This document shows, piece by piece, positions 1 through 64,000 of a stretch of 64,000 nt of DNA (positions are counted from its first letter, which is position 1; every line of letters begins with the position of its first letter). The position numbers and the translations under genes were made by a program. The notes below the pieces were generated by a model. The model was not told the DNA's origin. It saw only the letters and a program-made list of their open reading frames with translations, and made no database searches. This stretch comes from Methanosalsum zhilinae DSM 4017 (GTDB taxonomy: Archaea; Halobacteriota; Methanosarcinia; Methanosarcinales; Methanosarcinaceae), in the NCBI RefSeq assembly GCF_000217995.1, contig NC_015676.1, positions 1,967,708-2,031,707 on the forward strand, read 5' to 3'.

Positions 1-693
1 GTCGACTGCTGTTATCGACCATCTGGTGGGTACCAGACGCCTCTGTTTACCAAGCAGCCCAATTGAAAGCAGATGTGTTATATGATGGACAGGTATGTTA
101 CCTGAATACAGTTCACTGACTGCATCTTCTGCACTTGCATCGGTGTCATAGGCAAGGTAATCAACTTTTCTTGGTACTGAAGGATTGTCCACAACGTCCA
201 GTTTCTCAATAATACCTGAAGGACCCATCGGAGTTAGAACATCATCAAAATGCATATCCCGGGATGGTGACCTGGAAAACCATGCTTCAGTATCAACAGG
301 GTTCTTTGAAAGAGCGATCTCCTGAGATTTTAGAAGAAGAGGATTTTTATGGACTGACTTACCGGCATCTGTGACATTTAAACAGGTGTTTGCCCTGATA
401 AGCCGGGTACGTGAAGCTATAACATTCCTGATATCAAGATCACACAGTTGCCGGGGATCATCAAAACTGATAGCATCCACGCCTCTGATCTCAGGTGGGA
501 TCATGGGGCCTGCCTGTACGTCAGGATATCCATATCTTCCAACAAAAACCGCAGGAGGAGATGCACCGAAAATAGATTTATTGTCTTTGAAAACCGAAGA
601 AATTGATTCTATATCACTGATCTTTTCCACAATAGGACATAAAGGTCTGCCACAAAGACCTTTTCCCTTGCACTTTATACATCTATGTGACAA
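1..693 (-). CDS. nreA: Nre family archaeal DNA repair protein, C-terminus cut off by window edge
   Basis: The reading frame is open from a TTG at 693 to base 1, giving 231 codons with no stop, so the C-terminal part lies outside the window. The N-terminus has a Cys cluster typical of Nre proteins: C5, C8, C14 and C19, within RCIKC and LCGRPLCP. A conserved block further on reads PPAVFVGRYGYPDVQAGPM. Nre proteins act in archaeal DNA damage repair, and some carry a C-terminal PCNA-binding motif, which cannot be checked here. The TTG follows directly on the TAA stop of the upstream HTH gene, so translation is probably coupled. A G-rich stretch (GGGGAC) about 8 bases upstream could be the ribosome site. 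The family call is firm from the motifs; the start codon is inferred because no ATG or GTG precedes the Cys cluster in frame. Confidence 0.85.
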   Translation of the reverse strand, partial: MSHRCIKCKGKGLCGRPLCPIVEKISDIESISSVFKDNKSIFGASPPAVFVGRYGYPDVQAGPMIPPEIRGVDAISFDDPRQLCDLDIRNVIASRTRLIRANTCLNVTDAGKSVHKNPLLLKSQEIALSKNPVDTEAWFSRSPSRDMHFDDVLTPMGPSGIIEKLDVVDNPSVPRKVDYLAYDTDASAEDAVSELYSGNIPVHHITHLLSIGLLGKQRRLVPTRWSITAVD

Positions 694-1053
694 TTATTCA
701 CTGTCCCCGCACATTACACAGCCATACTCTTCAAGAACACCTTTTTTGTATAGCCAGCCTGATTTCTGTACAAACTTACATACATGACACATACCAGTTA
801 CCTTCTCTTTTTCAGAGATACCTTCCATCAGCCTTGAAGCAAGCTTTGATATTTCCTTCTGCGTTTCCTCAGAGAAGCCTATATCAGCCCCTCTCTTTTC
901 ACTCATATACTGAGAAACGGCTGCTCTTGACAGTCCAAGCATTTCAGCAACCCTTTGCTGGTTACATCCATAATCCATGATCAGAGAACGGGTCAGTTCC
1001 ACCCTGATAGCAGGCAGAATCTTTTGTACCATGATCTCACATGATGTTTTCAT
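694..1053 (-). CDS. HTH transcriptional regulator with C-terminal paired CxxC motifs
   Basis: A 119-residue protein. Residues about 30-53 form a helix-turn-helix of XRE/Cro type (NQQRVAEMLGLSRAAVSQYM). The C-terminal third holds two CxxC pairs, C89/C92 and C112/C115, which could bind zinc or an Fe-S cluster. It resembles the predicted archaeal regulators of COG2522, from memory. It lies between iscU, 33 bases upstream, and the Nre gene, which begins at the codon after its stop. Its ligand and targets are unknown. The position next to iscS-iscU makes iron-sulfur or redox sensing a reasonable guess, but only a guess. Confidence 0.75.
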   Translation of the reverse strand: MKTSCEIMVQKILPAIRVELTRSLIMDYGCNQQRVAEMLGLSRAAVSQYMSEKRGADIGFSEETQKEISKLASRLMEGISEKEKVTGMCHVCKFVQKSGWLYKKGVLEEYGCVMCGDSE

Positions 1054-1086
1054 CGAAAAATCCTCTAATAGTATTTACACCTGCAG

Positions 1087-1461
1087 CTATTGATCCTTAT
1101 TCTTCTTAAGATAATCTTCAATGGCAGCATGCAGGCCATCTGCTGCAAGATTTGAACAGTGCATTTTTACAGGAGGCAGGCCTTCAAGTTCATCTGCAAC
1201 TTCATCACGTGTAATCCTGAGAGCCTCTTCTATAGTTTTACCTTTTGCCATCTCGGTTATCATACTGGAGGTCGCAATTGCAGCTCCACATCCAAATGTT
1301 TTAAACTTTACGTCCTCCAGAATATCGTCCTTTACCTTGATGTAGATAGTCATCATATCTCCACATGCCGGATTTCCTACTTCACCTACACCATCTGCAT
1401 CCTCTATCTCTCCAACATTGCGTGGATTTTTGAAATGATCCATTACTTTTTTACTGTACAT
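1087..1461 (-). CDS. iscU: Iron-sulfur cluster assembly scaffold IscU/NifU N-terminal type
   Basis: A 124-residue scaffold on which Fe-S clusters are built from iron and the sulfide released by IscS. It carries the three invariant cysteines: C33 (in PACGD), C58 (in FGCGAA) and C102 (in MHCSNLA). D35, beside the first Cys, is also conserved. Its length matches single-domain IscU and there is no NifU C-terminal domain. It lies 28 bases after iscS on the same strand, so the two form a minimal ISC operon. The start ATG at 1461 precedes the family N-terminus MYSKKVMDHF. Identification is secure. Confidence 0.97.
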   Translation of the reverse strand: MYSKKVMDHFKNPRNVGEIEDADGVGEVGNPACGDMMTIYIKVKDDILEDVKFKTFGCGAAIATSSMITEMAKGKTIEEALRITRDEVADELEGLPPVKMHCSNLAADGLHAAIEDYLKKNKDQ

Positions 1462-1489
1462 ATTATCATCCTCATTGTTTCAGATCCAA

Positions 1490-2650
1490 TTATTTTCGAG
1501 CAAGAGGTGACATTCCACGAAGCTTTGTAACAATGTCCACAAGCAGCTCTACCACAAAGTCAACATCCTCCATTGTATTGTTCTTGCCCATTGAAAAACG
1601 CAGAGATCCATGTGAATCCTCTGGTTTAAGGCCGATAGCCTTTAAGACATGTGAAGCTTCAAGTGATTTGGATGAACATGCAGATCCTGTGGAAACTGCC
1701 ACACCCTCCATATCAAGCATCAGTACCATGGATTCTCCTTCAACAAAACTGAACCTTATGTTGGCTATATTTGGAAGACATTGGGTGGGATGTCCGTTAA
1801 GATAGAGATCATCAATTCTCTCCTCAAGTTTGTTGATCAGGGAATTTCTCAAATTGAGAATATATTTTGAGTTCTTATCAAGGTTCTCAACAGCCATTGA
1901 AAGAGCCTCTGCAAAACCGACAATTCCTGCAATATTCTCAGTTCCTGAGCGAAGACCTCTTTCATGTCCTCCTCCATGCAATAATGGCTCTAATTTAGTG
2001 CCTTTTCTAATATACAGTGCACCAACACCCTTTGGTCCATGGATTTTGTGAGAGGACATTGAAAGCATGTCAACTCCCAGATCATCAACATTGACCGGGA
2101 TCTTACCCACGGATTGCACTGCATCGGTATGCAAATATATACCCTTCTCTTTTGCAATTTTGCTTATCTGGGAAATCGGTTCAAGAGTACCTATTTCATT
2201 GTTTGCATGCATTACAGTTATCAGTATCGTGTCCTCACGGAGCGAATTTCTAAGCTCATCCATATCAATGATACCATATTCATCCACCGGTACATAGGTT
2301 ATTTCAAACCCTTTTTTTTCCAGATACTTGCAGGTGTTAAGAACTGCTGGATGCTCGATCTGGGACGTAATTATATGTTTCCCTTTTTCAGAGTTCCTGT
2401 AAGCAATTCCTTTTATTGCAAGATTATCAGACTCGGTTCCCCCAGAAGTAAATACAATCTCTTCAGGCTTTGCACCAATTGAATCTGCCAATATCCGGCG
2501 GGAATTTTCGAGAGCTTCTGCGGCTTCTGTACCAAAGGAATGAAGGCTTGAAGGATTGCCATACTTTTCAGTAAAATAAGGGAGCATGGCATCCAGCACC
2601 TGAGGATCAACACCTGTTGTTGCTGCATGATCCATATAAATTCGTTTCAT
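1490..2650 (-). CDS. iscS: Cysteine desulfurase IscS/NifS
   Basis: A 386-residue PLP enzyme that takes sulfur from cysteine for Fe-S cluster and possibly tRNA thiolation chemistry. Visible features: the N-terminal MDHAATTGVDP motif, H100 in the IEHPAV motif that stacks on PLP, the PLP lysine K202 (SSHKIHGPKG), and the sulfur-accepting C325 in TGSACSS. The extended Cys loop makes it a group I (IscS/NifS) enzyme. It is the first gene of an iscS-iscU pair. The AT-rich 120 bases upstream, toward the aIF1 gene, are the likely promoter region. Full length, nothing unusual. Confidence 0.97.
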   Translation of the reverse strand: MKRIYMDHAATTGVDPQVLDAMLPYFTEKYGNPSSLHSFGTEAAEALENSRRILADSIGAKPEEIVFTSGGTESDNLAIKGIAYRNSEKGKHIITSQIEHPAVLNTCKYLEKKGFEITYVPVDEYGIIDMDELRNSLREDTILITVMHANNEIGTLEPISQISKIAKEKGIYLHTDAVQSVGKIPVNVDDLGVDMLSMSSHKIHGPKGVGALYIRKGTKLEPLLHGGGHERGLRSGTENIAGIVGFAEALSMAVENLDKNSKYILNLRNSLINKLEERIDDLYLNGHPTQCLPNIANIRFSFVEGESMVLMLDMEGVAVSTGSACSSKSLEASHVLKAIGLKPEDSHGSLRFSMGKNNTMEDVDFVVELLVDIVTKLRGMSPLARK

Positions 2651-2770
2651 AATTATCAGGTTAAAATAGATGCTCCTTTCGATAAATAGATATCTGTTCT
2701 GGCAGATTTATTTATCATATTAGAAAAGTCAAAACAAAATTAGATGTTCTTAAGTCGCATATTCATTAAT

Positions 2771-3079
2771 TTAATTTTTAATCTGATCCGGTGAAAAGCC
2801 CTTCTTGACCAGAACCTCTTTCATTCTGCTAAGGTGATTTCCCTGCAATTCAATGGCATTACCCTTAACAGTTCCCCCGCATGCAAATTTTGATTTCAAG
2901 TAAGTAGAAAGTTCATGGAGATCAATTTCATTAGCATCGAAGCCCTCAACAACTGTGACTTCCTTTCCATATCTTCTTCTATTTACTTTAACTATAATTC
3001 TCTGTTGTTCCTTTGCCACTTCCTCGCAGATGCACAGCTCTTCTGGCAATCCACAAACGTGACACATCTCTGAACTCAT
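2771..3079 (-). CDS. Translation initiation factor 1 (SUI1/aIF1 family)
   Basis: A 102-residue protein with a C-terminal SUI1 fold, from about residue 28 to the end ([37 protein letters not shown]). It helps the small ribosomal subunit select the start codon. A short N-terminal extension carries four cysteines, C6, C9, C16 and C18, probably a zinc knuckle; this is common in archaeal aIF1. The gene stands alone, with a 76-base divergent spacer to the DUF192 gene. Confidence is high. Confidence 0.95.
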
Positions 3080-3155
3080 CTTCTGATTTTTCCTCCGATT
3101 ATTTCATGACTGTACCGTTGTTTATAAATTACAACAGTGTATAGAGTAATCAACA

Positions 3156-3512
3156 ATGATATTAAAAGCTAATGGTGAATGCATTGCATCGGACGTGGAA
3201 TTTGCAGAAAGTTACTTTCAACAGATAAAGGGGTTGATGTTTAGAAAACAGCTACCTATGGAATCAGCTCTCATATTTGTAATGGATAAAGCTAAAACAA
3301 TATCAATACATATGCTTTTTGTAAACTTTCCCATTGATGTCCTGTTTCTTGATGAAAACAAAAATATCCTGAAAATATCCACTCTCAGACCATGGACAGG
3401 ATTTGCCTGGTCCCGTGATACCAGATACATTATAGAAATGAATGCAGGCATGGCTTCAAAAAGCAGCCTGAAAGCCGGTGAAAAACTATCCTTCAGGAGT
3501 GGGACTGATTAA
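3156..3512 (+). CDS. DUF192 family protein
   Basis: A 118-residue single-domain DUF192 protein. Family features are the early GLMFRKQLP motif (residues about 26-34), the MLFVNFPIDVLFLD strand-rich core and the ISTLRPW segment. There is no signal peptide, so this form is cytosolic, whereas many bacterial members are exported. No biochemical role is established. It is divergent from aIF1 and lies about 140 bases before purL, so it may be transcribed on its own. Confidence 0.88.
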   Translation: MILKANGECIASDVEFAESYFQQIKGLMFRKQLPMESALIFVMDKAKTISIHMLFVNFPIDVLFLDENKNILKISTLRPWTGFAWSRDTRYIIEMNAGMASKSSLKAGEKLSFRSGTD

Positions 3513-3649
3513 GCGATCAATATTAATATTACATAACCAGTTTTGTGAAAGTTTATTATACAATCTAATATTATGCGAAGATACTATCAGTCAATTATCT
3601 GCCAATATACCAGAAATATTATTTTACACGAATAACTTGAGGAACTAGG

Positions 3650-5800
3650 ATGTTACCTGAACAGGATCTTAAAATAATTACACAGAAGATGGGAAGAGAA
3701 CCGAATCTGGTTGAACAGGGTTGCTTTATAAATCTATGGAGCGAGCACTGTTCCTATCGTTCAAGTGCACCGCTTCTTAGAACTTTCACCACATCCGGAA
3801 ACAATGTAATAATAGGTCCCGGGGACGATGCAGCCATTGTAAGATTTGATGATGAAAGGGTAATAGCAATTGGAATGGAAAGCCACAATCATCCATCATA
3901 TGTAGACCCCTACAACGGTGCAGCAACCGGTGTTGGAGGAATTGTCAGAGATATTGTATCAATGGGTGCAAGACCCATAGCGCTCATGGATCCCTTATAC
4001 TTTGGCACACTTGATATCCCAAAAAACCTCTATCTTTTTGAACATATCATTGAAGGGATTGCAGGTTATGGAAACTGTATAGGAGTGCCTGTTGTCAGAG
4101 GAGAAGCCTTCTTTGATGAATCCTACAGTGGAAATCCGCTGGTAAATGTTGTATGTATTGGCCTTGCCAATAAGGACAATGTTGTCACTGCAGATGCAAA
4201 AGAAGCAGGCAATAAGCTGGTTCTGGTAGGTGCTGCTACAGGCAGGGATGGACTTGGTGGAGCTTCCTTTGCATCCAGAGACCTCTCCCATGATGCAGAA
4301 GCAAGTGAAAGACCAAGTATCCAGATAGGAGACCCCTATACAGAAAAACTTCTCATAGAAGCAACTCTCGAATGTATCAATAAAGGATATGTAGCAGCTT
4401 GCAGAGACCTGGGTGCTGCAGGACTTGCAGGTGCCAGCTCCGAGATGGGATCAAAGGGAGATCTTGGAATATACATAATTGCAGATAATGTGATCCAGCG
4501 TGAGAGTAACATGACACCCTATGAGATACTTATAGCCGAATCTCAGGAACGTATGCTTATGGAGGTTAAACCTGAAAATGTGGATAGGGTATTGGAGATT
4601 GCTGACAAGTATGATCTCAACTCAAGTGTTATCGGGGAAATCACATCCGATGAAAAATATAAGGTAGAATTTGAAGGAAAGGTTGTAGCTGACATCCCTA
4701 TAAAACTGCTAACTGAAGGTGCACCTACCTTTGAAAGACCTGCACAGAAGCCAGAAATAAGAGATGAAGGGGACAGGCCAGAAATACCAGAGGATCTGAA
4801 AAAAATCATTCTGGAGATTGTTTCCTCGCATACAATGGCATCCAAACAATGGATATATCGCCAATACGATCATGAAGTCCAGATCAGAACGCTGGTAAAG
4901 CCCGGTGATGATGCATCCGTCCTGAATATAGGAGAGAAAGGACTTGTCCTTTCCTGCGGATGCAATCCTATTCATACACTGCTTGATCCATACAGAGGCG
5001 GATTGGGTACAGTAGTGGAAAATGCAATGAATATTGCAGTAAAAGGTGCAAAGGGCCTTGCAATTGTGGACTGCCTCAACTTTGGAAATCCTGAAAAACC
5101 GGAGATATACTGGCAGTTCAAACAGGCCATACTGGGACTGGGCGATGCTGCCCGGATGCTATCTATTCCTGTAGTTGGAGGAAATGTATCCCTTTACAAT
5201 CAGAGTGAAGAATATAATACTTCAGTTGCACCTACCCCATCGATTGGGATCGTAGGAATTACAGAGAATGTTGATAGTCTGCCAGGATCAGGTTTCAATG
5301 CTCCTGGTGATTCCATAATACTTATTGGAGAGACTGCCGATGAAATGGGTGGTTGTGAATATTATCGACTTCTGGACATCAAGGACAGAGGACGTGTCCC
5401 TTCAGTACCGGAAAACATCAATGATATTATAGAAGGAATCATTGAAATAGTGCAAAAAGACTCAATCAGTTCATCACATGACATATCATCCGGCGGGCTT
5501 GCAGTTGCACTGTGTGAAATGTGCAGTCATATGGGTGCATCCATTGAACTTGACAATATCAATCAGGCTATCCGGCTTGATGAGATACTGTTCTCAGAAT
5601 CTCATGGCCGTGCAATTGTAACCTCATCAAGGCCTGAAACTGTTACAGAGATCCTAGAATCGAAAGGAATACCCTGTACTATTATAGGTACAGTAGGCGG
5701 AGATTGCCTGAACATCATGCACAAAAATACAACTATCAGACTCGCCCTTGATGAGATCACTGATGCCAGAAACAGTCTCACAAAACTTATGACTCAATAA
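3650..5800 (+). CDS. purL: Phosphoribosylformylglycinamidine synthase subunit PurL
   Basis: A 716-residue enzyme of purine synthesis that makes FGAM from FGAR with ATP, using ammonia supplied by PurQ in the PurSLQ complex. It has H33 in [10 protein letters not shown], the GPGDDAAIV nucleotide segment near residues 56-64, and the MESHNHPS motif (H79, H81). The two AIRS-like halves follow in order. Its length matches the small archaeal and Gram-positive PurL, which depends on separate PurS and PurQ. Neither purS nor purQ is adjacent. The gene is monocistronic, with a hairpin and T-run just after its stop. Confidence 0.97.
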
Positions 5801-5802
5801 CA

Positions 5803-5836
5803 GCCTGATCATGGATCAGGCCAGTTCTCATTTTTT
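5803..5836 (+). terminator. Hairpin plus T-run after purL
   Basis: An 8-bp perfect stem (GCCTGATC at 5803-5810 and GATCAGGC at 5814-5821, loop ATG) begins two bases after the purL stop and is followed by six T at 5831-5836. Its position and form fit a transcription terminator. The rest of the 245-base gap to the TRAM gene is AT-rich, with no coding signal that I can see. Confidence 0.6.
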
Positions 5837-6045
5837 AGACTGGCGCGGAAAATATTTTAATTGATGTTTCTGGAAATAATTTTCTGATCTTTAGAATTAC
5901 CGCAAAATATCAGGATCCTGAGTAGGGACATAAAAGAACGTCATCAAACTAGCGTTATAAAATAATTACAAAATAGTTTTTGGTGAGGATAAAGATCCTG
6001 CACCTTAATGTGAATTAAAAAAGTTAAAGGAAAGTTACAAAATAA

Positions 6046-6237
6046 TTATACAACTTCTCCAAAAGCAAACTTTCGCATCACTCTATTAACCTTGATATTG
6101 ACAGTATCTCCAACTTCGGTATCTGGAACAAAAATTACAAATCCCTGTACACGAGCAATACCGTCGCCTTCTTTTGCAATATCTTCAATCGTTACTTCAT
6201 ATTCTTTTCCAGCTTCTACTGGAGCAGATGGCTTCAT
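6046..6237 (-). CDS. Single TRAM-domain protein, probable RNA chaperone
   Basis: The protein is almost entirely one TRAM domain, a beta-barrel RNA-binding fold (YEVTIEDIAKEGDGIARVQG, then FVPDTEVGDTVNIKVNRV). Free-standing TRAM proteins are abundant in methanogens. In the cold-adapted Methanococcoides burtonii they respond to low temperature and have RNA-chaperone properties. Two starts are possible: GTG at 6258 (70 residues) or ATG at 6237 (63 residues). An apparent minus-strand TATA box lies at about 6260-6277, which would put the transcript start near 6240. I therefore favour 6237, with an almost leaderless message. The gene stands alone. Confidence 0.9.
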   Translation of the reverse strand: MKPSAPVEAGKEYEVTIEDIAKEGDGIARVQGFVIFVPDTEVGDTVNIKVNRVMRKFAFGEVV

Positions 6238-6511
6238 ATCTCCAAACAAACAATACACGTCCTTAATATAGTATATTCTGCCAGATCATCTACTGTATTG
6301 GCAAAAAACTGCAAAAATGGAAACCATACATGCTGTTAATATATACCAAAATAGTATCAAACCTTAGCAGACATTAGTATGAATTAATATTATATAAGAT
6401 TTACTCATGATTTGAGCGAATAATCACAAATTACACCCTCCGAGGAAATGTTCTTCAATTGGATATTTATATAACTTATCAAAAACAATTTCAGATAGGG
6501 AGATGGGAAAT

Positions 6512-7168
6512 ATGCGGATATTTAAGAACAGAGTCCATGCAGGGCAGGTGCTTTCTGAGAAACTTTCAGAATATGGCGAAAACAAAGATGTAATTATTCT
6601 TGCACTTCCCAGAGGAGGTGTGCCTGTAGCTTTTGAAGTTTCCAGAAAAATTGGAGTGGAAATGGATCTGTTACTGGTTCGGAAACTGGGAGTTCCGGGA
6701 AATGAAGAACTTGCAATGGGTGCAATTGCTTCAGGCAATATCAGAGTACTCAATGAAGACATAATCAAATCTTTGCATATCCCGGATAAGAAGATCGATC
6801 AGGTAACTGATTCTGAGAAAAGGGAACTTGACCGGAGAAATAATATATATCGTGCAAACCGGCCAATCCCTGATCTAAGGAACAGAACAGTTATACTGAT
6901 AGATGATGGGCTGGCAACCGGTGCAACCATGAGAGCAGCTGCTGAAGCTGTCAGAACAAAAGGACCATCGCAGATAATAGTTGCAGTTCCTACATGTTCT
7001 CCTGATGCATACAATTCTTTGGAAGATGTAGCAGATGAGATTATCTGCGCCATAAGTCCAGAGCCCTTCTTTGGTGTAGGTAGGTGGTACGAAGATTTCA
7101 GACAGGTCAGTGATGAAGAGGTCTGCGATATAATGGATAAAGTATTTAGTAGTTCTGTAAATAATTAA
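6512..7168 (+). CDS. Phosphoribosyltransferase domain protein
   Basis: A type I phosphoribosyltransferase fold of 218 residues. It shows an early LPRGGVPVAFEV segment and the PRPP-binding loop VILIDDGLATGATM. This subfamily (COG1926-like) is widespread, but its substrate is unknown. The ending EPFFGVGRWYEDF is characteristic of the group. An in-frame ATG at 6503 would add MGN. I prefer 6512, because the AGGGAG sequence ending at 6502 is then about nine bases away rather than touching the start codon. A TATA-like element (ATTTATATAA) lies about 40 bases upstream. Confidence 0.85.
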   Translation: MRIFKNRVHAGQVLSEKLSEYGENKDVIILALPRGGVPVAFEVSRKIGVEMDLLLVRKLGVPGNEELAMGAIASGNIRVLNEDIIKSLHIPDKKIDQVTDSEKRELDRRNNIYRANRPIPDLRNRTVILIDDGLATGATMRAAAEAVRTKGPSQIIVAVPTCSPDAYNSLEDVADEIICAISPEPFFGVGRWYEDFRQVSDEEVCDIMDKVFSSSVNN

Positions 7169-7220
7169 CCTGCAGAACATTAACGTATCAAGCAACCAAA
7201 ATATATCATGGTGAGGTAAA

Positions 7221-7538
7221 ATGACCAGTAAAGAAGGATATTCAAAGAATCTCAATGAGATCATGCAGTTTCCTGAAGAAGGAATATTCAGCACAGTACT
7301 TGCAAAATCAGATAATTCGAACTATACACTAATGTGCCTTTCATCAGGCACAGATATCGAGACCCATACTTCAACCAGAAGCGGTACAGTATATGTATTG
7401 AAGGGGACCGGTACATTCAGACTATATGATGAAGACATTCAGCTTGAGCCCGGTGTGTTCATATATATGCCCGCCAATGCCCCCCATTCCATCAGAGCCC
7501 ATGAAGATCTGGCAGTACTTATATCACTTACCGACTGA
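7221..7538 (+). CDS. Small cupin-domain protein
   Basis: A 105-residue single-domain cupin. The second cupin motif is clear (ELEPG-like QLEPGVFIYMPANAPHSI), with the metal-type His in NAPHSI. The first motif is degenerate: DIETHTSTRSGTVYVLKG keeps one His and the Gly turn. A strong ribosome site (GGTGAGGTAAA) precedes the ATG. It lies 52 bases after the phosphoribosyltransferase gene and may be co-transcribed with it. No specific function can be assigned. A terminator follows. Confidence 0.85.
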   Translation: MTSKEGYSKNLNEIMQFPEEGIFSTVLAKSDNSNYTLMCLSSGTDIETHTSTRSGTVYVLKGTGTFRLYDEDIQLEPGVFIYMPANAPHSIRAHEDLAVLISLTD

Positions 7539-7553
7539 TGAAAAATATCTCTG

Positions 7554-7589
7554 GCCATCCCATATAAAGAGATGGCAAATATTTTTTTT
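7554..7589 (+). terminator. Hairpin plus T8 after the cupin gene
   Basis: A 6-bp stem (GCCATC at 7554-7559 and GATGGC at 7571-7576) is followed by AAATA and eight T at 7582-7589. It sits in the 63-base gap between the convergent cupin and aldolase genes. It reads as a terminator for the plus-strand transcript. Confidence 0.6.
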
Positions 7590-7601
7590 CTTTTACCATA
7601 A

Positions 7602-8738
7602 TCAAAGATTCTTGCGGACGTGCTCAGCCATACCCGCTGCTTTGAATGCCTTTAAGAACACAAGGGTATCTGCATACGCCCGTGATTCAACAGCTCTTAT
7701 GGTATCGTCACCTACAGAATAAATCCTGTCAAAGAATTCCTTTATAGCATATTTGCTGTACTTGCCAAAAATCTCATTTTCAGATTTATCAGGGTATTTC
7801 TCACTGAAGTTTTCAATGGTCCAGTCCCATATATCACCATAGAGCTGTGGTTCAAACACCTTTAATACATCCCATACAAGATTCAGATAAAAGGTACCCA
7901 CATTCCCCTTAATAATATCACCATGCGGGAAATGGTTATGGATCATCTCTATTGGAGTGCCGGTTATACCATGCTGGGCAATTCTTACATTCAGATTATT
8001 GTCCCTTAGTGCCCTGGCAACTGCCATGGTCTGTGGAATATCAATGGAAACCTGCTCAATGAGATGCCCATATTCATCATATGTATTACCATGTGCACTT
8101 CCATTTGCAATCGCCAGAACCTGAGGATAGACACCGTTCTCATTCAATGCTTTTATGAATGTCACTGCTTCCTCTGGCTGTGTCAGAACCCTGCCATATT
8201 CGTCCTCTCTGCCGATCTCGCCAACTTCAACTTCAAGACCATAATCCCTATCTTCCATCTGTTCATCAATGAACCTGGCCACCTTTGTGGTTGCCTCAAT
8301 ATTATCCTTAAGTTCCTCACGAAGATTTCCACCACGGAAATTGAACAGATGTGATGCATCAATAGCAAAAGATGTATATCCTGCATCAATCTGAGCCTTT
8401 ACAAGCTTTTTGATAGATTCGATTTCCTCATCCGTACCTTTTTTAATACCAATGTGGTCTGCATGCAGAGACCATATATCAATACCAATCTCCTCAGCTG
8501 ATTCATAAGCCCTCTTTGAAAACTCAGAAGGAGTAAAGCCAGTATAGCCACCTTCAAGATTACACTCAGACTTTGCAAGTTCCAGTATAATAGGTGCATC
8601 CATGTCCTTTGCAGCTTTTAGTATACCCTTATTTAGCAGAGATATACGGGGATTTATCGCAAGTATAATGGTCTCTTTATCCATCAGGCTCTCAAACAAT
8701 AATGAGCCGGGTTTTGCTTTATAATTTGTATCAGTCAT
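7602..8738 (-). CDS. Class II fructose-bisphosphate aldolase family protein
   Basis: A 378-residue TIM-barrel protein of the class II (zinc) aldolase family. It has the signature SLHADHIG, with D94 as probable catalytic acid and H95 as zinc ligand, an internal EVGEIG segment, and the later metal or substrate motifs GSAHGN and HGITGTP. Class II aldolases join dihydroxyacetone phosphate to an aldehyde. The exact substrate (fructose-, tagatose- or another bisphosphate) cannot be read from sequence. The family normally runs 280-350 residues, and this one has extra length at the C-terminal end (about residues 300-378). A GGTGGAGG ribosome site precedes the ATG. It is monocistronic, between the cupin and sppA genes. 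Confidence 0.85.
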   Translation of the reverse strand: MTDTNYKAKPGSLLFESLMDKETIILAINPRISLLNKGILKAAKDMDAPIILELAKSECNLEGGYTGFTPSEFSKRAYESAEEIGIDIWSLHADHIGIKKGTDEEIESIKKLVKAQIDAGYTSFAIDASHLFNFRGGNLREELKDNIEATTKVARFIDEQMEDRDYGLEVEVGEIGREDEYGRVLTQPEEAVTFIKALNENGVYPQVLAIANGSAHGNTYDEYGHLIEQVSIDIPQTMAVARALRDNNLNVRIAQHGITGTPIEMIHNHFPHGDIIKGNVGTFYLNLVWDVLKVFEPQLYGDIWDWTIENFSEKYPDKSENEIFGKYSKYAIKEFFDRIYSVGDDTIRAVESRAYADTLVFLKAFKAAGMAEHVRKNL

Positions 8739-8896
8739 TTGTCTGCCTCCACCATCTAAAATCTGATATCCATTCTCATTTAATGTTCATAACAATTTCT
8801 CTTAATGCAGAATACCTATGTTCTGAACCACACTAAAGAGGTATACAGCTATTTCAGATCACACGTCCACCAATCTTGAATATTACATTGAATATC

Positions 8897-10096
8897 TCAT
8901 GCAATAAGTTTACCAAACCTGCTTTCTTCCATAGGATCAAAAGCCATCGTATCTGCGAATTCTAGTTCATTTACATGTTGCTGGTTCTCAGAACCAAACA
9001 GCAGTCTGGAGAGTGTAGGACGGTTTATGTAAACCACCTGATAATCATTCTCAATACCTCCCAGCTCAGCAGCCTTCTCAATGGCATCATATAGGTTTCC
9101 AAAATCATCGATAAGTCCAAGTTCCTTTGCAGCATGTCCGGTATATATTCTCCCATCTGCCAGATCTTTAACCTCGCTGCGACTCATGTCACGTCCATGT
9201 GCAACCTCATCTACAAAGTGATCGAACAGTTCCATCACAACACGGTCTGCATATTCTTTTTCTGCATCGGTCAGTTCCCTCCAGGGCACACCCATATCCT
9301 TGAACTCACCGGATTTTGCAACATGGAAATCTATGCCCTCATCCTCATAAAATGATGAAAGGTCCTGAAATACCCACATAACACCAATGGCTCCTGTAAC
9401 TGTTGAAGGATTTGCCATAATATAATCTGTTGATGCTGAGATATAATACGCTGCGCTGGCTGCAGAATCACCCATCGATACCACCACAGGAATACCTTTG
9501 TCCTGAACTTTTGAGATTTCTCTTACTATCTCCTCAGATGCTGCAGGGGATCCACCAGGACTGTTTATTCTAAGGACTATGGCCTTTACACTATCATCAG
9601 CTGTAGCTCTTTGGAGACTTTCAGAAATTTCTTCTGATGCTGCGACCCCCATTCCTGAAGGAACATTTCCTGTTACCATAGTTCCCTGAACATAGATCAC
9701 ACCGACCTTGTCCCTTCCAGAGTATATGCCTCCGTCAAGCGAATAAAAAATAATAGCAAGAGAGGCACCAATGACAATCAGGAGGGCAAGTATCACGCTC
9801 AGACATTTGATCCGCCCACCTTTATTGCTGCAGCCAGGCGCATTTTCATTTACCGTATTCTTAATAGGGATTTCAGAAGAAGATAAATGATCAGAGGTGG
9901 AAGATAAAACACTATCCTCTGTATATTCTTCTGATGACTTTGTATCATCATTTAGCCTGGAATCAGTTTCATGCATTCCATCACGAAATGATGATTCCAG
10001 GTCGTTATCAGATACTGGATGATCTGTTCCATCAGAACGATCTGATATTTTCAACTCATCTTTATTTTTATAATCTGAATCATCCTCAAAACTCAT
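8897..10096 (-). CDS. sppA: Signal peptide peptidase SppA (S49), with long acidic N-terminal tail
   Basis: A 399-residue membrane-bound serine protease that degrades cleaved signal peptides. Residues 1-98 are a hydrophilic tail rich in Asp, Glu and Ser, followed by one transmembrane helix (about 99-120) and the protease domain. The Ser-Lys dyad is visible: S214 in SAASAAYY and K266 in GEFKDMG. A preceding NSPGGS loop near 178-183 is also typical. It has the single protease domain of the short SppA form. The tail is unusual in length and charge. The start is set by GAGGT five bases before the ATG. It is divergent from metG. Confidence 0.93.
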   Translation of the reverse strand: MSFEDDSDYKNKDELKISDRSDGTDHPVSDNDLESSFRDGMHETDSRLNDDTKSSEEYTEDSVLSSTSDHLSSSEIPIKNTVNENAPGCSNKGGRIKCLSVILALLIVIGASLAIIFYSLDGGIYSGRDKVGVIYVQGTMVTGNVPSGMGVAASEEISESLQRATADDSVKAIVLRINSPGGSPAASEEIVREISKVQDKGIPVVVSMGDSAASAAYYISASTDYIMANPSTVTGAIGVMWVFQDLSSFYEDEGIDFHVAKSGEFKDMGVPWRELTDAEKEYADRVVMELFDHFVDEVAHGRDMSRSEVKDLADGRIYTGHAAKELGLIDDFGNLYDAIEKAAELGGIENDYQVVYINRPTLSRLLFGSENQQHVNELEFADTMAFDPMEESRFGKLIA

Positions 10097-10225
10097 TTAA
10101 TACCTCATTGCTAACTAAGCAGAGCATTTCAAAATTTCTATTTCAATATAGTAAACCCTATTATTTACCCATATCGATTAATACAATGATATGTATATTT
10201 TTCACCAGTTCTAACTGCAAAGCAG

Positions 10226-10240
10226 CGAAATATATTTTAA
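10226..10240 (+). promoter_or_regulatory. BRE/TATA promoter of metG
   Basis: CGAAA at 10226-10230 is followed by TATATTTTAA at 10231-10240, a good match to an archaeal BRE plus TATA box. A transcript would start near 10260, leaving a leader of about 45 bases. The ribosome site AAGGAGAT lies just before the metG start at 10306. Confidence 0.6.
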
Positions 10241-10305
10241 AACTGCATACCATGCATAAATCCATAAGTTCATTGATCGATCATATCACATTAAGGAGAT
10301 AAAAT

Positions 10306-12339
10306 ATGCCAAAATTTCCATCAGATAAACCTGTACTGGTCACATGCGGACTTCCATATGCCAACGGGAAAGCACATATAGGTCATCTCAGGACCTATGT
10401 CCCGGCAGATATCTATGTCCGTTCTCTGAAGAAAACAGGCCAGGAAGTAACCTTTGTTTGTGGTTCTGACACACATGGGACACCTGTAGTACTGAATGCA
10501 GAAAAACTGGGGATCAGCCCAAAAGAACTTGTTGAAAAGTATCACACACATTTTGATCAGATATTCAAAGATATGAATGTATATTTCGATGCATTCGGTA
10601 CCACAGATGATCCGGAAAACCATAATCGTACCCATGAGATCTTGAATACTCTTATTGACCGTGACTATGTATACCCTAAGGTCATTGAGATCGCATACTG
10701 TCCTGAATGTGGACGTTTCCTGCCAGACCGGTATGTTGAGGGAATGTGTCCGCACTGTGGAGAAAGATCAAGAGGTGACGAATGTGATCAGGGATGTGGA
10801 AAACATCTTGAACCTGGAGAACTGCTTGAACCCCTCTGTACCATCTGCGGAGGAGAGGCCCAGTACCGTGAGCAGGAACACTATTTTTTCAAACTTTCAG
10901 GATTTAGTGACTTCCTTGAGACATACCTCAATAAGCTTGAAGGAACAATCAATGCAAGAAACTATGCCCTGGGTTGGGTAAATAAGAGACTCGATGACTG
11001 GTGTATCAGCAGAACGCTTGAATGGGGCGTTCCATTTCCAGGACGCGATGATCTGGTAGTATATGTATGGGTTGATGCCCCTATTGGGTATATAGCATTT
11101 ACAGAGGAGTGGGCAAATAAGAACAATGAAGACTGGAAAAAATTCTGGAAAGGTGATTCTCGCATAATTCATTTTATCGGAGGAGATATCATCTACCACC
11201 ACTGCATCTTCTGGCCGTCCATGTTAAAGGGTGCAGGATACACTCTTCCCTGGTCGGTTGTTGCATCCGGGATGCTCAAGATAGAAGGCAAGACATTCTC
11301 AAAGAGCCGTGGATATGTAGTATGGGTCGATGAAGATTATCTGGAACATGGATTCCACCCTGACCTTCTGAGATATTATCTTGCAAGCTATACATCACAT
11401 ACAAAGGAACTCAACTTTTCATGGGATATTTTCCAGGAAAAAATAAACACAGAACTGGTAGGCGTACTTGGAAATTTTGTATACAGAACACTACTTTTTG
11501 CCCATAAGAACTTTGGACAGATCCCACCAGGAGATATCGACAGAGAAGTGACTGATCAAATACAGAATGTAATTGATAATTACAGAGAAGCAATTGATGA
11601 ATATGAGTTCAAAAGAGCAGCAGATACTGCAATGTCACTTGCATCTTACGGAAACACCTATTTCCAGGCAAAAGAGCCCTGGAAGCTCATAAAAAGTGAT
11701 AAAGAGGCATGTGGAAAGGTAATAGCCAACTGTATTCAGATAGTTAAAGCTCTGGCAATTCTTTTTGAACCAATCCTCCCGGAAAAAATGGAATCTGCAT
11801 ACAGCCAGCTTGGACTGGAAGGAGATATACATGCAATGCAATACAGTCAGGCAACTGTAAAAATAGAGGCAGGCACACCTCTTCCTAAACCATCTCTTCT
11901 TTTTGAAAAGATAGAGGATGAAAAGATAGAAAAGATGGAAAAGATATCAAACCAGAGAATTAAAACAGCCACCGGAGCAGAGGAGAGCAAAAATATGAAG
12001 AAAGAAACAGCTTCAAAAGAAGAGATTACCTTTGATGATTTTTCAAAGCTTGACCTCAGGATAGGTAAAATTATTTCAGCAGAGGACATACCAAAGTCTG
12101 AAAAGCTACTAAAACTCAAAGTAAATATCGGAGAAGATGAACCACGGCAGGTTGTTGCAGGAATAAAGAAAAACCATGATCCAGAAAATTTGATTGGAAA
12201 AGAGATTGTGGTCCTTACAAACCTCAAGCCTGTAAAGCTTTGCGGGGTTGAATCTGCAGGAATGATACTTGCTGCAGGTGATGATGCAGTTCTGCTGCAA
12301 CCTGAAAAAGATATTGGGCCTGGAAAGAGGGTCGGATAA
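10306..12339 (+). CDS. metG: Methionyl-tRNA synthetase with fused C-terminal tRNA-binding domain
   Basis: A 677-residue class I aminoacyl-tRNA synthetase that charges tRNA-Met. The HIGH motif is H24-I-G-H27 and the KMSKS equivalent is TFSKSRG. A connective region carries several CxxC zinc knuckles (CPECG, CPHCG, CTICG). After a charged Lys/Glu linker (about 545-580) comes an EMAP/Arc1p-like tRNA-binding OB domain (KLDLRIGKI). It is complete, with an ideal ribosome site, and monocistronic. An inverted repeat lies just downstream, between it and the convergent CYTH gene. Confidence 0.97.
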
Positions 12340-12370
12340 AGGGAGCCATTAAAGAAAATACCCGAATAAA

Positions 12371-12440
12371 CTGCAATCAGTGTTTCAGCATTCAGATCCT
12401 GCAGATTCATTTACAGGAATAATTCTAAAACTGATTGCAG
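12371..12440. repeat. Inverted repeat, perfect 10-bp arms, between convergent genes
   Basis: CTGCAATCAG at 12371-12380 is matched by its exact complement CTGATTGCAG at 12431-12440, with a 50-base loop. It lies just beyond the metG stop (12339) and 19 bases before the CYTH stop (12459), so it could fold at the 3' end of either transcript. There is no T-run next to the arms. The function is unproven; a 3' processing or bidirectional termination element is the simplest reading. Confidence 0.5.
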
Positions 12441-12458
12441 CACAATTTATTAAAGAGA

Positions 12459-12983
12459 TTAGTTCTGGATTTCCAGAAGCATTTCAAGGTATGATCTCTG
12501 GATGGAATCTGAGGATGATGCTCCAAGTAGTTCCACAAGTTCAAAGATTTTTTTCCGATAATAATCAATATTGAGATCTGACATGATCTCAATTTCCATA
12601 AACTCTCCAAGACCCTCTACAGAGTCAAGAGAAACAGTAAAACCATTACATTCAAATATCTGACGAACCTTCCTGACATTCCCTGATTCTGTAAAACCCA
12701 GTAATTCAAGAATGTTTTGCATATCAGACATAATAACAGGAGTTTCTATTTCCTCCCGTGTCTTGGATATGGCATCCATTTTCTTTCCTTTATATGTCAG
12801 ATATGACCTGCCATTGCATTCACGTAGGCGAAGTGCTTCATCGGTCATGGAAAAATCGCGGTGTGGAGCATTGTAATATATGTCATTGTGATGCTCCTTT
12901 CTCTCAAAACTGGCACCAATCTCATCCAGCAGAGGAATTACCGCTTCATGATCAATCCGGACCTTAACCTCTATTTCAATCAT
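12459..12983 (-). CDS. CYTH-domain protein (class IV adenylyl cyclase / ThTPase-like)
   Basis: A 174-residue CYTH protein. The hallmark ExExK is at residues 3-7 (EIEVK), and basic or acidic residues lining the tunnel follow (LRLRECNGRSYLTYKGKK). CYTH enzymes act on triphosphates: class IV adenylyl cyclases, thiamine triphosphatases or inorganic triphosphatases. The substrate cannot be decided from sequence. It overlaps the DUF35 gene by eight bases and closes the mevalonate operon, which is an unusual partner for a CYTH protein. A link to isoprenoid phosphate metabolism is speculation. Confidence 0.9.
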   Translation of the reverse strand: MIEIEVKVRIDHEAVIPLLDEIGASFERKEHHNDIYYNAPHRDFSMTDEALRLRECNGRSYLTYKGKKMDAISKTREEIETPVIMSDMQNILELLGFTESGNVRKVRQIFECNGFTVSLDSVEGLGEFMEIEIMSDLNIDYYRKKIFELVELLGASSSDSIQRSYLEMLLEIQN

Positions 12984-13386
12984 GTTTCAGGGGCTGTACA
13001 GGTACAAATTTGGTTCCATAATAGATCATTCCCTTCTCTCCGCCATCGCCCAGTTTTCTAAAGACCGGTCTCACACGCATCCCCATGTGTATCTGAGAAG
13101 GATCATTACATACTATCTGGGTAGTAAGCCTTGCACCTTCATCCAGTTTCACAATAGCAAGCACATAGGGAGTCTGGTGTTCAAATCCTTCGGCTGCAGT
13201 ACGAATAACTGTAAATGATACGATTTCACCATTTCCAGTGAATTTATAGGACTCAATCTTTCCATCGCGTCTGCATGTGGGACACATGTTGCGCGGAGGA
13301 TAGAAATATTCATTGCAGTTACTGCAGTGCGTTCCAATCAGATTGTACCTCTGAATCTGTTTTCTCCAGAATCTTGCTACAGACAT
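12976..13386 (-). CDS. DUF35 OB-fold protein with zinc ribbon (bridge of thiolase/HMG-CoA synthase complex)
   Basis: A 136-residue protein. The N-terminal rubredoxin-like zinc ribbon has C21, C24, C35 and C38 (THCSNC, NMCPTC), followed by an OB-fold (TGNGEIVSFTVI). In archaea such proteins hold acetoacetyl-CoA thiolase and HMG-CoA synthase together, so that the intermediate passes through a shared CoA site. Here it directly follows both genes. A GTG at 13395 overlaps the thiolase stop, but ATG 13386 is better placed behind AGAGGTGA. The role follows from established work on the archaeal complex and from this gene order. Confidence 0.92.
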   Translation of the reverse strand: MSVARFWRKQIQRYNLIGTHCSNCNEYFYPPRNMCPTCRRDGKIESYKFTGNGEIVSFTVIRTAAEGFEHQTPYVLAIVKLDEGARLTTQIVCNDPSQIHMGMRVRPVFRKLGDGGEKGMIYYGTKFVPVQPLKHD

Positions 13387-13391
13387 TAATC

Positions 13392-14564
13392 TCACCTCTC
13401 CCTCGATAATATATGCACAACCGCGGTTGCACCTGAACCTCCCACATTATGGGTAAGCCCGGTATTAGCTCTCTGAACTTGTCGCTTTCCTGCCTCACCT
13501 CTTAGCTGGTGAACAATCTCTACCGCCTGTTTTATACCTGTCGCACCAACAGGATGACCACATGATTTCAAACCACCGGAGGTATTTACCGGAACCTTAC
13601 CACCAATAGCAGTTTCCCCATCCTCTGTGAAACGACCTCCTTCTCCCTTCTCTACGAATCCAAGATCTTCTATTGCACATATCTCAGCAATCGTAAAGCA
13701 GTCATGAAGTTCAACAACATCAATATCAGATGGTCCAAGATTTGCCATCTCATAAGCCCTCTTTGCAGCAGCGACCGTTGCATCAAGTGTAGTAATATCA
13801 CGCCTGTCATGGAGAGAAATTGTATCACTTGCCTGAGCACTGGCCTTAATATATACAGGGGTATCAGTATATTTATGCGCCACATCTGCAGGTGCAAGCA
13901 CCAGTGAAGATGCACCATCTGTGATTGGGGAGCAGTCCAGTATGTGAAGAGGATCAGCAACCATTATAGAACTTAGAACATCCTCTACAGTTATCTTTTT
14001 TCTGTACTGGGATATAGGATTCATTAATCCATATGAATGATTCTTCACAGCAACTTCTGCCATCTGTTCTGATGTGGTGCCATACATATGCATGTGCATT
14101 CTTGCGATCATGGCATACAGTCCCGGGAATGTGGCTCCCATAATACCTTCCCATTCACGATCAGAAGCTGCTGCAAGTGCTGCAGAAGCCACTGAAGATG
14201 ATACATCGGTCATTTTTTCAACACCTGCAGCAACCACAATATCCTGATATCCTGATGCTACACCAAATATTGCCTGCCTGAGGGCAAGACCGCCTGATGC
14301 ACAGGCCGCCTCCACACGGGTCGAGGGTACATGCAGGTTCTTGGCCAGTCCGGAGTAATCTGCTATAAGGGCACCGATATGTTCCTGTTCTACAAACTGC
14401 CCACCACTCATATTTCCTACATAAAGGCCGTCTATCTCCTCTCCGGAAACACCTGCATCCTCCAGAGATCCAACACCTGCCTCAACAAATATATCCCTGA
14501 AAGAATTGTCCCACATTTCACCAAATTTTGTGTTTTTTATTCCAATTATTGCAACGTCTCTCAT
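13392..14564 (-). CDS. Acetyl-CoA C-acetyltransferase (thiolase), mevalonate pathway
   Basis: A 390-residue thiolase of the archaeal SCP-x-like type that condenses two acetyl-CoA to acetoacetyl-CoA, the first step of isoprenoid lipid synthesis. The nucleophilic Cys is C88 in EAACASGG. The [10 protein letters not shown] and [10 protein letters not shown] motifs supply the acid-base His and second Cys. It lies 12 bases after the HMG-CoA synthase gene and its stop touches the DUF35 start. An upstream GTG at 14573 is possible, but GAGGGG sits nine bases before ATG 14564, so I use the latter. Confidence 0.95.
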
Positions 14565-14576
14565 TTTCAGCACCCC

Positions 14577-15626
14577 TCATGCACGCTTTAATTTCTCCTT
14601 ATGCTTGGCATATATGGCATAATCAATATAGATCGGATCCTCCAGCATCTCCTCAACTGTCTGCGCTTGGTTCCTGACCTCTTCAATCCTGTCTGTTACT
14701 CTGAAACTGAACGCATCCGCCCCTGCTCCTGAGCCAAAGGCAGTGGCGAATATTCTATCCCCTGGTTCTGCCTGATCAAGTGTAGCTGCAATTCCCATAA
14801 GACAGGAGCCTGAATAGGTATTACCAAGCCTTGGAACCACAAGCCCAGGTTTGATCTGTTCCTTGCTAAAGCCCAGCATCTTTGCAACCCTTGTAGGGAA
14901 CTTGCCGTTTGGCTGGTGGAACACAGCATAATCATACTCTTTTGGATCTGTGTCCAGTCTCTTTAGAAGACCTTCTGCTGCTTTTGTAACATGCTTGAAA
15001 TAGCCGGGTTCACCAGTAAACCGTCCACCATGTTCAGGATATGGCATTCCTTCTCTTCTCCAGAAATCTGGAGTATCAGTACTGAAAGAATAGGTATCTT
15101 CAATAACAGCAACCATTTCAGAATCTTTGCTTCCTATAAGAAAAGCAACCCCTCCTGCAGCTGCTGTATACTCCAGTGCATCACCCGGTGCTCCCTGTGA
15201 TACATCTGCACCAATTGCAAGTCCAAGATCAATATTTCCTGATGCTACAAGACCCATGCATGCCTGAACAGCGGCAGTTCCTGCCTTACATGCAAATTCA
15301 AAGTCTGCTGCCGTCAGATCAGGGGTAGCACCTACAGCTTCTGCTACAATGGTACTTGTGGGTTTTACTGCATATGGATGACTTTCAGATCCAGTGTATA
15401 CCGCACCTATTCTGCCAGCATCAAGGCCACCTCTAATTAAAGCAGCCCTTGCAGCCTCAACTGCAATTGTTGCAGCATCTTCATCAATATCAGGTACTGA
15501 TTTTTCATGTACCATCAATCCGGAAGAAAGACTATCTGCATCATCTCCCCAGACCCGGGCAATTTCTTCTACCTTTATTCGGTATCTTGGAATATAGGCA
15601 CCATATGAGACTATCCCTGTATTCAT
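14577..15626 (-). CDS. Hydroxymethylglutaryl-CoA synthase
   Basis: A 349-residue archaeal HMG-CoA synthase with a FabH-like thiolase fold, joining acetoacetyl-CoA and acetyl-CoA to HMG-CoA. The acylated nucleophile is C113 in [11 protein letters not shown]. The later FHQPNGKFP motif has the catalytic His, and NTYSGSC is also typical. It is second in the operon after the HTH regulator, 26 bases downstream, with an AGGTGA ribosome site. Its length matches archaeal homologues (about 350), shorter than the eukaryotic enzyme. Confidence 0.96.
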
Positions 15627-15652
15627 TTTTTCACCTGTTATTAATATGCTAA

Positions 15653-16393
15653 TTATTCAATTGTATGGTACTGGCTGTATTTTTTGAGCGTAGTTATGAT
15701 ATCATCTAAATTCATGGTGCTTGCAAGAACCGGTATTCTGTCAATTTCTGCCATTTTTTTGACCATTGGATCAACTTCAGTACCGTTTAGCCCATGAATT
15801 ACTACTGCACCTGGCTTTAGATTTGTAACCCTTATGGCCACCATTGGAGATTTTCCGGTGGAAACTTTTGTAAATATCATAGCTCTCTCAGTGCTCCAGC
15901 CGTAAAGTCTCTGAAATTCATGGGAGGACATCTCAAGGATGGCACGTTTACTGTCAATTACTGTAAATCCATAGAGAGGTTTTTCCATTCCTTTATAAAT
16001 TATATCAGCCTCAATAAGGTTTGCAAGCCTTGCAAGCTGCATTGGATACGTATATTCGTATGTACCATAAACTGCCTTTGAAGAGGATTCAGTATAAAGC
16101 ATTCCCTCATATGCATGTATTTTCTGTCCACCGCGTTCTGTTTCAATATTCAGGAGGGCTTCAATGATCTTACTGACAATCAGAGTGCCCGGAGATTTTC
16201 TTCTCCCGCTCTCATAGTCACTTATAACAGAAGGCGATACTCCAAGGTAGCCAGAAAGTTCGGTCTGAGCAATTTCAAAGTTTAATCTCCATTTTTTCAG
16301 TGCCTCTCCTGGCTTTTCAGAGAGGGTAATTTCACCTGCCATCTTTTCAGCCAGTTTTTTGCGAATATTATCGTAGGATGTACCTTCAGCCAT
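15653..16393 (-). CDS. XRE-type HTH regulator heading the mevalonate operon
   Basis: A 246-residue protein with an N-terminal XRE/Cro helix-turn-helix at about residues 33-58 ([28 protein letters not shown]). A long C-terminal domain of unknown ligand follows; it resembles the archaeal COG1709 regulators. An ATG at 16414 is in frame, but a minus-strand TATA box at about 16421-16428 predicts transcription from near 16398. That makes ATG 16393 (MAEGTSY) the start of an almost leaderless message. A perfect palindrome abuts the TATA box and suggests autoregulation. Its position as first gene suggests control of isoprenoid synthesis, but this is inference. Confidence 0.85.
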
Positions 16394-16418
16394 GATCAAA
16401 CAAATAAAAAGCATTGAT

Positions 16419-16450
16419 ACATATATATTTAACGAATTGACGTTCGTTAA
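16419..16450 (-). promoter_or_regulatory. Promoter and candidate operator of the mevalonate operon
   Basis: A minus-strand TATA box (ATATATAT, 16421-16428) is followed directly upstream by a perfect 8-bp inverted repeat: TTAACGAA at 16429-16436 and TTCGTTAA at 16443-16450, spacer TTGACG. The repeat covers the BRE position. A direct repeat AATTGACG also occurs here (16435-16442 and 16449-16456). The symmetry fits a dimeric HTH regulator, probably the product of the gene it precedes. The divergent Cas4-like gene starts 60 bases away and could share the site. Confidence 0.6.
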
Positions 16451-16509
16451 TTGACGACTCTATTTACTTTATCAAAAATTTATTATTTAATGAAAAATAA
16501 TACATACAG

Positions 16510-17310
16510 ATGATGCTGCAAATAAAAGTATCAGATATTGTAACATACCTTATATGTCCTCGTCGAGTATACTTTCATTATAGAGAACGTGAATCACTGA
16601 ATTTAAATATTAAATATATTGAAAACCTGCTTCTCAAAGAACTTTCAATTCGTTACCATGAGGTGTTGAAACGCGATTCGTTAAAAGACGATGATCTGTA
16701 CCCTCTGCTCAAATCAAGGTATCTTCATCTATGTGAAGAATTTGATCTCATTTATCCCGAGGTTCTTAAAAAGACCGATGAGGAAACAATCTGTAGTTCA
16801 AAAAACAACATAGAGTCCTGCATCGAAAATATTTGTGCAAATCTCAATGCGCAGCTCACACAATATGGTCCAGAGTTGATGCTTGAATATCTAACTCCGG
16901 TCTCTATTGAGCCATATCTATATTCTGACAAAACTGGAATAGCTGGTTCACCGACTATGATAGTTATGGACAGTGATAAGCAGGTCCCTATGGTTATAAA
17001 AGGTGGAAAATATCCGGATAATGGCATCTGGAAAAATGATAGAATTCATCTGGCATCACTGGCGATGTTGACAGAAGAAAAATATAGCAACACAGCAGGC
17101 ACAGGGTTTGTGCTATATTCCAGAGAAGCGGTCATTCGAAAAGCAGGTATCAGAAGTACAGACCGCAGACAGGTATTAAAGATCAGGAACCGGATCAAGA
17201 ACATAAAGAATGGGATGATGCCTGAAGGAAAGAATAGCGATCTTTGCACAAACTGCATTTATTCAAATCTCTGCAAGTCCAGAAAATCTCTGATGTCGAA
17301 ATTCTTTTAA
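16510..17310 (+). CDS. Solitary Cas4-like protein with altered nuclease site
   Basis: A 266-residue protein with the Cas4 cysteine layout: C16 near the N-terminus (LICPRRVYF) and C246, C249 and C255 near the C-terminus (LCTNCIYSNLC). These would hold a 4Fe-4S cluster. The RecB-type PD-(D/E)xK core can be traced (GIAGSPTMIV, then PMVIKGGK), but the usual acidic residues appear replaced: T149 where Asp is expected and V162 where Glu is expected, while K164 is kept. The RIHLASLAML helix that follows is family-like. There are no cas genes and no CRISPR array in the window. It is probably a Cas4-related housekeeping or degenerate nuclease. It lies 51 bases before the PAPS-reductase-like gene. Confidence 0.75.
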   Translation: MMLQIKVSDIVTYLICPRRVYFHYRERESLNLNIKYIENLLLKELSIRYHEVLKRDSLKDDDLYPLLKSRYLHLCEEFDLIYPEVLKKTDEETICSSKNNIESCIENICANLNAQLTQYGPELMLEYLTPVSIEPYLYSDKTGIAGSPTMIVMDSDKQVPMVIKGGKYPDNGIWKNDRIHLASLAMLTEEKYSNTAGTGFVLYSREAVIRKAGIRSTDRRQVLKIRNRIKNIKNGMMPEGKNSDLCTNCIYSNLCKSRKSLMSKFF

Positions 17311-17361
17311 TATCTGTAGCTACCAACAATTATTTATTGAAAACATTATTGTGACTCTATA

Positions 17362-19284
17362 ATGTCAAGACCTGTATTTCTGGGAAAACTGATGCTCCAC
17401 TGGTGCCACCAGTGCAACGTACCTGTACTGGATGAAAAATGCAGCAGATGCAGCAGTGAAACCACCCAAGTATCTATTACACCACCTGGTGATATACGTC
17501 CTGCTTTTGGATATGATATTTCACTCATAAATGAAATATCAATGGAACAGTTCAATTCACCTCTTATACCTGATGCCCGGCTAGTAGTACTTAACAAAGC
17601 TCCCTATGATGACAGAATGGAAGAAATCGTTATCGATGGAGAAGTTATTGCATCAATACGTTTTGAAATAGAGACCCTCAGATGGACCATTCTTCTCAGA
17701 CAAACGGGAGCAGGAATGATCTTTCAAAACAGGGATGTACATCACCTTAAAAATTGGGTCATGATCGATGATAGTGCAGTCCCGTTCATCTGCAATGGCG
17801 CCAGCGTGCTTGCACCCGGAATCATTGACTGTGACAGGAATATTCAAAAGAATGAGGAAGTGGTTGTGGTCACCCGGGACAAGAGAGTTGTCGCTGCTGG
17901 ACGTACGCGAATGAGTGGAGCTGAAATGATAGAAGCTGATCACGGTGTTGGTGTCAAAACCAGATGGAATGGAGATATCGCCTATCTTCACAAACCAGAA
18001 GGTGGGCAGTCCTGGGATGATGCAATTAAAGCAAACCAGAAGGCTCTTGAAAAAGCAGTCCATGATGCGCACAGGTTCATAAAAAACGTAGCTTCAACAA
18101 CATCCTCAAAACCTGTATGTGTTTCCTATTCAGGAGGTAAGGATAGTCTTGCAGTGATGCAGCTTACAATTGAGTGTATGGATGATTTCAGTATCATCTT
18201 TGCAGATACAGGCCTTGAATTTCCAGAAACCATTGAAAATGTACACCGTGTTGCAGAGCATTATGGTAAAGAGCTTATCATAACAGGTGCAGGAGATGCA
18301 TTCTGGAATGCAATCACTGATTTTGGACCTCCAAGTGTAGAATCCAGATGGTGCTGCAAAGTCTGTAAGCTTGGACCCATCTCCAGGCTGATAGAAGATA
18401 ATTTCACAGACGGATGTCTTACATTTCTCGGGCAGCGAAAATATGAATCAACTTCAAGGGCCAGAAGTGAGAGAGTATGGAAAAACCCGTGGGTTGTAAA
18501 TCAGATTGGAGCTGCTCCTATCCAGAATTGGACGGCCCTACACGTATGGCTATACATATTCAGCACAGGTGCACCCTACAATCCCCTCTATGAAAAAGGA
18601 TACGACAGGATAGGATGCTGGCTGTGCCCCTCATCCTCCTTATCCGAGCTAATAAGGCTAAAAGAGACACACCCTGAGATGGAAAAGAGATTGATGAAAC
18701 ATCTCCATGAATATGCACAGAGCAGAGGATTGTCCCCGGAGTGGGTTGAGCACGGGATGTGGAGATGGCAGCGCCCTCCAAAAAATATTCAAAGGGTTGC
18801 AGAGAAAGCAGGAATTGACCTTGTACAAAAGAGCAGGGACCCTGGAGAACTAAGATTCCATATGACCTCAGGTCATCAACCATGCAGGGCAGGCGGGATT
18901 TCAGCAGAGGGTGCATTTAGAAACGCGGTGGATATCGAACTTCTTGAAAATAAAGGTATGCTTCGAGCATGTGGAAAGGATTCATACATTGAAGGTGCTG
19001 CAATGGTACTTCAAGCTGAGAACAGTGCACAGGTCTTTGCATCCGGGAATATAACGGTCAGAAGCAGCAGTGAAGAAAAGGTTAAAGGGCTTATGCACAG
19101 GGTGAAGTATTCAGTCATCAGAGCACTTAAGTGTCATGGGTGCGGGGTCTGCGTAGGTCACTGCAGTAGCAGGGCTATCAGAATAAAAAAGAATACGGCC
19201 ATAATAACCGGCAACTGCAAACAATGCGGGAAGTGTATAGATGTATGCCCGCTCATTAAGTTCGATCCAGAGAATCACAGTTAA
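17362..19284 (+). CDS. PAPS-reductase-like PP-loop protein with zinc ribbon, PUA-like and ferredoxin domains
   Basis: A 640-residue four-part protein. Residues 10-35 form a zinc ribbon (C15, C18, C27, C30). Residues about 135-200 look like a PUA RNA-binding domain. Residues about 245-430 are an adenylyl-PP-loop ATPase of the PAPS-reductase family (SYSGGKDSLA at 255-264) with C331, C332, C335, C419 and C422. The last 65 residues are a two-cluster ferredoxin (CHGCGVCVGHC, CKQCGKCIDVC). PP-loop enzymes activate substrates with ATP for reduction or sulfur transfer. The PUA-like part hints at an RNA substrate and the ferredoxin at electron delivery. True PAPS reduction is unlikely in a methanogen. 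The substrate is unknown. Confidence 0.85.
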   Translation: MSRPVFLGKLMLHWCHQCNVPVLDEKCSRCSSETTQVSITPPGDIRPAFGYDISLINEISMEQFNSPLIPDARLVVLNKAPYDDRMEEIVIDGEVIASIRFEIETLRWTILLRQTGAGMIFQNRDVHHLKNWVMIDDSAVPFICNGASVLAPGIIDCDRNIQKNEEVVVVTRDKRVVAAGRTRMSGAEMIEADHGVGVKTRWNGDIAYLHKPEGGQSWDDAIKANQKALEKAVHDAHRFIKNVASTTSSKPVCVSYSGGKDSLAVMQLTIECMDDFSIIFADTGLEFPETIENVHRVAEHYGKELIITGAGDAFWNAITDFGPPSVESRWCCKVCKLGPISRLIEDNFTDGCLTFLGQRKYESTSRARSERVWKNPWVVNQIGAAPIQNWTALHVWLYIFSTGAPYNPLYEKGYDRIGCWLCPSSSLSELIRLKETHPEMEKRLMKHLHEYAQSRGLSPEWVEHGMWRWQRPPKNIQRVAEKAGIDLVQKSRDPGELRFHMTSGHQPCRAGGISAEGAFRNAVDIELLENKGMLRACGKDSYIEGAAMVLQAENSAQVFASGNITVRSSSEEKVKGLMHRVKYSVIRALKCHGCGVCVGHCSSRAIRIKKNTAIITGNCKQCGKCIDVCPLIKFDPENHS

Positions 19285-19331
19285 ACCAGAACGTTTATAG
19301 AGGAGATTTTACAATTACATTTGGTGATTTT

Positions 19332-20948
19332 TTGGCAAAAAGGGCATTGCTCAGCGTCTCTGATAAAACAGGAATCATAGAACTTGCAGAGGGACTGGCA
19401 CAGCATGGTATAGAGATTGTTTCAACTGGCGGTACGGCCAATATTCTCAGAAAAGAAGGTATTGAAGTAACCGATGTTTCAGATATTACCGGATTTCCTG
19501 AAATGATGGATGGGCGGGTCAAGACACTGCATCCAAAGATACATGGCGGACTTCTGTGCCTCAGGAATAATGCTGTACACATGGAAGAAGCAGTCCGGGA
19601 AGATATATCTATGATAGATATTGTAACTGTAAATCTATACCCATTTGAAGAGACCATTTCGAAAAAGGATATAAGTATTAATGATGCTATCGAAAATATA
19701 GACATTGGAGGACCCACCCTTATCAGGGCTGCCGCCAAAAATTATCAATCAGTCACGGTCATATGTGATCCTGGTGATTATACAACAGTTCTTGAATCTC
19801 TGGAAAATGATGGTGCTGTGCCTGATGATATCCGCAAGATGCTTGCGGTCAAAGCGTTTAGACATACCGCAGATTACGACAGTGCCATTGATACATACCT
19901 GAGCAAAAAACTTCTGGGGGAGGATATTCTCAGAATGAAGTTTAACAGCGCAACAGAGCTGCGATATGGGGAGAACTGGCATCAGGAAGCAAAAATATAT
20001 ATTGAGCCCCATCTGGAAGGGCCTTCTGTTGCAAAAGCAAGACAGCTTCACGGCAAAAAACTGTCTTATAACAATTATATTGATGCGGATAATGCCCTGC
20101 AGACCGTAAAGGAGATCGAGCCATCAAGACCTGCTGTAGCTATTGTCAAGCATAACAATCCCTGCGGTTTTGCAACCGGAGATTCTCTGGCAGAGGCACT
20201 CCAGGCAGCATGGAACGGGGACCCTGTTTCAGGGTTTGGGAGCATAATATGCACAAATCAAACCTTTGATCTGGAAAGTGCAAAGATACTGAAAGGAAGA
20301 TTTATTGAACTGATACTTGCTCCGGATTTTGAACCTGATGCACTGGAATATCTAAAGGAAAAAAGCGAAAAACTTCGGATACTTGAGCTCCCTGAACTCA
20401 ATGATGAATTCCAGCAAAACCATACATACAGATATATAACAGGCGGGCTTCTGAAACAATCCCGTAACATAGGCATCTATGAAAAATGGGAATGTGTAAC
20501 AGACAAGTCATTTCCAGAAGATAAAAGGGATCTTGCAGAGTTTTCCCTTCATGCCTGCAAGTGTATAAAATCCAATGCTGTCAGTATTGCCTATGAGTAC
20601 AAAAAGGGATGCTTCATGCTTCTGGCAATGGGAGCAGGCCAGCCAAACCGCGTGGATTCCATCAGAAAACTTGCAGCTACCAAGGCAATTGAAAATCTTG
20701 AACTGATTTACCAGCGCTCAAAACCCGATGTTTCCTTTGAAAAATATTGCCAGCAGATATTGTCAAACTGTGTAATGGCATCAGATGCATTTTTCCCGTT
20801 CGATGACAGTATAGTTCAGGCTGCAGAGAACAATATATACTATATTGTATCCCCGGGAGGTTCCATACGGGATGATGAGGTTATTGCCACTGCCAACCGC
20901 CTGGGTGTATCTCTTGTCTTTACCGGCATGAGACACTTCCTTCACTGA
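19332..20948 (+). CDS. purH: Bifunctional AICAR transformylase / IMP cyclohydrolase PurH
   Basis: A 538-residue enzyme for the last two steps of IMP synthesis. The N-terminal MGS-like cyclohydrolase domain (1 to about 195) has STGGTANIL and DGRVKTLHPKIHGG. The C-terminal transformylase domain has the catalytic pair K273-H274 in IVKHNNPCG. It uses a folate-type one-carbon donor, which in methanogens is uncertain. Many archaea use PurP and PurO instead, so the bacterial-type fused enzyme is notable. The start is TTG, with GGTGAT a few bases upstream. It lies 47 bases after the PP-loop gene. Confidence 0.96.
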   Translation: MAKRALLSVSDKTGIIELAEGLAQHGIEIVSTGGTANILRKEGIEVTDVSDITGFPEMMDGRVKTLHPKIHGGLLCLRNNAVHMEEAVREDISMIDIVTVNLYPFEETISKKDISINDAIENIDIGGPTLIRAAAKNYQSVTVICDPGDYTTVLESLENDGAVPDDIRKMLAVKAFRHTADYDSAIDTYLSKKLLGEDILRMKFNSATELRYGENWHQEAKIYIEPHLEGPSVAKARQLHGKKLSYNNYIDADNALQTVKEIEPSRPAVAIVKHNNPCGFATGDSLAEALQAAWNGDPVSGFGSIICTNQTFDLESAKILKGRFIELILAPDFEPDALEYLKEKSEKLRILELPELNDEFQQNHTYRYITGGLLKQSRNIGIYEKWECVTDKSFPEDKRDLAEFSLHACKCIKSNAVSIAYEYKKGCFMLLAMGAGQPNRVDSIRKLAATKAIENLELIYQRSKPDVSFEKYCQQILSNCVMASDAFFPFDDSIVQAAENNIYYIVSPGGSIRDDEVIATANRLGVSLVFTGMRHFLH

Positions 20949-21056
20949 GCAATGAACAAAACTGAAGGAACATTTTAATTATACTTTTTCAAATAAATAA
21001 CAGGATTTCTGTAAAGGCAATCTACAAAAGCAATGAACGATAAATAGCAAATACGT

Positions 21057-22625
21057 ATGACCAGCTCAGAAACCATTACAGAAAACATAAAGCCTCTCTT
21101 ACTGATGATACTTGATGGATGGGGATATTCAGAAAGACTTCAGGGAAATGCCCTGAAAGCTGCCCATACTCCGAATCTTGACAGATTGATGAAACAGTAT
21201 CCCCACACCCTGCTGCAGGCATCAGGAGAGGGGGTTGGACTTCCACCCGGGCAGATGGGGAATTCAGAGGTCGGACATCTCAATATTGGTGCAGGGAGGA
21301 TCGTATACCAGGATCTTACATTGATCAACAAATCCATAGAAAGTGGAGATTTCTATTCAAATCAGACATTCCTTGGTGCAATAGAAAATGTAAAGGAACA
21401 TGATTCTGCACTTCATCTTATGGGGCTGGTCTCTGATGGAGGAGTACACAGCCATATTAAGCATCTTGAAGCATTGATAGAACTGGCAGACCAGCACAAT
21501 ATTAAAAAATTGTATATCCACCCATTCCTGGATGGGCGTGATGTATCACCAAATGCAGGTATTGACGATATCCAGGCACTGGAAGATTTCTGTGCCAGAA
21601 AAGGTACCGGAAAAATTGCAACTGTTATTGGACGCTATTATGCAATGGACCGGGACAGGCGATGGGAGCGTACCGCTCAGGCGTATGATGCACTGACAAT
21701 TGGGAAGGGGCAGTATTATTCACGAAACGCCACAAAGGCCGTTGAGGAGAGTTATGTTCGCGGGGATACCGATGAATTTGTCAAACCTACCATAATAACT
21801 GACAAAAACGACGATCCTGTAGCTACCATCAAAGATAATGATTCTGTGATATTCTTCAATTTCAGACCGGATAGGGCCAGACAGCTTACATATGCATTCC
21901 TGAATAAAGATTTTGATGAATTTCGCCGCAAGGTTCATCCACATACATATTTTGTCTGCATGACAGAATACGATAAAAACCTGGAATCCCATGTTGCATT
22001 CTCTGTTGAAGATATTCAGGAAGGTCTTGGAGAGACCATAAGCAAACACAATCTCAGACAGCTACGAATCTCTGAAACAGAAAAGTATGCACATGTCACA
22101 TTTTTCTTCAATGGAGGTGTTGAAAAAAAATACGAAGGAGAAGAAAGGTGTCTGATACCCTCCCCAAAGGTAAGCACATATGATCTAAAACCCGAGATGA
22201 GTGCCTATCTGGTTAAAGAGGAAGTTATCAGGAGAATAGAATCCGGTAAATACGACGTTATAATACTCAATTATGCAAATATGGATATGGTTGGCCATAC
22301 TGGCATATTTGAAGCTGCAGTCTCTGCAGTTGAGGTGGTGGATGAATGTGTGGAAGATACTATTGATGCACTTCTTAATTCAGGTGGATGTGCCATCATT
22401 ACATCTGATCATGGAAATGTGGAACAGATGCTGGACCCGTCAGGTAACAGAATACACACTGCACATACTGCCAATCCGGTCCCCTTCATTTTCGTGCACA
22501 AAGAAAATAAAAACGTGAACCTAACCAAAGGAAAACTTGCAGATATAGCTCCCACAATGCTGGAGATACTTGGAATCAGTAAGCCATCCAGAATGACAGG
22601 TATTTCTCTTCTGAAGAAAAAATGA
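21057..22625 (+). CDS. gpmI: 2,3-bisphosphoglycerate-independent phosphoglycerate mutase
   Basis: A 522-residue cofactor-independent mutase that interconverts 3- and 2-phosphoglycerate in glycolysis and gluconeogenesis. It is an alkaline-phosphatase-superfamily enzyme. D20 (ILDGWG) and the phospho-acceptor S70 ([10 protein letters not shown]) mark the first metal site. [14 protein letters not shown] and FHPDRARQ-like NFRPDRARQ mark the substrate lid. ITSDHGNVE near the end completes the metal site. It is the full-length bacterial-type GpmI, not the shorter archaeal ApgM. No clear Shine-Dalgarno sequence is seen. It converges with fen1. Confidence 0.96.
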
Positions 22626-22642
22626 CGCTATATTTCCCTGAT

Positions 22643-23656
22643 CTAGAACTGATCAAGGGTTTTCTGCTGAGACCCAGATACTGCAATTATACGCTCCCAT
22701 GCTTTGGCCACCCTCTCCCTGGAAAAATCATGCTCATTGCATAAAAAATCAATGAGACGGTCATGATCAGGTTTTTGCCAGATAATGTCATAATCATCTG
22801 TAACCGGAGGATTCAGGAAAAAATCCCGGATACTTTCAAGGTCATCAATTTCCTTCCCAAGTTTTCTGAGAACAGATTCAATATCTCCATGCTTTTTGAC
22901 CAGTTCAAGTGCCCTTTTCTGACCAATGTTCTCCAGACCATTGTTATAATCAGTGCCAACACACAGCGCAATATCCACAAGCTGTGGATGGGTTATCCCC
23001 ATCTGGCCAAGTGAGTGTTCAAGATCAATAACCTCAGGCTTTACATCAACATAAGCATCCTTACCAGGCAGTTTCCTTTTTCCTGTTATTGCAATATTGC
23101 GTATAACAAAAGGTGCACCAAACAGAAGGGAGTCATAATCCTGGGAAGCAACATAGTTCGCATCGCCTGATTTAACCATGTGTGCTGCCTGAGCTTCCCC
23201 CTCACAGGGCGCCTGTACTACAGGTATGCCCATAATGCTGAGAAGTGTCTTGGAGCTTTCAATCACATACGAATCAAGTTTTACAGACGCCTGTGCATAT
23301 TTATAGGCTTCTTTTTCAAGGCCTTTTTCCCGTGCTTCATCCCATCGGGAATGCGCGGTTTCCCGGACCTTTCTTCTTTTATCCAGGGTTTTTGATTTAA
23401 AATCAGGAGGGGTCCCATCAAATACAAATACAGGACGTATCCCCTCTTCTATGAGGTTTGTGAAACGATACAGTATCCCTGATAGATGAGATGTTACCAT
23501 TCCACCGGAATCCATCAGTGGCGTCCCATCACGCTGCCTTATGATGCTTAAGAACTGATACAGCGTGTTATGTGCATCAACTGCTACCACCCTGCTGGAT
23601 AAACTGGATAATTCAATCTCTCTTCTGCTTAGAAGAAGTCCAATGTCAGTGCCCAT
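22643..23656 (-). CDS. fen: Flap endonuclease 1 (FEN-1)
   Basis: A 337-residue structure-specific nuclease that removes 5' flaps in lagging-strand maturation and repair. XPG N and I regions are both visible: FDGTPPDFK and the acid-rich [12 protein letters not shown] and [12 protein letters not shown]. An HhH segment follows ([17 protein letters not shown]). The C-terminus ends in a PCNA-interacting motif (QKTLDQF). It is the downstream gene of a pair with the small TrmO-like gene, 59 bases apart. Confidence 0.97.
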
Positions 23657-23715
23657 AATATCTGAAATGACAGCAATTTATATAACAGTTTTTTCCCGGA
23701 TCTTAGAGGCAAAAA

Positions 23716-24003
23716 TTAAACATCAAGCCTGACGTCAATTACAGAATCTTCGCTTGCATCGATCTTATTGACCTTTAATATGTTCCCCATACAGTTGATA
23801 AACTTTGTTTTCGTAATCTGAACCTGGTGACCGTCATCCCTGTTTTTGTTTGTGTGAACTACAAGCAGGTTCTTTCTAGCAGATGTCTTACCACTTTGTG
23901 AGAGCAGATTTTTTATTATTTGTTCAAATTCGGAATAAATCAGTATCTCTGAATATTTACCGGCTTTTTTGATAATACCGATTGGTTCTAAATTAATGCG
24001 CAT
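23716..24003 (-). CDS. Small protein resembling a stripped-down TrmO (UPF0066) methyltransferase
   Basis: A 95-residue protein. The start (LEPIGIIKKAGKYSEILIYSEFEQIIKN) and the end (GNILKVNKIDASEDSVIDVRLDV) look like the opening PIGxI and EIEI strands and the closing GNVLxVxGLD-LDGTPVLDIK region of TrmO/UPF0066 proteins, which methylate tRNA. The region between, where SAM is bound (normally RSPxRPNPIG), is replaced by NRDDGHQVQITK. If the resemblance is real, it is a compact relative that has probably lost methyltransferase activity. A clear ribosome site (GGGGGAG) supports expression. It lies upstream of fen1. The alignment is by eye and needs a profile search. Confidence 0.65.
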   Translation of the reverse strand: MRINLEPIGIIKKAGKYSEILIYSEFEQIIKNLLSQSGKTSARKNLLVVHTNKNRDDGHQVQITKTKFINCMGNILKVNKIDASEDSVIDVRLDV

Positions 24004-24153
24004 GTACGCTCCCCCTCTAGAGTAAAAAATGTTCCATAATTCAATCTCTACAACAAGCTATACATATATGTGTTTCGCTGAATCAGCAGTTCTTAAATAG
24101 AATACAGAAGTTGAATAGAATAACCATTTGAAATTAACACACTCTGGATTATT

Positions 24154-24480
24154 ATGAAAAATAGTTCCATAAGTCATGAAGAGATCAAACTTGCAAGACC
24201 ATGCATCGATGAACCTGACAGGTATATTGCAGAGTCCAGGTTCAGCCATTCATTCATGATGGATACCCTATGCAGCATCCTGAATAAATTGAGTGAAAGC
24301 GGGGAAATATCAGGTATTAGATGTTCTGCAAAGCTTGGTGTTGCAAGGTTTGAGTGGCAAGAGAAGACGATACTGCTCTACAGAAACGGCAGAATAGATA
24401 TCAGAAGAGCTGTCAGTGTAGAAGATGCAGATCATATAATAACAGGTCTTCAGAAGATGATCATACAGGCATTTTCCTGA
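24154..24480 (+). CDS. Conserved-looking small protein of unknown function
   Basis: A 108-residue protein I do not recognise. The N-terminal half is hydrophilic and probably helical (SHSFMMDTLCSILNKLSESGE). The second half has a strand pattern (IRCSAKLGVARFEWQEKTILLYRNGRIDIRRAVS) and a final helix (ADHIITGLQKMIIQAF), giving an alternation reminiscent of half a TBP-like fold. That comparison is only structural intuition. It is divergent from the TrmO-like gene, and its end faces the terminator of the next minus-strand gene. Confidence 0.6.
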   Translation: MKNSSISHEEIKLARPCIDEPDRYIAESRFSHSFMMDTLCSILNKLSESGEISGIRCSAKLGVARFEWQEKTILLYRNGRIDIRRAVSVEDADHIITGLQKMIIQAFS

Positions 24481-24576
24481 CCAGAACTGAATATTTTTAC
24501 AAAAAATCCAAATTTTCTGATAAAGTGCATTCAGATAAGCACGTCTTAAAAGATACCTGTATCATTGATGAATATT

Positions 24577-24629
24577 AAAAAAAATACCTCCTGCTGTTCA
24601 TAATCTATCTTATGGTTCGAGACAGCAGG
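24577..24629 (-). terminator. Terminator of the small membrane protein gene
   Basis: On the minus strand, just after the stop at 24639, an 8-bp perfect stem (complements at 24622-24629 and 24590-24597: CCTGCTGT/ACAGCAGG) with a 24-base loop is followed by eight T (24584-24577). This is a strong intrinsic-terminator-like element. Confidence 0.65.
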
Positions 24630-24638
24630 CAGATCATC

Positions 24639-24962
24639 TTAGCGGTATGTTCTCCTGTTGAACGTTTCAGCTGCTTCATCCATTCTGTTCATCACGTCAT
24701 CCATGCGTTTTTCCATATTATCCTCAACACTTTGAATACTGATTCTGGTCGAGCGTTCTTTGTCTTCCAGCTTCTGGTCGATTTTACGAAGTCTCATATC
24801 CACTGACAGTATCATTGCAGCAAGTGAGCCTACAAGCACTACTGCGGAGAGGATAATCAGTGCATTTGAATAGTTTGCATGGAACCGACTCAGCCATTCG
24901 TAAGTGAGTACAAAAGTAGATACAACCATTACAATTGAAAAAATTATATCACGTGCTTCCAT
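24639..24962 (-). CDS. Small two-helix membrane protein with C-terminal coiled coil
   Basis: A 107-residue protein of unknown function. Two transmembrane helices are predicted (about 5-24 and 33-54), followed by a charged helical segment (MRLRKIDQKLEDKERSTRI) suited to a coiled coil and ending in the cytoplasm. The ribosome site GAGGAGAT is excellent, so expression is likely. It is bounded downstream by a clear terminator and upstream by the divergent presenilin-like gene. Confidence 0.7.
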   Translation of the reverse strand: MEARDIIFSIVMVVSTFVLTYEWLSRFHANYSNALIILSAVVLVGSLAAMILSVDMRLRKIDQKLEDKERSTRISIQSVEDNMEKRMDDVMNRMDEAAETFNRRTYR

Positions 24963-25128
24963 TATATCTCCTCTCTGGTATCTAATTTACATGCATAAAT
25001 AAATATTGCGATAACTGAATACCATACTGTTAAATAATGTGCAGATATATACCATGTTTTTCTAATAGTCTCTAAACCTGAATATGTTTTATAAGATAAT
25101 AATGATATGTACCACCGGAGAAAAATAA

Positions 25129-26022
25129 TTGACTTCCAGAAAAAAATTATTTAGCGAGTATATACCAATCATAGCAATGGCATGCATTCTGCTCCTTGTA
25201 CAGGTTCTTGCCATAACACTGGCAATACCTATGGAAATTGGAGAGATGCAGGCGTTTGAAGATCCAGAATCTGCAGCAAACCCTCTGTACTATATTGTCC
25301 TGATACTGGTATTTACAGGAATCATCCTCCTGGCAATCAGAAAGAACATGCAGTGGATAATTCAGGCTATTATTCTCCTGGCTGTAATGTCAACACTGTA
25401 CTTTGTAACCTATGTAATCCTTTCCATGACAGCTATTGCTCCGACAACAGGCCTGATAATATCAGCAGCTGTAGCATTATCATTGACAGGTTTGCTCTAT
25501 GCATTCCCTGAATGGTATGTGATCGATATTGTAGGACTTGTGATTGGAGCAGGTGCAAGTGCAATATTTGGGATCTCACTTGCAATAATACCAGTTATGA
25601 TCCTTCTTGTGATACTGGCAGTATATGATGCGATCTCAGTATACAGGACAAAACATATGCTCAATCTAGCTGACGGGGCAATAGATATGAAATTGCCCAT
25701 AATGTTTGTAATACCAAAGCGATTAAACTATTCTTTCAGAAATGAAACAGCAGAAACCAGAAAATCAGATGAGGTATTCTTTATGGGACTTGGGGATGCT
25801 GTAATCCCTACAATACTGGTAGTTTCAGCGTACATATTTGTGGACCATCCAGGAATCCCATATCCTGTGATCGGAGCAATGATTGGAACAGTAGTGGGTT
25901 ATCTGGTACTCACAGTTCTTGTCATGAAAGGAAAACCCCAGGCAGGTCTTCCCTTCTTAAACACCGGAGTAATTGCAGGCTATATTTTAGGATCACTTAT
26001 TGCAGGAACACCAATTCTGTAA
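25129..26022 (+). CDS. Presenilin / signal-peptide-peptidase-type intramembrane aspartyl protease (A22)
   Basis: A 297-residue polytopic membrane protein, about nine hydrophobic segments, of the archaeal presenilin homologue group. The two catalytic aspartates are D167 in AVYDAIS and D223 in MGLGDAVIP. The PAL-equivalent motif near the C-terminus is QAGLPFLN at 271-278. Such enzymes cut transmembrane helices inside the bilayer. The natural substrates in archaea are unknown. Translation starts at TTG 25129, with CCGGAG eight bases before it; no ATG precedes the first helix. The gene stands alone. Confidence 0.92.
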   Translation: MTSRKKLFSEYIPIIAMACILLLVQVLAITLAIPMEIGEMQAFEDPESAANPLYYIVLILVFTGIILLAIRKNMQWIIQAIILLAVMSTLYFVTYVILSMTAIAPTTGLIISAAVALSLTGLLYAFPEWYVIDIVGLVIGAGASAIFGISLAIIPVMILLVILAVYDAISVYRTKHMLNLADGAIDMKLPIMFVIPKRLNYSFRNETAETRKSDEVFFMGLGDAVIPTILVVSAYIFVDHPGIPYPVIGAMIGTVVGYLVLTVLVMKGKPQAGLPFLNTGVIAGYILGSLIAGTPIL

Positions 26023-26028
26023 AAGCAC

Positions 26029-26487
26029 TTACTCTTTTTTTTCCGGATCTGAAATATTACAGACCTCACATGTTTCATCACAGGTATTTTCACCGTTATC
26101 AAAAATGTGATCAATCGCCCTTGTACCTTCTGCAAGAACAGCTGCGTTGGAAAGGGTACCTCCAATAAGGACAGCATCAAATATTTCTTCCTTTTTAATT
26201 CCAAGTCTTCTGGCAACCTTTATGTGCATTTTAAGGCAGTGCTCACACCGGAGTGCAGAAGATACGCCAATACAGATCATTTCAATCGTTTTTGGATCTA
26301 AGCGCTTAAATTCACGCATTATAGAATTATCATACATAACCTTGGGTATAAAGAGTTCAGGTTTATCCTTCATAAAATTCAGGATATATGGAACCTCACC
26401 ATACCAGTCCTCAATATCTTCAAGCAGTTGAGATACAGCTTCTTCAGGTTCTTCTTCCAGAACCTCTTTTATTTTTTCAGTATCCAT
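26029..26487 (-). CDS. AhpD/carboxymuconolactone decarboxylase-like protein with Cys-rich tail
   Basis: A 152-residue alpha-helical protein of the CMD/AhpD superfamily. The redox motif is C81-E-H-C84-x3-H88, which in AhpD works as a thiol peroxidase or disulfide reductase centre. The preceding segment (DWYGEVPYILNFM) is also family-like. The last 20 residues add three more cysteines (C136, C140, C143), a pattern that could bind metal or pass electrons and is not part of the basic fold. It lies 40 bases downstream of the mmp7 stop on the same strand. It may therefore be the last gene of the MCR-activation transcript. Confidence 0.85.
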   Translation of the reverse strand: MDTEKIKEVLEEEPEEAVSQLLEDIEDWYGEVPYILNFMKDKPELFIPKVMYDNSIMREFKRLDPKTIEMICIGVSSALRCEHCLKMHIKVARRLGIKKEEIFDAVLIGGTLSNAAVLAEGTRAIDHIFDNGENTCDETCEVCNISDPEKKE

Positions 26488-26527
26488 GGATTATAGCCCC
26501 TATTAAAAGTATCGTCTGATCACTTGA

Positions 26528-27463
26528 TCAGATAGAAAATCCTATATCTGATTTATTTTTGAGCTTTATTAATATATAATTTTTCATCATTGAGGGGGTA
26601 ATATCAGCAACTTCCGACAGCCTGAACCCCTCATCAAATTCTATATTCCCGATTTTTTCATGATACTGGTCATAGGGAAGTTTTACTCTGAGTCCATTAA
26701 GCTGGAGTGTGATAGGAGAGGGTGTGAGCACGTTTGATATATCTGGCACCTGATCCTGTATTTCTTTCATGACCCTTGCTGCGAGAACTACAGGAGGATC
26801 CTTTGAGAGATCTTCCCTGACACGATCAACCAGTTCACCTACCTTTTTGTTCATAACATCAAGTGCATTTAGTTCCTCACTTTTGCGCATACGGTGTGGA
26901 ATACGTCCAATATTGCCAATATACAGATCGGCTCCTGAAACATCTTCTGTTGAAAGTTCAGGACCTCCGGTTACAACAATCGGTATTTCGATCCCTTCAA
27001 ACAAACTCGTCTTTTTGTTCATAATACAGTCACTGAATATTCCAAAGGAGTAGAGTGCAATATCATGTTCATTGATCAGTTTTCTCTCATAGTCATTAAG
27101 CATTGCAACTCTTCGCCCCATACCCCTGGCAAGTCCGATCATATTGGTGTTGGCACCATCTCTTCTGAGATGTTCAGCAATATCACAGGCCGAATGCGGA
27201 AGATGGTGATATGCAAGAGTGGGAGACACAACTGCTATCTCAACCCCTGTTAAAGGAGCTTTTGTGAGTTTGCCAAGAAGGTTTCCAGCAAGATCCTGTA
27301 CCAGAGGCACATCTTCTTTTGGAATAAACATTATGAGTGTAACTTCGGTTGCTGCAGGCGTTTTCTGTACAAGATACCCGCCAATATCCTCCAGAAGTTC
27401 AAGCATCAGGCCATGCTTGTGAATACCACCTTCATATATATATGGTTCAAGTACCCTTGACAT
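26528..27463 (-). CDS. mmp7: Methanogenesis marker protein 7
   Basis: A 311-residue protein found only in methanogens and relatives. It is known as a component of the complex that activates methyl-coenzyme M reductase, together with McrC, Mmp17, Mmp3 and component A2. Recognisable segments are YEGGIHKHG near the N-terminus, LAYHHLPHSACDIAEHLRRDGA in the middle and TGGPELSTEDVSGADLYIGNIGRIP. It has several conserved Cys and His residues but no standard cofactor motif. It is the last mmp gene of the cluster and overlaps mmp17 by 17 bases. Confidence 0.93.
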   Translation of the reverse strand: MSRVLEPYIYEGGIHKHGLMLELLEDIGGYLVQKTPAATEVTLIMFIPKEDVPLVQDLAGNLLGKLTKAPLTGVEIAVVSPTLAYHHLPHSACDIAEHLRRDGANTNMIGLARGMGRRVAMLNDYERKLINEHDIALYSFGIFSDCIMNKKTSLFEGIEIPIVVTGGPELSTEDVSGADLYIGNIGRIPHRMRKSEELNALDVMNKKVGELVDRVREDLSKDPPVVLAARVMKEIQDQVPDISNVLTPSPITLQLNGLRVKLPYDQYHEKIGNIEFDEGFRLSEVADITPSMMKNYILIKLKNKSDIGFSI

Positions 27464-28061
27464 TACTATCGCCTCCGCTGATCTTTACTAGCATTTCATG
27501 GGCCTGCTCGATCCACTTATCCTGCATTACTTCCTCACTTGCAACAAATATGAATTGGTTATCTTCAAAATAATGATAACGTACTCTAAAACCTTCAGGT
27601 GCTGCCCTTATTGCCATCTCCGCAAGTTTTGACTGGAGCGTCTTCTGAGGATCATCCACAACCATATCAGCTATCACATCGATTTCGCTTTCCGGGTCAT
27701 CACACAGTATTTTCAGAGTTCTGCGCTCTGGCTGAAGAACATTTGGACGCTGATATTTCTCCCATAGGTTCCCCAGAAGCTGCGGGAGATATTTTTCAGT
27801 GTCCAGTTTGATGAGTACACCCTTTTCACCTGAATTTGTTGTATCAAGAGTGGAAAAATCAGAGACCTTTACCGGAGAAAAACTTTTTCTCAGAACAATC
27901 GCCATCTGAAAAACAGAATCCTGTGGCCTAATAGATACGTATATTCTTCCAATAGCATTTACAAGGTTCAGGTCCGATATAATATCTTCAAGTATCATTC
28001 TATAGCTACTGGCTTCAGAATCAATTGCAGATTCCACAATAAACTCTTCAAGGACATCCAT
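27447..28061 (-). CDS. mmp17: Methanogenesis marker protein 17
   Basis: A 204-residue methanogen-specific protein that co-purifies with the MCR activation complex. It has no recognisable enzyme motif; the fold looks alpha/beta, and the C-terminal half carries the family segment GFRVRYHYFEDNQFIF. An in-frame upstream start (28091) would overlap mmp15 and lacks a ribosome site. GGAGG nine bases before ATG 28061 fixes the start just after the mmp15 stop. It overlaps mmp7 downstream, so translation is coupled along the cluster. Confidence 0.92.
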   Translation of the reverse strand: MDVLEEFIVESAIDSEASSYRMILEDIISDLNLVNAIGRIYVSIRPQDSVFQMAIVLRKSFSPVKVSDFSTLDTTNSGEKGVLIKLDTEKYLPQLLGNLWEKYQRPNVLQPERRTLKILCDDPESEIDVIADMVVDDPQKTLQSKLAEMAIRAAPEGFRVRYHYFEDNQFIFVASEEVMQDKWIEQAHEMLVKISGGDSNVKGT

Positions 28062-28065
28062 TGAA

Positions 28066-29376
28066 TCAATCCTCCACAAAACCTGATGCAAGAAGTGCTG
28101 CCCCTACAGCACCTATCAGATGTGAGTTGGGAGGTACAAGAACATCGATCTTGAGCAGATCTCCCAGTGCACGGGGTATTCCTTCAATAAGAGAAGAACC
28201 GCCTACCAGTATCAGTGGCTCATTGACCTCAATTTCCTGCAGCTGCTGTTCAAATATCTGTTCCACTACACTGTAGCAGGCTGCAGCCGCAACATCTTCA
28301 GGAGACGCCCCCTTTGCAAGTGAGTTTACGAGTGACTGAATTCCAAAAACAATACAGTAGCTGTTCATTTGAATGTTTTCCTGCATACCTTTAACAGCCA
28401 GTGATCCAAGATCAGTGATATCAACTCCAAGCCTTTTGGCAGTCATTTCAAGAAATCGTCCTGATGCACCAGCACAGATACCACCCATTGTGAACATCCC
28501 GGGTATTGCATCCTCTACAGCTATTGCCTTATTATCCATCCCACCAATATCAATTACCGTTGCAGGACCCTTTTGCCTGTCTGCAAGATACACTGCACCC
28601 TTGGAGTTTACAGTGATTTCTTCCTGAACCAGCTGGGCATTAAAATGATCCCCTATAAGAAATCTACCATAACCTGTTGTTCCGATTGCCTGGATGTGTT
28701 CTCTATCAACATCTGCCTCATCCAGAGCCTTCTGAAGGGCTTTTTCTGCACTGTCTATAACCTTTACTGTAGGTACCCAGCCCTGTCCTATAATCTTGTT
28801 ATCACGCATTACCACAGCCTTGGTTGTGGTGGACCCGGAATCAATACCTGCTGTTAGGCCAGACTGGGATTCCCTGGCCAGCAAGTTCTTGCGCCTTGCA
28901 ACAGTTGTCAGTGCCTCCATACGGGTCAGTAGTGTAGCTGCTTTTGTCCTCTCAGTGAATGAATAGCTGATCACAGGTAAATCGGAATGATGGTGTATGT
29001 ATCTTCGAACTTCATTTCTGACAATTGCAGCTTCAGCGCATCTAAAGCACGTAGTTATAAGCACACCATCGACCTTTGTAACCCCTTCAATTATCGATTT
29101 TGTGCGAGCCATTACCAGTTTAAGGTCAGGACTTGCAACTTCCAGCCCAAAATCCCTGCCCACATTATCAAGTTCATATACTGATATCTCAGGATATACC
29201 AGTTCAGCATTGACATCCTTTGCTGCTGATTCAAGTTCTGCCTGCACACCGGAATATTCAGATCCGCATGATAGCAATGCAATCTTTACAGACCTTTCCT
29301 CTGATGCACGTTCTGTTCTTCTTTTCTGAACATCATACACAGGCAGTCCTTTACCCGACAGCTGTTCTCCTGTCAC
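28066..29376 (-). CDS. mmp15: Methanogenesis marker protein 15, ASKHA ATPase of the HgdC activator type
   Basis: A 436-residue protein in two parts. The N-terminal domain (about 30-165) has an ITTCFRC motif (C110, C113) and C37. The C-terminal domain (about 174-436) is an ASKHA ATPase like the activators of 2-hydroxyacyl-CoA dehydratases: phosphate loop [23 protein letters not shown], then C301 ([11 protein letters not shown]) and C341 (NSYCIVFG). Those two cysteines stand where HgdC dimers hold their bridging 4Fe-4S cluster. HgdC uses ATP to push an electron to very low potential. The same task is needed to reduce Ni(II)-F430, so an electron-injecting role is a sound inference. It overlaps mmp5 by four bases. 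Confidence 0.93.
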
Positions 29377-29879
29377 TGACCGTCCTCCTCAGAATTTTCA
29401 CTATTACCGTTCTGTGGCAGCGATTTCAAGAAATCTGCAATCTTTGATACAAATTCTCTGCCCTCATCCTCATTTCGAGGATAATTAACTTCAAGTACCG
29501 GAATATCCCTCTGTCTTATCAGATATTTGGTCAGCTCATTGGTCCTTGCACAACCCATGCATCCAAAAGCTATATCAGGTTCGTTAACGATTATTGCAGC
29601 CTCAGCCTCCTCTATCAGGGGGCCAACCAGAGCCATTCTGCCCCTTACACCAGAGGGAACCTCAACTGCTGCATACTTAAGTCCAAGCTTTGGTTCCCTG
29701 GGAGTAATGTTTAGAGGAGGGGAATCAATACCCACAGTATTTATTTTCTCCCGTATCTGTTCCATCATTACCAGTGGTCTATGTCCAAAGCGCCTTACAA
29801 GATCAGATAATATGAGGCTGGTTGTTGGATAAATCATGACTTTTGCCAATGGTCTCAACTCGCATTCATTCAGATTCAA
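29373..29879 (-). CDS. mmp5: Methanogenesis marker protein 5
   Basis: A 168-residue methanogen-specific protein. The conserved core is [16 protein letters not shown], with a CxxC that could bind metal or Fe-S, preceded by the [16 protein letters not shown] region. Its biochemical role is not established, but it is always tied to methanogenesis gene sets. The ATG lies inside the end of mmp6 (14-base overlap) and its stop overlaps the start of mmp15, so it is translated within the coupled cluster. Confidence 0.92.
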
Positions 29880-30312
29880 TAAGTTGCTTTAATTTCGATG
29901 CCTTTAATTTTTTCTTTTCTTTAAATCCTTCTGGAGAAGGAATTCCTTTTTCATATGCTTCCAGACCCTTACTTATAAGGGGAAGAATGTTGATCTCCTC
30001 CCTCAGAAAATGAAAACCTGGCCTTGGCCCTCCTCCACGAACAGCACGGCATCTTCTCTCATCTCCGGGAGAAAAACCCCTCTCTTTTACAAAAATATGA
30101 TTTGGATCCATAGAAACAACTTCATCTACAACTTTTTCCACAAATCTTCTGGGTCCCTCTACCATTATCCCGAAACATGATTCTTTCACCGTAACATCTG
30201 CCTTTGAATGATATATCTTCATAGCCACATCTGAGGGAAGGACATTTTCCGAGTTCACTACTATAATCCGGGTTATTATGTCATCAGTATCCATTTCATT
30301 TTCCGGAGACAT
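29866..30312 (-). CDS. mmp6: Methanogenesis marker protein 6
   Basis: A methanogen-specific protein of about 148 residues. The family signature is the CRAVRGGGPRPGFHFLREE stretch, with the preceding ERGFSPGDERR. An upstream in-frame codon (30342) exists, but ATG 30312 has GGGGGAAG just before it and overlaps the mmp3 end by only 17 bases. A second ATG at 30294 (MDTDD) lies just past the mmp3 stop and is also possible. The C-terminus is Lys-rich. The function is unknown; the context is MCR activation. Confidence 0.9.
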   Translation of the reverse strand: MSPENEMDTDDIITRIIVVNSENVLPSDVAMKIYHSKADVTVKESCFGIMVEGPRRFVEKVVDEVVSMDPNHIFVKERGFSPGDERRCRAVRGGGPRPGFHFLREEINILPLISKGLEAYEKGIPSPEGFKEKKKLKASKLKQLIESE

Positions 30313-31879
30313 CGTCTTCCCCCATATCAGGCATTTCCACAATATACATGAAATCTCCTTCCTTCAGGTTCTTAAGTTTATGTGGTTCAAGTACTTTACC
30401 TATGATATTTGTATTGGCAAATTTTTCTCCTGTTGGTCCAAAGAGATCATCATCTTCGATCTTGATCCCGATAGTTCCCATTCTTTTTGAGGCCTGATTT
30501 GTAATTCCAATATCCCCCGAATGAATTATTTTTGAGGGAGTGTTCTCAGGAAATATTTCTTTGTGTATTTTTAGATCTTTTTCAGGATCAAATATGTAGG
30601 TCGTGTCATAGATCATGTCTGCCTTCATGGTACCCACTCTGTTGAATTTGAGACCTACCGAGCTTCTGAAATAATCGATACTCTTTGGGGCAAGATCATC
30701 GTATAGTCTTATTTTAACCAGATTTGAAGATGGAATGGTTTTTACAATCACCTCAGATCCACCCAGTATATCAATTGTGGTTTCGGGCCTCTGCTCTACA
30801 ACAACTGCATCATCACTTTCATAACCCTCTACAATAATTTTCACACCGGATTCTAAGAGAGACTCACGAGCCTCATGTAAACTCATTCCTGAAAGCATTA
30901 TTTGGTCCGGCACTGTCAGTACAGTAAGTCTGTGACCAGGTCGGGCCATTTTTACAAGTTCGATACCCTCCTTTACATGACCAATCACAGAATGCATGAT
31001 CGTTGCCGGCATATCAGTTCTGGAAATGAACACCTTTCCTGTGCCATATCCTGCAGTTCTGACAGAAACCGAACCCTGTATACGTGGTTCAAAATTTTCA
31101 TACCTGCATTTTTCACCCTGAAGCCTGCGGTCGCAAATATAAGCACTTGCAGTTGCGTCAACTTTAAAAATGCCATTCTTTACAAGGGTAAAAAAATGTT
31201 TTACACCGTAGGGAGCATTGGGGGACATCTCTACACCGATAAATGAAAAGACCTGATCATCATGCTCAAGCCTGGTGGTGAGATCCGATGTGAATATACT
31301 ATTCCCTGCATGTTCCCACTTTATAACAGGTTTGATCTCAATGATCTCATCACCCTTATCAAGACCCATAAGAATATTCTTACCACTTACAACCCTGCCA
31401 AAGGCCCCATCCCTGGGCTGTCCGTATTCTCCGGTATGTTTCTGCCGGCATATTATAAGATGGGTATTATCAGTATCATATCCTCCTGCACCAAATAGAA
31501 CATCAAATTTATCAAAAGAAGCAGGCTCACGTTCGATACTGATATCAGCGGAGACCGATCCAAAAGCAACTGCATCCCTGCTCAGCCATCGCACACGCTT
31601 TCCTTCAAATTTTTTGAATAGTTGCACCCATGTCTGTACAGAATATTTCTCCAGATCATTTAGTTCGATCTCAACTTCTCCCTTTGATGTTATGATCCTG
31701 TAGCTTGTCACCTCTTCCTTTCGGTATTCCTCCGAAACTTTCAGAATACCTACAGAAGTGCCTGGGTTGTGAGGGGAATCTGTATGTTCCAGTGCGTCTG
31801 CTATCGTGGAGCCGCTTTTAAGTTCAACACTTTCTCCATTAACATTCAGAATAATGGTATCTTTATCCAGGATCCTCAT
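30296..31879 (-). CDS. mmp3: Methanogenesis marker protein 3
   Basis: A 527-residue protein specific to methanogens, reported in the MCR activation complex. The first 60 residues look like a small ubiquitin/ThiS-like beta-grasp (IILNVNGESVELKSGSTIADAL). A cyclophilin-like beta barrel part follows in the middle (HLIICRQKHTGEYGQPRDGAFGRVVSGKNILMGLDKGDEI). The C-terminal half repeats related strands (SGDIGITNQASKRMGTIGIKI). The protein carries a CDRRLQGEKC motif. The ribosome site AAGGAGG is ideal. It is second in the cluster, 38 bases after atwA. Confidence 0.93.
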   Translation of the reverse strand: MRILDKDTIILNVNGESVELKSGSTIADALEHTDSPHNPGTSVGILKVSEEYRKEEVTSYRIITSKGEVEIELNDLEKYSVQTWVQLFKKFEGKRVRWLSRDAVAFGSVSADISIEREPASFDKFDVLFGAGGYDTDNTHLIICRQKHTGEYGQPRDGAFGRVVSGKNILMGLDKGDEIIEIKPVIKWEHAGNSIFTSDLTTRLEHDDQVFSFIGVEMSPNAPYGVKHFFTLVKNGIFKVDATASAYICDRRLQGEKCRYENFEPRIQGSVSVRTAGYGTGKVFISRTDMPATIMHSVIGHVKEGIELVKMARPGHRLTVLTVPDQIMLSGMSLHEARESLLESGVKIIVEGYESDDAVVVEQRPETTIDILGGSEVIVKTIPSSNLVKIRLYDDLAPKSIDYFRSSVGLKFNRVGTMKADMIYDTTYIFDPEKDLKIHKEIFPENTPSKIIHSGDIGITNQASKRMGTIGIKIEDDDLFGPTGEKFANTNIIGKVLEPHKLKNLKEGDFMYIVEMPDMGEDDVSGK

Positions 31880-31917
31880 TTTCCTCCTTTTTATACATCA
31901 GATTGGACTGTCAGATG

Positions 31918-33528
31918 TTAAATATTTTCGGCTTCCATTCTCTCCTTTCCAGTAAATTCTAAAAGTACTTCTTCAGGTTCACCAATATCCACTATCTTGC
32001 CGTTTTTCATCAATGCTACCCTGTCACATACACTTTCAAGGAAATCGATATCATGAGAAACTATTATAAATGTATCGCCCATCTTCTCACGGGCATTGAG
32101 TATTGAAGAGGCAACTTCACCTTTTGTTACAGGGTCCATTGTGCCTGTGGGTTCATCCATTATCACAATATTGGGCTCCCTGATAAGCACCTGTGCAAGT
32201 GCAACCCTGTGCTTTTCCCCTTCACTGAGTTCAGTTGCCATTTTGGACAGTATATCCTTTGCTTTGCTCTCTGTGAATCCCGTTGCTGTAAGAGTTGTGA
32301 TAGCTTTTCTCACAGCAAGTTCATAGGGCAGGTCCAGACCAATTGATTCTGTGAGATTATCAATTACAGATCTCTGGATATACAATCCGTATTCCTGGTG
32401 AAGTATACCCATATACTGTGTGGCACGACCCCTATTGGAAGGACCCGGGACTGTCATGTCAATCCATTCATCACCAACTCTTACGTGCACGTCCCCGCCT
32501 GTTGGCTGGATATTACCAATCAATATCTTTGAGGTCGTGGTCTTACCTGCACCACTGGTACCTGCAAGTCCATAGATCTCTCCTTCATTGACCTCAAAAG
32601 AGATGTCATTTACAGCATATACAACCCCTCTGCTAACTGAGATATATTTTTTCACCAGATTTTCAACCTTGATTATAGGCTCCCCGCTCTCAGGCCTGGA
32701 GTTTCTTTCAATGGCTCCCACATGTTTCAGGAATTCATCTGCAACTTCTTTGGGATCACCCTCACTTACGATCTCGCCTTCTTCAAGAAAGATTGCCTTA
32801 TCAGCAACATCACTGATAACGTCAGGCCAGTGGGATGTGATTATCATTGACATATTGTAACGCCTGACAGCATTCATTATCACCTCATGGACTACATGTG
32901 AGGTATTTGGATCCAGGGTACCTGTAGGTTCATCTGCAAGCAGGAGCATTGGATTTTTCACAAGCTGCCTTGCAAGTACAACCCTCTGCTTCTCACCTCC
33001 GCTAAGATCACGGGCTACATGGGTCATTCGATGAGACAGCTGAACCTGATCCAGTATTTCCATTGCCTTTGAAAGAGCATCAGTACCGGTATATCCAATC
33101 TCAGTAAGTGCATTTGTCACATTGGAAATGACCTTCTCATCACCGTAAAGTGCAAAAGTACGCTGAAGCATGATTGCAATCCTTCGGGTTATCCTGCGTC
33201 TTACAGGGTCATGCACCGGAAGCTTTACAAAATCAGCGCTAAAAGGCTTGAGTTCACCTCCGCATTTTTCACATTTCTTGCCGGCTTTACTTGGAGGTTC
33301 AACATATTCACAATCCTCACAGCCTGCAAGATGGTATATAACTTCCCCACTGATATTACCGTATTCATCAAATCCTCGAAGCACATGCATCAGAACAGTT
33401 TTACCAGCACCGCTTTTACCAAGTATTCCAATAACTTCGCCTTCATTGATAGTTAGATTAATATTTTTTAAGACCTTTATATCCCCAAAGCTCAAATTGA
33501 GGTTCTTTATCTCTATAAATAATGACAT
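31918..33528 (-). CDS. atwA: AtwA (component A2), ABC-type ATPase for methyl-coenzyme M reductase activation
   Basis: A 536-residue soluble protein with two ABC ATPase domains and no membrane part. Domain 1 has Walker A GKSGAGKT (37-44), signature LSGGEKQR and Walker [10 protein letters not shown]. Domain 2 has [17 protein letters not shown] and [10 protein letters not shown] zinc-knuckle insert (C70, C73, C86, C89) interrupts domain 1 after Walker A. Component A2 supplies ATP hydrolysis for reductive activation of MCR. An upstream in-frame start (33591) is unlikely: GGAGG seven bases before ATG 33528 is decisive. It heads the atwA-mmp3-mmp6-mmp5-mmp15-mmp17-mmp7 cluster. Confidence 0.95.
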
Positions 33529-33596
33529 CTGTATCCTCCAGGTGGATAAATACGCATTTGAATCAAATATTCTCCTGCAGTTATTTATCATTTAAA

Positions 33597-33604
33597 TTAT
33601 ATAA
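33597..33604 (-). promoter_or_regulatory. TATA box of the MCR-activation cluster
   Basis: TTATATAA (self-complementary, 33597-33604) lies about 70 bases before the atwA start. It predicts a transcript start near 33575 and a leader of about 45 bases carrying GGAGG. The remaining gap to the HAD gene (33605-33796) is AT-rich, with no coding signal that I can see. Confidence 0.5.
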
Positions 33605-33796
33605 CACCATTGAGAAACTCTCTAAATAGTGTAATAAATCAAGAAGCGGATCAATATATACAATACCGCCTATAAGATAACATTTCCATTAACCCTGGGA
33701 TACATAAACATATCGCATATTTTTAGCGCTGTTAACATATAAAAAAAGCATGATTCATACACAAAGATGTACCAGGAACCATAGTATTGATAGAGA

Positions 33797-34600
33797 TCAC
33801 ATGGAATTTACAACATCTATCACTTCTTTTATATCATGAACTATCACATCAGCTGAGCATTGCAGTTTTTCAGATACTTTTCCCTTACCTCCAGAGATCA
33901 ATACTCCCAGGTCAGCTGCCCTTAGAGCACGTATATCATTCAGTCCGTCACCGACCATGATAACTGAATCATATTCTGATTTAAGACTATGTATGATCTC
34001 CTCTTTAGTATCCACATTTGCTATTGCAAAAACCCTCTCAAAGGGGACACCGATCCTTTCTGCCAGTGGACCAAGATTTGTCATGCTGTCACCTGAAGCT
34101 ATATAAATATCAATACCTTTGACTTTCAAGGAATCAATGGTATCGACTGTATTGGAATATATTCTCCCACCGGTGCTCAGCACATAAGCAATTCTGCACA
34201 GCTCAGAGTCCAGTATCAGCCCTTCTGCAAAATAGAACACATTTCTGCATTTGTGACGCACCCTGTATATAACATCCTGAAGGGATTGGATTTTTACATG
34301 GGGGTTCTTTTTAAGGATAAAAAATGCTTCCTGTACAGAAAACGGCTCACCTGAGCAGCTAATATCAATGGAAACATTATTTTCACATATGTACTGTACA
34401 ATTGGGATGTGTTCATCAGCTTTGAGAATATTATCAGCATCTGTGTGCAGCATGACCAGTGCCTGTCCTGCTTTTTGTGCTACCAGTGAAATTGTTTCAA
34501 TACCATCCAGTATGATACCGGTATTCGGGTCCTTTGCCACACGATACATCTGCATAAGGGTCCCTGCACTGTCAAATACCACTGCGATATTTCCTGACAT
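33797..34600 (-). CDS. Soluble HAD-superfamily protein related to P-type ATPase P-domains
   Basis: A protein of about 267 residues with the HAD core: nucleophile D10 in VVFDSAGTL, a Ser/Thr motif near IYIASGDS, and the acidic motif VMVGDGLNDIRALRAADLG, which is very like the hinge of P-type ATPases. The residue two after the nucleophile is Ala (A12), not the Asp of ordinary HAD phosphatases or the Thr of ATPases; phosphonatases also have Ala here. The substrate is therefore open. ATG 34666 would add 22 residues of poor quality, so I start at 34600, just before the nucleophile strand. It may be related to the free-standing archaeal HAD ATPase-like proteins. Confidence 0.82.
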   Translation of the reverse strand: MSGNIAVVFDSAGTLMQMYRVAKDPNTGIILDGIETISLVAQKAGQALVMLHTDADNILKADEHIPIVQYICENNVSIDISCSGEPFSVQEAFFILKKNPHVKIQSLQDVIYRVRHKCRNVFYFAEGLILDSELCRIAYVLSTGGRIYSNTVDTIDSLKVKGIDIYIASGDSMTNLGPLAERIGVPFERVFAIANVDTKEEIIHSLKSEYDSVIMVGDGLNDIRALRAADLGVLISGGKGKVSEKLQCSADVIVHDIKEVIDVVNSM

Positions 34601-34711
34601 ATACTGAAAATTTGCATCATATATGATTAGTATTTCCACAGAACAGTGTGCCCTGCAAATTCCCAAATCATTTTATCTAGATGAAAGAATAATAGCTAAT
34701 AGTAGAAAATA

Positions 34712-35413
34712 ATGTCATCCAAATTTATTATGATATTCCTGGCACTGCTCATGATCTCATCCATGCAGGCAGTGTATGCAGCCGATGAAGAATTTCCTAA
34801 GATACTTGATCAGCCATGGGATCATTCCCCCATAACCGTTTATATTGATGATATCAATGTTCCTGATGAATACAGCCCATCCTATCGTGAACAGGTAGAA
34901 ACCGCACTCAGGTACTGGGAAGAGGGTGGCAATGGTCAGCTAAGCTATAACCCTGAATTTGAGATAGTCAATGATCCACAGGCCGATATAAGAATAAGAT
35001 GGGTCAAAAATCTTCAGGAGTATGAAAATGTTGAGGATGGCGTCGCCGGCATTGCCAGACCCAGAATATCAGGAAACAGATTTGTGTATGTGGAAATCGT
35101 GCTTGAGACCGGGAACTATCAGGGATTTGCATGGAGGCAATACGGAGATGCAAACATGTTAACCGTTGCCAAACATGAGATCGGGCATGCTCTTGGACTT
35201 GGCCACAGTAATGATCCGGGAGATATAATGTATCCTACATACAAGCAGAGAGAAGACATCAATCCATTGCTTGTAAGGGATACTCTTCCCCTTGTAATAG
35301 GATCTATTTTTATGATACTGATCATCACCGGATTTCTGGCCACTGGGTGGTACCGACACAGAAAACAGAGGGAACAGCTTGAAAGAGAATACATTCAACA
35401 GAATGAAGAATGA
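34712..35413 (+). CDS. Exported matrixin-like zinc metalloprotease with C-terminal membrane anchor
   Basis: A 233-residue protein. Residues 1-23 form a typical signal peptide ending VYA. The catalytic domain ends with the metzincin motif H155-E156-x2-H159-x5-H165 (KHEIGHALGLGH), followed by the Met-turn DIMYP (M173). One transmembrane helix (about 192-212) and a basic cytoplasmic tail finish the protein, so the protease faces outward on the cell surface. The substrates are unknown, with S-layer or envelope proteins as candidates. It overlaps the ogt gene at its 3' end. Confidence 0.88.
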   Translation: MSSKFIMIFLALLMISSMQAVYAADEEFPKILDQPWDHSPITVYIDDINVPDEYSPSYREQVETALRYWEEGGNGQLSYNPEFEIVNDPQADIRIRWVKNLQEYENVEDGVAGIARPRISGNRFVYVEIVLETGNYQGFAWRQYGDANMLTVAKHEIGHALGLGHSNDPGDIMYPTYKQREDINPLLVRDTLPLVIGSIFMILIITGFLATGWYRHRKQREQLEREYIQQNEE

Positions 35414-35801
35414 TCTTAATATGATCATTGATCTTGAAAAATATTTCAGCGGAGATCCTGTGGATTTTTCCGGATATGATCTGGACCTTTCCGGTCTAAC
35501 CACCTTCCAGCAGAATGTCCTGGAAAAAGTACGCAGTGTTCCCTACGGACACACCATTACTTATAAAGAACTTGCAGAAAGAATAGGAAAACCCCGTGCC
35601 TTCCGGGCAGTTGGCCAGGCCCTTGCATTGAATCCATATCCGGTTCTTATCCCATGCCACAGGGTAGTCTCTGCCCATGGGACTGGGGGATACTGTGGTG
35701 GTTTTAAAAAAAAGGATCTGAAATTCAAGATGATGTTACTGCATATGGAAAAAAATCAAACAGGTATTGCACCCAGATCAACGGCTGATGACCCCAGTTA
35801 A
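35403..35801 (+). CDS. ogt: Methylated-DNA-protein cysteine methyltransferase (Ogt/MGMT)
   Basis: A DNA repair protein that takes the methyl group of O6-methylguanine onto its own Cys (C85 in IPCHRVV, counted from ATG 35403). The family recognition helix RAFRAVGQALALNP precedes it and GGYCGGFKKK follows. Only a short N-terminal part is present, as in small archaeal forms. The start is uncertain: TTG 35379, ATG 35403 and ATG 35421 are all in frame. The first two overlap the metalloprotease gene, and AGAGGGA lies before the TTG. Identification is secure whichever start is used. Confidence 0.93.
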   Translation: MKNDLNMIIDLEKYFSGDPVDFSGYDLDLSGLTTFQQNVLEKVRSVPYGHTITYKELAERIGKPRAFRAVGQALALNPYPVLIPCHRVVSAHGTGGYCGGFKKKDLKFKMMLLHMEKNQTGIAPRSTADDPS

Positions 35802-35877
35802 TCTTTCGCGATACATAATATCAATTTATCCATCCAATTTTATCCGGACCTGTAACTGTTCACTTACGTTAAATTGA

Positions 35878-35885
35878 TATATAAA
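35878..35885 (+). promoter_or_regulatory. TATA box of the aIF5A-speB operon
   Basis: TATATAAA at 35878-35885 is a near-ideal archaeal TATA box about 95 bases before the aIF5A start. The expected transcript start is near 35907, with a leader of about 70 bases containing AGGAGAA next to the ATG. Confidence 0.6.
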
Positions 35886-35975
35886 CAGATAAACTAATAG
35901 CACACAGATAGCATACAGGATATTTTGCTAAAACATCTATTAATACGAATCCACAGCTTATACAGGAGAATTTCG

Positions 35976-36359
35976 ATGAAAGAACAGGTTGATGTAAAGG
36001 AATTAAAAGAAGGAAGATATGTGATCATTGATGACGAACCCTGCGTTATAAAAAGCATCTCAAAATCAAAACCAGGTAAACACGGCTCTGCCAAGGCAAG
36101 GGTTGAAGCCATCGGAATCTTTGATAACCAGAAGCGCTCAATTATAAGTTCAGTCTCTTCAAAGATATTCGTGCCACTGGTTGAGCGCAAAAGTGCACAG
36201 GTCCTCTCAATTAGCGATGATATTGCACAGCTTATGAACATGGATGATTATTCAACCTTTGAACTAAAGATCCCTGAAGAATATAAGGACAGAGTCAAAG
36301 AGGGTGAGGAAATAACCTATATCACTTCCATGGGCAAGATGAAGATAGACCTGCGATAA
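35976..36359 (+). CDS. Translation factor aIF5A (hypusine-containing)
   Basis: A 127-residue homologue of eukaryotic eIF5A and bacterial EF-P that helps ribosomes through stalling sequences. The loop SKPGKHGSAK carries K35, the lysine converted to deoxyhypusine or hypusine from a polyamine. An SH3-like domain is followed by an OB domain. An in-frame ATG at 35925 would add 17 residues, but AGGAGAA six bases before ATG 35976 and family alignment fix the start. It is followed after 17 bases by speB, which makes the polyamine precursor needed for its modification. Confidence 0.96.
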   Translation: MKEQVDVKELKEGRYVIIDDEPCVIKSISKSKPGKHGSAKARVEAIGIFDNQKRSIISSVSSKIFVPLVERKSAQVLSISDDIAQLMNMDDYSTFELKIPEEYKDRVKEGEEITYITSMGKMKIDLR

Positions 36360-36376
36360 TAAGTTATTAGGGCACA

Positions 36377-37255
36377 ATGTTCTATAAACCAATCATGATG
36401 GATGCGCTTTCTGATTACGAGTCATCCACATACGTTATTTTTGGAGTGCCTTTTGATGCAACCTCATCATATAGAAGTGGGAGCCGCTGGGCCCCTGATG
36501 CCATGAGAAAGGCATCTCTTAACTTTGAAAGTTATAACCATTTCTACAAAATTGACCTGCAGGATCTGGCCATCCATGATTCAGGTAATTTTGAGATATC
36601 AGCATCAATTGACGAAACACTTCATGATCTGCTGGTCACAGTCAGGTCCGTTGTATCAGACAATAAAATACCTATCATGCTTGGAGGAGAGCATTCAATG
36701 AGCCTGCCATGCATCAAAGCCTGTGCAGAAAATGCAGGGAATGATTTTGGAGTACTTGTACTGGACGCACATCTGGATCTAAGAGATGAGTATGCAGGAG
36801 TTAAGTACAATCATGCATGCGTATCAAGGCACATACTGGAAGAGGTTACTGAAAATTACGTAACTGTAGGTGTCAGGAGCGGTGCCGGAGAGGAATGGGA
36901 TCTGGCACGGGATAGGAACATATGCCATTACACCCCTGAAGATGTAGCAAGGAAGGGTATTGATGGGGTTGCAGATGAGATTATGGACTATCTGGACTGC
37001 AGCAGGATATATATATCTCTTGATATGGACGTATTTGACCCGGCGTATGCCCCTGGACTGGGTACACCCGAACCTTTTGGTATGAATCCATGGGATGTCC
37101 GAAAATTGATACACAGGTTTGCACCAATGTCAATAGGTTTTGATATAGTTGAAATAGCACCTGAGTATGACAGTGGCCAGGCTGCCATACTTGGTGCCAA
37201 GATAATGCGAGAGTTCATTGCAGCTTCTGCGTCCAAAAATAAAAAAATCCAATAG
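36377..37255 (+). CDS. speB: Agmatinase
   Basis: A 292-residue ureohydrolase that converts agmatine to putrescine and urea. Manganese ligands are all visible: H106 (GGEHSM), D130, H132 and D134 (DAHLD), and D216 and D218 (SLDMDVFDP). It forms an operon with aIF5A. pdaD, which makes agmatine from arginine, lies about 8 kb away, so the window holds both steps of the arginine-to-putrescine route. The gene stops with TAG; readthrough would add only about 17 codons. Confidence 0.95.
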   Translation: MFYKPIMMDALSDYESSTYVIFGVPFDATSSYRSGSRWAPDAMRKASLNFESYNHFYKIDLQDLAIHDSGNFEISASIDETLHDLLVTVRSVVSDNKIPIMLGGEHSMSLPCIKACAENAGNDFGVLVLDAHLDLRDEYAGVKYNHACVSRHILEEVTENYVTVGVRSGAGEEWDLARDRNICHYTPEDVARKGIDGVADEIMDYLDCSRIYISLDMDVFDPAYAPGLGTPEPFGMNPWDVRKLIHRFAPMSIGFDIVEIAPEYDSGQAAILGAKIMREFIAASASKNKKIQ

Positions 37256-37298
37256 ATAGTTAAATATATAGTTTTACCTCAATATCTGGATAATAACA

Positions 37299-37955
37299 AT
37301 GATAGATGATAATGACGAAATAGAAACTGAATGTCCGGTATGTTCACCAAAGACACCGGTTCTGCACGACATTCTAAAAAGCGGTCAGAATCCGATGGTA
37401 AGATGCATGGACTGCGAGCATATCCATCCTGTGACAATAGAAAAGAAATCACCAGTTGACATCAGGATAATTGTAAGTGAAGGGGACAGGTCATTTGACC
37501 TGATAATGCCAATGGACCCTGAAGATGTGGTACATGTGGGTGAAGAACTGATCGTAGATGATGAAACATCAGGTGAAGCATATCCTGTAATAATCACATC
37601 AATCGAATCCGGGGACAGGAGAGTTCAAAGTGCTATAGCAGAGAAGATCGATGCACTATGGACAAGAGCCACCGGCGAGGTTAATGTCAAAATCTCAATT
37701 CACTCAGGTACTGAAACCATTCCTGTTACCACAACAGTTCCAGGAGACAGGGAGTTTATTGTTGGTGAAGAAGAACAGGTTGGAGGAAAGTTCTTTGTCA
37801 TCACGCAGATAAAGGTACGGGATGGAAAGTTTGTATCAAGGTCAGGTAATACTGTCAAAGCCAAGCACATAAAGAGGGTCTTTGGCAGGAAAAAGAGCCG
37901 AAACTGGGGAGAGGGTAGGACTGCATGGAGTTTGAAGAAAAGAAGAAAAGAATGA
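37299..37955 (+). CDS. HVO_0476-family zinc finger protein
   Basis: A 218-residue euryarchaeal protein. The N-terminal zinc finger has C12, C15, C36 and C39 (ECPVC, RCMDC). Two beta-rich segments with a repeated theme follow ([12 protein letters not shown] and [16 protein letters not shown]), ending in a basic tail (GRKKSRNWG). The family has no proven role; an RNA or DNA association is suggested by the finger and basic tail only. It overlaps the pcm gene by 31 bases, so the two are co-translated. Confidence 0.82.
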
Positions 37956-38581
37956 TCAATGGCCTTAAAGGGCAGGGAATAAGTAAAAAGGTACTTGATG
38001 CAATCACAAAGGTAGACAGACATCGATTTGTTCCGGAGCAGTTGGAAGGTGATGCATATTATGATACACCCCTTCCGATAGGGTACAATCAGACAATTTC
38101 TGCCCCGCATATGGTGGCCATGATGTGCGACATGCTCGATCTTGAGGAAGGACATAGAGTGCTTGAAATCGGTGCCGGGTCCGGATATAATGCTGCAGTG
38201 ATGGCAGAGCTGATAGGAGAGAATGGACATATATATACCATTGAACGCATCAAACCCCTTGTAGATTTTGCAAAGAATAACCTGGAAAAAGCGGGCTATT
38301 CAAATGTTACGGTGGTTCATGGTGACGGATCTGAGGGATATCCCTCTGCGGCTCCATATGACCGTATAACTGTCACTTCTGCAGCACCAGAGATACCAGA
38401 GATTTTTCTGGAACAATTAAAACCCGAAGGCATACTCCTGATTCCGGTGGGCATTCCATATCAGGAATTATATCTTGTTCGAAAGGATTTAGATGGCAAT
38501 ATACATAAAGAGCCAAAGGGAGGAGTAATGTTTGTTCCCCTTGTAGGTAAATATGGATTCAGGAAAGATGATGGTTACTGA
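37925..38581 (+). CDS. pcm: Protein-L-isoaspartate O-methyltransferase
   Basis: A 218-residue SAM-dependent repair methyltransferase that methylates isoaspartyl residues in aged proteins. It has the family start [10 protein letters not shown], the substrate loop [12 protein letters not shown] and the SAM motif [13 protein letters not shown]. The length is normal. The start ATG lies inside the zinc-finger gene. Identification is secure. Confidence 0.95.
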
Positions 38582-38648
38582 AATTATAAGTATTCAATAG
38601 GAGCATATATTTTGCTGAACAAGGGAATAAAGTAATTGATGATTTTGC

Positions 38649-39359
38649 ATGGTCAGCAAAAGAATAATCTACACACCATTTAGTGCATTATTTCTGGTAC
38701 TCCTGGTACTAATTCTGCTGGTCATAGTCAGCATACTCTTCATGGGCCTTGTGAGTACCGCTTTTGTCAGACTTGGTTTTTCATGGAGCCACGCATTTTT
38801 ACTGCTTCTTTTTTCACTAATTGGAAGCAGTGTAAATGTCCCCATTGGAATACTTGAATCCAAAAGGCCCATTATAACAGAAAAATATATCAGCTTTTTT
38901 GGGATGAGATACAAACTTCCTGTGATACAGGAAAAAAAGAACAGAACAGTGCTGTCAATAAATATCGGCGGTGCCGTGATTCCTATAATAGTCTCTCTAT
39001 ACCTGATATGGACATTTCCACAAACTGTTCTGATATGTATTGCAGGTATTGCTATAGTGTCCCTTATAACCTGGCTGGTGGCCCGTCCTGTCAGAGGTGT
39101 TGGGATTGTTACCCCCATTATAGTACCACCCCTGGCTGCAGTTGTTAGCTCGCTGATATTGATATCACTTTTCCATCAGATGCAGGATTATATATTTATA
39201 GTTGCGTATACTTCAGGTACTATCGGAACACTGCTTGGAGCAGATATATTCAATCTAAGATCAATCAGGGACCTGGGGGCACCTGTTGCAAGTATCGGTG
39301 GTGCAGGCACATTTGATGGAGTGTTCCTCACAGGCATAATTGCAGTAATAATTGTATGA
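38649..39359 (+). CDS. DUF1614 family membrane protein
   Basis: A 236-residue membrane protein with about six to seven transmembrane helices. The C-terminal signature IGGAGTFDGVFLTGIIAV is typical of DUF1614. No transport or enzyme function is known. It stands between pcm and hisF on the plus strand, with short gaps (about 67 and 49 bases), and may share a transcript with its neighbours. Confidence 0.82.
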   Translation: MVSKRIIYTPFSALFLVLLVLILLVIVSILFMGLVSTAFVRLGFSWSHAFLLLLFSLIGSSVNVPIGILESKRPIITEKYISFFGMRYKLPVIQEKKNRTVLSINIGGAVIPIIVSLYLIWTFPQTVLICIAGIAIVSLITWLVARPVRGVGIVTPIIVPPLAAVVSSLILISLFHQMQDYIFIVAYTSGTIGTLLGADIFNLRSIRDLGAPVASIGGAGTFDGVFLTGIIAVIIV

Positions 39360-39408
39360 AAATATTGATCAATAATTATTTTAGCTTGAATGAAAGTATA
39401 CAGATACT

Positions 39409-40230
39409 ATGCTTACAAAAAGAATCATACCATGTCTGGATGTCACCCTTGACGAGGCTGGCGGAACTGTTGTCAAAGGAATCGAATTCGTCAATTTGAA
39501 AAAAGCAGGAGACCCTGTAGAACTTGCAAAGCGTTACAATGAACAGGGTGCAGACGAACTTGTATTTCTGGACATTACAGCCTCCCATGAAAAGCGTTCA
39601 ACAATGATAGATGTTATTGAAAGAACTGCAGATGAAGTGTTTATTCCACTGACCGTTGGTGGAGGAGTTAGTTCTGTAGATCACATCCGCCAGATACTAC
39701 GAGCCGGTGCGGATAAGGTTGCAGTAAATACTGCTGCTGTAAAGAATCCTGAACTGGTAAGAGAAGCCGCCGATATCTTTGGATCCCAGTGTATCGTTGC
39801 AGCAGTGGACTGTAAAAGAAATACCGATGTTGAAAATAATCCAGATAAAACAATACTTACACTGGAGGACGGTACTCCTGCCTGGTATGAAGTGGTCATA
39901 TATGGAGGACGCAAGAGAACTGGCCTGGATACGGTCCAGTGGGCACATAAGCTGCAGGAAATGGGCGCAGGAGAGATACTGCTTACAAGTATGGACAGAG
40001 ATGGAACATACGATGGATTTGACATTCCCATAACAAATAAACTATCCCTTGAACTCGAGATACCAATTATAGCATCCGGAGGTGTTGGAAACCCGGAACA
40101 TATCTATGATGGATTTGTCAGTGGTAAAGCGGATGCTGCACTTGCTGCCAGCATATTCCATTTTGGAGAATATACCATACCTGAGGTAAAGGAATATCTC
40201 AAAAGTAAGGGAATACCTGTTAGAATCTAA
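39409..40230 (+). CDS. hisF: Imidazole glycerol phosphate synthase subunit HisF
   Basis: A 273-residue TIM barrel that closes the imidazole ring in histidine synthesis, using ammonia from HisH. D11 (IIPCLDV) is the catalytic base or acid at the barrel top. The second half has the matching Asp in [13 protein letters not shown]. Phosphate loops VGGGV and ASGGVG are present. It is slightly longer than bacterial HisF, as in other methanogens. hisE lies 15 kb away; the other his genes are not here. Confidence 0.96.
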
Positions 40231-40280
40231 AACATAAATATGCAACAATTATTTATCCCTTTGATCCAGAATAGCCGGCA

Positions 40281-42740
40281 ATGAGCAGGAAAGTAGAACT
40301 CCTGGCACCTGCCGGAAACAGGGAATCCTTCATGGCAGCTCTTGAGAATGGAGCAGATGCCATATATATCGGTGCGCAGTCACTCAGTGCAAGGCATTAT
40401 GCAGATAACTTTTCTCCTGAAGAAATAAAGGATGCAATTGATCAGGCACATGCAAGAGGAGTAAGTGTATATGTTACAGTAAATACACTCATAAAAGACA
40501 GTGAATTGGATTATGCCATTGAGCTTATCCATGAACTATATATTCATGGTGTGGATGCCATAATTGTCCAGGACCTGGGACTGCTTCACCTGCTAAAAGA
40601 GAAGATGCCTGATCTACCAGTTCATGCCAGCACCCAGATGAACATTCACAATACTGAAGGTATCAGATTTCTTCAGGAAGCAGGTGTTGATAGAGTAATA
40701 CTGGCACGGGAAATGAGCCTGGATGAAATACAAGCCTTCAAAAAAAATACAGGAATGGAGATTGAGGTTTTTGTACATGGTGCCATCTGTTTTTCCTACT
40801 CGGGCCAGTGCCTGATGAGCAGTATGATAGGAGGCAGAAGTGGAAACCGTGGCCACTGTGCCCAGCCCTGCAGACGAAGATACAGGCTCAGGAACAAAGG
40901 AGAAAATGTGGAAACAGGGGGAGAATATCTGTTAAGTACAGGGGACCTCTGTACTGCTACAATATTGCCCCAGCTTATTGAAGCAGGGATTGATTCCTTT
41001 AAAATAGAAGGACGGATGAAAAAGGCAGAATACGTGGCCGGAGTAGTCAGGATATACAGGCGTCTAATTGATAGATATATGCAAGATCCAGAAAATTATT
41101 TTGTCCTGGACAGCGAATTGGAAGAACTTACTCAGCTTTTCAACCGGGATTTTTCAACAGGATATCTCATTCCAGGTGAAAAACTTCTGAGCATACAGCG
41201 TCCATATAACAGAGGTATGATAGCAGGGGAGGTTATAGGATACAACATGCAACGTTCAAGTATGCGCATCCGTCTATGTGAAACCCTGAGAATTAGAGAT
41301 GGGATCGGCATTGAAAGCGGATGTGATAATGTCGGCCTGATAATCTACAAAATGTATGAGAACGGGTTGCCTGTAGATAAAGCAGAAAGCGGTTCTGTGG
41401 TAGAAATACCATCTGATCATGCATTAAAATCCGGTACTGTATACAGGACAATGAACAATCTTCTGATCAGTGATCTAAGATCAACATATATATCACCTGC
41501 AAAAGGCAGAAAAGTACCTGTAACAATAGAGGTTTGTGCAATGGCTGGAAAGCCTCTGAGAATCCAGGTAAAGGATATGGATTCGAATCAGGTTTGCGTC
41601 CATTCAGAGTACATCATTGAAAAAGCAAGGACAAAACCAACAGACAAAAGCCAGATAGCAGATATCATGAAAGGATTGGGAAATACTATATTTGAACCTG
41701 AGAATGTGATCATAAAATCAGAAGATGATATATTCATACCTCTTGGACAGCTCAAGAACACCAGAAATCAGGCTATCAGAGATCTTACTGATATTAGAGT
41801 AATAAAATGGAGAAGAGGTTCAGTAATCTCTGAAAAATATTCACAGCAGATTATTGAAGACAGATATAAAATAGAATCTGAGAAATGGACAGATAATGAG
41901 GAGGTATATCTAAGTGTCCTTGTAGATAGCTTGCAGGATATGAAAAGTTCAATAGACGCAGGAGCTAGCAGGATATACTTTGCAATTGATAGTCAACATT
42001 CATTAGACACACTGAATCTTAATGATATGGCACAGTACGCACATAGTGCAGGATGTAGTATATACTTCCATACACCACGTATCACCAGAGAGGATGATAT
42101 GGATATGGTACATAAAATATTCTCATATGCATCACAGATAGCAGATGGCGTACTGGTATCCAATCCCGGTACATTAAGGATTGCAAAAGAATTTGATCTG
42201 CCGGTAATTGCCGATTATCCAATGAATATATTCAACATCCCATCTCTTAAATTTATCATGCAGAAGGGAGCCTGTAGTGCGGTGCTATCTCCTGAACTTA
42301 CAATGGAACAGATTGAAGCCATTGCACAGAATGGTTCTGTGGAATGTACTGTACATTCAAAAATGACCCTCATTGAATCAGAATGCTGTGTGATATCAGA
42401 TATATTCGGGAGTGATGGATGCAAGATGTTATGCAGGAACGCAGAATTTGAAATTGTGGATGAGAAGGGGTATTCATTTCCACTGAGATTTAAAAGTAAA
42501 TGCAGAACTTCTCTCTTAAATTCCAGAACACTTTGTATGCACAATCATATCCCGGATATTGTCAAAGCAGGTGTATCCGGAGTTATAATTGATGCCAGGA
42601 ATCTGGATGAAGATCTGAAGAGAACAGTGAAGCTGTACAGGAAGGCAATCGACAATGCACTTGCAGGATCTGATCAGGTATCCTGCATTCAGAAGGGATC
42701 AGAATATACCACCGGCCATTATTTAAGGGGAGTCCTCTGA
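40281..42740 (+). CDS. Large U32 family peptidase-like protein
   Basis: An 819-residue protein of the U32 (collagenase-like) family. The N-terminal half is the U32 TIM barrel (ELLAPAGNRESFMAALENGADAIYIG) with the signature EVFVHGAICFSYSGQCLMSS followed by GHCAQPCRRRYR, whose cysteines bind an Fe-S cluster in characterised relatives. A DUF3656-like middle domain and a second half-barrel (LSVLVDSLQDMKSSIDAGASRIYF) follow. Relatives such as RlhA hydroxylate 23S rRNA, and others hydroxylate tRNA, so an RNA-modification role is more likely than proteolysis. It is monocistronic. Confidence 0.88.
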   Translation: MSRKVELLAPAGNRESFMAALENGADAIYIGAQSLSARHYADNFSPEEIKDAIDQAHARGVSVYVTVNTLIKDSELDYAIELIHELYIHGVDAIIVQDLGLLHLLKEKMPDLPVHASTQMNIHNTEGIRFLQEAGVDRVILAREMSLDEIQAFKKNTGMEIEVFVHGAICFSYSGQCLMSSMIGGRSGNRGHCAQPCRRRYRLRNKGENVETGGEYLLSTGDLCTATILPQLIEAGIDSFKIEGRMKKAEYVAGVVRIYRRLIDRYMQDPENYFVLDSELEELTQLFNRDFSTGYLIPGEKLLSIQRPYNRGMIAGEVIGYNMQRSSMRIRLCETLRIRDGIGIESGCDNVGLIIYKMYENGLPVDKAESGSVVEIPSDHALKSGTVYRTMNNLLISDLRSTYISPAKGRKVPVTIEVCAMAGKPLRIQVKDMDSNQVCVHSEYIIEKARTKPTDKSQIADIMKGLGNTIFEPENVIIKSEDDIFIPLGQLKNTRNQAIRDLTDIRVIKWRRGSVISEKYSQQIIEDRYKIESEKWTDNEEVYLSVLVDSLQDMKSSIDAGASRIYFAIDSQHSLDTLNLNDMAQYAHSAGCSIYFHTPRITREDDMDMVHKIFSYASQIADGVLVSNPGTLRIAKEFDLPVIADYPMNIFNIPSLKFIMQKGACSAVLSPELTMEQIEAIAQNGSVECTVHSKMTLIESECCVISDIFGSDGCKMLCRNAEFEIVDEKGYSFPLRFKSKCRTSLLNSRTLCMHNHIPDIVKAGVSGVIIDARNLDEDLKRTVKLYRKAIDNALAGSDQVSCIQKGSEYTTGHYLRGVL

Positions 42741-42871
42741 AAAAATCCAGAAAATTGCTGGAAGATATAAACAGATGATCCAGAAAACAGTTTCAGTCCA
42801 CAATAACCGAAAAAAAAGATTATTCTCAGGAAAGATTAAATAATTTCAAACCCATCTATTGATGGATAAAA

Positions 42872-43123
42872 ATGATAGGAATACCTGAAGTAACAACTAT
42901 TATACTCGCAGTACTGGCTGCATTGATATTATATAAACTTCTGAAAACTGTAAAGAGCCTTGTGATCAATGCAGTACTGGGCCTGATCGTACTGGTTGGT
43001 GCAAATATACTGTTCGGACTTGGAATTGCATATACATGGGTAGTAATACTGATATGTGCAATTGGTGGAATATTTGGTGCACTTCTGATAATACTGTTGA
43101 ACCTGCTGGGAATTGCATTTTAA
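42872..43123 (+). CDS. BofA-like small membrane protein
   Basis: An 83-residue protein made almost wholly of three hydrophobic helices (about 8-24, 32-50, 56-80), with the pattern seen in the pro-sigmaK processing inhibitor BofA family (LLKTVKSLVINAVLGLIVLVGANILFG). Archaea lack sporulation, so the name only marks homology. The role is unknown. A small CCATC/GATGG hairpin lies just before the start (42852-42865). Confidence 0.75.
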   Translation: MIGIPEVTTIILAVLAALILYKLLKTVKSLVINAVLGLIVLVGANILFGLGIAYTWVVILICAIGGIFGALLIILLNLLGIAF

Positions 43124-43178
43124 GGCAGTTATGTCCATACCAGTATGAAACAAATATTGAGAGCCTTATCAGAACAGT

Positions 43179-43829
43179 TCATATTGAACCTATAACCCCC
43201 TGAATGGTGTGGCGAATGTATTCCTTACCCCTGAACACCTTTTTGGATCTCGTTTCTTCTATATCCATATATCCAGAGCAACTGAACAGTTTTTCAATCT
43301 CTTCAACTGTAAAGTAGTGGTAGATAATTCCGTTTTTTCTCAGAAAAGTATCTTTTTCAATTTCATCTCCTCCGTACCTCATATCTTCCACACCAAATAC
43401 TTCAAAGAAAAGATAGCCCTTATCCTGTATTACCCTTAAAATTTCCTCTGCAGCATCTTCTCTTTCCTCCTCAAATAAATGGTGCAGAACCCCATAACAT
43501 ACAATACCATCAACTGAATTGTCGCACAGGGGAAGACGAGTTAGATCTGAGACCATATATTCTGCACTACATCCATACTTATCAAGATAGGACCGTGCAG
43601 CCCTGATGCCATTCAAGGACACATCTATGCCGATAACTCTATAGTTCCTTGAGAGTGGTAACAGATAGCGTCCGTTACCACACCCTGCATCAAGTACCCT
43701 TGATCCTTCAGGCAGGTGTTCCCTGATAGCTTTGATTGACCTGGGACCACCCCATACAAGAGATTCATATTCCCGATCCCATGCCCTGAAATGTGGTTTA
43801 AGATCGAAATTACCTATTTCCGGGTTCAT
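43179..43829 (-). CDS. Class I SAM-dependent methyltransferase
   Basis: A 216-residue Rossmann-fold methyltransferase. The SAM-binding glycine loop is [15 protein letters not shown], followed by the acidic loop end IGIDVS and the motif [11 protein letters not shown]. The substrate cannot be deduced. Its start overlaps the end of lysS by 20 bases, so the two are translated together. Confidence 0.88.
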
Positions 43830-45411
43830 ATCGGAATGCCTCAGTAAACCTCCTTACCAGAAAATCACTGTCAAGGGAAGATAGAAACCATCCAGCCTTG
43901 GGTCCGGAGCTCTGTCCAAGGATCACTGTGTATATTGCTTTGAAAAGATCTTTGGGATTCACCTTCAGTTCAGTTTCCTCACATCCCAGAATGTCTGCCA
44001 TCTTGCTGTGTATCCTGGATCCCACATCCTTTGCCTGATATACAAGATTATGATACTGTTCACCACTCATATTCCCCTCCTCCTCAATCACCTCAGCCAT
44101 GGCTGCCAGAAATGCTTTCTGGGTATCAGAGAGGGTGGCGGTCTGGGGTGGCAGGTCATCCCTTACACTAAACTTTGCAAATGGAGGAGCATACATATCA
44201 AGCCAGTTTGCTACATTATCTACAAGTTCCTTTATACACTTGCGATTATCTGTACTGTATCCTGCTCTTTTTAAAATTTTGAGTATCTGTTCAAAATCAC
44301 CATGTGCAACCTGATATAATGTTACCATGTGCTTGAATGGAATCTCAGTATGACATATACCACTTGCTTTTGAGAGCTCAAGCACACGTCTGTTGTAATC
44401 AGGGAGCTGATCAGCCTGATTGAGACGTTCATATTCATCAACCAGTGTGAGCAGGGGAAGTCCTGGATCAAACTGAATATGCTTTTCAGGTCTGGTCCTT
44501 ATGATCAGGTACCTGAGAACTTCCGGAGGAACTACTTTGAGCATATCGGATATTGATACCACAACGCCGGTTGATGAGGACATGGCACCCTTATCGGCCA
44601 GCATTATCCATTCATATACCACCGGATAAGGTGGCTCGTATCCAAATATTTCCCGGGTGATCCGTTTTCCAGTATCATATGACCCACCTCTTGATGCATG
44701 GTCTTTTCCAAATGGCTCCACTGTAACACCAAGTATCTTCCACCTTGCAGCCCAGTCAACACGCCATGTGAGTTTACCACCTCCCTGCATGGATACTGTT
44801 CCGGAATGTCCACAGGAACACGTATAGTCTACAGTTTCAGAATCAGCATCAAAACCTGTCACTATTGTGGTATTGATCCTGCCGCACTCTTCACATATGG
44901 GATTGAAAGGGCTCCAGTCACTGGCAGGCTTTCTGCCGGAAACCTCTGATAATATGTCAGCAATTTCATCTCTTTTTTTGAGTGCTGTCTTAACAGCTTC
45001 AGTATAAGCACCACTTTTGTACAGTTCATCTGCCCTGTATACCTGTGGCTCTATCCCCAGTTTTTTCATTGACTCAAGGAAAGGATTTAGAAAATGCTCT
45101 GCATAGTTGGCACAGTTTCCACATGGACAGGGAATCTCTGATAGTGGCATGCCAACATATTCAGAATAGTTCTGGGGGAGGAATGGATATACCTTTCTAA
45201 GAGGATCAAAAGTATCAGCAATATAGATCAGATTTACACTGTCTTCCATATCCAGCAGGGCACGATAAACTGCATCTGCGGTTACAACCTCTCTCATATT
45301 ACCAATATGTATGTGCCCTGAAGGAGTGATCCCTGTTGCAACAACATTTTCTTTTCTCTGTTCCAGTACATCTTCTGCTACAACATCTGCCCAGTGTATG
45401 ATTTCTGCCAT
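43810..45411 (-). CDS. lysS: Lysyl-tRNA synthetase, class I
   Basis: A 533-residue class I LysRS, an enzyme type found mainly in archaea, that charges tRNA-Lys. The HIGH motif appears as GHIHIGN and the KMSKS equivalent as AMSSSTG. Zinc-type cysteines occur in CPCGNC, CEECGRI and CSCGHSG. The length is normal. Some Methanosarcinaceae have class I and class II LysRS side by side; only this one is in the window. It is transcribed with the methyltransferase gene. Confidence 0.96.
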
Positions 45412-45618
45412 TATTTCACCAGATTCTGCTTAAATTTAACCAGCTCATATTGAATATTTCATAATATTAGCTATTCATGTGATTTCAAAATTTCCTGTAG
45501 ACAGGACAAGCATTTGTAATACACAAAAATAAGTCCTCTACTATAAGTTCATTTCCTGCATGTTAAATGTTTTAAAGGATAAATTATTTATTCCACATCA
45601 ATATCTAGAATAATTAAT

Positions 45619-46161
45619 ATGGTACCCAGAAAAGCATTCATGACAAAAGGTGTTGGAGTCCATAAGGATAAACTGGCATCTTTTGAATTAGCATTAAGAG
45701 AAGCAGGTATAGAAAAATATAACCTTGTAACCGTTTCAAGCATATTACCTCCCAACTGCAAGGTCATTTCAAAAGAGCAGGGATTAAAAGAACTCAAACC
45801 CGGGGCTATCGTCCACTGTGTTCTTGCAAAGAGCCAGACAGATGAACCGTACAGGACTCTGGCTGCAGCCATTGGAAATGCTATTCCGGTCAATGAAGAT
45901 AACTATGGATATATATCAGAACATCATTCCTTCGGTGAAGACGAAAAAGCCGCAGGGGAATATGCAGAAGATCTTGCAGCAACAATGCTTGCAACTACCT
46001 TTGGAATTGAGTTCGATGTTGATTCTGCCTGGCATGAAAGGGAAGATGTATACAAGGCAAGCGGGCACATAATAGATACAACCCATATATGCCAGTGTGC
46101 AAAAGGTGATAAGAGCGGGAAATGGACAACTGTAGTAGCAGCAATGGTATTTGTGGAATAA
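45619..46161 (+). CDS. pdaD: Pyruvoyl-dependent arginine decarboxylase
   Basis: A 180-residue proenzyme that cuts itself between S40 and S41 (LVTVS-SILPPNC) to form a pyruvoyl group, then decarboxylates arginine to agmatine for polyamine synthesis. The late segment SAWHEREDVYKASG supplies active-site acids. A TATA-like AAATTATTTA about 33 bases before the ATG suggests a very short leader. speB, for the next step, lies about 8 kb upstream with aIF5A. The 3' end is followed by three hairpins. Confidence 0.95.
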   Translation: MVPRKAFMTKGVGVHKDKLASFELALREAGIEKYNLVTVSSILPPNCKVISKEQGLKELKPGAIVHCVLAKSQTDEPYRTLAAAIGNAIPVNEDNYGYISEHHSFGEDEKAAGEYAEDLAATMLATTFGIEFDVDSAWHEREDVYKASGHIIDTTHICQCAKGDKSGKWTTVVAAMVFVE

Positions 46162-46175
46162 CAAAATCAGCTACC

Positions 46176-46269
46176 CTCCTTTGCGGAAGGAGACTCCTGC
46201 TCTAAAATTTGAACTTATATTATAGTTCAAGCATGTAGTATGTATTGCATCCATTGCAATACATAACTA
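46176..46269 (+). ncRNA. Candidate structured RNA or 3' leader with three hairpins
   Basis: Three perfect inverted repeats follow the pdaD stop in succession. H1 is CTCCTT/AAGGAG at 46176-46192, loop TGCGG. H2 is TTGAACT/AGTTCAA at 46209-46230, loop of eight. H3 has 11-bp arms, TATGTATTGCA/TGCAATACATA, at 46239-46265, loop TCCAT, extendable to 14 bp with one bulge (46236-46269). The AAGGAG of H1 could also pair with CTCCT at 46194-46198, an alternative fold. The strand is assumed plus because pdaD reads in. It could be the pdaD 3' end, a terminator or an independent RNA. Confidence 0.45.
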
Positions 46270-46315
46270 ATTTTCTTCCGGTAATTAAAAATATTAATAG
46301 ATCAACCTTGATATT

Positions 46316-46537
46316 ATGACCCGTATAACCCAGAACCATTATAAGAATACTCAAAGCGTACTGATAGATATATTCCAGCTGTACAATTCCAGGGAACCAG
46401 ATTCAAATGAAATGCAATCACTCCTAACAGAACTGGGCACCCATGGATCACATTCCAGAGAAGCGGTGATATACGAAGATGAGGAAATGCAGCACATCCA
46501 CACAAAAAAAGTTACATCAGGATCTTACAGAAACTGA
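46316..46537 (+). CDS. Possible small protein, unknown function
   Basis: A 73-residue frame, hydrophilic and acidic in the second half (YEDEEMQHIH), with no recognised motif. In its favour, a TATA-like AAAAATATTAAT lies about 26 bases before the ATG, as expected for a leaderless archaeal message. Against it, there is no ribosome site, no homologue comes to mind, and composition is close to intergenic sequence. If it is not a gene, 46162-46583 is a 422-base gap holding only the three hairpins. Confidence 0.35.
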   Translation: MTRITQNHYKNTQSVLIDIFQLYNSREPDSNEMQSLLTELGTHGSHSREAVIYEDEEMQHIHTKKVTSGSYRN

Positions 46538-46583
46538 ATTTGCACTACAGTGGAACTGATCAGTTCAATGATCAGAAATATAT

Positions 46584-47363
46584 CTAGCAGTCGACCCCCA
46601 TATCAAGAAAAACCTCAATATCATCCTCAATTTCTTTAAAGTAACTGTGATCCTTTACTACATATCTTCCATTATCAATTGACTCAAGGAAACCATACCA
46701 GTATACAACCATACCTTTCCCATAACGACTTTGATAATGACGCAACTGTCGATGGTGGTGACCAAAATGTTCCCTATCACTTCCAAAAAGAGCTTTACTT
46801 TCAATCCATGATATCAGGTTTCCATCAATTTCAAGTGCATTTTCAAGCAAGAAGTCCGGAGTTTTGGATGTACCTTTTCTTTTCAGATCCTTTTCTGTGA
46901 GAAATTGGACTTTCCTGATTCCAAGCCATTTCTCAAGAAGTGACTCACCGGCTTTGCCGCGGAAATCATGCATTCTGTGTGCTTTTGGGGAGAAAAAACA
47001 GTCTGCATCAAGAGCATTGACAATCTCATTTCGAAGACGTCTGTCAGATATCTGTTGCGGATCCTTAAGTATTTTTTTAGCAGGGTGACCCATTTCCTTA
47101 AGTATCATTGAAGCCATCAGTGAAGCAGGAATATGATTCTTATTTGCAATACTGAGAATACTTTTACCAGCTTTCCATTGCATTAAATGTATCCTTCTTT
47201 TTCGGTTAACACATGGATGTATCCTTTTTACCCGGGATACTATTTTTTGATTAAAAATAGTTAATATAACACCTGCAGGCTCCCCATACTCGGAAGAAAT
47301 GTATGCAACATCCTCCATAGAATTCAGGGATGTGTAGATCTGATTATAGGTTTCAATATCCAT
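46584..47363 (-). CDS. CDIN1/C15orf41-like TPD-domain nuclease
   Basis: A 259-residue protein. The C-terminal half is a PD-(D/E)xK nuclease of the TPD group: TPDF with D170, then WIESK with E188 and K190, followed by KGMVVYWYGF, which matches the human CDIN1 (C15orf41) family. The N-terminal half is helical and probably binds DNA (SILSIANKNHIPASLMASMILKEMG). Human CDIN1 is linked to a congenital anaemia, and the archaeal role is unknown. It overlaps the upstream glycosylase gene, which suggests DNA repair. The family call rests on motifs seen by eye. Confidence 0.8.
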   Translation of the reverse strand: MDIETYNQIYTSLNSMEDVAYISSEYGEPAGVILTIFNQKIVSRVKRIHPCVNRKRRIHLMQWKAGKSILSIANKNHIPASLMASMILKEMGHPAKKILKDPQQISDRRLRNEIVNALDADCFFSPKAHRMHDFRGKAGESLLEKWLGIRKVQFLTEKDLKRKGTSKTPDFLLENALEIDGNLISWIESKALFGSDREHFGHHHRQLRHYQSRYGKGMVVYWYGFLESIDNGRYVVKDHSYFKEIEDDIEVFLDMGVDC

Positions 47364-47997
47364 TCTCGCCTGCTCCGGACACTCTTATTTTCAAAAGACA
47401 CTCAGTACACCTTTTTTTTGTGCAGTATTTTTTTGCATATTCTACAATCAGTGCATGAAATTCCTTATATAGTCCTGTATCTTCCGGAATTTCAGATTCA
47501 AACAGTTCCTGGAGCTGTCTGTAATTGCCACTAACATCCATACACTCCATGATCCTTGTAGTATATGCATCGATAACAAATTTTGGTTTTTCAGCAGCAT
47601 ATAATATAATACTGTCCGCAGTCTCATAGCCTATTCCTTTAAGGGAAAGTAGTTCCTTTCGCATTTTATTTACAGGCAGTGAAAAAATATTATTTTCTCC
47701 TCTTCTGCTGAAATGTTGCGCAATTTGCTTTAAACGTGCAGCTTTTTGTCTGTAAAAGCCACAGCAATACACCAGTTCTTCAATTTCCCTGATATCGGCT
47801 TCTGCCATATTCTCAGGGTCAATAAGACCCTTTTTTTGCATCTGACCTATAGCTCTTTCAACATTTGTCCATTTCGTCTGCTGTGTTAAAACCGCACCAA
47901 CAACAACTTCAAAAGAAGTATCTGCAGGCCACCAGTTCTGTGGTCCAAACTCATTGAAAAGAATGTTATATATTCGTGTCAGATCTACAGATTTCAT
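47353..47997 (-). CDS. HhH-GPD DNA glycosylase (endonuclease III-related, COG2231 type)
   Basis: A 214-residue base-excision repair glycosylase. The helix-hairpin-helix is LKGIGYETADSI (119-130) and the catalytic Asp is D143 (FVIDAYTTR). The Lys of bifunctional EndoIII is absent, so it is probably monofunctional. The N-terminal FGPQNWWPADTSFE block is typical of this branch. The C-terminal Fe-S loop has only three cysteines (C192, C197, C200). A fourth at the right spacing exists only in another frame (see finding). It overlaps the CDIN1-like gene by 11 bases. Confidence 0.9.
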   Translation of the reverse strand: MKSVDLTRIYNILFNEFGPQNWWPADTSFEVVVGAVLTQQTKWTNVERAIGQMQKKGLIDPENMAEADIREIEELVYCCGFYRQKAARLKQIAQHFSRRGENNIFSLPVNKMRKELLSLKGIGYETADSIILYAAEKPKFVIDAYTTRIMECMDVSGNYRQLQELFESEIPEDTGLYKEFHALIVEYAKKYCTKKRCTECLLKIRVSGAGENGY

Positions 47998-48024
47998 AAC
48001 TCAAGCCGTTCAAAGATCCAGCAT

Positions 48025-48504
48025 TTATTTCCAGAATTTATCTTCATAATCCTCTGGGAGGTCAAGTTTCATTGCTTCGTCAATGCTCTTTTTTTTTCTG
48101 GAGCCTGTATTATCTCTGGCAGATACATCACTGATTCCTTCAGGATCCCCGGATGATCGATGAGATTCTATGACAGTTGTATCCTTATCCTGATTAATGA
48201 TCCTTTCATAAACCTCTGATTCCCTGGGCTGGGGATCAGCAGATGAACTATTAACCTCGCGGTCAGTATTTTCCTGATTAATTTGGGATGAAAAGTCTTC
48301 AATATCTCGGTTAAACTTTACACGGGTCTTTTCTGCATAAGAATCAATAATTCCTGATTGTCTAGAAGAACTCAGTCTATGAGTGCTTCTGTAACCTATC
48401 GCACAGTTTTCATCACCGGATCTCCAATCAACAAGGAATAAATGACATTCCTTCTTCTTGCAATCAGACCGGTTATCCAGAGGGCATACATCAGGTAGTG
48501 GCAT
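48025..48504 (-). CDS. Cys-rich N-terminal motif protein with disordered tail, unknown function
   Basis: A 159-residue protein. The first 40 residues hold a compact Cys motif (VCPLDNRSDCKKKECHLFLVDWRSGDENCAIGYR; C7, C15, C20 and C34 by count), probably a metal-binding knuckle. The rest is rich in Ser, Asp, Glu and Arg, with no fold that I can predict. I believe similar short proteins occur in other methanogens, but cannot show it here. It lies between prs and the glycosylase gene, 27 bases from the latter, and seems co-transcribed. Confidence 0.65.
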   Translation of the reverse strand: MPLPDVCPLDNRSDCKKKECHLFLVDWRSGDENCAIGYRSTHRLSSSRQSGIIDSYAEKTRVKFNRDIEDFSSQINQENTDREVNSSSADPQPRESEVYERIINQDKDTTVIESHRSSGDPEGISDVSARDNTGSRKKKSIDEAMKLDLPEDYEDKFWK

Positions 48505-48544
48505 ATTCTGTCATTCTTTACCTGGTTTCAAATATAGTTTTCGC

Positions 48545-49390
48545 CTACATCTCCAGTTCAGATGCGATCAGAGATGCAACACTGATACAGCTCTGGGATC
48601 TTTCGATAGTATCTGTTGCCAGAAGATCACTTACGCCTGCATTAAACAGTCTCAGCACTGCATTTCGTGCAAGTACCGGATGAACACATATAAGATATAC
48701 ATCATGGGCATTCTGTTCACGCAGTATCCTTATGGATTCTGCCATTGTACCACCGGTAGCGATCATATCATCAATTAGCACAACATCCCTGCCACCTACA
48801 TCCATCTGCTTGGTCTTGATCGAAACCCGTTCTCCGCTAAGCCTGGTTTTTTCGAGATAATCAAAATCAATGCCCGAAGAGTCAGATGCTTTTTTTGCAA
48901 TATCTACAGCACCCCTGTCAGGTGCAACTATCAGAGGGCTCTGTAATCCAAGGGATGCAAGGTAATCTCCAAGCAGATACGATGCATCAATGTCAAAAGC
49001 ATCGCATCTGAAATAATCCAGAACATTCTGTTCATGGATATTGACAGTATATACCCTATCTGCACTAACCGTACGGGCAATCGCGCGGGCACTTACAGGT
49101 TCACCTTCCATGAACTTACGGTCCTGGCGTGCATATCCCATATAGGGAATCACAACATTGATGGATGGTGAGCCTTCACAGGCATCAATGAGCTGGAGAA
49201 GTGCTATCAGATCGGAATCTGTAACAGTGCTCTGCACTATAGTCACATCTTCAGTAATCTCATCCAGTATACGGGTATAAAGTTCACCATCAGGAAAACG
49301 GTGGAAATCGCACAGAAGTGGTTCAGTATTCAGTTCCCTGGCAACTCTGGCAGCTAGCATCTGTGATGCGGGTCCTCCAATAATCTGCAA
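48545..49390 (-). CDS. prs: Ribose-phosphate pyrophosphokinase
   Basis: A 281-residue enzyme making PRPP from ribose 5-phosphate and ATP, feeding purine, histidine and other pathways that are also present here (purL, purH, hisF, hisE). The PRPP loop is VVLIDDMIATGGTM. The ATP region RQDRKF and the motif PDRGAVDIAKK are present. The short length is typical of archaeal Prs. The start codon is TTG at 49390, with GAGGG seven bases before it. It lies downstream of moaC in a minus-strand operon. Confidence 0.95.
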   Translation of the reverse strand: MQIIGGPASQMLAARVARELNTEPLLCDFHRFPDGELYTRILDEITEDVTIVQSTVTDSDLIALLQLIDACEGSPSINVVIPYMGYARQDRKFMEGEPVSARAIARTVSADRVYTVNIHEQNVLDYFRCDAFDIDASYLLGDYLASLGLQSPLIVAPDRGAVDIAKKASDSSGIDFDYLEKTRLSGERVSIKTKQMDVGGRDVVLIDDMIATGGTMAESIRILREQNAHDVYLICVHPVLARNAVLRLFNAGVSDLLATDTIERSQSCISVASLIASELEM

Positions 49391-49421
49391 ATTATATCCC
49401 TCATTAATTCAATATAGTTAA

Positions 49422-49913
49422 TTATTCCTGAGATCGTATCTCATAATTACCTTTAGTCTTTCTTACGACCCTGATATCATTGATTACAGTGTCAGGGTAA
49501 TTTCCACTACTATCCTTTTCAGCCGATTTGACCATATCCCATACCGTAAGAAGTGCGGTAGATACCCCATTTAACGCTTCCATTTCAACGCCAGTCCTTG
49601 CATTGGACCTGACCTCAACTGTAGATCGAACAGTTTCACCTTCTATAGTAAGATCAACATCAACGGAACTTATAGGGATCTGATGACACATAGGAATGAT
49701 CTCGGGAGTCCTTTTCACTGCCAGAATAGCAGCAATTCTGGCTGTAGAAAATACATTCCCTTTCTCAACAAGGCCCTTTCTTATCCGATCAATTGTCTGG
49801 CGGGAAAGGACAATCACGCCTGTTGCCGTAGCCTGTCTTGTAACAGTATTTTTATCGCTGATATCAACCATGTGGACCCTGCCATCCACAATATGAGTGA
49901 AATTATCTGTCAT
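49422..49913 (-). CDS. moaC: Cyclic pyranopterin monophosphate synthase MoaC
   Basis: A 163-residue enzyme of molybdopterin (tungstopterin) cofactor synthesis, acting with MoaA. The family start HIVDGRVHMVDISDKNTVTRQA, the central PMCHQIPISSVDVDL and the late ARTGVEMEALNGVSTALLTVWDM are all present. The cofactor is needed for formylmethanofuran dehydrogenase in methanogens. It lies 17 bases after a 60-residue unknown. Confidence 0.96.
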   Translation of the reverse strand: MTDNFTHIVDGRVHMVDISDKNTVTRQATATGVIVLSRQTIDRIRKGLVEKGNVFSTARIAAILAVKRTPEIIPMCHQIPISSVDVDLTIEGETVRSTVEVRSNARTGVEMEALNGVSTALLTVWDMVKSAEKDSSGNYPDTVINDIRVVRKTKGNYEIRSQE

Positions 49914-49930
49914 CAGATCACATTTAGACT

Positions 49931-50113
49931 TTAGTCGATTCTAACATTTTTACGTTGATGATAATCCTCTAACACACCCCTCAAATCCTGACTCAGTTGG
50001 TCTGCCTGGTCAATGGTGAGCTTGAGAATCTCCTCATCTTCTCCATGAGTTATAACAATTCTGACTCTGTTACGTTCAATGTCCACATTTATTTTTCTAT
50101 ATTCTTTATCCAT
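49931..50113 (-). CDS. 60-residue conserved-looking unknown between nnr and moaC
   Basis: A small soluble protein (KINVDIERNRVRIVITHGEDEEILKLTIDQADQLSQDLRGV) with a strand-strand-helix pattern. Its ATG follows the nnr stop with no gap and has an excellent ribosome site (AAAGGAGAT), so it is very likely translated. No family is recognised. It might be a partner of nnr or moaC, by position only. Confidence 0.7.
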   Translation of the reverse strand: MDKEYRKINVDIERNRVRIVITHGEDEEILKLTIDQADQLSQDLRGVLEDYHQRKNVRID

Positions 50114-51601
50114 TCAAGACATCTCCTTTCTTGTCACTTCAGTGATTCTGTCGATAATATCTGTTGCCAGAAGTCCGTATGAATGTTCTTCAAAAGCTAG
50201 ATCTCCTGCTACTCCATTTATGAACGCCCCACATGATGCAGCCTCCATTGCAGGATTGACAGCAAACAGTGTTCCGACAATTCCTGCAAGGACATCTCCT
50301 GTACCTCCCACAGTCATTCCTTCATTGCCAGTTCTGTTCAGCAAAACATCTTCACCATCTGAGATGATATCGACCTTTCCTTTAAGCAATGTTACTACGC
50401 GGTTTTTCCTGGAATACTCTAAAACCGATTCGAGTCTATGGAGAGGATCTGAAGGAGGTTTTTTACCTATTAAACGGGAAAATTCTCCTGCATGCGGAGT
50501 TAATATCATATCACAGTCATTCACAGGGATATTTTTCAGGCCAGCAAAACCATCGGCATCAACAACAACCTTTCTGCAGTAAGGCAATATCATGGATATG
50601 GCTTCCCCGATCTCATCACTTCTGCCAAGCCCATTACCTATCACAAGTACATCATGAGACTGTATCATCTTTAATATCACCGGTACATCCTCAACGCACA
50701 GTCGGTCATCTGAAAGAGAACGCACTATCAGATTTGGGGAATAGGCGGATACAATATCATCCACTCCCCTGGGGAGTGCAAGTGTTACAATATCAGCACC
50801 TGTCCTCAGTGATGCCATTGCAGTCAGGGCAGGTGCTCCAAAATATTCTCCACCACCAACAACCAGTATTCTACCTGACTGACCTTTATGAGAATCAACC
50901 TGGCGGCGGTTCAGCATGGTAAGATTTCCAGACCCAACATACACTTCTGCATCCCTGCATACACCAATATCTATAACTTCGATAGCTCCTGTATACCGCT
51001 CAACATCTTCTCTGGCAAGCCCCTTTTTCAAACGATGGAATGTAAGTGTTTTATCAGCCATGATCGATTTTTCAAACGAATTCCCATCCGGATCAAAGCC
51101 TGAAGGAATATCCACCGAGATTACAGAGGAACCTGTGCTGTTTATAATATCTATTGCAGTGGATTCGGGTTCCCTTATACTCCCCTTTACACCGGTACCA
51201 AAAATAGCATCAACTATAATATCTGCAGATCTTAATGATTCGCAGTTCTCCAGACTGGAAGAATCGGTTATTTGCATTGCCTCTATACCACTGTATTTCA
51301 GCAGATCAAAATTTTTCAGTGCTTCCTCCGTTTTTATCATTGACCGTCTTCCAATAAGAATAACCTGAGTATGGATATCCTCATATGATGATAGATGGCG
51401 GGCAGCTACAAATGCATCACCACCATTGTTACCCCTTCCGGCAACAAGAACAACCCTGCCACTGGAAATACTACTTCTGACTGCCTGAGCAATGGATGCA
51501 CCAGCATTTTCCATCAGCTGCATCCGGCTGAGTCCAAGACATTCACAGTTGATATCAATTGCCTGCATCTGACTGGAAGTGATCGATTTCATATATCTCA
51601 C
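50114..51601 (-). CDS. nnr: Bifunctional NAD(P)H-hydrate epimerase/dehydratase
   Basis: A 495-residue metabolite-repair enzyme. The N-terminal YjeF domain (1 to about 210) epimerises damaged NAD(P)H hydrate (AGRGNNGGDAFVAARHLS). The C-terminal ribokinase-like domain (about 220-495) dehydrates it with ADP or ATP (VNDCDMILTPHAGEFSRL, then NEGMTVGGTGDVLAG). The domain order and length match the fused prokaryotic form. It heads an operon running through moaC and prs to the DNA repair genes. Confidence 0.96.
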   Translation of the reverse strand: MRYMKSITSSQMQAIDINCECLGLSRMQLMENAGASIAQAVRSSISSGRVVLVAGRGNNGGDAFVAARHLSSYEDIHTQVILIGRRSMIKTEEALKNFDLLKYSGIEAMQITDSSSLENCESLRSADIIVDAIFGTGVKGSIREPESTAIDIINSTGSSVISVDIPSGFDPDGNSFEKSIMADKTLTFHRLKKGLAREDVERYTGAIEVIDIGVCRDAEVYVGSGNLTMLNRRQVDSHKGQSGRILVVGGGEYFGAPALTAMASLRTGADIVTLALPRGVDDIVSAYSPNLIVRSLSDDRLCVEDVPVILKMIQSHDVLVIGNGLGRSDEIGEAISMILPYCRKVVVDADGFAGLKNIPVNDCDMILTPHAGEFSRLIGKKPPSDPLHRLESVLEYSRKNRVVTLLKGKVDIISDGEDVLLNRTGNEGMTVGGTGDVLAGIVGTLFAVNPAMEAASCGAFINGVAGDLAFEEHSYGLLATDIIDRITEVTRKEMS

Positions 51602-51750
51602 CTTTAAATCTGTCTAATCCTATTTACCAGTTAGTGTTATTTACATATATCAGCCTATACTAATATGAACAAAAGGATATATTGCTCTATCTAACCGAAA
51701 AGTGCTTAATATCAGAAAGAGTTTCTATGTGAGAAAAGGAGGTAATTTTT

Positions 51751-53220
51751 ATTTCCGCTGTTTCAAAAAATTCCGACCCTCCTGCAAAAGCCAGGGTTAA
51801 GCCAACCTATCTGATAATTGGTAGTGGCAGCATTGGGTTTACACTAGCAAAAGAACTAAGGGAACTTAACAAAGACCTTGTCCTCATAGATAAGGAAAAA
51901 CAGAAGGTAGAGACGTTAAGAGAGGAAGCATACGAAGCGATTGTTGGAGATGCAAATGATCCGGATGTGCTAAGTTCAATTAACCTAAAAAACCTTACAG
52001 CCATACTAATTCTCACATCTGATAATGAGATAAATAAAATTGCATTGCAGAATATAAAAAAGGTAATATCTCCTGATGTATACTGTGTCTCAAGGGCATC
52101 AGATGTAATCAACAAGCAGGAAATGGAGACTCTGGGTGCAGATTATGTATTCATGCCCTCAAAGATTGTCGCCACCGCGCTTGCACGGTCACTGGAGAGA
52201 GCAGAATCTCTAAAAAGAGGAAATCGATTATCAAAATGGTTAAAGGAGATTTCAGGTAAGAAACTTGCAATTGTGGTTCATGATAATCCTGATCCAGATG
52301 CAATTGCAAGTGCAGTAGCACTTAAGGAAATCGCAACAAATTTTGACGTGGATGCAACCATTCTGTACCATGGAGAAATCGGACATCAGGAAAACAAGGC
52401 GTTTGTAAATCTGCTTGCCATCGAACTTGAAAAAATGGATGAACATGACATTTCCAGATTCGATAAGGTTGCCCTGGTGGACTGTACCTTACCAGGCTCC
52501 AATAATCAGTTGCCTCCTGAAACACCGATTGGGGTTGTAATAGACCACCATCCAACCGGTGAAATAGAGATTGAAGCAGAATACGCCGATCTGAGACCAA
52601 ATGTGGGTTCAACTTCCACTATTTTGACAAAATACCTCCAGGAACTTAATATTAATATAGAAAGGGAACTTGCAACCGCCCTGCTATATGGTATCAGGAC
52701 CGATACTCACGATTTTAAAAGAAACACTGATGCATCGGATCTGTCTGCAGCATCGTTTCTGTATCCCCTGTCAGATCATGAACTTCTGGACCAGCTGGAG
52801 AGACCTTCAATGTCAATAGAAACACTTGACATACTGGGAGAGGCAATTAACAGCAGACAGGTAATAGGAAGTTACCTGCTCTCAAATGTGGGAAATGTAA
52901 GAGATCGTGACGCATTGCCCCAGGCTGCAGATTATCTTCTGAACCTGGAAGGTATAGCCACAACCATTGCATTTGGGGTATCTGAAGACAGGATATTCAT
53001 ATCCGGTAGAACCAATGACATAAGGATCAATCTTGGGGAAGTGATGAAAGAAGCTTTTGGAGATGAATATGCAGGCGGTCATGCCACTGCAGCTGCAGCT
53101 CAGATTCCATTGGGAGTGTTTAGTGCTGCAAAGGATAGACAAACACTGCTTCGCCTTGTAAATGAGTCTGTGGTCAAAAAATTCCTGAAAGTTGTAGGCG
53201 TGGAAGAATCGGAAGAATGA
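51751..53220 (+). CDS. TrkA-N / DHH-DHHA1 phosphoesterase with apparent AUU start
   Basis: A 489-residue protein read from ATT 51751. Residues 20-130 form a TrkA-N Rossmann domain (YLIIGSGSIGFTLAKEL). A RecJ-like DHH domain follows (NPDPDAIASAVAL, VALVDCT, VIDHHPTG), then DHHA1 (GGHATAAAA). It should hydrolyse a nucleic acid or cyclic dinucleotide, with NAD or another nucleotide sensed by the first domain. The first ordinary start in frame, GTG 51967, falls inside the Rossmann fold. The perfect ribosome site AAAGGAGGT (51735-51743) stands seven bases before ATT 51751, and the frame is closed by TGA at 51730. The ATT start is thus inferred with good support. Confidence 0.85.
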   Translation: MSAVSKNSDPPAKARVKPTYLIIGSGSIGFTLAKELRELNKDLVLIDKEKQKVETLREEAYEAIVGDANDPDVLSSINLKNLTAILILTSDNEINKIALQNIKKVISPDVYCVSRASDVINKQEMETLGADYVFMPSKIVATALARSLERAESLKRGNRLSKWLKEISGKKLAIVVHDNPDPDAIASAVALKEIATNFDVDATILYHGEIGHQENKAFVNLLAIELEKMDEHDISRFDKVALVDCTLPGSNNQLPPETPIGVVIDHHPTGEIEIEAEYADLRPNVGSTSTILTKYLQELNINIERELATALLYGIRTDTHDFKRNTDASDLSAASFLYPLSDHELLDQLERPSMSIETLDILGEAINSRQVIGSYLLSNVGNVRDRDALPQAADYLLNLEGIATTIAFGVSEDRIFISGRTNDIRINLGEVMKEAFGDEYAGGHATAAAAQIPLGVFSAAKDRQTLLRLVNESVVKKFLKVVGVEESEE

Positions 53221-53240
53221 ACCGTTCTACCTGGATATAA

Positions 53241-54008
53241 ATGACAAAACAGAATGAATCAGATCGTAAAGGCATCGAGAAGCTCAGGACGTTTATGATT
53301 TGCAAATGGAGAGAAGAGCTGGCATGCCTGGAAGATATCAATATTGAAAATATTGCATTGCAGATCCAAAAAGCAGGATTCAGGTGTTTGAGATGCGGAA
53401 GCTGCTGCAGAAGTAAAGATGGAGACAACAGAGTATTCATAACACCTGCCGAAATTGACCTGATCTCAGAGACCTATGACATGGATCTGGAAGACATTGC
53501 ACTGCCATGTATTGACGATATACTCTCAAATTCAGATAACCAGCAGGAACTTCAATCCTTTATTGATACTGAGGGAAATCTCCATCCCACCGGCTGGATG
53601 CTTCTTCGCGGAGACAATGGCAACTGCAAATTCATCAGTGATGCAGGTCCATCCAATAAATGCAGGATATACAATTCAAGGCCGAGCCTGTGCAGTACAT
53701 ATCCTTTCCATATGGAGAACATGGACCTGGAGATCTGTGAATGCCCGGGTCTTGGAATGGATATTGAATGGAAGGAATGTATGGATATTGCCAGAAAGTT
53801 GATACAGCGCTATATCAGCGAACTTAAAGATTTCATATTAACATATGAAAAATATGAATACTTTTCATCTTCCAGTAAAGGATACGATATTTATCTGGGC
53901 AGACTAAATAAAGGAGAAAATGTATGTATTGTACATGATTCCAGAGGCATCCGCAAAGGTTTACTGATATCGAAATGTGGGGATCTGAAATTTATTCGGT
54001 CAATGTGA
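53241..54008 (+). CDS. YkgJ-type Cys-cluster protein
   Basis: A 255-residue protein of the YkgJ/UPF0153 family, thought to bind an Fe-S or zinc cluster. The core is C49-x2-C52-x2-C55-C56 (CLRCGSCC), with later partners in KCRIYNSRPSLCSTYPF and ICECPG. No function is proven. It begins 20 bases after the DHH gene, so the two are probably one transcript. A C-terminal extension of about 70 residues, after residue 190, is not part of the basic family. Confidence 0.85.
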   Translation: MTKQNESDRKGIEKLRTFMICKWREELACLEDINIENIALQIQKAGFRCLRCGSCCRSKDGDNRVFITPAEIDLISETYDMDLEDIALPCIDDILSNSDNQQELQSFIDTEGNLHPTGWMLLRGDNGNCKFISDAGPSNKCRIYNSRPSLCSTYPFHMENMDLEICECPGLGMDIEWKECMDIARKLIQRYISELKDFILTYEKYEYFSSSSKGYDIYLGRLNKGENVCIVHDSRGIRKGLLISKCGDLKFIRSM

Positions 54009-54113
54009 TATGGGTTCCTGGAAACTTATACATGACAGCAGAGAATATCAATATTTAAGATAGACTATCGATTATTTTATTTATAACATTAACTATGTAA
54101 CTCACTGATTATC

Positions 54114-55400
54114 ATGTCCACAAATACCAGTAATTCTATGACAATTTCTGAGAAGATTTTCTCAAAGGCAGCAGGTAAGGATGTAAAAGCAGGAGATTTT
54201 GTCTTTGCCAATATAGACAGGGCAATGACACATGATATAACCGGTCCCCTGGCATTGAAAGGGTTCTATGAGATTATGAAGGATAAGGAAGACAAAAAAG
54301 TATGGGATCCTTCAAAGATCGTGATCATCTTTGATCATCAGGTTCCAGCCGATTCTCTCTATGCAGCATCAAACCATATAATGCTCAGGAAATTTGCAAA
54401 AGAGCAGAATATTCTAAACTACGATGTTTATGAAGGAATTTGTCATCAGGTAATGCCTGAGAAGGGTCATGTACAACCTGGGGATCTTGTTGTTGGCTCC
54501 GATTCCCATACCTGTTCCTACGGGGCACTTGGTGCCTTTTCTACAGGTATAGGCTCTACTGATATGGCAGCTGTGTTTGCATCTGGTAAACTCTGGTTCA
54601 AGGTCCCTGAAACCATACGTTTTGAGGTGGAAGGAAATCTGCCGGACCATGTCTATTCCAAGGATATCATTCTGCATCTTATCGGAGATATAGGGATCGA
54701 GGGAGCTACCTACATGGCATCAGAATACGCAGGATCAGCTGTGAGGAATCTGTCCATGTCAGAGAGGATGACCATGTGCAACATGGCAATCGAGATGGGA
54801 GCAAAGACCGGAATCATCGAGCCGGATGAGGTAACTGAGAATTATCTTAAGGAAAGGATATCCGGGTATCAGCTTGACCCCCACTGGATATCTGATACTG
54901 ATGCAAAGTATTCACAGGTCAGACATTATGATGTATCGGATCTTGAACCACAAATTGCATGCCCCCATAATGTAGATAATGTAAAGCCTGTATCAGAAGT
55001 AGAAGGTACAAAGCTTGACCAGATATTTATCGGTTCGTGTACCAATGGAAGATTTGAGGATATAGAAATTGCTGCCAAAATAATCGGGGACGAGCCAGTT
55101 GCAAAGGATGTGCGATTGCTTGTAATCCCGGCTTCCAGAACAGAATATCTAAAAGCACTGAAGGCAGGATATATCGAACAGCTCATAGAAGCCGGTGCAA
55201 TTGTGGAATCGGCATGCTGTGGACCCTGTATGGGAGCTTCTTTTGGATTGCTGGGAGATGGTGAAGTGGGTCTTGCAACATCCAACCGTAATTTCAGAGG
55301 CAGGGAAGGAAGCCCTGAGTCCTTTGTATACCTGAGCTCTCCTGCAACTGCAGCTGCATCTGCTCTTACTGGTGAGATTACGGATCCCCGCAAGGTATGA
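54114..55400 (+). CDS. Homoaconitase / isopropylmalate dehydratase-type large subunit
   Basis: A 428-residue aconitase-family large subunit that binds a 4Fe-4S cluster through C309 (GSCTNGR), C369 and C372 (CCGPCMG). Motifs FDHQVPADS and [24 protein letters not shown] are standard. Methanogens have two such pairs: LeuCD for leucine and the homoaconitase HACN for 2-oxosuberate in coenzyme B synthesis. Sequence alone does not settle which this is, so I give no symbol. The small subunit is not adjacent. A hairpin follows the stop. Confidence 0.9.
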
Positions 55401-55406
55401 AATATA

Positions 55407-55435
55407 TTTTGTGCAAAACCATTGCCTGCACAAAA
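55407..55435 (+). terminator. Hairpin after the homoaconitase-type gene
   Basis: A perfect 9-bp stem (TTTTGTGCA at 55407-55415 and TGCACAAAA at 55427-55435, loop of 11) starts six bases after the stop codon. It is probably a 3'-end or termination element of the upstream gene. There is no strong T-run. Confidence 0.5.
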
Positions 55436-55443
55436 CCAGAAGA

Positions 55444-55533
55444 TATATAAAAAGTCCAGCAATCTAAAAATAGATGACGTTGGCCTTGCTTAAATTTCCC
55501 GTCATTGGATTATAATCCAGAAAGCCAACGTCA
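55444..55533 (+). ncRNA. Candidate small RNA with its own TATA box
   Basis: TATATAAAAA at 55444-55453 is a strong TATA box. A transcript from it would start near 55473-55475, where a perfect 10-bp arm begins: TGACGTTGGC at 55475-55484, pairing with GCCAACGTCA at 55524-55533. Two further pairs extend the stem inside after one mismatch. The loop contains a 14-base palindrome (TGGATTATAATCCA, 55506-55519) that can form its own hairpin. No protein frame explains it. hisE has a separate TATA-like box (TTAAATAT at 55565). It is not a tRNA: no T-loop or acceptor stem is found. Confidence 0.45.
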
Positions 55534-55604
55534 CTTGATCTTCTGTCCGGGACAACAGGCACTATTAAATATTGATAGGTGCTGTTCTTTAAGTGGTGAA
55601 TTAA

Positions 55605-55904
55605 ATGTCTGCAAGTAACATTGAAGTCCTTGATGAGATATATGAGATCATCATGAGCAGAAAAAGAGAACCTGTTCAACATTCATATGTGTGCTCATTA
55701 TTAAATCACGGTAAAGGAACTGATAAGATCCTTGAAAAGCTTGGCGAGGAGACTGTGGAAACCATCATTGCTGCAAAAAACGGGATAAGAGAAGATATAA
55801 TATATGAATCATGTGATCTTATATTCCACCTAATGGTTATGCTTGCAGCCTATGATATCGAGCTAAAGGAGATCACAGAAGAGCTCAGCTCCCGCAAAAA
55901 GTAA
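55605..55904 (+). CDS. hisE: Phosphoribosyl-ATP pyrophosphatase HisE
   Basis: A 99-residue all-alpha MazG-like enzyme of histidine synthesis that cuts phosphoribosyl-ATP. The motif GTDKILEKLGEETVETIIAAKN holds the metal-binding acids (EExxE type), and the YESCDLIFHLMV helix follows. It is a free-standing HisE, not fused to HisI. TTAAATAT at 55565-55572 and GGTGA just before the ATG indicate its own promoter and short leader. Confidence 0.95.
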   Translation: MSASNIEVLDEIYEIIMSRKREPVQHSYVCSLLNHGKGTDKILEKLGEETVETIIAAKNGIREDIIYESCDLIFHLMVMLAAYDIELKEITEELSSRKK

Positions 55905-55961
55905 TTTAGAAGCAGACACTAAATAGATCAATTTGGATTTTCCTTTCCCATGAATAAATTA

Positions 55962-56837
55962 TCAGTATACTGCAAGTTCATGAAGTACATCGGCTTTTGA
56001 GAGTATCCCTTTTGGAACCCCATCAATTGTGACAATAAGTCTTCCCACATTGTGTTCATTGAACATCTTTACGGACTGGTACAGGGGAGTATCCCCATCA
56101 ATTGTGATCAGGTCCTTTGTCATTATATCCCTAACCTTAAGGGAAATTTTACCACTTGCAAGAGCGTTACCGATATCTGTAAAGGTCACAACCCCTACAA
56201 CTTTGCCCTTATCTTCAACTGGAGCCCCATGGATGTTATTTTTGACAAAAATGCGTGCAGCTTCCTGTATAGTAGCATTCACATTGACAAATACAGGATC
56301 TTCTTTTATGTAATTTTTTACCGGTCTCTTTGGAAGAGATACCATTTCTGTAATTGAGAAAAGTAATGCGTTCTTCGTATCATCCCTTCCTACAACCTCT
56401 CCTCTAACAATAAGACGGTTTACAGGGGTTGGACCAATCTGAACTATGTCTCCCTCAACAAAATCCCTTATATTTCCAAGAACTTTTATCATTCCATTAC
56501 ATAATTCAGGATGTCTGACTGTAGTAAAACTTATTTCAGCTGCAGTTGAGCCCTGAATCAGAATTCCGTTTCTGTATATAGGTACAATTACCTCATTCTC
56601 AACTGAAGTCACATTCAGGGCCTCATACGCGGCACTGGTAATCTTGTACCCTCCTTTGGGGCCGGGAACACCTTCAACAAGTCCCAGGACTTTCAATGAT
56701 TGCATCTGGTTGCGGACAGTACCGGGATTTCTGTTTATCAGATCCGCAATCTCTTCTCCTTTTATTGCACGATTTTTCTGCCGCTGTAAATTGATTAATG
56801 CGATAATAATATCTTTCTGGATGGGAGTTAGTTCCAT
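55962..56837 (-). CDS. HTH-CBS regulator with paired CBS domains
   Basis: A 291-residue protein. Residues 1-62 form a winged helix (IIIALINLQRQKNRAIKGEEIADLINRNPGTVRNQMQSL). A middle beta-rich domain (about 75-165) of unknown type follows, then two CBS domains (about 175-291; DPVFVNVNATIQEAARIF, DLITIDGDTPLYQSVKMF). CBS pairs sense adenine nucleotides or SAM. It is likely a transcription factor responding to energy state. A TATA box and a perfect palindrome lie in its upstream region, shared with the divergent GTPase gene. Confidence 0.88.
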   Translation of the reverse strand: MELTPIQKDIIIALINLQRQKNRAIKGEEIADLINRNPGTVRNQMQSLKVLGLVEGVPGPKGGYKITSAAYEALNVTSVENEVIVPIYRNGILIQGSTAAEISFTTVRHPELCNGMIKVLGNIRDFVEGDIVQIGPTPVNRLIVRGEVVGRDDTKNALLFSITEMVSLPKRPVKNYIKEDPVFVNVNATIQEAARIFVKNNIHGAPVEDKGKVVGVVTFTDIGNALASGKISLKVRDIMTKDLITIDGDTPLYQSVKMFNEHNVGRLIVTIDGVPKGILSKADVLHELAVY

Positions 56838-56872
56838 ACAATCACCATTTTTTCACTATATACATTGACTGC

Positions 56873-56912
56873 TATATATATATATTGTAGATATGATCAA
56901 ATAATGATCATA
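56873..56912 (-). promoter_or_regulatory. TATA box and candidate operator of the HTH-CBS gene
   Basis: TATATATATATAT at 56873-56885 forms the minus-strand TATA box, giving a start near 56853. Next to it on the upstream side is a perfect 8-bp inverted repeat, TATGATCA at 56892-56899 and TGATCATA at 56905-56912, spacer AATAA. The symmetry and its place at the BRE suggest a binding site for a dimer, perhaps the HTH-CBS protein. The divergent GTPase gene has its own TATA (AAATATATATAA, 56938-56948). Confidence 0.55.
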
Positions 56913-56982
56913 ACCCACATGAACTTCAAAGAATACAAATATATATAATCAGACGATTGGCATAGGTAAGTGGAATCATAAA

Positions 56983-57984
56983 ATGATATTCGAAAAAATA
57001 TACACTGTTCCGACCTCAGATGAGCTGCTTGACAAGGCATTTAGAAGAGCATCCAGAGCAAGAGCAGGAAAAGTAACCCGCAATAAAGAAGATATACTCA
57101 AAGCCCATGAATCTTCGATCATTACAGCCTCCAACATATTATCAGATAACATGGCAAACATAGTCCGCAGATTTCCCAGCTTTGATGAAATCCCCAGACT
57201 ATATTATGAACTGGCAGATATCCTTGTAGGAGTGGATGAGATCAGAAAATCCCTTTCATCGGTAGACTGGGCAAGCAAAAAGATACATGAGATCTCCAGA
57301 TACTATATTGGGAAGATGCGTACAAGCAGGGATGCTGTCACTGTAAAAAAAGAGGCTTTTGGAAGAATAGCATCCATTACAAAGTCTGTTGACAGTGATC
57401 TGGTATTCCTGAACAGGGCACGAAATATTTTACGCAAGCTGCCTGATATATACGATGAGCCAACAATAATTGTGGCTGGATATCCGAATGTAGGCAAATC
57501 CAGCTTTGTTGCATACGTGACCGATGCTAGGCCTGAGATTGCATCATATCCCTTTACAACCAAAGGAGTATCCATCGGACACCTGATAAGTAACAGTAAG
57601 CGATATCAGATCATAGATACCCCAGGCCTGCTGGACAGGCCCATGTCCGAGAGAAACAGCATAGAACTGCAGGCAATAACAGCTCTGGAATATCTTGATG
57701 CAGTGGTACTGTATATAGTGGATGCCAGTGAAACATGTGGTTATCCGGTAGACCAGCAGAAAAAACTGCTTGATGAGATCAGAACAGAGTTTGATCTGCC
57801 CGTGCTGGTTGCATCAAACAAGACTGATATTGAACACAAAGAAATTGATTTTGCAGACATGGAAATTTCAAGCATAACAGGGCAGGGTATTGATGGAGTT
57901 CTACAGGAACTCATCAGTATGATAGAAAAGCAGGAAGAGAAAAATAGAGATCATCCGGTCAGCACCGAATCGTCTTCTCCATAA
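56983..57984 (+). CDS. NOG1-family GTPase
   Basis: A 333-residue OBG/NOG1-type GTPase. A helical N-terminal bundle (1 to about 155; RRASRARAG, DWASKKIHEISRYYIGKM) is followed by the G domain: G1 GYPNVGKS (166-173), G3 DTPGLLD (212-218) and G4 NKTD. Eukaryotic Nog1 acts in 60S ribosome maturation, and the archaeal form probably has a similar large-subunit role. Its 3' end overlaps the convergent aminotransferase gene by 26 bases. Confidence 0.92.
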   Translation: MIFEKIYTVPTSDELLDKAFRRASRARAGKVTRNKEDILKAHESSIITASNILSDNMANIVRRFPSFDEIPRLYYELADILVGVDEIRKSLSSVDWASKKIHEISRYYIGKMRTSRDAVTVKKEAFGRIASITKSVDSDLVFLNRARNILRKLPDIYDEPTIIVAGYPNVGKSSFVAYVTDARPEIASYPFTTKGVSIGHLISNSKRYQIIDTPGLLDRPMSERNSIELQAITALEYLDAVVLYIVDASETCGYPVDQQKKLLDEIRTEFDLPVLVASNKTDIEHKEIDFADMEISSITGQGIDGVLQELISMIEKQEEKNRDHPVSTESSSP

Positions 57985-59086
57985 TATCCAGTGCCTGCTT
58001 TATGTCATCCATGCTGGCGGCATAGGATATTCTGATATGACCACTGCCATTGCTTCCAAAAGCAGATCCTGGAACTACAATTACACCACTGGAAATAAGT
58101 TCTGATACAATATCAGGATAATCATCTCCTGCATAAGGGAAAGCGTAAAAGGCGCCTCCTGGGAGTGCACAATCAAGACCAATTGAGTTCAGGCCCTCTA
58201 CCAGCACATTGCGTCTTTTCCTGAACTCCTCCCGCATTGTAATCACAGGTTCCAGCGAACCGCCGACAGCCGCAACTGCTGCTTTCTGGGCGATTGAGTT
58301 TGCACATGCCTGAACATACTGGTGTATCTTGAGCATCTGCTGTATATATTCATCTCTTGCAGCAACATATCCAAGCCTCCATCCTGTCATTGCATAGGTC
58401 TTGGATACAGCATTTACTGTTATAACATTATCAGAGTATAGTGCAGGACTTACATGCCTTCCTTCATAGATAAAATGCTCATACACTTCATCACATATCA
58501 TGGTGATATTGTGATCATCAGCGATCTGGGAAAAGGCTTTCATATCTTCAGGACTCTGCACTGCACCGGTGGGATTTGCAGGAGAGTTCACTATAAAGGC
58601 CCTGGTTGCGGGACCTATATACTCAGTCAGTTTCTGTGGACTAAGAGTCAGGTCTTCCTCAAGGGGAACAGGTACTGCCTTTGCACCCATTATTGTCGTA
58701 AGTGTTTTATAAGAAACAAAACCAGGATCCGGAATTAAAACTTCATCTCCAGGCTCAACAAGGCATGCCAGTGCTATTTCCAGAGCTTCTGATGCACCGG
58801 ATGTTACAATGATTTCAGAAGGAGAAAACTCAAGACCATTTTCATTTTTAAATTTTTCACATAGGGCAGTTCTCAATTCAAGTATTCCTGGACCGGGTGT
58901 ATAACCCGTAAAACCTTCTCTGATTGCACAGATCGCAGCTTCCTTTATATGAGAAGGCGTATCAAAATCTGGCTGTCCAAGACCAAGATTTATAGCACCT
59001 GGACCAGCCGATTCAAACATTTTTCTGATTCCTGATATATCAATATCCTTCACCCTTCGAGCAAATCTTTTACCTGCCATATCCAT
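57959..59086 (-). CDS. Class I/II pyridoxal-phosphate aminotransferase (aspartate-type)
   Basis: A 375-residue fold-type I aminotransferase of the aspartate aminotransferase I-gamma group. Key residues: N171 (SPANPTG), D199 (ICDEVYEHF), the PLP lysine K229 (NAVSKTYAMTGWRLGY) and R237. The N-terminal NLGLGQPDFDTP is standard. The substrate is probably aspartate or an aromatic amino acid; sequence does not decide. It lies 22 bases downstream of the hxlB gene on the same strand. Confidence 0.92.
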   Translation of the reverse strand: MDMAGKRFARRVKDIDISGIRKMFESAGPGAINLGLGQPDFDTPSHIKEAAICAIREGFTGYTPGPGILELRTALCEKFKNENGLEFSPSEIIVTSGASEALEIALACLVEPGDEVLIPDPGFVSYKTLTTIMGAKAVPVPLEEDLTLSPQKLTEYIGPATRAFIVNSPANPTGAVQSPEDMKAFSQIADDHNITMICDEVYEHFIYEGRHVSPALYSDNVITVNAVSKTYAMTGWRLGYVAARDEYIQQMLKIHQYVQACANSIAQKAAVAAVGGSLEPVITMREEFRKRRNVLVEGLNSIGLDCALPGGAFYAFPYAGDDYPDIVSELISSGVIVVPGSAFGSNGSGHIRISYAASMDDIKQALDIMEKTIRC

Positions 59087-59108
59087 CTATCCCCTGGTAA
59101 GGTTTCTG

Positions 59109-59726
59109 TTACTCCAGTGTTGTGTGTCGTAATTTCAGATCAGCTTCCGAAACGCCCATAATTGCAATAAGTTCTGCAATTACAGCATCCAAAAAAACCA
59201 TTGAAGATATCTCAAAGGATGTACCAAGTGGTGTGAGGTTTCTGTAATCACCACGCATATGACGTTCCAGATATCCTCCGCCATTATCCTTGATTCTTCC
59301 AGGAATTACCACTGCTGTATCTGCCATCTCTCCAAGTGTTGACTCTTTATTGGAGGTAACAGAAATCAATGTGGAGCCAATCTCTGCTGCAATCCTTCCA
59401 AGATCGACTATTGAGCGTGTCTCACCTGAGCCTGATATCCCAATGACAACGTCATCCTTTTTAACTGCAGGGGTGGTAGTCTCACCAACAACATATACAT
59501 TAAAGCCAAGATGCATAAGCCTCATTGCAAATGCCCGGCCTACAAGGCCTGAACGCCCGGCACCCATTACAAAAATACTCTCTGCTGCAAATATGTTATT
59601 CAGCATTTCTCTGACACTATCCAGATCAAAGTTTTCAGCCATGCTGTCCAGATGCTTTGCCATCAGTTTTATTGATAATATAAAATTTTTACACTCTGTA
59701 TCCTTTGGATGATCCATATTTGTCAC
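59109..59726 (-). CDS. hxlB: 6-phospho-3-hexuloisomerase
   Basis: A 205-residue SIS-domain isomerase. It has GAGRSGLVGRAFAMRLMHLGF, GISGSGETRSIVDL and VTSNKESTLGEMADTAVVIPG. It interconverts hexulose 6-phosphate and fructose 6-phosphate. In archaea this is half of the reverse ribulose monophosphate route that supplies ribulose 5-phosphate and formaldehyde. The partner synthase (often fused to Fae in methanogens) is not in the window. Confidence 0.92.
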   Translation of the reverse strand: MTNMDHPKDTECKNFILSIKLMAKHLDSMAENFDLDSVREMLNNIFAAESIFVMGAGRSGLVGRAFAMRLMHLGFNVYVVGETTTPAVKKDDVVIGISGSGETRSIVDLGRIAAEIGSTLISVTSNKESTLGEMADTAVVIPGRIKDNGGGYLERHMRGDYRNLTPLGTSFEISSMVFLDAVIAELIAIMGVSEADLKLRHTTLE

Positions 59727-59824
59727 ACTCGCAATTATATATCTAGCAATAATCTTCGAGGAGATGTTCCTTTATTCCATTAACCAGAAATATTACTGTC
59801 AGGATACGTTCCCCCTGTCCTAGA

Positions 59825-60346
59825 TCAAAATTGAATATCATGATGAGATCTATTGTCTCGGGTCTCATCCTTATAGTTAATCTGTTTTATTTTCCAGTCA
59901 TCTATATTCTTCAGTACATCATATAAACGAACGATATCAGAGTCATCTCCGTTCCAGTAGAGGTCAACAATCACATTTTTAGTCTTAAGTTTTTCGGATA
60001 TTGATTCAGCCAGATAAAAGAGAGCCTTTTTGCTGGAAAATGGGATATTGAAAGTAGCCCTGTATCCGTTTTCCACCTTTGCATAGGATACCAGAACAAA
60101 TCCACAGCTTTCATATTCGGTAATCTTTTCAAAATCACATATGATCTCATATTCATGTACTGCAGAAGGGTCCACATTGGATATACCTATAAGCAACTTT
60201 CCAATAACTATATCCGGAACCTGGCGTCCAAACCAGATAGAAATCTTACCATAGGTACAGACTACGTTAACATCATCCCTGCCCATCTCAAGAGATGAGA
60301 GAGATTGTGAGGAAGCGATAATCTCTTCACCAGTGCTATCTTCCAT
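59825..60346 (-). CDS. Unknown protein downstream of DUF2073
   Basis: A 173-residue soluble protein I do not recognise. It has an alternating strand pattern (VNVVCTYGKISIWFG, YEIICDFEKI, FVLVSYAKVENGYRATFNI) and a final helical part with NVIVDLYWNGDDSDIVRLYDVL. It lies 12 bases downstream of the DUF2073 gene, so it is probably the third gene of the Era-like GTPase operon. The function is unknown. Confidence 0.6.
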   Translation of the reverse strand: MEDSTGEEIIASSQSLSSLEMGRDDVNVVCTYGKISIWFGRQVPDIVIGKLLIGISNVDPSAVHEYEIICDFEKITEYESCGFVLVSYAKVENGYRATFNIPFSSKKALFYLAESISEKLKTKNVIVDLYWNGDDSDIVRLYDVLKNIDDWKIKQINYKDETRDNRSHHDIQF

Positions 60347-60358
60347 ATATTCTTCACT

Positions 60359-60733
60359 TCACTGATTTTTCGAAGATACAAGGGCACTGATCATGTTCCG
60401 ATCTTTTTTGAGAGTCTTTAGCTGATTTGCAGGCCCTATTACAGTCATCCTTGTGCGAACGTGTTTTTTCTTGAACAGTTTTCCAAGAAATGAACTATTA
60501 TTCTCAGCCGGATAACTTTCCATCTCTATACCTGAAAAATCATCAGGCTGTATAAGCGTCATTGTCATCTCTATAAGAGTTGCTTCTTCTGCAGGACTTA
60601 AACCCTTTTCAAGTACCAGTATTTTACCTTTCTTCACTTCATCTATAATAAACCTGACCTTCTCAATGGGAGTCATCTCAGAGAGTTTACTTTCAGATAT
60701 AAGATCCATTTGAATGCCCTGCATACCAATCAC
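60359..60733 (-). CDS. DUF2073 protein, partner of the Era-like GTPase
   Basis: A 124-residue DUF2073 protein. Core segments are EKVRFIIDEVKKGKILVLEKGLSPAEEATLIE and the C-terminal RTRMTVIGPANQLKTLKKDR. The family is archaeal and almost always next to this GTPase. Its ATG overlaps the GTPase stop by four bases, showing coupled translation. Alternative starts at MQGIQMD and MDLIS exist. Its role is unknown; a GTPase partner in ribosome assembly is a reasonable inference. Confidence 0.85.
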   Translation of the reverse strand: MIGMQGIQMDLISESKLSEMTPIEKVRFIIDEVKKGKILVLEKGLSPAEEATLIEMTMTLIQPDDFSGIEMESYPAENNSSFLGKLFKKKHVRTRMTVIGPANQLKTLKKDRNMISALVSSKNQ

Positions 60734-61365
60734 CCAAACCTTTTTGCAATCTCCTCATAGAGGGTGTCTATATTCTTTCCTTCCAGTGCAGATATTGCAA
60801 CCATTGGATGCTGTGGAAAAGCATTCCTTATGGTTGTGGGTGATGCCTCGGGAAGATCGATCTTGTTTGCTGCAATCAGCAGAGGAAGATTTCTGGCTTC
60901 CATATTTCCAATAACTGTAACGTTTACCTGAGTAAAGGGATCCTCAGTGGCATCCATTACCAGAATGACACCATCCAGGTTTTCCAGCCATTTAACAGCT
61001 TCAATAACCCCTTCTGTAGCTTCTTTTGCCCGCCGTTTGGATTCTGCTTCACCAAGACCCTGTTTCATGAACTCATGAAAATCAATCTTTGTAGCCAGAC
61101 CTGGAGTATCAATAATATCCAGCGAAATCGAATGACTGTTGGATCGTATTGTAACTCCTTCCCGCCTTCTTGCACGTCTGGTCTCATGGGCCATCGAAGA
61201 AACAGATCCCATGGCATCCCCTGTCCAGTCTCTTACTATCCTGTTGGCAAGGGTGGTCTTTCCAGCATTGGGCGGACCATAGATACCAATACGAGCGTTC
61301 TTTTTATTGAATAACTTTTTAAACATCCCGGAAAAATTCTCTTTTAATCTTTTAAATACGCTCAT
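60730..61365 (-). CDS. Era-like GTP-binding protein
   Basis: A 211-residue TRAFAC GTPase. It has G1 GPPNAGKT (30-37), G3 IIDTPGLATK (D86) and G4 NKID. A region with ETRRARRREGVT sits in the switch I area. It lacks the C-terminal KH domain of bacterial Era. In other archaea the cluster usually also has a zinc-ribbon protein (DUF2072), which I do not find here. It heads an operon with DUF2073 and the 173-residue unknown. Confidence 0.9.
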   Translation of the reverse strand: MSVFKRLKENFSGMFKKLFNKKNARIGIYGPPNAGKTTLANRIVRDWTGDAMGSVSSMAHETRRARRREGVTIRSNSHSISLDIIDTPGLATKIDFHEFMKQGLGEAESKRRAKEATEGVIEAVKWLENLDGVILVMDATEDPFTQVNVTVIGNMEARNLPLLIAANKIDLPEASPTTIRNAFPQHPMVAISALEGKNIDTLYEEIAKRFG

Positions 61366-61528
61366 TTATTCCCTCCATCATGGAGTTGGAGATTTTTCAA
61401 CTAACTTTAGTCCATTAATTCAACATGTTTTATAATAACTTTATGAATAGTATCATACTCACATATATTGCATACAGCCAGATTCTGATCACACTGGGTA
61501 GATCCAGCAAAAACATCAGGGAATCTGA

Positions 61529-62551
61529 TCATGACAAACCCATGGCTGAATTGATCGCTATCTCAGCAATATTGGAGCCATAGTCACCGGTGCGGTCAAT
61601 ACTATCTGCAACCGTTCTAAGTGCAATGACAGACAGAGGAGATTCAAGCTTTAGAAGCAGTTCATTTAGATGTGATATTTGAGGCCTTCTTTTTTCAACA
61701 CGGTCAATGACATCGTTTGCCAGTTTAACATCTGCATTAAATAGTGCATTTACAGCATCCTCTACTATCTTTCTGGATGTTTCACTGGCATCCTCTATAA
61801 TATTCAGGGTATCTTCAGGTATGGAATAGTTCATTTCAGTGGCAATCTTTGCTATCCTCTGTGCATGATCTGCGATACGTTCAAGTGGACTGGCCGCCAT
61901 TCTGTAATCGTGGTACTCATCAATTGAAGTCTCAGATGCACCAGGAAGTCTTCCACCCCTTAGAACCGATCTGAACTGCTTTGAGATCAACAGGAATAAA
62001 CGATCAACCTCGTCATCCCTCTGGATCACATCCAGAGCAAGATCCACATCACTGTTCTTGAGGGCCCGAACTGCATCCTTGTGCATGCTGCTGGATATGA
62101 GGAACATTCTGCGAACGCCTTTTTTAATAGAGATCTCCTGGGGATTCAAAAGGTCCTGTATAATTACATTTTTTGCAGTCTCTTCAATGATCTCAGGCCC
62201 CATGAGTTTATAACATACCTGCCGAATAGTTTTTTTCTGTTCTGCAAGGATCCTTTTTGAACTCAGGTTTATTATATCATATCCTGTAAGGTATGCTGCG
62301 ATAATATCCCTGGTAAGTGAATCACCCATAATACCAGTTACATCGATCTTTTTTTCCTTGAGCTTTGGGGATTCGTTGGTAGGATCGATCACAAGCGTTC
62401 CATCTGACTGGGGGTGCAGGTACACACAGGTTCCGGTCCGGATTCCTGCCTTGTTTGCCCATTGTTTGGGAAGGGAAATGACATAGGTCGAACCACCTGT
62501 CTGCTGAACTTTTCGTGTTTCTATGGCCATACCTCGTTGGGTGTCAATCAT
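61529..62551 (-). CDS. AbrB-PhoU domain regulator of phosphate response
   Basis: A 340-residue protein. An N-terminal SpoVT-AbrB swapped-hairpin DNA-binding domain (RKVQQTGGSTYVISLPKQWANKAGI, 13-37) is followed by two PhoU-like three-helix bundles, with acidic and SPLERIADHAQRIAKIA-type motifs that bind metal clusters in PhoU. Archaeal AbrB-PhoU fusions are thought to link phosphate transport state to transcription. No pst genes are adjacent. It starts 73 bases from the end of larC. Confidence 0.9.
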   Translation of the reverse strand: MIDTQRGMAIETRKVQQTGGSTYVISLPKQWANKAGIRTGTCVYLHPQSDGTLVIDPTNESPKLKEKKIDVTGIMGDSLTRDIIAAYLTGYDIINLSSKRILAEQKKTIRQVCYKLMGPEIIEETAKNVIIQDLLNPQEISIKKGVRRMFLISSSMHKDAVRALKNSDVDLALDVIQRDDEVDRLFLLISKQFRSVLRGGRLPGASETSIDEYHDYRMAASPLERIADHAQRIAKIATEMNYSIPEDTLNIIEDASETSRKIVEDAVNALFNADVKLANDVIDRVEKRRPQISHLNELLLKLESPLSVIALRTVADSIDRTGDYGSNIAEIAINSAMGLS

Positions 62552-62624
62552 ATTAATATATAGAATTGGATATGAATATATATTGGCAATGAATTAATAC
62601 ATAATATATCTAACGATCGAACAA

Positions 62625-63818
62625 TCATGATCTATTACCGAATTTATTCCATGCAGCTTCCTCGGCAATCCTTATAACATCCTTAACCGGGATCCCTGAA
62701 TCCAATGAAACTCTGCGGCAATCCTCAAATTCTGCACCGATGTTGAGAAGTGAGCCATTTCTGTCACTGGCTATTTTTACTTTGATGTCAAATTCGTTCA
62801 TATTCAGTGAAATCCTCACAGATTCCATTCTACGATCCGCGATCAGACGATGGCGTGTTGGTATGACCCGCACTCCAAGAGATCCGGTCTCACAGATGAT
62901 GCGGTGCGCCAGCCTGTAAGTATCTCTGCTGCGTGCAATGACATGTATCACATGCCCGGGCCTTCCCTTCTTCATTATGGCTGGCGTAATGGTGACATCC
63001 CTTGCACCCATTCCCATCAGTTCATCCACAAGATTGCCAAGCACCTCACCAGTAACATCATCTACATTTGTTTCAAGCAATTCAACATGATCCTGTATAA
63101 GGGCTGCTTCAATATCTACCAGAACACTTCGCAATACATTGGGATGGATAGGATCCATATCTCCTGCCCCGTAGCCGGTTTTTAGAGGAATTGACTGAGG
63201 ATATGAATTTACAGGTGTTGCAAAGTAAGATATGATGCCAGCACCGGTAGGGGTCAGGTATTCTCCTTCAACATTTCCACCCCTGAATATCATCCCTTTA
63301 TTCTGCAGTATGTTCAGTGTTGCAGGTGCAGGTACTGGTAATTTTCCATGAGCTGTATTCACATATCCGCTCCCGGTGGTGATCGGGGTACAATATATGA
63401 GGTCACATCCAAGCTCGTTTATCGCAAAAGCAGCTCCTGTGACATCAGCTATCGCGTCATTCTGGCCCACCTCATGAAAATGTAGCTCATCCAGAGGTAC
63501 ATTGTGGACCTTTGATTCGGCTTCTGCAAGCAGAGAAAATATAGACAGTACACTTGTTTCAACCTCAGGTTCCATACATGCAGATTTTATGCGATCGACC
63601 ATCTCAGGGTAGAGTACCGGCGATTCCTTTTCAGATATCACATCCACATGTACAGAATCAATACCACGTCTGTTGACACGGCCAATACTGACTGATACAT
63701 CCGCTACAGACTCCATTATTTCACGCGTTCTGCTGGCATCTGCACCAATATCAATCAGGGAAGCAACTATCATATCACCTGAGGCTCCGGAGAATGGATC
63801 GAATATGAGGGCTTTCAT
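62625..63818 (-). CDS. larC: LarC nickel-pincer cofactor biosynthesis protein
   Basis: A 397-residue homologue of LarC (DUF111), which inserts nickel into the pyridinium pincer nucleotide, the cofactor of lactate racemase and relatives. The family start FDPFSGASGDMIVASLIDIG, the LDELHFHEVGQNDAIAD motif (His- and Asp-rich, suited to metal) and ETNVDDVTGEVLG are clear. It is a full-length single gene; in some bacteria larC is split and joined by a frameshift. larB and larE are not in the window. A TATA box (complement of 63851-63861) precedes it. Confidence 0.93.
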   Translation of the reverse strand: MKALIFDPFSGASGDMIVASLIDIGADASRTREIMESVADVSVSIGRVNRRGIDSVHVDVISEKESPVLYPEMVDRIKSACMEPEVETSVLSIFSLLAEAESKVHNVPLDELHFHEVGQNDAIADVTGAAFAINELGCDLIYCTPITTGSGYVNTAHGKLPVPAPATLNILQNKGMIFRGGNVEGEYLTPTGAGIISYFATPVNSYPQSIPLKTGYGAGDMDPIHPNVLRSVLVDIEAALIQDHVELLETNVDDVTGEVLGNLVDELMGMGARDVTITPAIMKKGRPGHVIHVIARSRDTYRLAHRIICETGSLGVRVIPTRHRLIADRRMESVRISLNMNEFDIKVKIASDRNGSLLNIGAEFEDCRRVSLDSGIPVKDVIRIAEEAAWNKFGNRS

Positions 63819-64000
63819 AAAAAAATCACTTGTTTACCTGATAATCAACCATATATTTATAGACTATGAAAACAGAAAACAATGACCATAAAAACAGTTC
63901 AGTAAGTATTGAGACTATAAAAAAGATTAAGTAACAGGATAAGAATTCCAGTAATTATAATATACTGAAATACCAGATTATAACTATATAAATTCACAGT
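63819..64000. other. Right-end spacer, no gene seen
   Basis: The last 182 bases hold the larC promoter (ATATATTTATA at 63851-63861, read on the minus strand) and AT-rich sequence. A 22-codon frame from 63866 has no ribosome site and I do not consider it a gene. Confidence 0.5.

Follow-up and report, generated by a model that had tools for sequence, protein, structure and literature searches.

Mmp15 of Methanosalsum zhilinae, an activator-type ATPase with a predicted HGD-D-like domain, is a candidate electron donor for MCR activation

Mmp15 of M. zhilinae has the build of an HgdC-type activator, carries a fused domain of acceptor type and is encoded in a neighborhood of MCR activators. This combination makes Mmp15 a promising candidate for the electron donor that MCR activation still lacks. 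Its function as an ATP-driven low-potential electron injector of the MCR activation machinery is proposed here with moderate confidence, and by analogy with characterized activators this appears to be the best reading. The family, fold, cysteine invariance, N-terminal domain homology, gene context and co-occurrence with McrA are all supported by the data presented below. The homology to activases is already known from annotation: a "CoA-substrate-specific enzyme activase", arCOG02679, is in a methanogen core list (PMC4153887), and is taken to be the same protein as Mmp15 (TIGR03286). The surprise therefore lies in the set of invariant cysteines, the acceptor-type N-terminal domain, the pairing with Mmp5 and the tight link to McrA. 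The literature search turned up no account of Mmp15 as an electron donor, of its HGD-D-like domain or of its invariant cluster cysteines.

The M. zhilinae genome is one contig of 2,138,444 bases, and the window analyzed is a stretch of 64,000 nucleotides from it. Within the window, mmp15 lies in a minus-strand string of near-touching or overlapping genes, listed here in order:

31918-33591, minus strand: atwA, encoding component A2, the ABC ATPase of MCR activation (TIGR03269, 852 bits; PMC12176620)
30296-31879, minus strand: mmp3, a member of the solved MCR activation complex (PDB 8s7v_J, E 3.4e-81)
29866-30342, minus strand: mmp6 (TIGR03272), with invariant C56 and C98 (123/123)
29373-29879, minus strand: mmp5 (TIGR03271, DUF2112), with an HGD-D-like profile and an invariant CxxC pair, C107 and C110 (136/136)
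28066-29376, minus strand: mmp15, encoding 436 aa with an HGD-D-like N-terminal domain and an HgdC-type activator ATPase
27447-28091, minus strand: mmp17, a member of the solved MCR activation complex (PDB 8s7v_G, E 9.5e-9)
26528-27463, minus strand: mmp7 (McrC-like), with invariant C93 and C146 (134/134)

The ORF at 28066-29376, reported in a preliminary description with no strand given, is real and belongs to the minus strand; the plus strand over the same interval is riddled with stops. The start codon is a GTG with a GGAGG-like site about 8 bases before it, and it overlaps the mmp5 stop by 4 bases (GTGA). Mmp15 matches TIGR03286 (methan_mark_15) over the full model (positions 1-404) with 728 bits against a cut-off of 455.75. 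It also matches the acyl-CoA dehydratase activase model TIGR00241 (315 bits, cut-off 125.4) and PF01869 (219 bits), which cover residues 175-430. The AF2 model of the whole protein has a pLDDT of 86 and a pTM of 0.85. The closest named relative found is Methanosalsum natronophilum, whose Mmp15 is 85% identical.

Several neighbors of Mmp15 have features of their own. Mmp7 C93 and C146 are the probable equivalents of the FeSII and FeSIII cysteines C90 and C143 of M. maripaludis Mmp7 (PMC12176620), since the spacing is equal (53) and the offset constant (+3). The first ABC domain of A2 has nearly invariant CxxC pairs (C91, C94, C107 and C110), and A2 also has an invariant C522; these cysteines suggest a metal site. 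An AhpD-like protein with a CEHC motif (26029-26487, minus strand) adjoins mmp7 on its downstream side and on the same strand. The string is flanked on one side by the gene for an intramembrane protease of the presenilin family (NF041679; 25129-26022, plus strand) and on the other by that for a HAD-family protein (33797-34666, minus strand), relatives of both of which recur in many of the fetched loci as families of 38 and 52 members.

Mmp15 and McrA have nearly the same distribution. Among 246 Halobacteriota genomes, cross-tabulated by hand, full-length Mmp15 is present in 145 and McrA in 135, with both in 134. Mmp5 occurs in 144 of the same 246 genomes, all within the Mmp15 set. The 11 genomes with Mmp15 but no McrA are mostly draft assemblies of family f10. 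Within family f9, full Mmp15 and McrA occur in exactly the same five genomes, and many relatives have stand-alone activators only. Mmp15 is also present in ethane-oxidizing archaea (L145, L146). The preliminary description placed Mmp15 in MCR activation; its association with that system holds, as it is encoded among activation-complex proteins and co-distributed with McrA, and the target itself we infer.

Mmp5 is encoded immediately upstream of Mmp15 in 107 of the 113 loci with enough sequence, and the six exceptions are second Mmp15 copies in family f10. This family has two full-length Mmp15 paralogues, both of which keep all six cysteines described below. The more typical copy lies apart from Mmp5, with ribosomal-protein genes on one side and hisF on the other in L054, and the divergent copy adjoins Mmp5 (loci compared: L035, L045, L048, L054, L064 and L067 versus L046, L047, L063, L065 and L066). 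Mmp5 and Mmp6 form one fused ORF in genus g34 (L044, L057).

The C-terminal part of Mmp15 is the activator-type ATPase, with the following features:

28078-28860, minus strand: HgdC-type ASKHA ATPase domain, residues 173-433 (Foldseek)
28819-28842, minus strand: ASKHA phosphate-1 motif DSGSTTTK, residues 179-186, kept in orthologues and matching HgdC
28528-28551, minus strand: ASKHA phosphate-2 motif DIGGMDNK, residues 276-283, with HgdC Q106 replaced by M280
28474-28476, minus strand: C301, predicted [4Fe-4S] ligand, aligned with HgdC C127 and Cys in 153/153
28354-28356, minus strand: C341, predicted [4Fe-4S] ligand, aligned with HgdC C166 and Cys in 153/153
28276-28278, minus strand: C367, an additional invariant Cys (153/153) at the position of HgdC H192

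The best fold match of this half is MbdQ (9gai_D; TMt 0.93, rmsd 1.5), along with HgdC (1hux, TMt 0.91), HadI (4eht, TMt 0.89) and DCCP-R (7yyl_E, TMt 0.82). TGYGR (234-238) and the C-terminal GG of ASKHA proteins are also present. The complete HgdC-type ASKHA ATPase proposed at the outset is thus borne out by the TIGR00241 and PF01869 scores and by the predicted fold, and both Fe-S cysteines of HgdC are kept, at the positions first reported (C301 in GGICAGASG, C341 in NSYCIVFG). They also match the equivalent residues of HadI and MbdQ in the alignment. In the AF2 model C301 opens a helix and C341 immediately precedes helix 342-354, a placement that resembles the helix-cluster-helix arrangement of HgdC (1hux). 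By analogy, C301 and C341 would meet at the dimer interface.

C37, C110, C113, C301, C341 and C367 are each Cys in 153/153 full-length Mmp15 orthologues (144 distinct). This set covers the Halobacteriota, mainly Methanosarcinales and their relatives, with class I methanogens, TACK and Asgard archaea outside it. Since C301 and C341 are Cys in all 153, they are no chance feature. C367 was absent from the initial list of cysteines, though equally invariant; its column is H in 13 of 21 stand-alone activators.

Mmp15 is filed as a distinct relative inside the activator superfamily rather than as an HgdC orthologue, based on a residue comparison of 21 Mmp15 proteins with 21 stand-alone activators and structures. 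D179, G181, S182, K186, TGYGR, D276, GG, K283, C301, GRF, C341 and F344 are common to both groups. HgdC Q106, in the GGQD motif, is Q in 21/21 stand-alone activators and structures and is M280 in Mmp15 (GGMDNK), so ATP hydrolysis might differ. Around the first Cys, the preceding NDK of HgdC is GGI and the following AGT is GAS, and after the second Cys, ESEV becomes I/T-Q-S-L. None of the GGQD Q, the NDKC flank and the ESEV flank, common to all 21 stand-alone activators, is kept in Mmp15, and the replacement residues are nearly as fixed as those that they replace. With these flanks replaced, the docking of Mmp15 cannot be assumed by analogy to HgdC. In a maximum-likelihood tree, Mmp15 forms one side of a 100/100 branch that is 3.2 changes long. 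We infer that these replacements reflect adaptation to another partner.

The N-terminal domain appears to be a remote homologue of the C-terminal half-domain of HGD-D, a relationship that goes beyond the preliminary description, and has the following features:

28861-29295, minus strand: HGD-D-like half-domain, residues 28-172 (AF2 of the domain alone, pLDDT 90; Foldseek; hhalign)
29266-29268, minus strand: C37, at the end of the first strand of the domain, after strand 30-36 in the model (153/153)
29038-29049, minus strand: C110-x-x-C113, both cysteines 153/153

In a Foldseek search of 350,542 PDB chains, ranks 1-8 are all HGD-D proteins (HadB, DCCP, MbdO), with probabilities of 0.98-1.00, a best E of 4.9e-3 and TMq of 0.54-0.60. 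The agreement is specific, despite modest E-values and a high global rmsd. In hhalign, the domain matches the C-terminal end of HGD-D at 90.7% (score 47.6), and 150 column shuffles give no more than 7.6% (score 25.6). Against 25 families from the same loci, two HGD-D families are the top non-self matches (83% and 81%), Mmp5 is next at 28%, and the remaining families are at 2% or below. The kinship is visible in profile-profile and fold comparison only: a direct Pfam search of the domain gave no usable match, the M. zhilinae protein has no hit above the gathering score of PF06050 (the best value among 44 members is E 0.069), and PDB sequences searched with a profile yielded only a thioredoxin (E 0.18).

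The universal cysteines of HGD-D are C80, C116 and C339 (numbering of the M. zhilinae protein, L005). The N-terminal half with C80 and C116 is missing from Mmp15, which aligns only C113, in hhalign, with C339, the C-terminal cluster cysteine, in a column that is Cys in 49/49 HGD-D; the TRxEA tail also matches. C37 and C110, which the preliminary description correctly listed with C113, are new positions with no equivalent among the known HGD-D ligands. The assignment of C37 as an HGD-D cluster ligand was dropped, as its column is Cys in 5/49 HGD-D and non-Cys in DCCP. A Methanosarcina Mmp15 (L131:1838-3184) has an in-frame insertion of several tens of residues within this domain.

HGD-D proteins are the components reduced by HgdC-type activators (DCCP, HadBC and Mbd members). 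Mmp15 therefore resembles an activator and a portion of its acceptor joined in one polypeptide. HGD-D itself is uncommon (25/147), so the usual activator partner is missing from most Mmp15 genomes. M. zhilinae has one separate DCCP/DCCP-R-type pair at 374-376 kb (NF040772, 488 bits; G000:C1:374395-376187, L005:1378-3296), and HGD-D is rare in the family, with one other genome (G138) listed. Mmp5 also matches HGD-D in hhalign (73%; shuffles at most 6.3%). Direct homology between the Mmp15 N-terminal domain and Mmp5 is not claimed: the profile match is 33%, with a score of 29.2 that hardly exceeds the best shuffle (28.3), and the case for a relationship between the two runs through HGD-D alone.

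Mmp15 differs from each of the known systems that it resembles. HgdC and HadI (1hux, 4eht), the 2-hydroxyacyl-CoA dehydratase activators, share the ASKHA fold and both intersubunit [4Fe-4S] cysteines at 28-29% identity in the fold alignment, but have no fused N-terminal domain, and their invariant Q106, NDK and ESEV are replaced in Mmp15, which also has no adjoining dehydratase. The double-cubane system DCCP:DCCP-R (7yyl, 6eno) likewise combines an activator-type ATPase with an HGD-D protein, but its acceptor is a separate full-length protein, whereas that of Mmp15 would be a fused HGD-D-related half-domain. MbdPQ (9gai), the activator of class I 3-methylbenzoyl-CoA reductase, gives the ATPase half its closest match in fold (TM 0.93), and its partner subunit MbdO is among the best matches of the N-terminal domain. 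Unlike Mmp15, MbdPQ serves catabolic aromatic reduction and is made of two different subunits with no fused acceptor domain.

The published activation complex contains McrC, Mmp7, Mmp17, Mmp3, A2 and a DUF2098 protein; Mmp15 is not among them, and Mmp5 and Mmp6 are likewise not listed (PMC12176620). A2, Mmp3, Mmp17 and Mmp7 of the gene string are thus parts of the purified complex. No chain of 8s7v, 8s7x or 9h1l was matched in a PDB search with Mmp15, nor any chain of the solved complex in a search with Mmp5. Mmp5 and Mmp6 are DUFs with invariant Cys pairs, yet neither is named in the solved complex. Purification of tagged McrC does not bring down Mmp15 (PMC12176620, PMC9584954), so the two can be in contact only transiently or indirectly. 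In the complex, three nitrogenase-like clusters lead to F430, and FeSIII is near the surface at Mmp7/Mmp17 (PMC12176620). Activation in vitro depends on ATP and on Ti(III) citrate, which DTT cannot replace; auxiliary proteins are presumed to be necessary and missing, and no electron donor was identified (PMC12176620). The ATP need is explained by A2 and is therefore neutral with respect to Mmp15.

In the mechanism proposed here, one [4Fe-4S] cluster would be bound between the subunits of an Mmp15 homodimer by C301 and C341 from each, and ATP binding and hydrolysis in the ASKHA domains would bring single electrons to a very low potential. In contrast to HgdC, each subunit would carry a small HGD-D-related domain with its own three invariant cysteines, which, with Mmp5, probably accepts electrons or shapes the docking face. 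The electrons could then be passed on to the near-surface FeSIII at Mmp7/Mmp17 and through the FeS chain to F430. Mmp15 would thus supply what Ti(III) stands in for, namely ATP-energized single electrons. Cluster, dimer, docking partner and the direction in which electrons flow all belong to the proposal itself.

A bolder version, which we regard as tentative, is that Mmp15 and Mmp5 form a split activator/HGD-D enzyme. The HGD-D-like half-domain of Mmp15 would combine with Mmp5 to rebuild a cluster site (4Fe-4S, double-cubane or L-type), which would store ATP-energized electrons and discharge them into the L-cluster wire of Mmp7/McrC.

Since Mmp15 is absent from the published complex, both an injector and an assembly role can be entertained, and L-cluster assembly is the main rival. 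Mmp15, Mmp5 and Mmp6 would then use ATP to assemble or insert clusters, reducing [8Fe-9S-C] clusters (nitrogenase-like, NifB-made) or loading them into McrC/Mmp7, instead of supplying electrons for each activation. The operon, co-occurrence and cysteine data suit a cluster-assembly ATPase equally well. The invariant cysteines of Mmp5, Mmp6 and Mmp15, none of which is listed in the purified complex (PMC12176620), would fit such a role, as would the NifB of M. zhilinae and the extra Mmp genes followed by nifB in M. marburgensis (PMC12176620). However, the purified complex, which already has its clusters, activates MCR only when given a strong artificial reductant, so it lacks a donor as well. 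The characterized activators with the ATPase fold of Mmp15 (HgdC, HadI, MbdPQ and DCCP-R) transfer electrons, and we know of no activator of HgdC-type fold that acts as an assembly factor. We consider an assembly role less likely than a donor role.

A second rival is that MCR receives its electrons from another system, such as a NifH-like Fe protein (for example CfbC) or the electron-bifurcating Hdr/Mvh complex, and that Mmp15 acts elsewhere, such as in a reductive step of the maturation of F430 or MCR. An Fe-protein homologue and the Hdr complex appear in accounts of the A3a fraction (PMC7581889, PMC12176620), and in M. zhilinae an intact NifH-like gene lies next to a NifD-like one. According to the ORF reading, however, that NifH-like gene sits with the NifD-like and cobyrinate-amidase-like genes, a context of F430 synthesis and not of activation, and Mmp15 adjoins the activation genes in most loci. 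We regard this alternative as rather unlikely. Even less credible is a nucleotide-driven chaperone with structural or zinc-binding cysteines and no redox cluster, for which the altered motifs around C301 and C341 and the loss of HgdC Q106 could speak, given that both cysteines lie at the exact cluster-ligand positions beside helix N-termini in 153/153 orthologues. Reactivation of the Mtr corrinoid by Mmp15 was also considered, and is unlikely because Methanomassiliicoccales, which have no Mtr, are reported to have the activase (PMC4153887).

The reduction of Ni(II)-F430 below -600 mV is a long-standing open question of methane biology, and the 2025 structure revealed the wire for the electrons without revealing their donor. 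Mmp15 is built like the enzymes known to energize single electrons with ATP, and within the sampled phylum its occurrence is confined almost exactly to genomes with MCR. Specific residues (C301, C341, C37, C110 and C113) and partners (Mmp5 and Mmp7) of Mmp15 are open to direct tests, and its role would bear on heterologous MCR production. If Mmp15 and Mmp5 do form a split enzyme, MCR activation would be an evolutionary sibling of benzoyl-CoA reductase/DCCP chemistry, coupled to nitrogenase-type clusters. Both methane-making and methane-eating archaea encode this ATPase beside the proteins that activate MCR.

Follow-up and report, generated by a model that had tools for sequence, protein, structure and literature searches.

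Mmp15 is an HgdC-type activator ATPase fused to an acceptor half-domain and, with Mmp5, a candidate electron source for MCR activation

Introduction

The closest described relatives of the protein analyzed here are the HgdC-type activators. In HgdC, a single [4Fe-4S] cluster is shared by the monomers, each of which supplies two cysteines, and the hydrolysis of ATP pushes the electron onto the dehydratase (PMC8473912). Activators of this type pass their electrons to the HGD-D (PF06050) proteins, which comprise 2-hydroxyacyl-CoA dehydratases, benzoyl-CoA reductases and DCCP. The catalytic cluster of one of these, BzdO, is held by Cys95, Cys128 and Cys380 and lies between the two alpha/beta domains (PMC11971306).

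A second line of work concerns the activation of MCR. The MCR activation complex contains three L-type clusters; the outermost of them, FeSIII, sits at the interface of Mmp7 and Mmp17, close to the surface. The complex is active with Ti(III) citrate but not with DTT, its activity is low, and its authors infer that further Mmp factors are missing; the way in which the F430 nickel becomes reduced in vivo is called a major gap (PMC12176620, Nature 2025). The cryo-EM complex and McrC pull-downs contain A2, Mmp3, Mmp7 and Mmp17, while Mmp15 and Mmp5 were unreported. Since the complex is only weakly active and depends on Ti(III), a physiological donor is missing. No paper found in the open-access literature that we searched assigns Mmp15 a function, that of an electron injector included, and the NCBI model of its family, TIGR03286 (methanogenesis marker 15), is of the type hypothetical equivalog. 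Here, we describe Mmp15 and its neighbor Mmp5 in a window of 64,000 nucleotides from Methanosalsum zhilinae DSM 4017.

Results

The Mmp15 gene occupies positions 28066-29376 of the window on the minus strand (436 aa), and the plus strand is interrupted by stops throughout this region. The start codon is GTG with a GGAGG just 5' of it, and the start overlaps the stop of Mmp5. The product belongs to TIGR03286 with 728.2 bits against a curated cut-off of 455.75, covering profile positions 1-404 of 404. Residues 1-29 form a non-conserved N-terminal extension; conservation sets in at residue 30. Two domains follow: an N-terminal domain (residues 30-165, positions 28882-29289, minus strand) and an HgdC-type ASKHA activator domain (residues 174-433, positions 28078-28857, minus strand). 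The latter is recognized by TIGR00241, acyl-CoA dehydratase activase (315 bits, curated cut-off 125, residues 175-429), and by PF01869 (219 bits, cut-off 31.5). The AF2 model has a pLDDT of 89.8, and its closest fold is MbdQ of the class I benzoyl-CoA reductase system MbdP/MbdQ (PDB 9GAI), with Z 35.3 and 1.5 Å over 257 residues. The match to HgdC has Z 32.6, whereas unrelated ASKHA kinases reach about 20.8. The preliminary description had read a complete ASKHA ATPase from the letters of the sequence, and both the profile score and the predicted fold bear this out.

It had also pointed to two cysteines of the HgdC type, and these were found where it placed them. C301 (codon 28474-28476, minus strand) lies in the context GGICAGASG and C341 (codon 28354-28356, minus strand) in NSYCIVFG. 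In an HMM alignment they fall on the first and second cluster cysteines of HadI and HgdC (contexts KCAAGTGRF and STCTVF), and also on cysteines in MbdQ, MbdP and DCCP-R, so that all five solved activators agree. Both positions are Cys in 59/59, in 64/64 non-redundant and in 136/136 distinct Mmp15 sequences, and judged from these alignments the match is therefore not a product of chance. A further cysteine, C367 (codon 28276-28278, minus strand), is specific to Mmp15; it is likewise Cys in 136/136, and stand-alone activators mostly have H or I there. The count of 136 covers these three activator-domain cysteines, while all six cysteines of Mmp15 (C37, C110, C113, C301, C341 and C367) are invariant in the set of 59 sequences and in that of 64 non-redundant ones.

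Compared with HgdC/HadI (PDB 1HUX, 4EHT), Mmp15 shares the ASKHA fold over 256-258 residues at 1.8-2.0 Å, both cluster cysteines, and the phosphate-1 and TGYGR motifs. It differs in the added N-terminal acceptor half-domain, in the invariant C367 and in two loops. The phosphate loop GGQDxK, whose Gln is characteristic although not established as defining, is absent from Mmp15 and is replaced by GGMDNK (residues 278-283, positions 28528-28545, minus strand); its Met is present in 134/136 Mmp15 sequences and replaced by Leu in 2/136, while Gln is found in 18 of the stand-alone activators. The loop preceding the first cluster cysteine reads GGIC in place of the canonical NDKC. Because of these two replacements, Mmp15 is best regarded as a divergent activator clade and not as a standard member, and ATP coupling in Mmp15 may therefore differ. 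Mmp15 also forms a separate clade in a tree of 42 activator domains, where it occupies its own long branch with support 100/100; the sole additional row in this branch (L058) is an Mmp15 fragment at a contig end. Neither the two loop replacements nor the sixth invariant cysteine had been noticed in the preliminary description.

The N-terminal domain of Mmp15 is related to the cluster-binding C-terminal domain in HGD-D proteins such as HadB, BzdN and DCCP. A Pfam search with this domain gave no match at E<=1, and its identity thus rests on profile-profile and fold comparison. PF06050 matched neither Mmp15 nor Mmp5 at E<=1, and a full two-domain HGD-D protein was not recognized in either. Against an HGD-D alignment built from the same genome and relatives, the N-terminal domain matched the HGD-D C-terminal domain with 91% probability and E 1e-6, within an overall range of 91-94% and E 1e-6 to 2e-7. 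Mmp5 (DUF2112; 29373-29879, minus strand) matched the same domain with 92% and E 7e-7, which makes it a second half of this kind. When the HGD-D halves were compared separately, the match was to the C-terminal domain only, the N-terminal domain giving no significant match. The scores of the Mmp15 N-terminal domain and Mmp5 were 47 and 48, compared with 25 and 20 for the best of 60 column shuffles and about 16 for reversed profiles. Of 53 control families, none but HGD-D itself, Mmp15 and Mmp5 exceeded about 24, the other operon proteins lying below. PF04463 (TudS/DUF523), weighed as a possible closest single-domain relative, gave less than 1% probability in hhalign, although a missing match is weak evidence.

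An independent AF2 model of the N-terminal domain (pLDDT 89.3) has as its top four VIA-align neighbors the C-terminal domains of DCCP, MbdO/N and HadB/C (Z 11.9, 11.3, 10.7 and 10.1); the margin is modest, the next unrelated neighbor having Z 9.6. The neighbors of the predicted fold and the profile comparison converge on the same family and the same domain. The N-terminal cysteines named in the preliminary description are present and invariant, also in a 53-sequence alignment of this domain. C37 (codon 29266-29268, minus strand) follows the first strand within a loop, and C110-x-x-C113 (29038-29049, minus strand) is in the loop behind the strand formed by model residues 76-82; the model suggests that C37 and C110/C113 sit at the same edge of the parallel sheet. 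In Mmp5, C107 and C110 are invariant. The conserved cluster cysteine of the HGD-D C-terminal domain (31/35 in HGD-D) is matched in the alignment by C113 in Mmp15 and by C107 in Mmp5; Cys380 of BzdO would correspond to it by its position. The N-terminal domain and Mmp5 are HGD-D-like half-domains, each with a cysteine at this ligand position, and Mmp15 is therefore an HgdC-type activator ATPase fused to half of an acceptor. That half of the activator's redox partner is joined to Mmp15, and that Mmp5 is a second such half, had escaped the preliminary description.

This architecture sets Mmp15 apart from the known systems. MbdP and MbdQ are separate ATPase chains that work with a full BcrBC-type partner and are not fused to it. 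In DCCP/DCCP-R (PDB 7YYL, 6ENO), DCCP has two cluster-ligating alpha/beta domains, while Mmp15/Mmp5 have two separate halves that are both C-domain-like; the N-terminal domain of Mmp15 resembles the C-terminal domain of DCCP, and its activator domain resembles DCCP-R. The same genome also encodes a DCCP/DCCP-R-like pair (G000:C1:374395-376178; L182 4363-6188), consisting of an HGD-D protein and a stand-alone activator with the standard GGQDSK.

Mmp5 accompanies Mmp15 in the 29 genomes tested and lies directly upstream of it in 132/142 loci. The ten exceptions all belong to families f9 and f27, with one or both copies affected. In loci with a scattered operon (L177, L178, L180), the two genes are still neighbors. 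A natural fusion of Mmp5 and Mmp15 was sought and not found. Families f9 and f27 (L177 391-1608, L049; L174, L175) have two Mmp15 paralogues and one Mmp5, which in f9 adjoins the lower-scoring Mmp15 copy.

The operon has the order A2-Mmp3-Mmp6-Mmp5-Mmp15-Mmp17-Mmp7, which is kept in three archaeal groups. All genes lie on the minus strand: component A2 (AtwA), the ABC ATPase of MCR activation (31918-33591, TIGR03269); Mmp3, an MCR-associated protein (30296-31879, TIGR03268); Mmp6 (29866-30342, TIGR03272); Mmp17, a component of the activation complex (27447-28091, TIGR03291); and Mmp7 (26528-27463, TIGR03274, MCR_C), which is McrC-like and holds clusters of that complex. Hence, A2, Mmp3, Mmp17 and Mmp7 of the complex share an operon with Mmp15, while Mmp15, Mmp5 and Mmp6 are outside the solved structure (PMC12176620). 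The order Mmp5-Mmp15-Mmp17-Mmp7 is kept in 80 loci from the three archaeal groups, with exceptions at contig ends. In most Methanosarcinales and Methanomicrobiales loci, Mmp7 is followed by a carboxymuconolactone decarboxylase/AhpD-like gene (26029-26487, minus strand) with a CEHCLKMH motif and a Cys-rich tail, which might aid MCR activation as a thiol-redox helper. A HAD hydrolase-like gene (33797-34666, minus strand) lies upstream of A2, as in many Methanosarcinaceae and Methanomicrobiales loci.

Mmp15 hits above the cut-off come from genomes that carry McrA or divergent AcrA-like genes; the MCR-less relatives of these genomes gave none. In an Archaeoglobi-like genus, one member (G014) has neither McrA nor Mmp15, while three congeners (G063, G092, G127) have both. 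Mmp5 behaves likewise in this genus where tested, a clean joint loss or gain. In the Methanofastidiosia phylum Mmp15 is absent from 59/61 sampled members, a count made for Mmp15 alone. One MAG (G397) has Mmp15 with no McrA detected and is probably incomplete. Twelve sampled Mmp15 genomes, some of them incomplete MAGs, have McrA/AcrA but no mtrE; these are Methanomassiliicoccales-type genomes, Methanofastidiosia and alkane oxidizers. Mmp15 and Mmp5 thus track McrA/AcrA and not Mtr. The sequences read directly come from lineages other than Methanococci and Methanobacteria, and M. jannaschii, which served as control, scores above the cut-off.

Discussion

The preliminary description had proposed that Mmp15 acts in MCR activation, either by injecting low-potential electrons or by assembling L-type clusters. 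Fold, cysteines, operon and co-occurrence with MCR uphold an HgdC-type activator that serves MCR; the choice between electron injection and cluster assembly, however, is not one that the sequence makes. We put the chances at about even that Mmp15 is an ATP-driven injector of electrons dedicated to the reductive activation of MCR. Since it looks like an activator joined to half of an acceptor whose apparent other half, Mmp5, is usually encoded next to it, Mmp15 is a strong candidate for the electron source still missing from the picture of MCR activation. The fuller proposal, that Mmp15 and Mmp5 form a split counterpart of the electron-gun system of dehydratases and DCCP and are the physiological ATP-dependent donor to the L-cluster wire of MCR, is more tentative, and we hold it to be somewhat short of even.

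We infer the dimer, its clusters, the direction of electron flow and the docking partner as follows. Two Mmp15 chains would pair via their activator domains, each contributing C301 and C341 to a single shared [4Fe-4S] cluster. Ferredoxin would reduce this bridging cluster, and binding or hydrolysis of ATP would push a very low-potential electron onto a second Fe-S center, formed by the N-terminal domain (C37, C110, C113) together with Mmp5 (C107, C110). This center would be a split and shrunken form of the HgdAB/BcrBC/DCCP acceptor. The electron would then enter FeSIII at the Mmp7/Mmp17 surface of the activation complex and pass via FeSII and FeSI in Mmp7/McrC to F430, whose Ni(II) would be reduced to Ni(I). 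The absence of Mmp15 and Mmp5 from the complexes with A2, Mmp3, Mmp7 and Mmp17 could reflect a transient donor, but it is not positive evidence for one.

The main rival to electron injection is L-cluster assembly or insertion. Mmp15/Mmp5 might be an ATP-dependent scaffold or insertase that brings NifB-made [8Fe-9S-C] L-clusters into McrC/Mmp7, comparable to NifEN with NifH, a reading that we consider unlikely. It would fit with the L-clusters in the operon partners (PMC12176620), with a NifB encoded in the genome, with the 8-Fe double-cubane clusters of HGD-D relatives and with the change from GGQ to GGM, which suggests an altered ATP chemistry. However, the activator-cluster cysteines are retained and NifH-like maturases move electrons as well, and an ordinary Fe-S acceptor would be just as well served by five or six cysteines distributed over two half-domains.

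Most HGD-D proteins are catalytic and the half-domains have no known substrate, so Mmp15/Mmp5 might also act like a benzoyl-CoA reductase on a small molecule or cofactor that MCR needs, for example in removal of the heterodisulfide or modification of F430. This we regard as distinctly improbable: the two-domain HGD-D architecture with its CoA channel is absent, in keeping with the lack of a PF06050 match, and F430 variants vary across the MCR lineages while Mmp15 is common to them. Very doubtful, too, is a Mmp15 that has lost electron transfer and serves as an ATP-sensing assembly or regulatory factor, its cysteines being structural or ligands of another metal. The GGMDNK and GGIC departures and the long branch apart from all other sampled activators would be in line with such a loss, but six cysteines that stay invariant over very divergent sequences would be unusual in a protein with no metal or redox role. 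Corrinoid reactivation in MtrA or methyltransferases, as by RamA and RACo, which are ATP-dependent reductive activators too, is extremely unlikely, as the operon is that of MCR activation and the distribution, with its mtrE-less genomes, disfavors an Mtr/corrinoid role.

With electron injection as the preferred reading, Mmp15/Mmp5 provide a specific, widespread and genetically linked donor candidate with named residues. If true, this would explain the low potential that methanogens, ANME and alkane oxidizers reach, and alkyl-CoM reductases would also be switched on by Mmp15/Mmp5. The pair would probably be a required part for heterologous MCR. An MCR branch would be added to the HgdC/benzoyl-CoA reductase family, in the form of a previously unrecognized split version of the dehydratase/DCCP system. 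With Mmp15/Mmp5 as donor to the L-cluster wire, low-potential systems of the HgdC type and of the nitrogenase-cofactor type would meet in one pathway.
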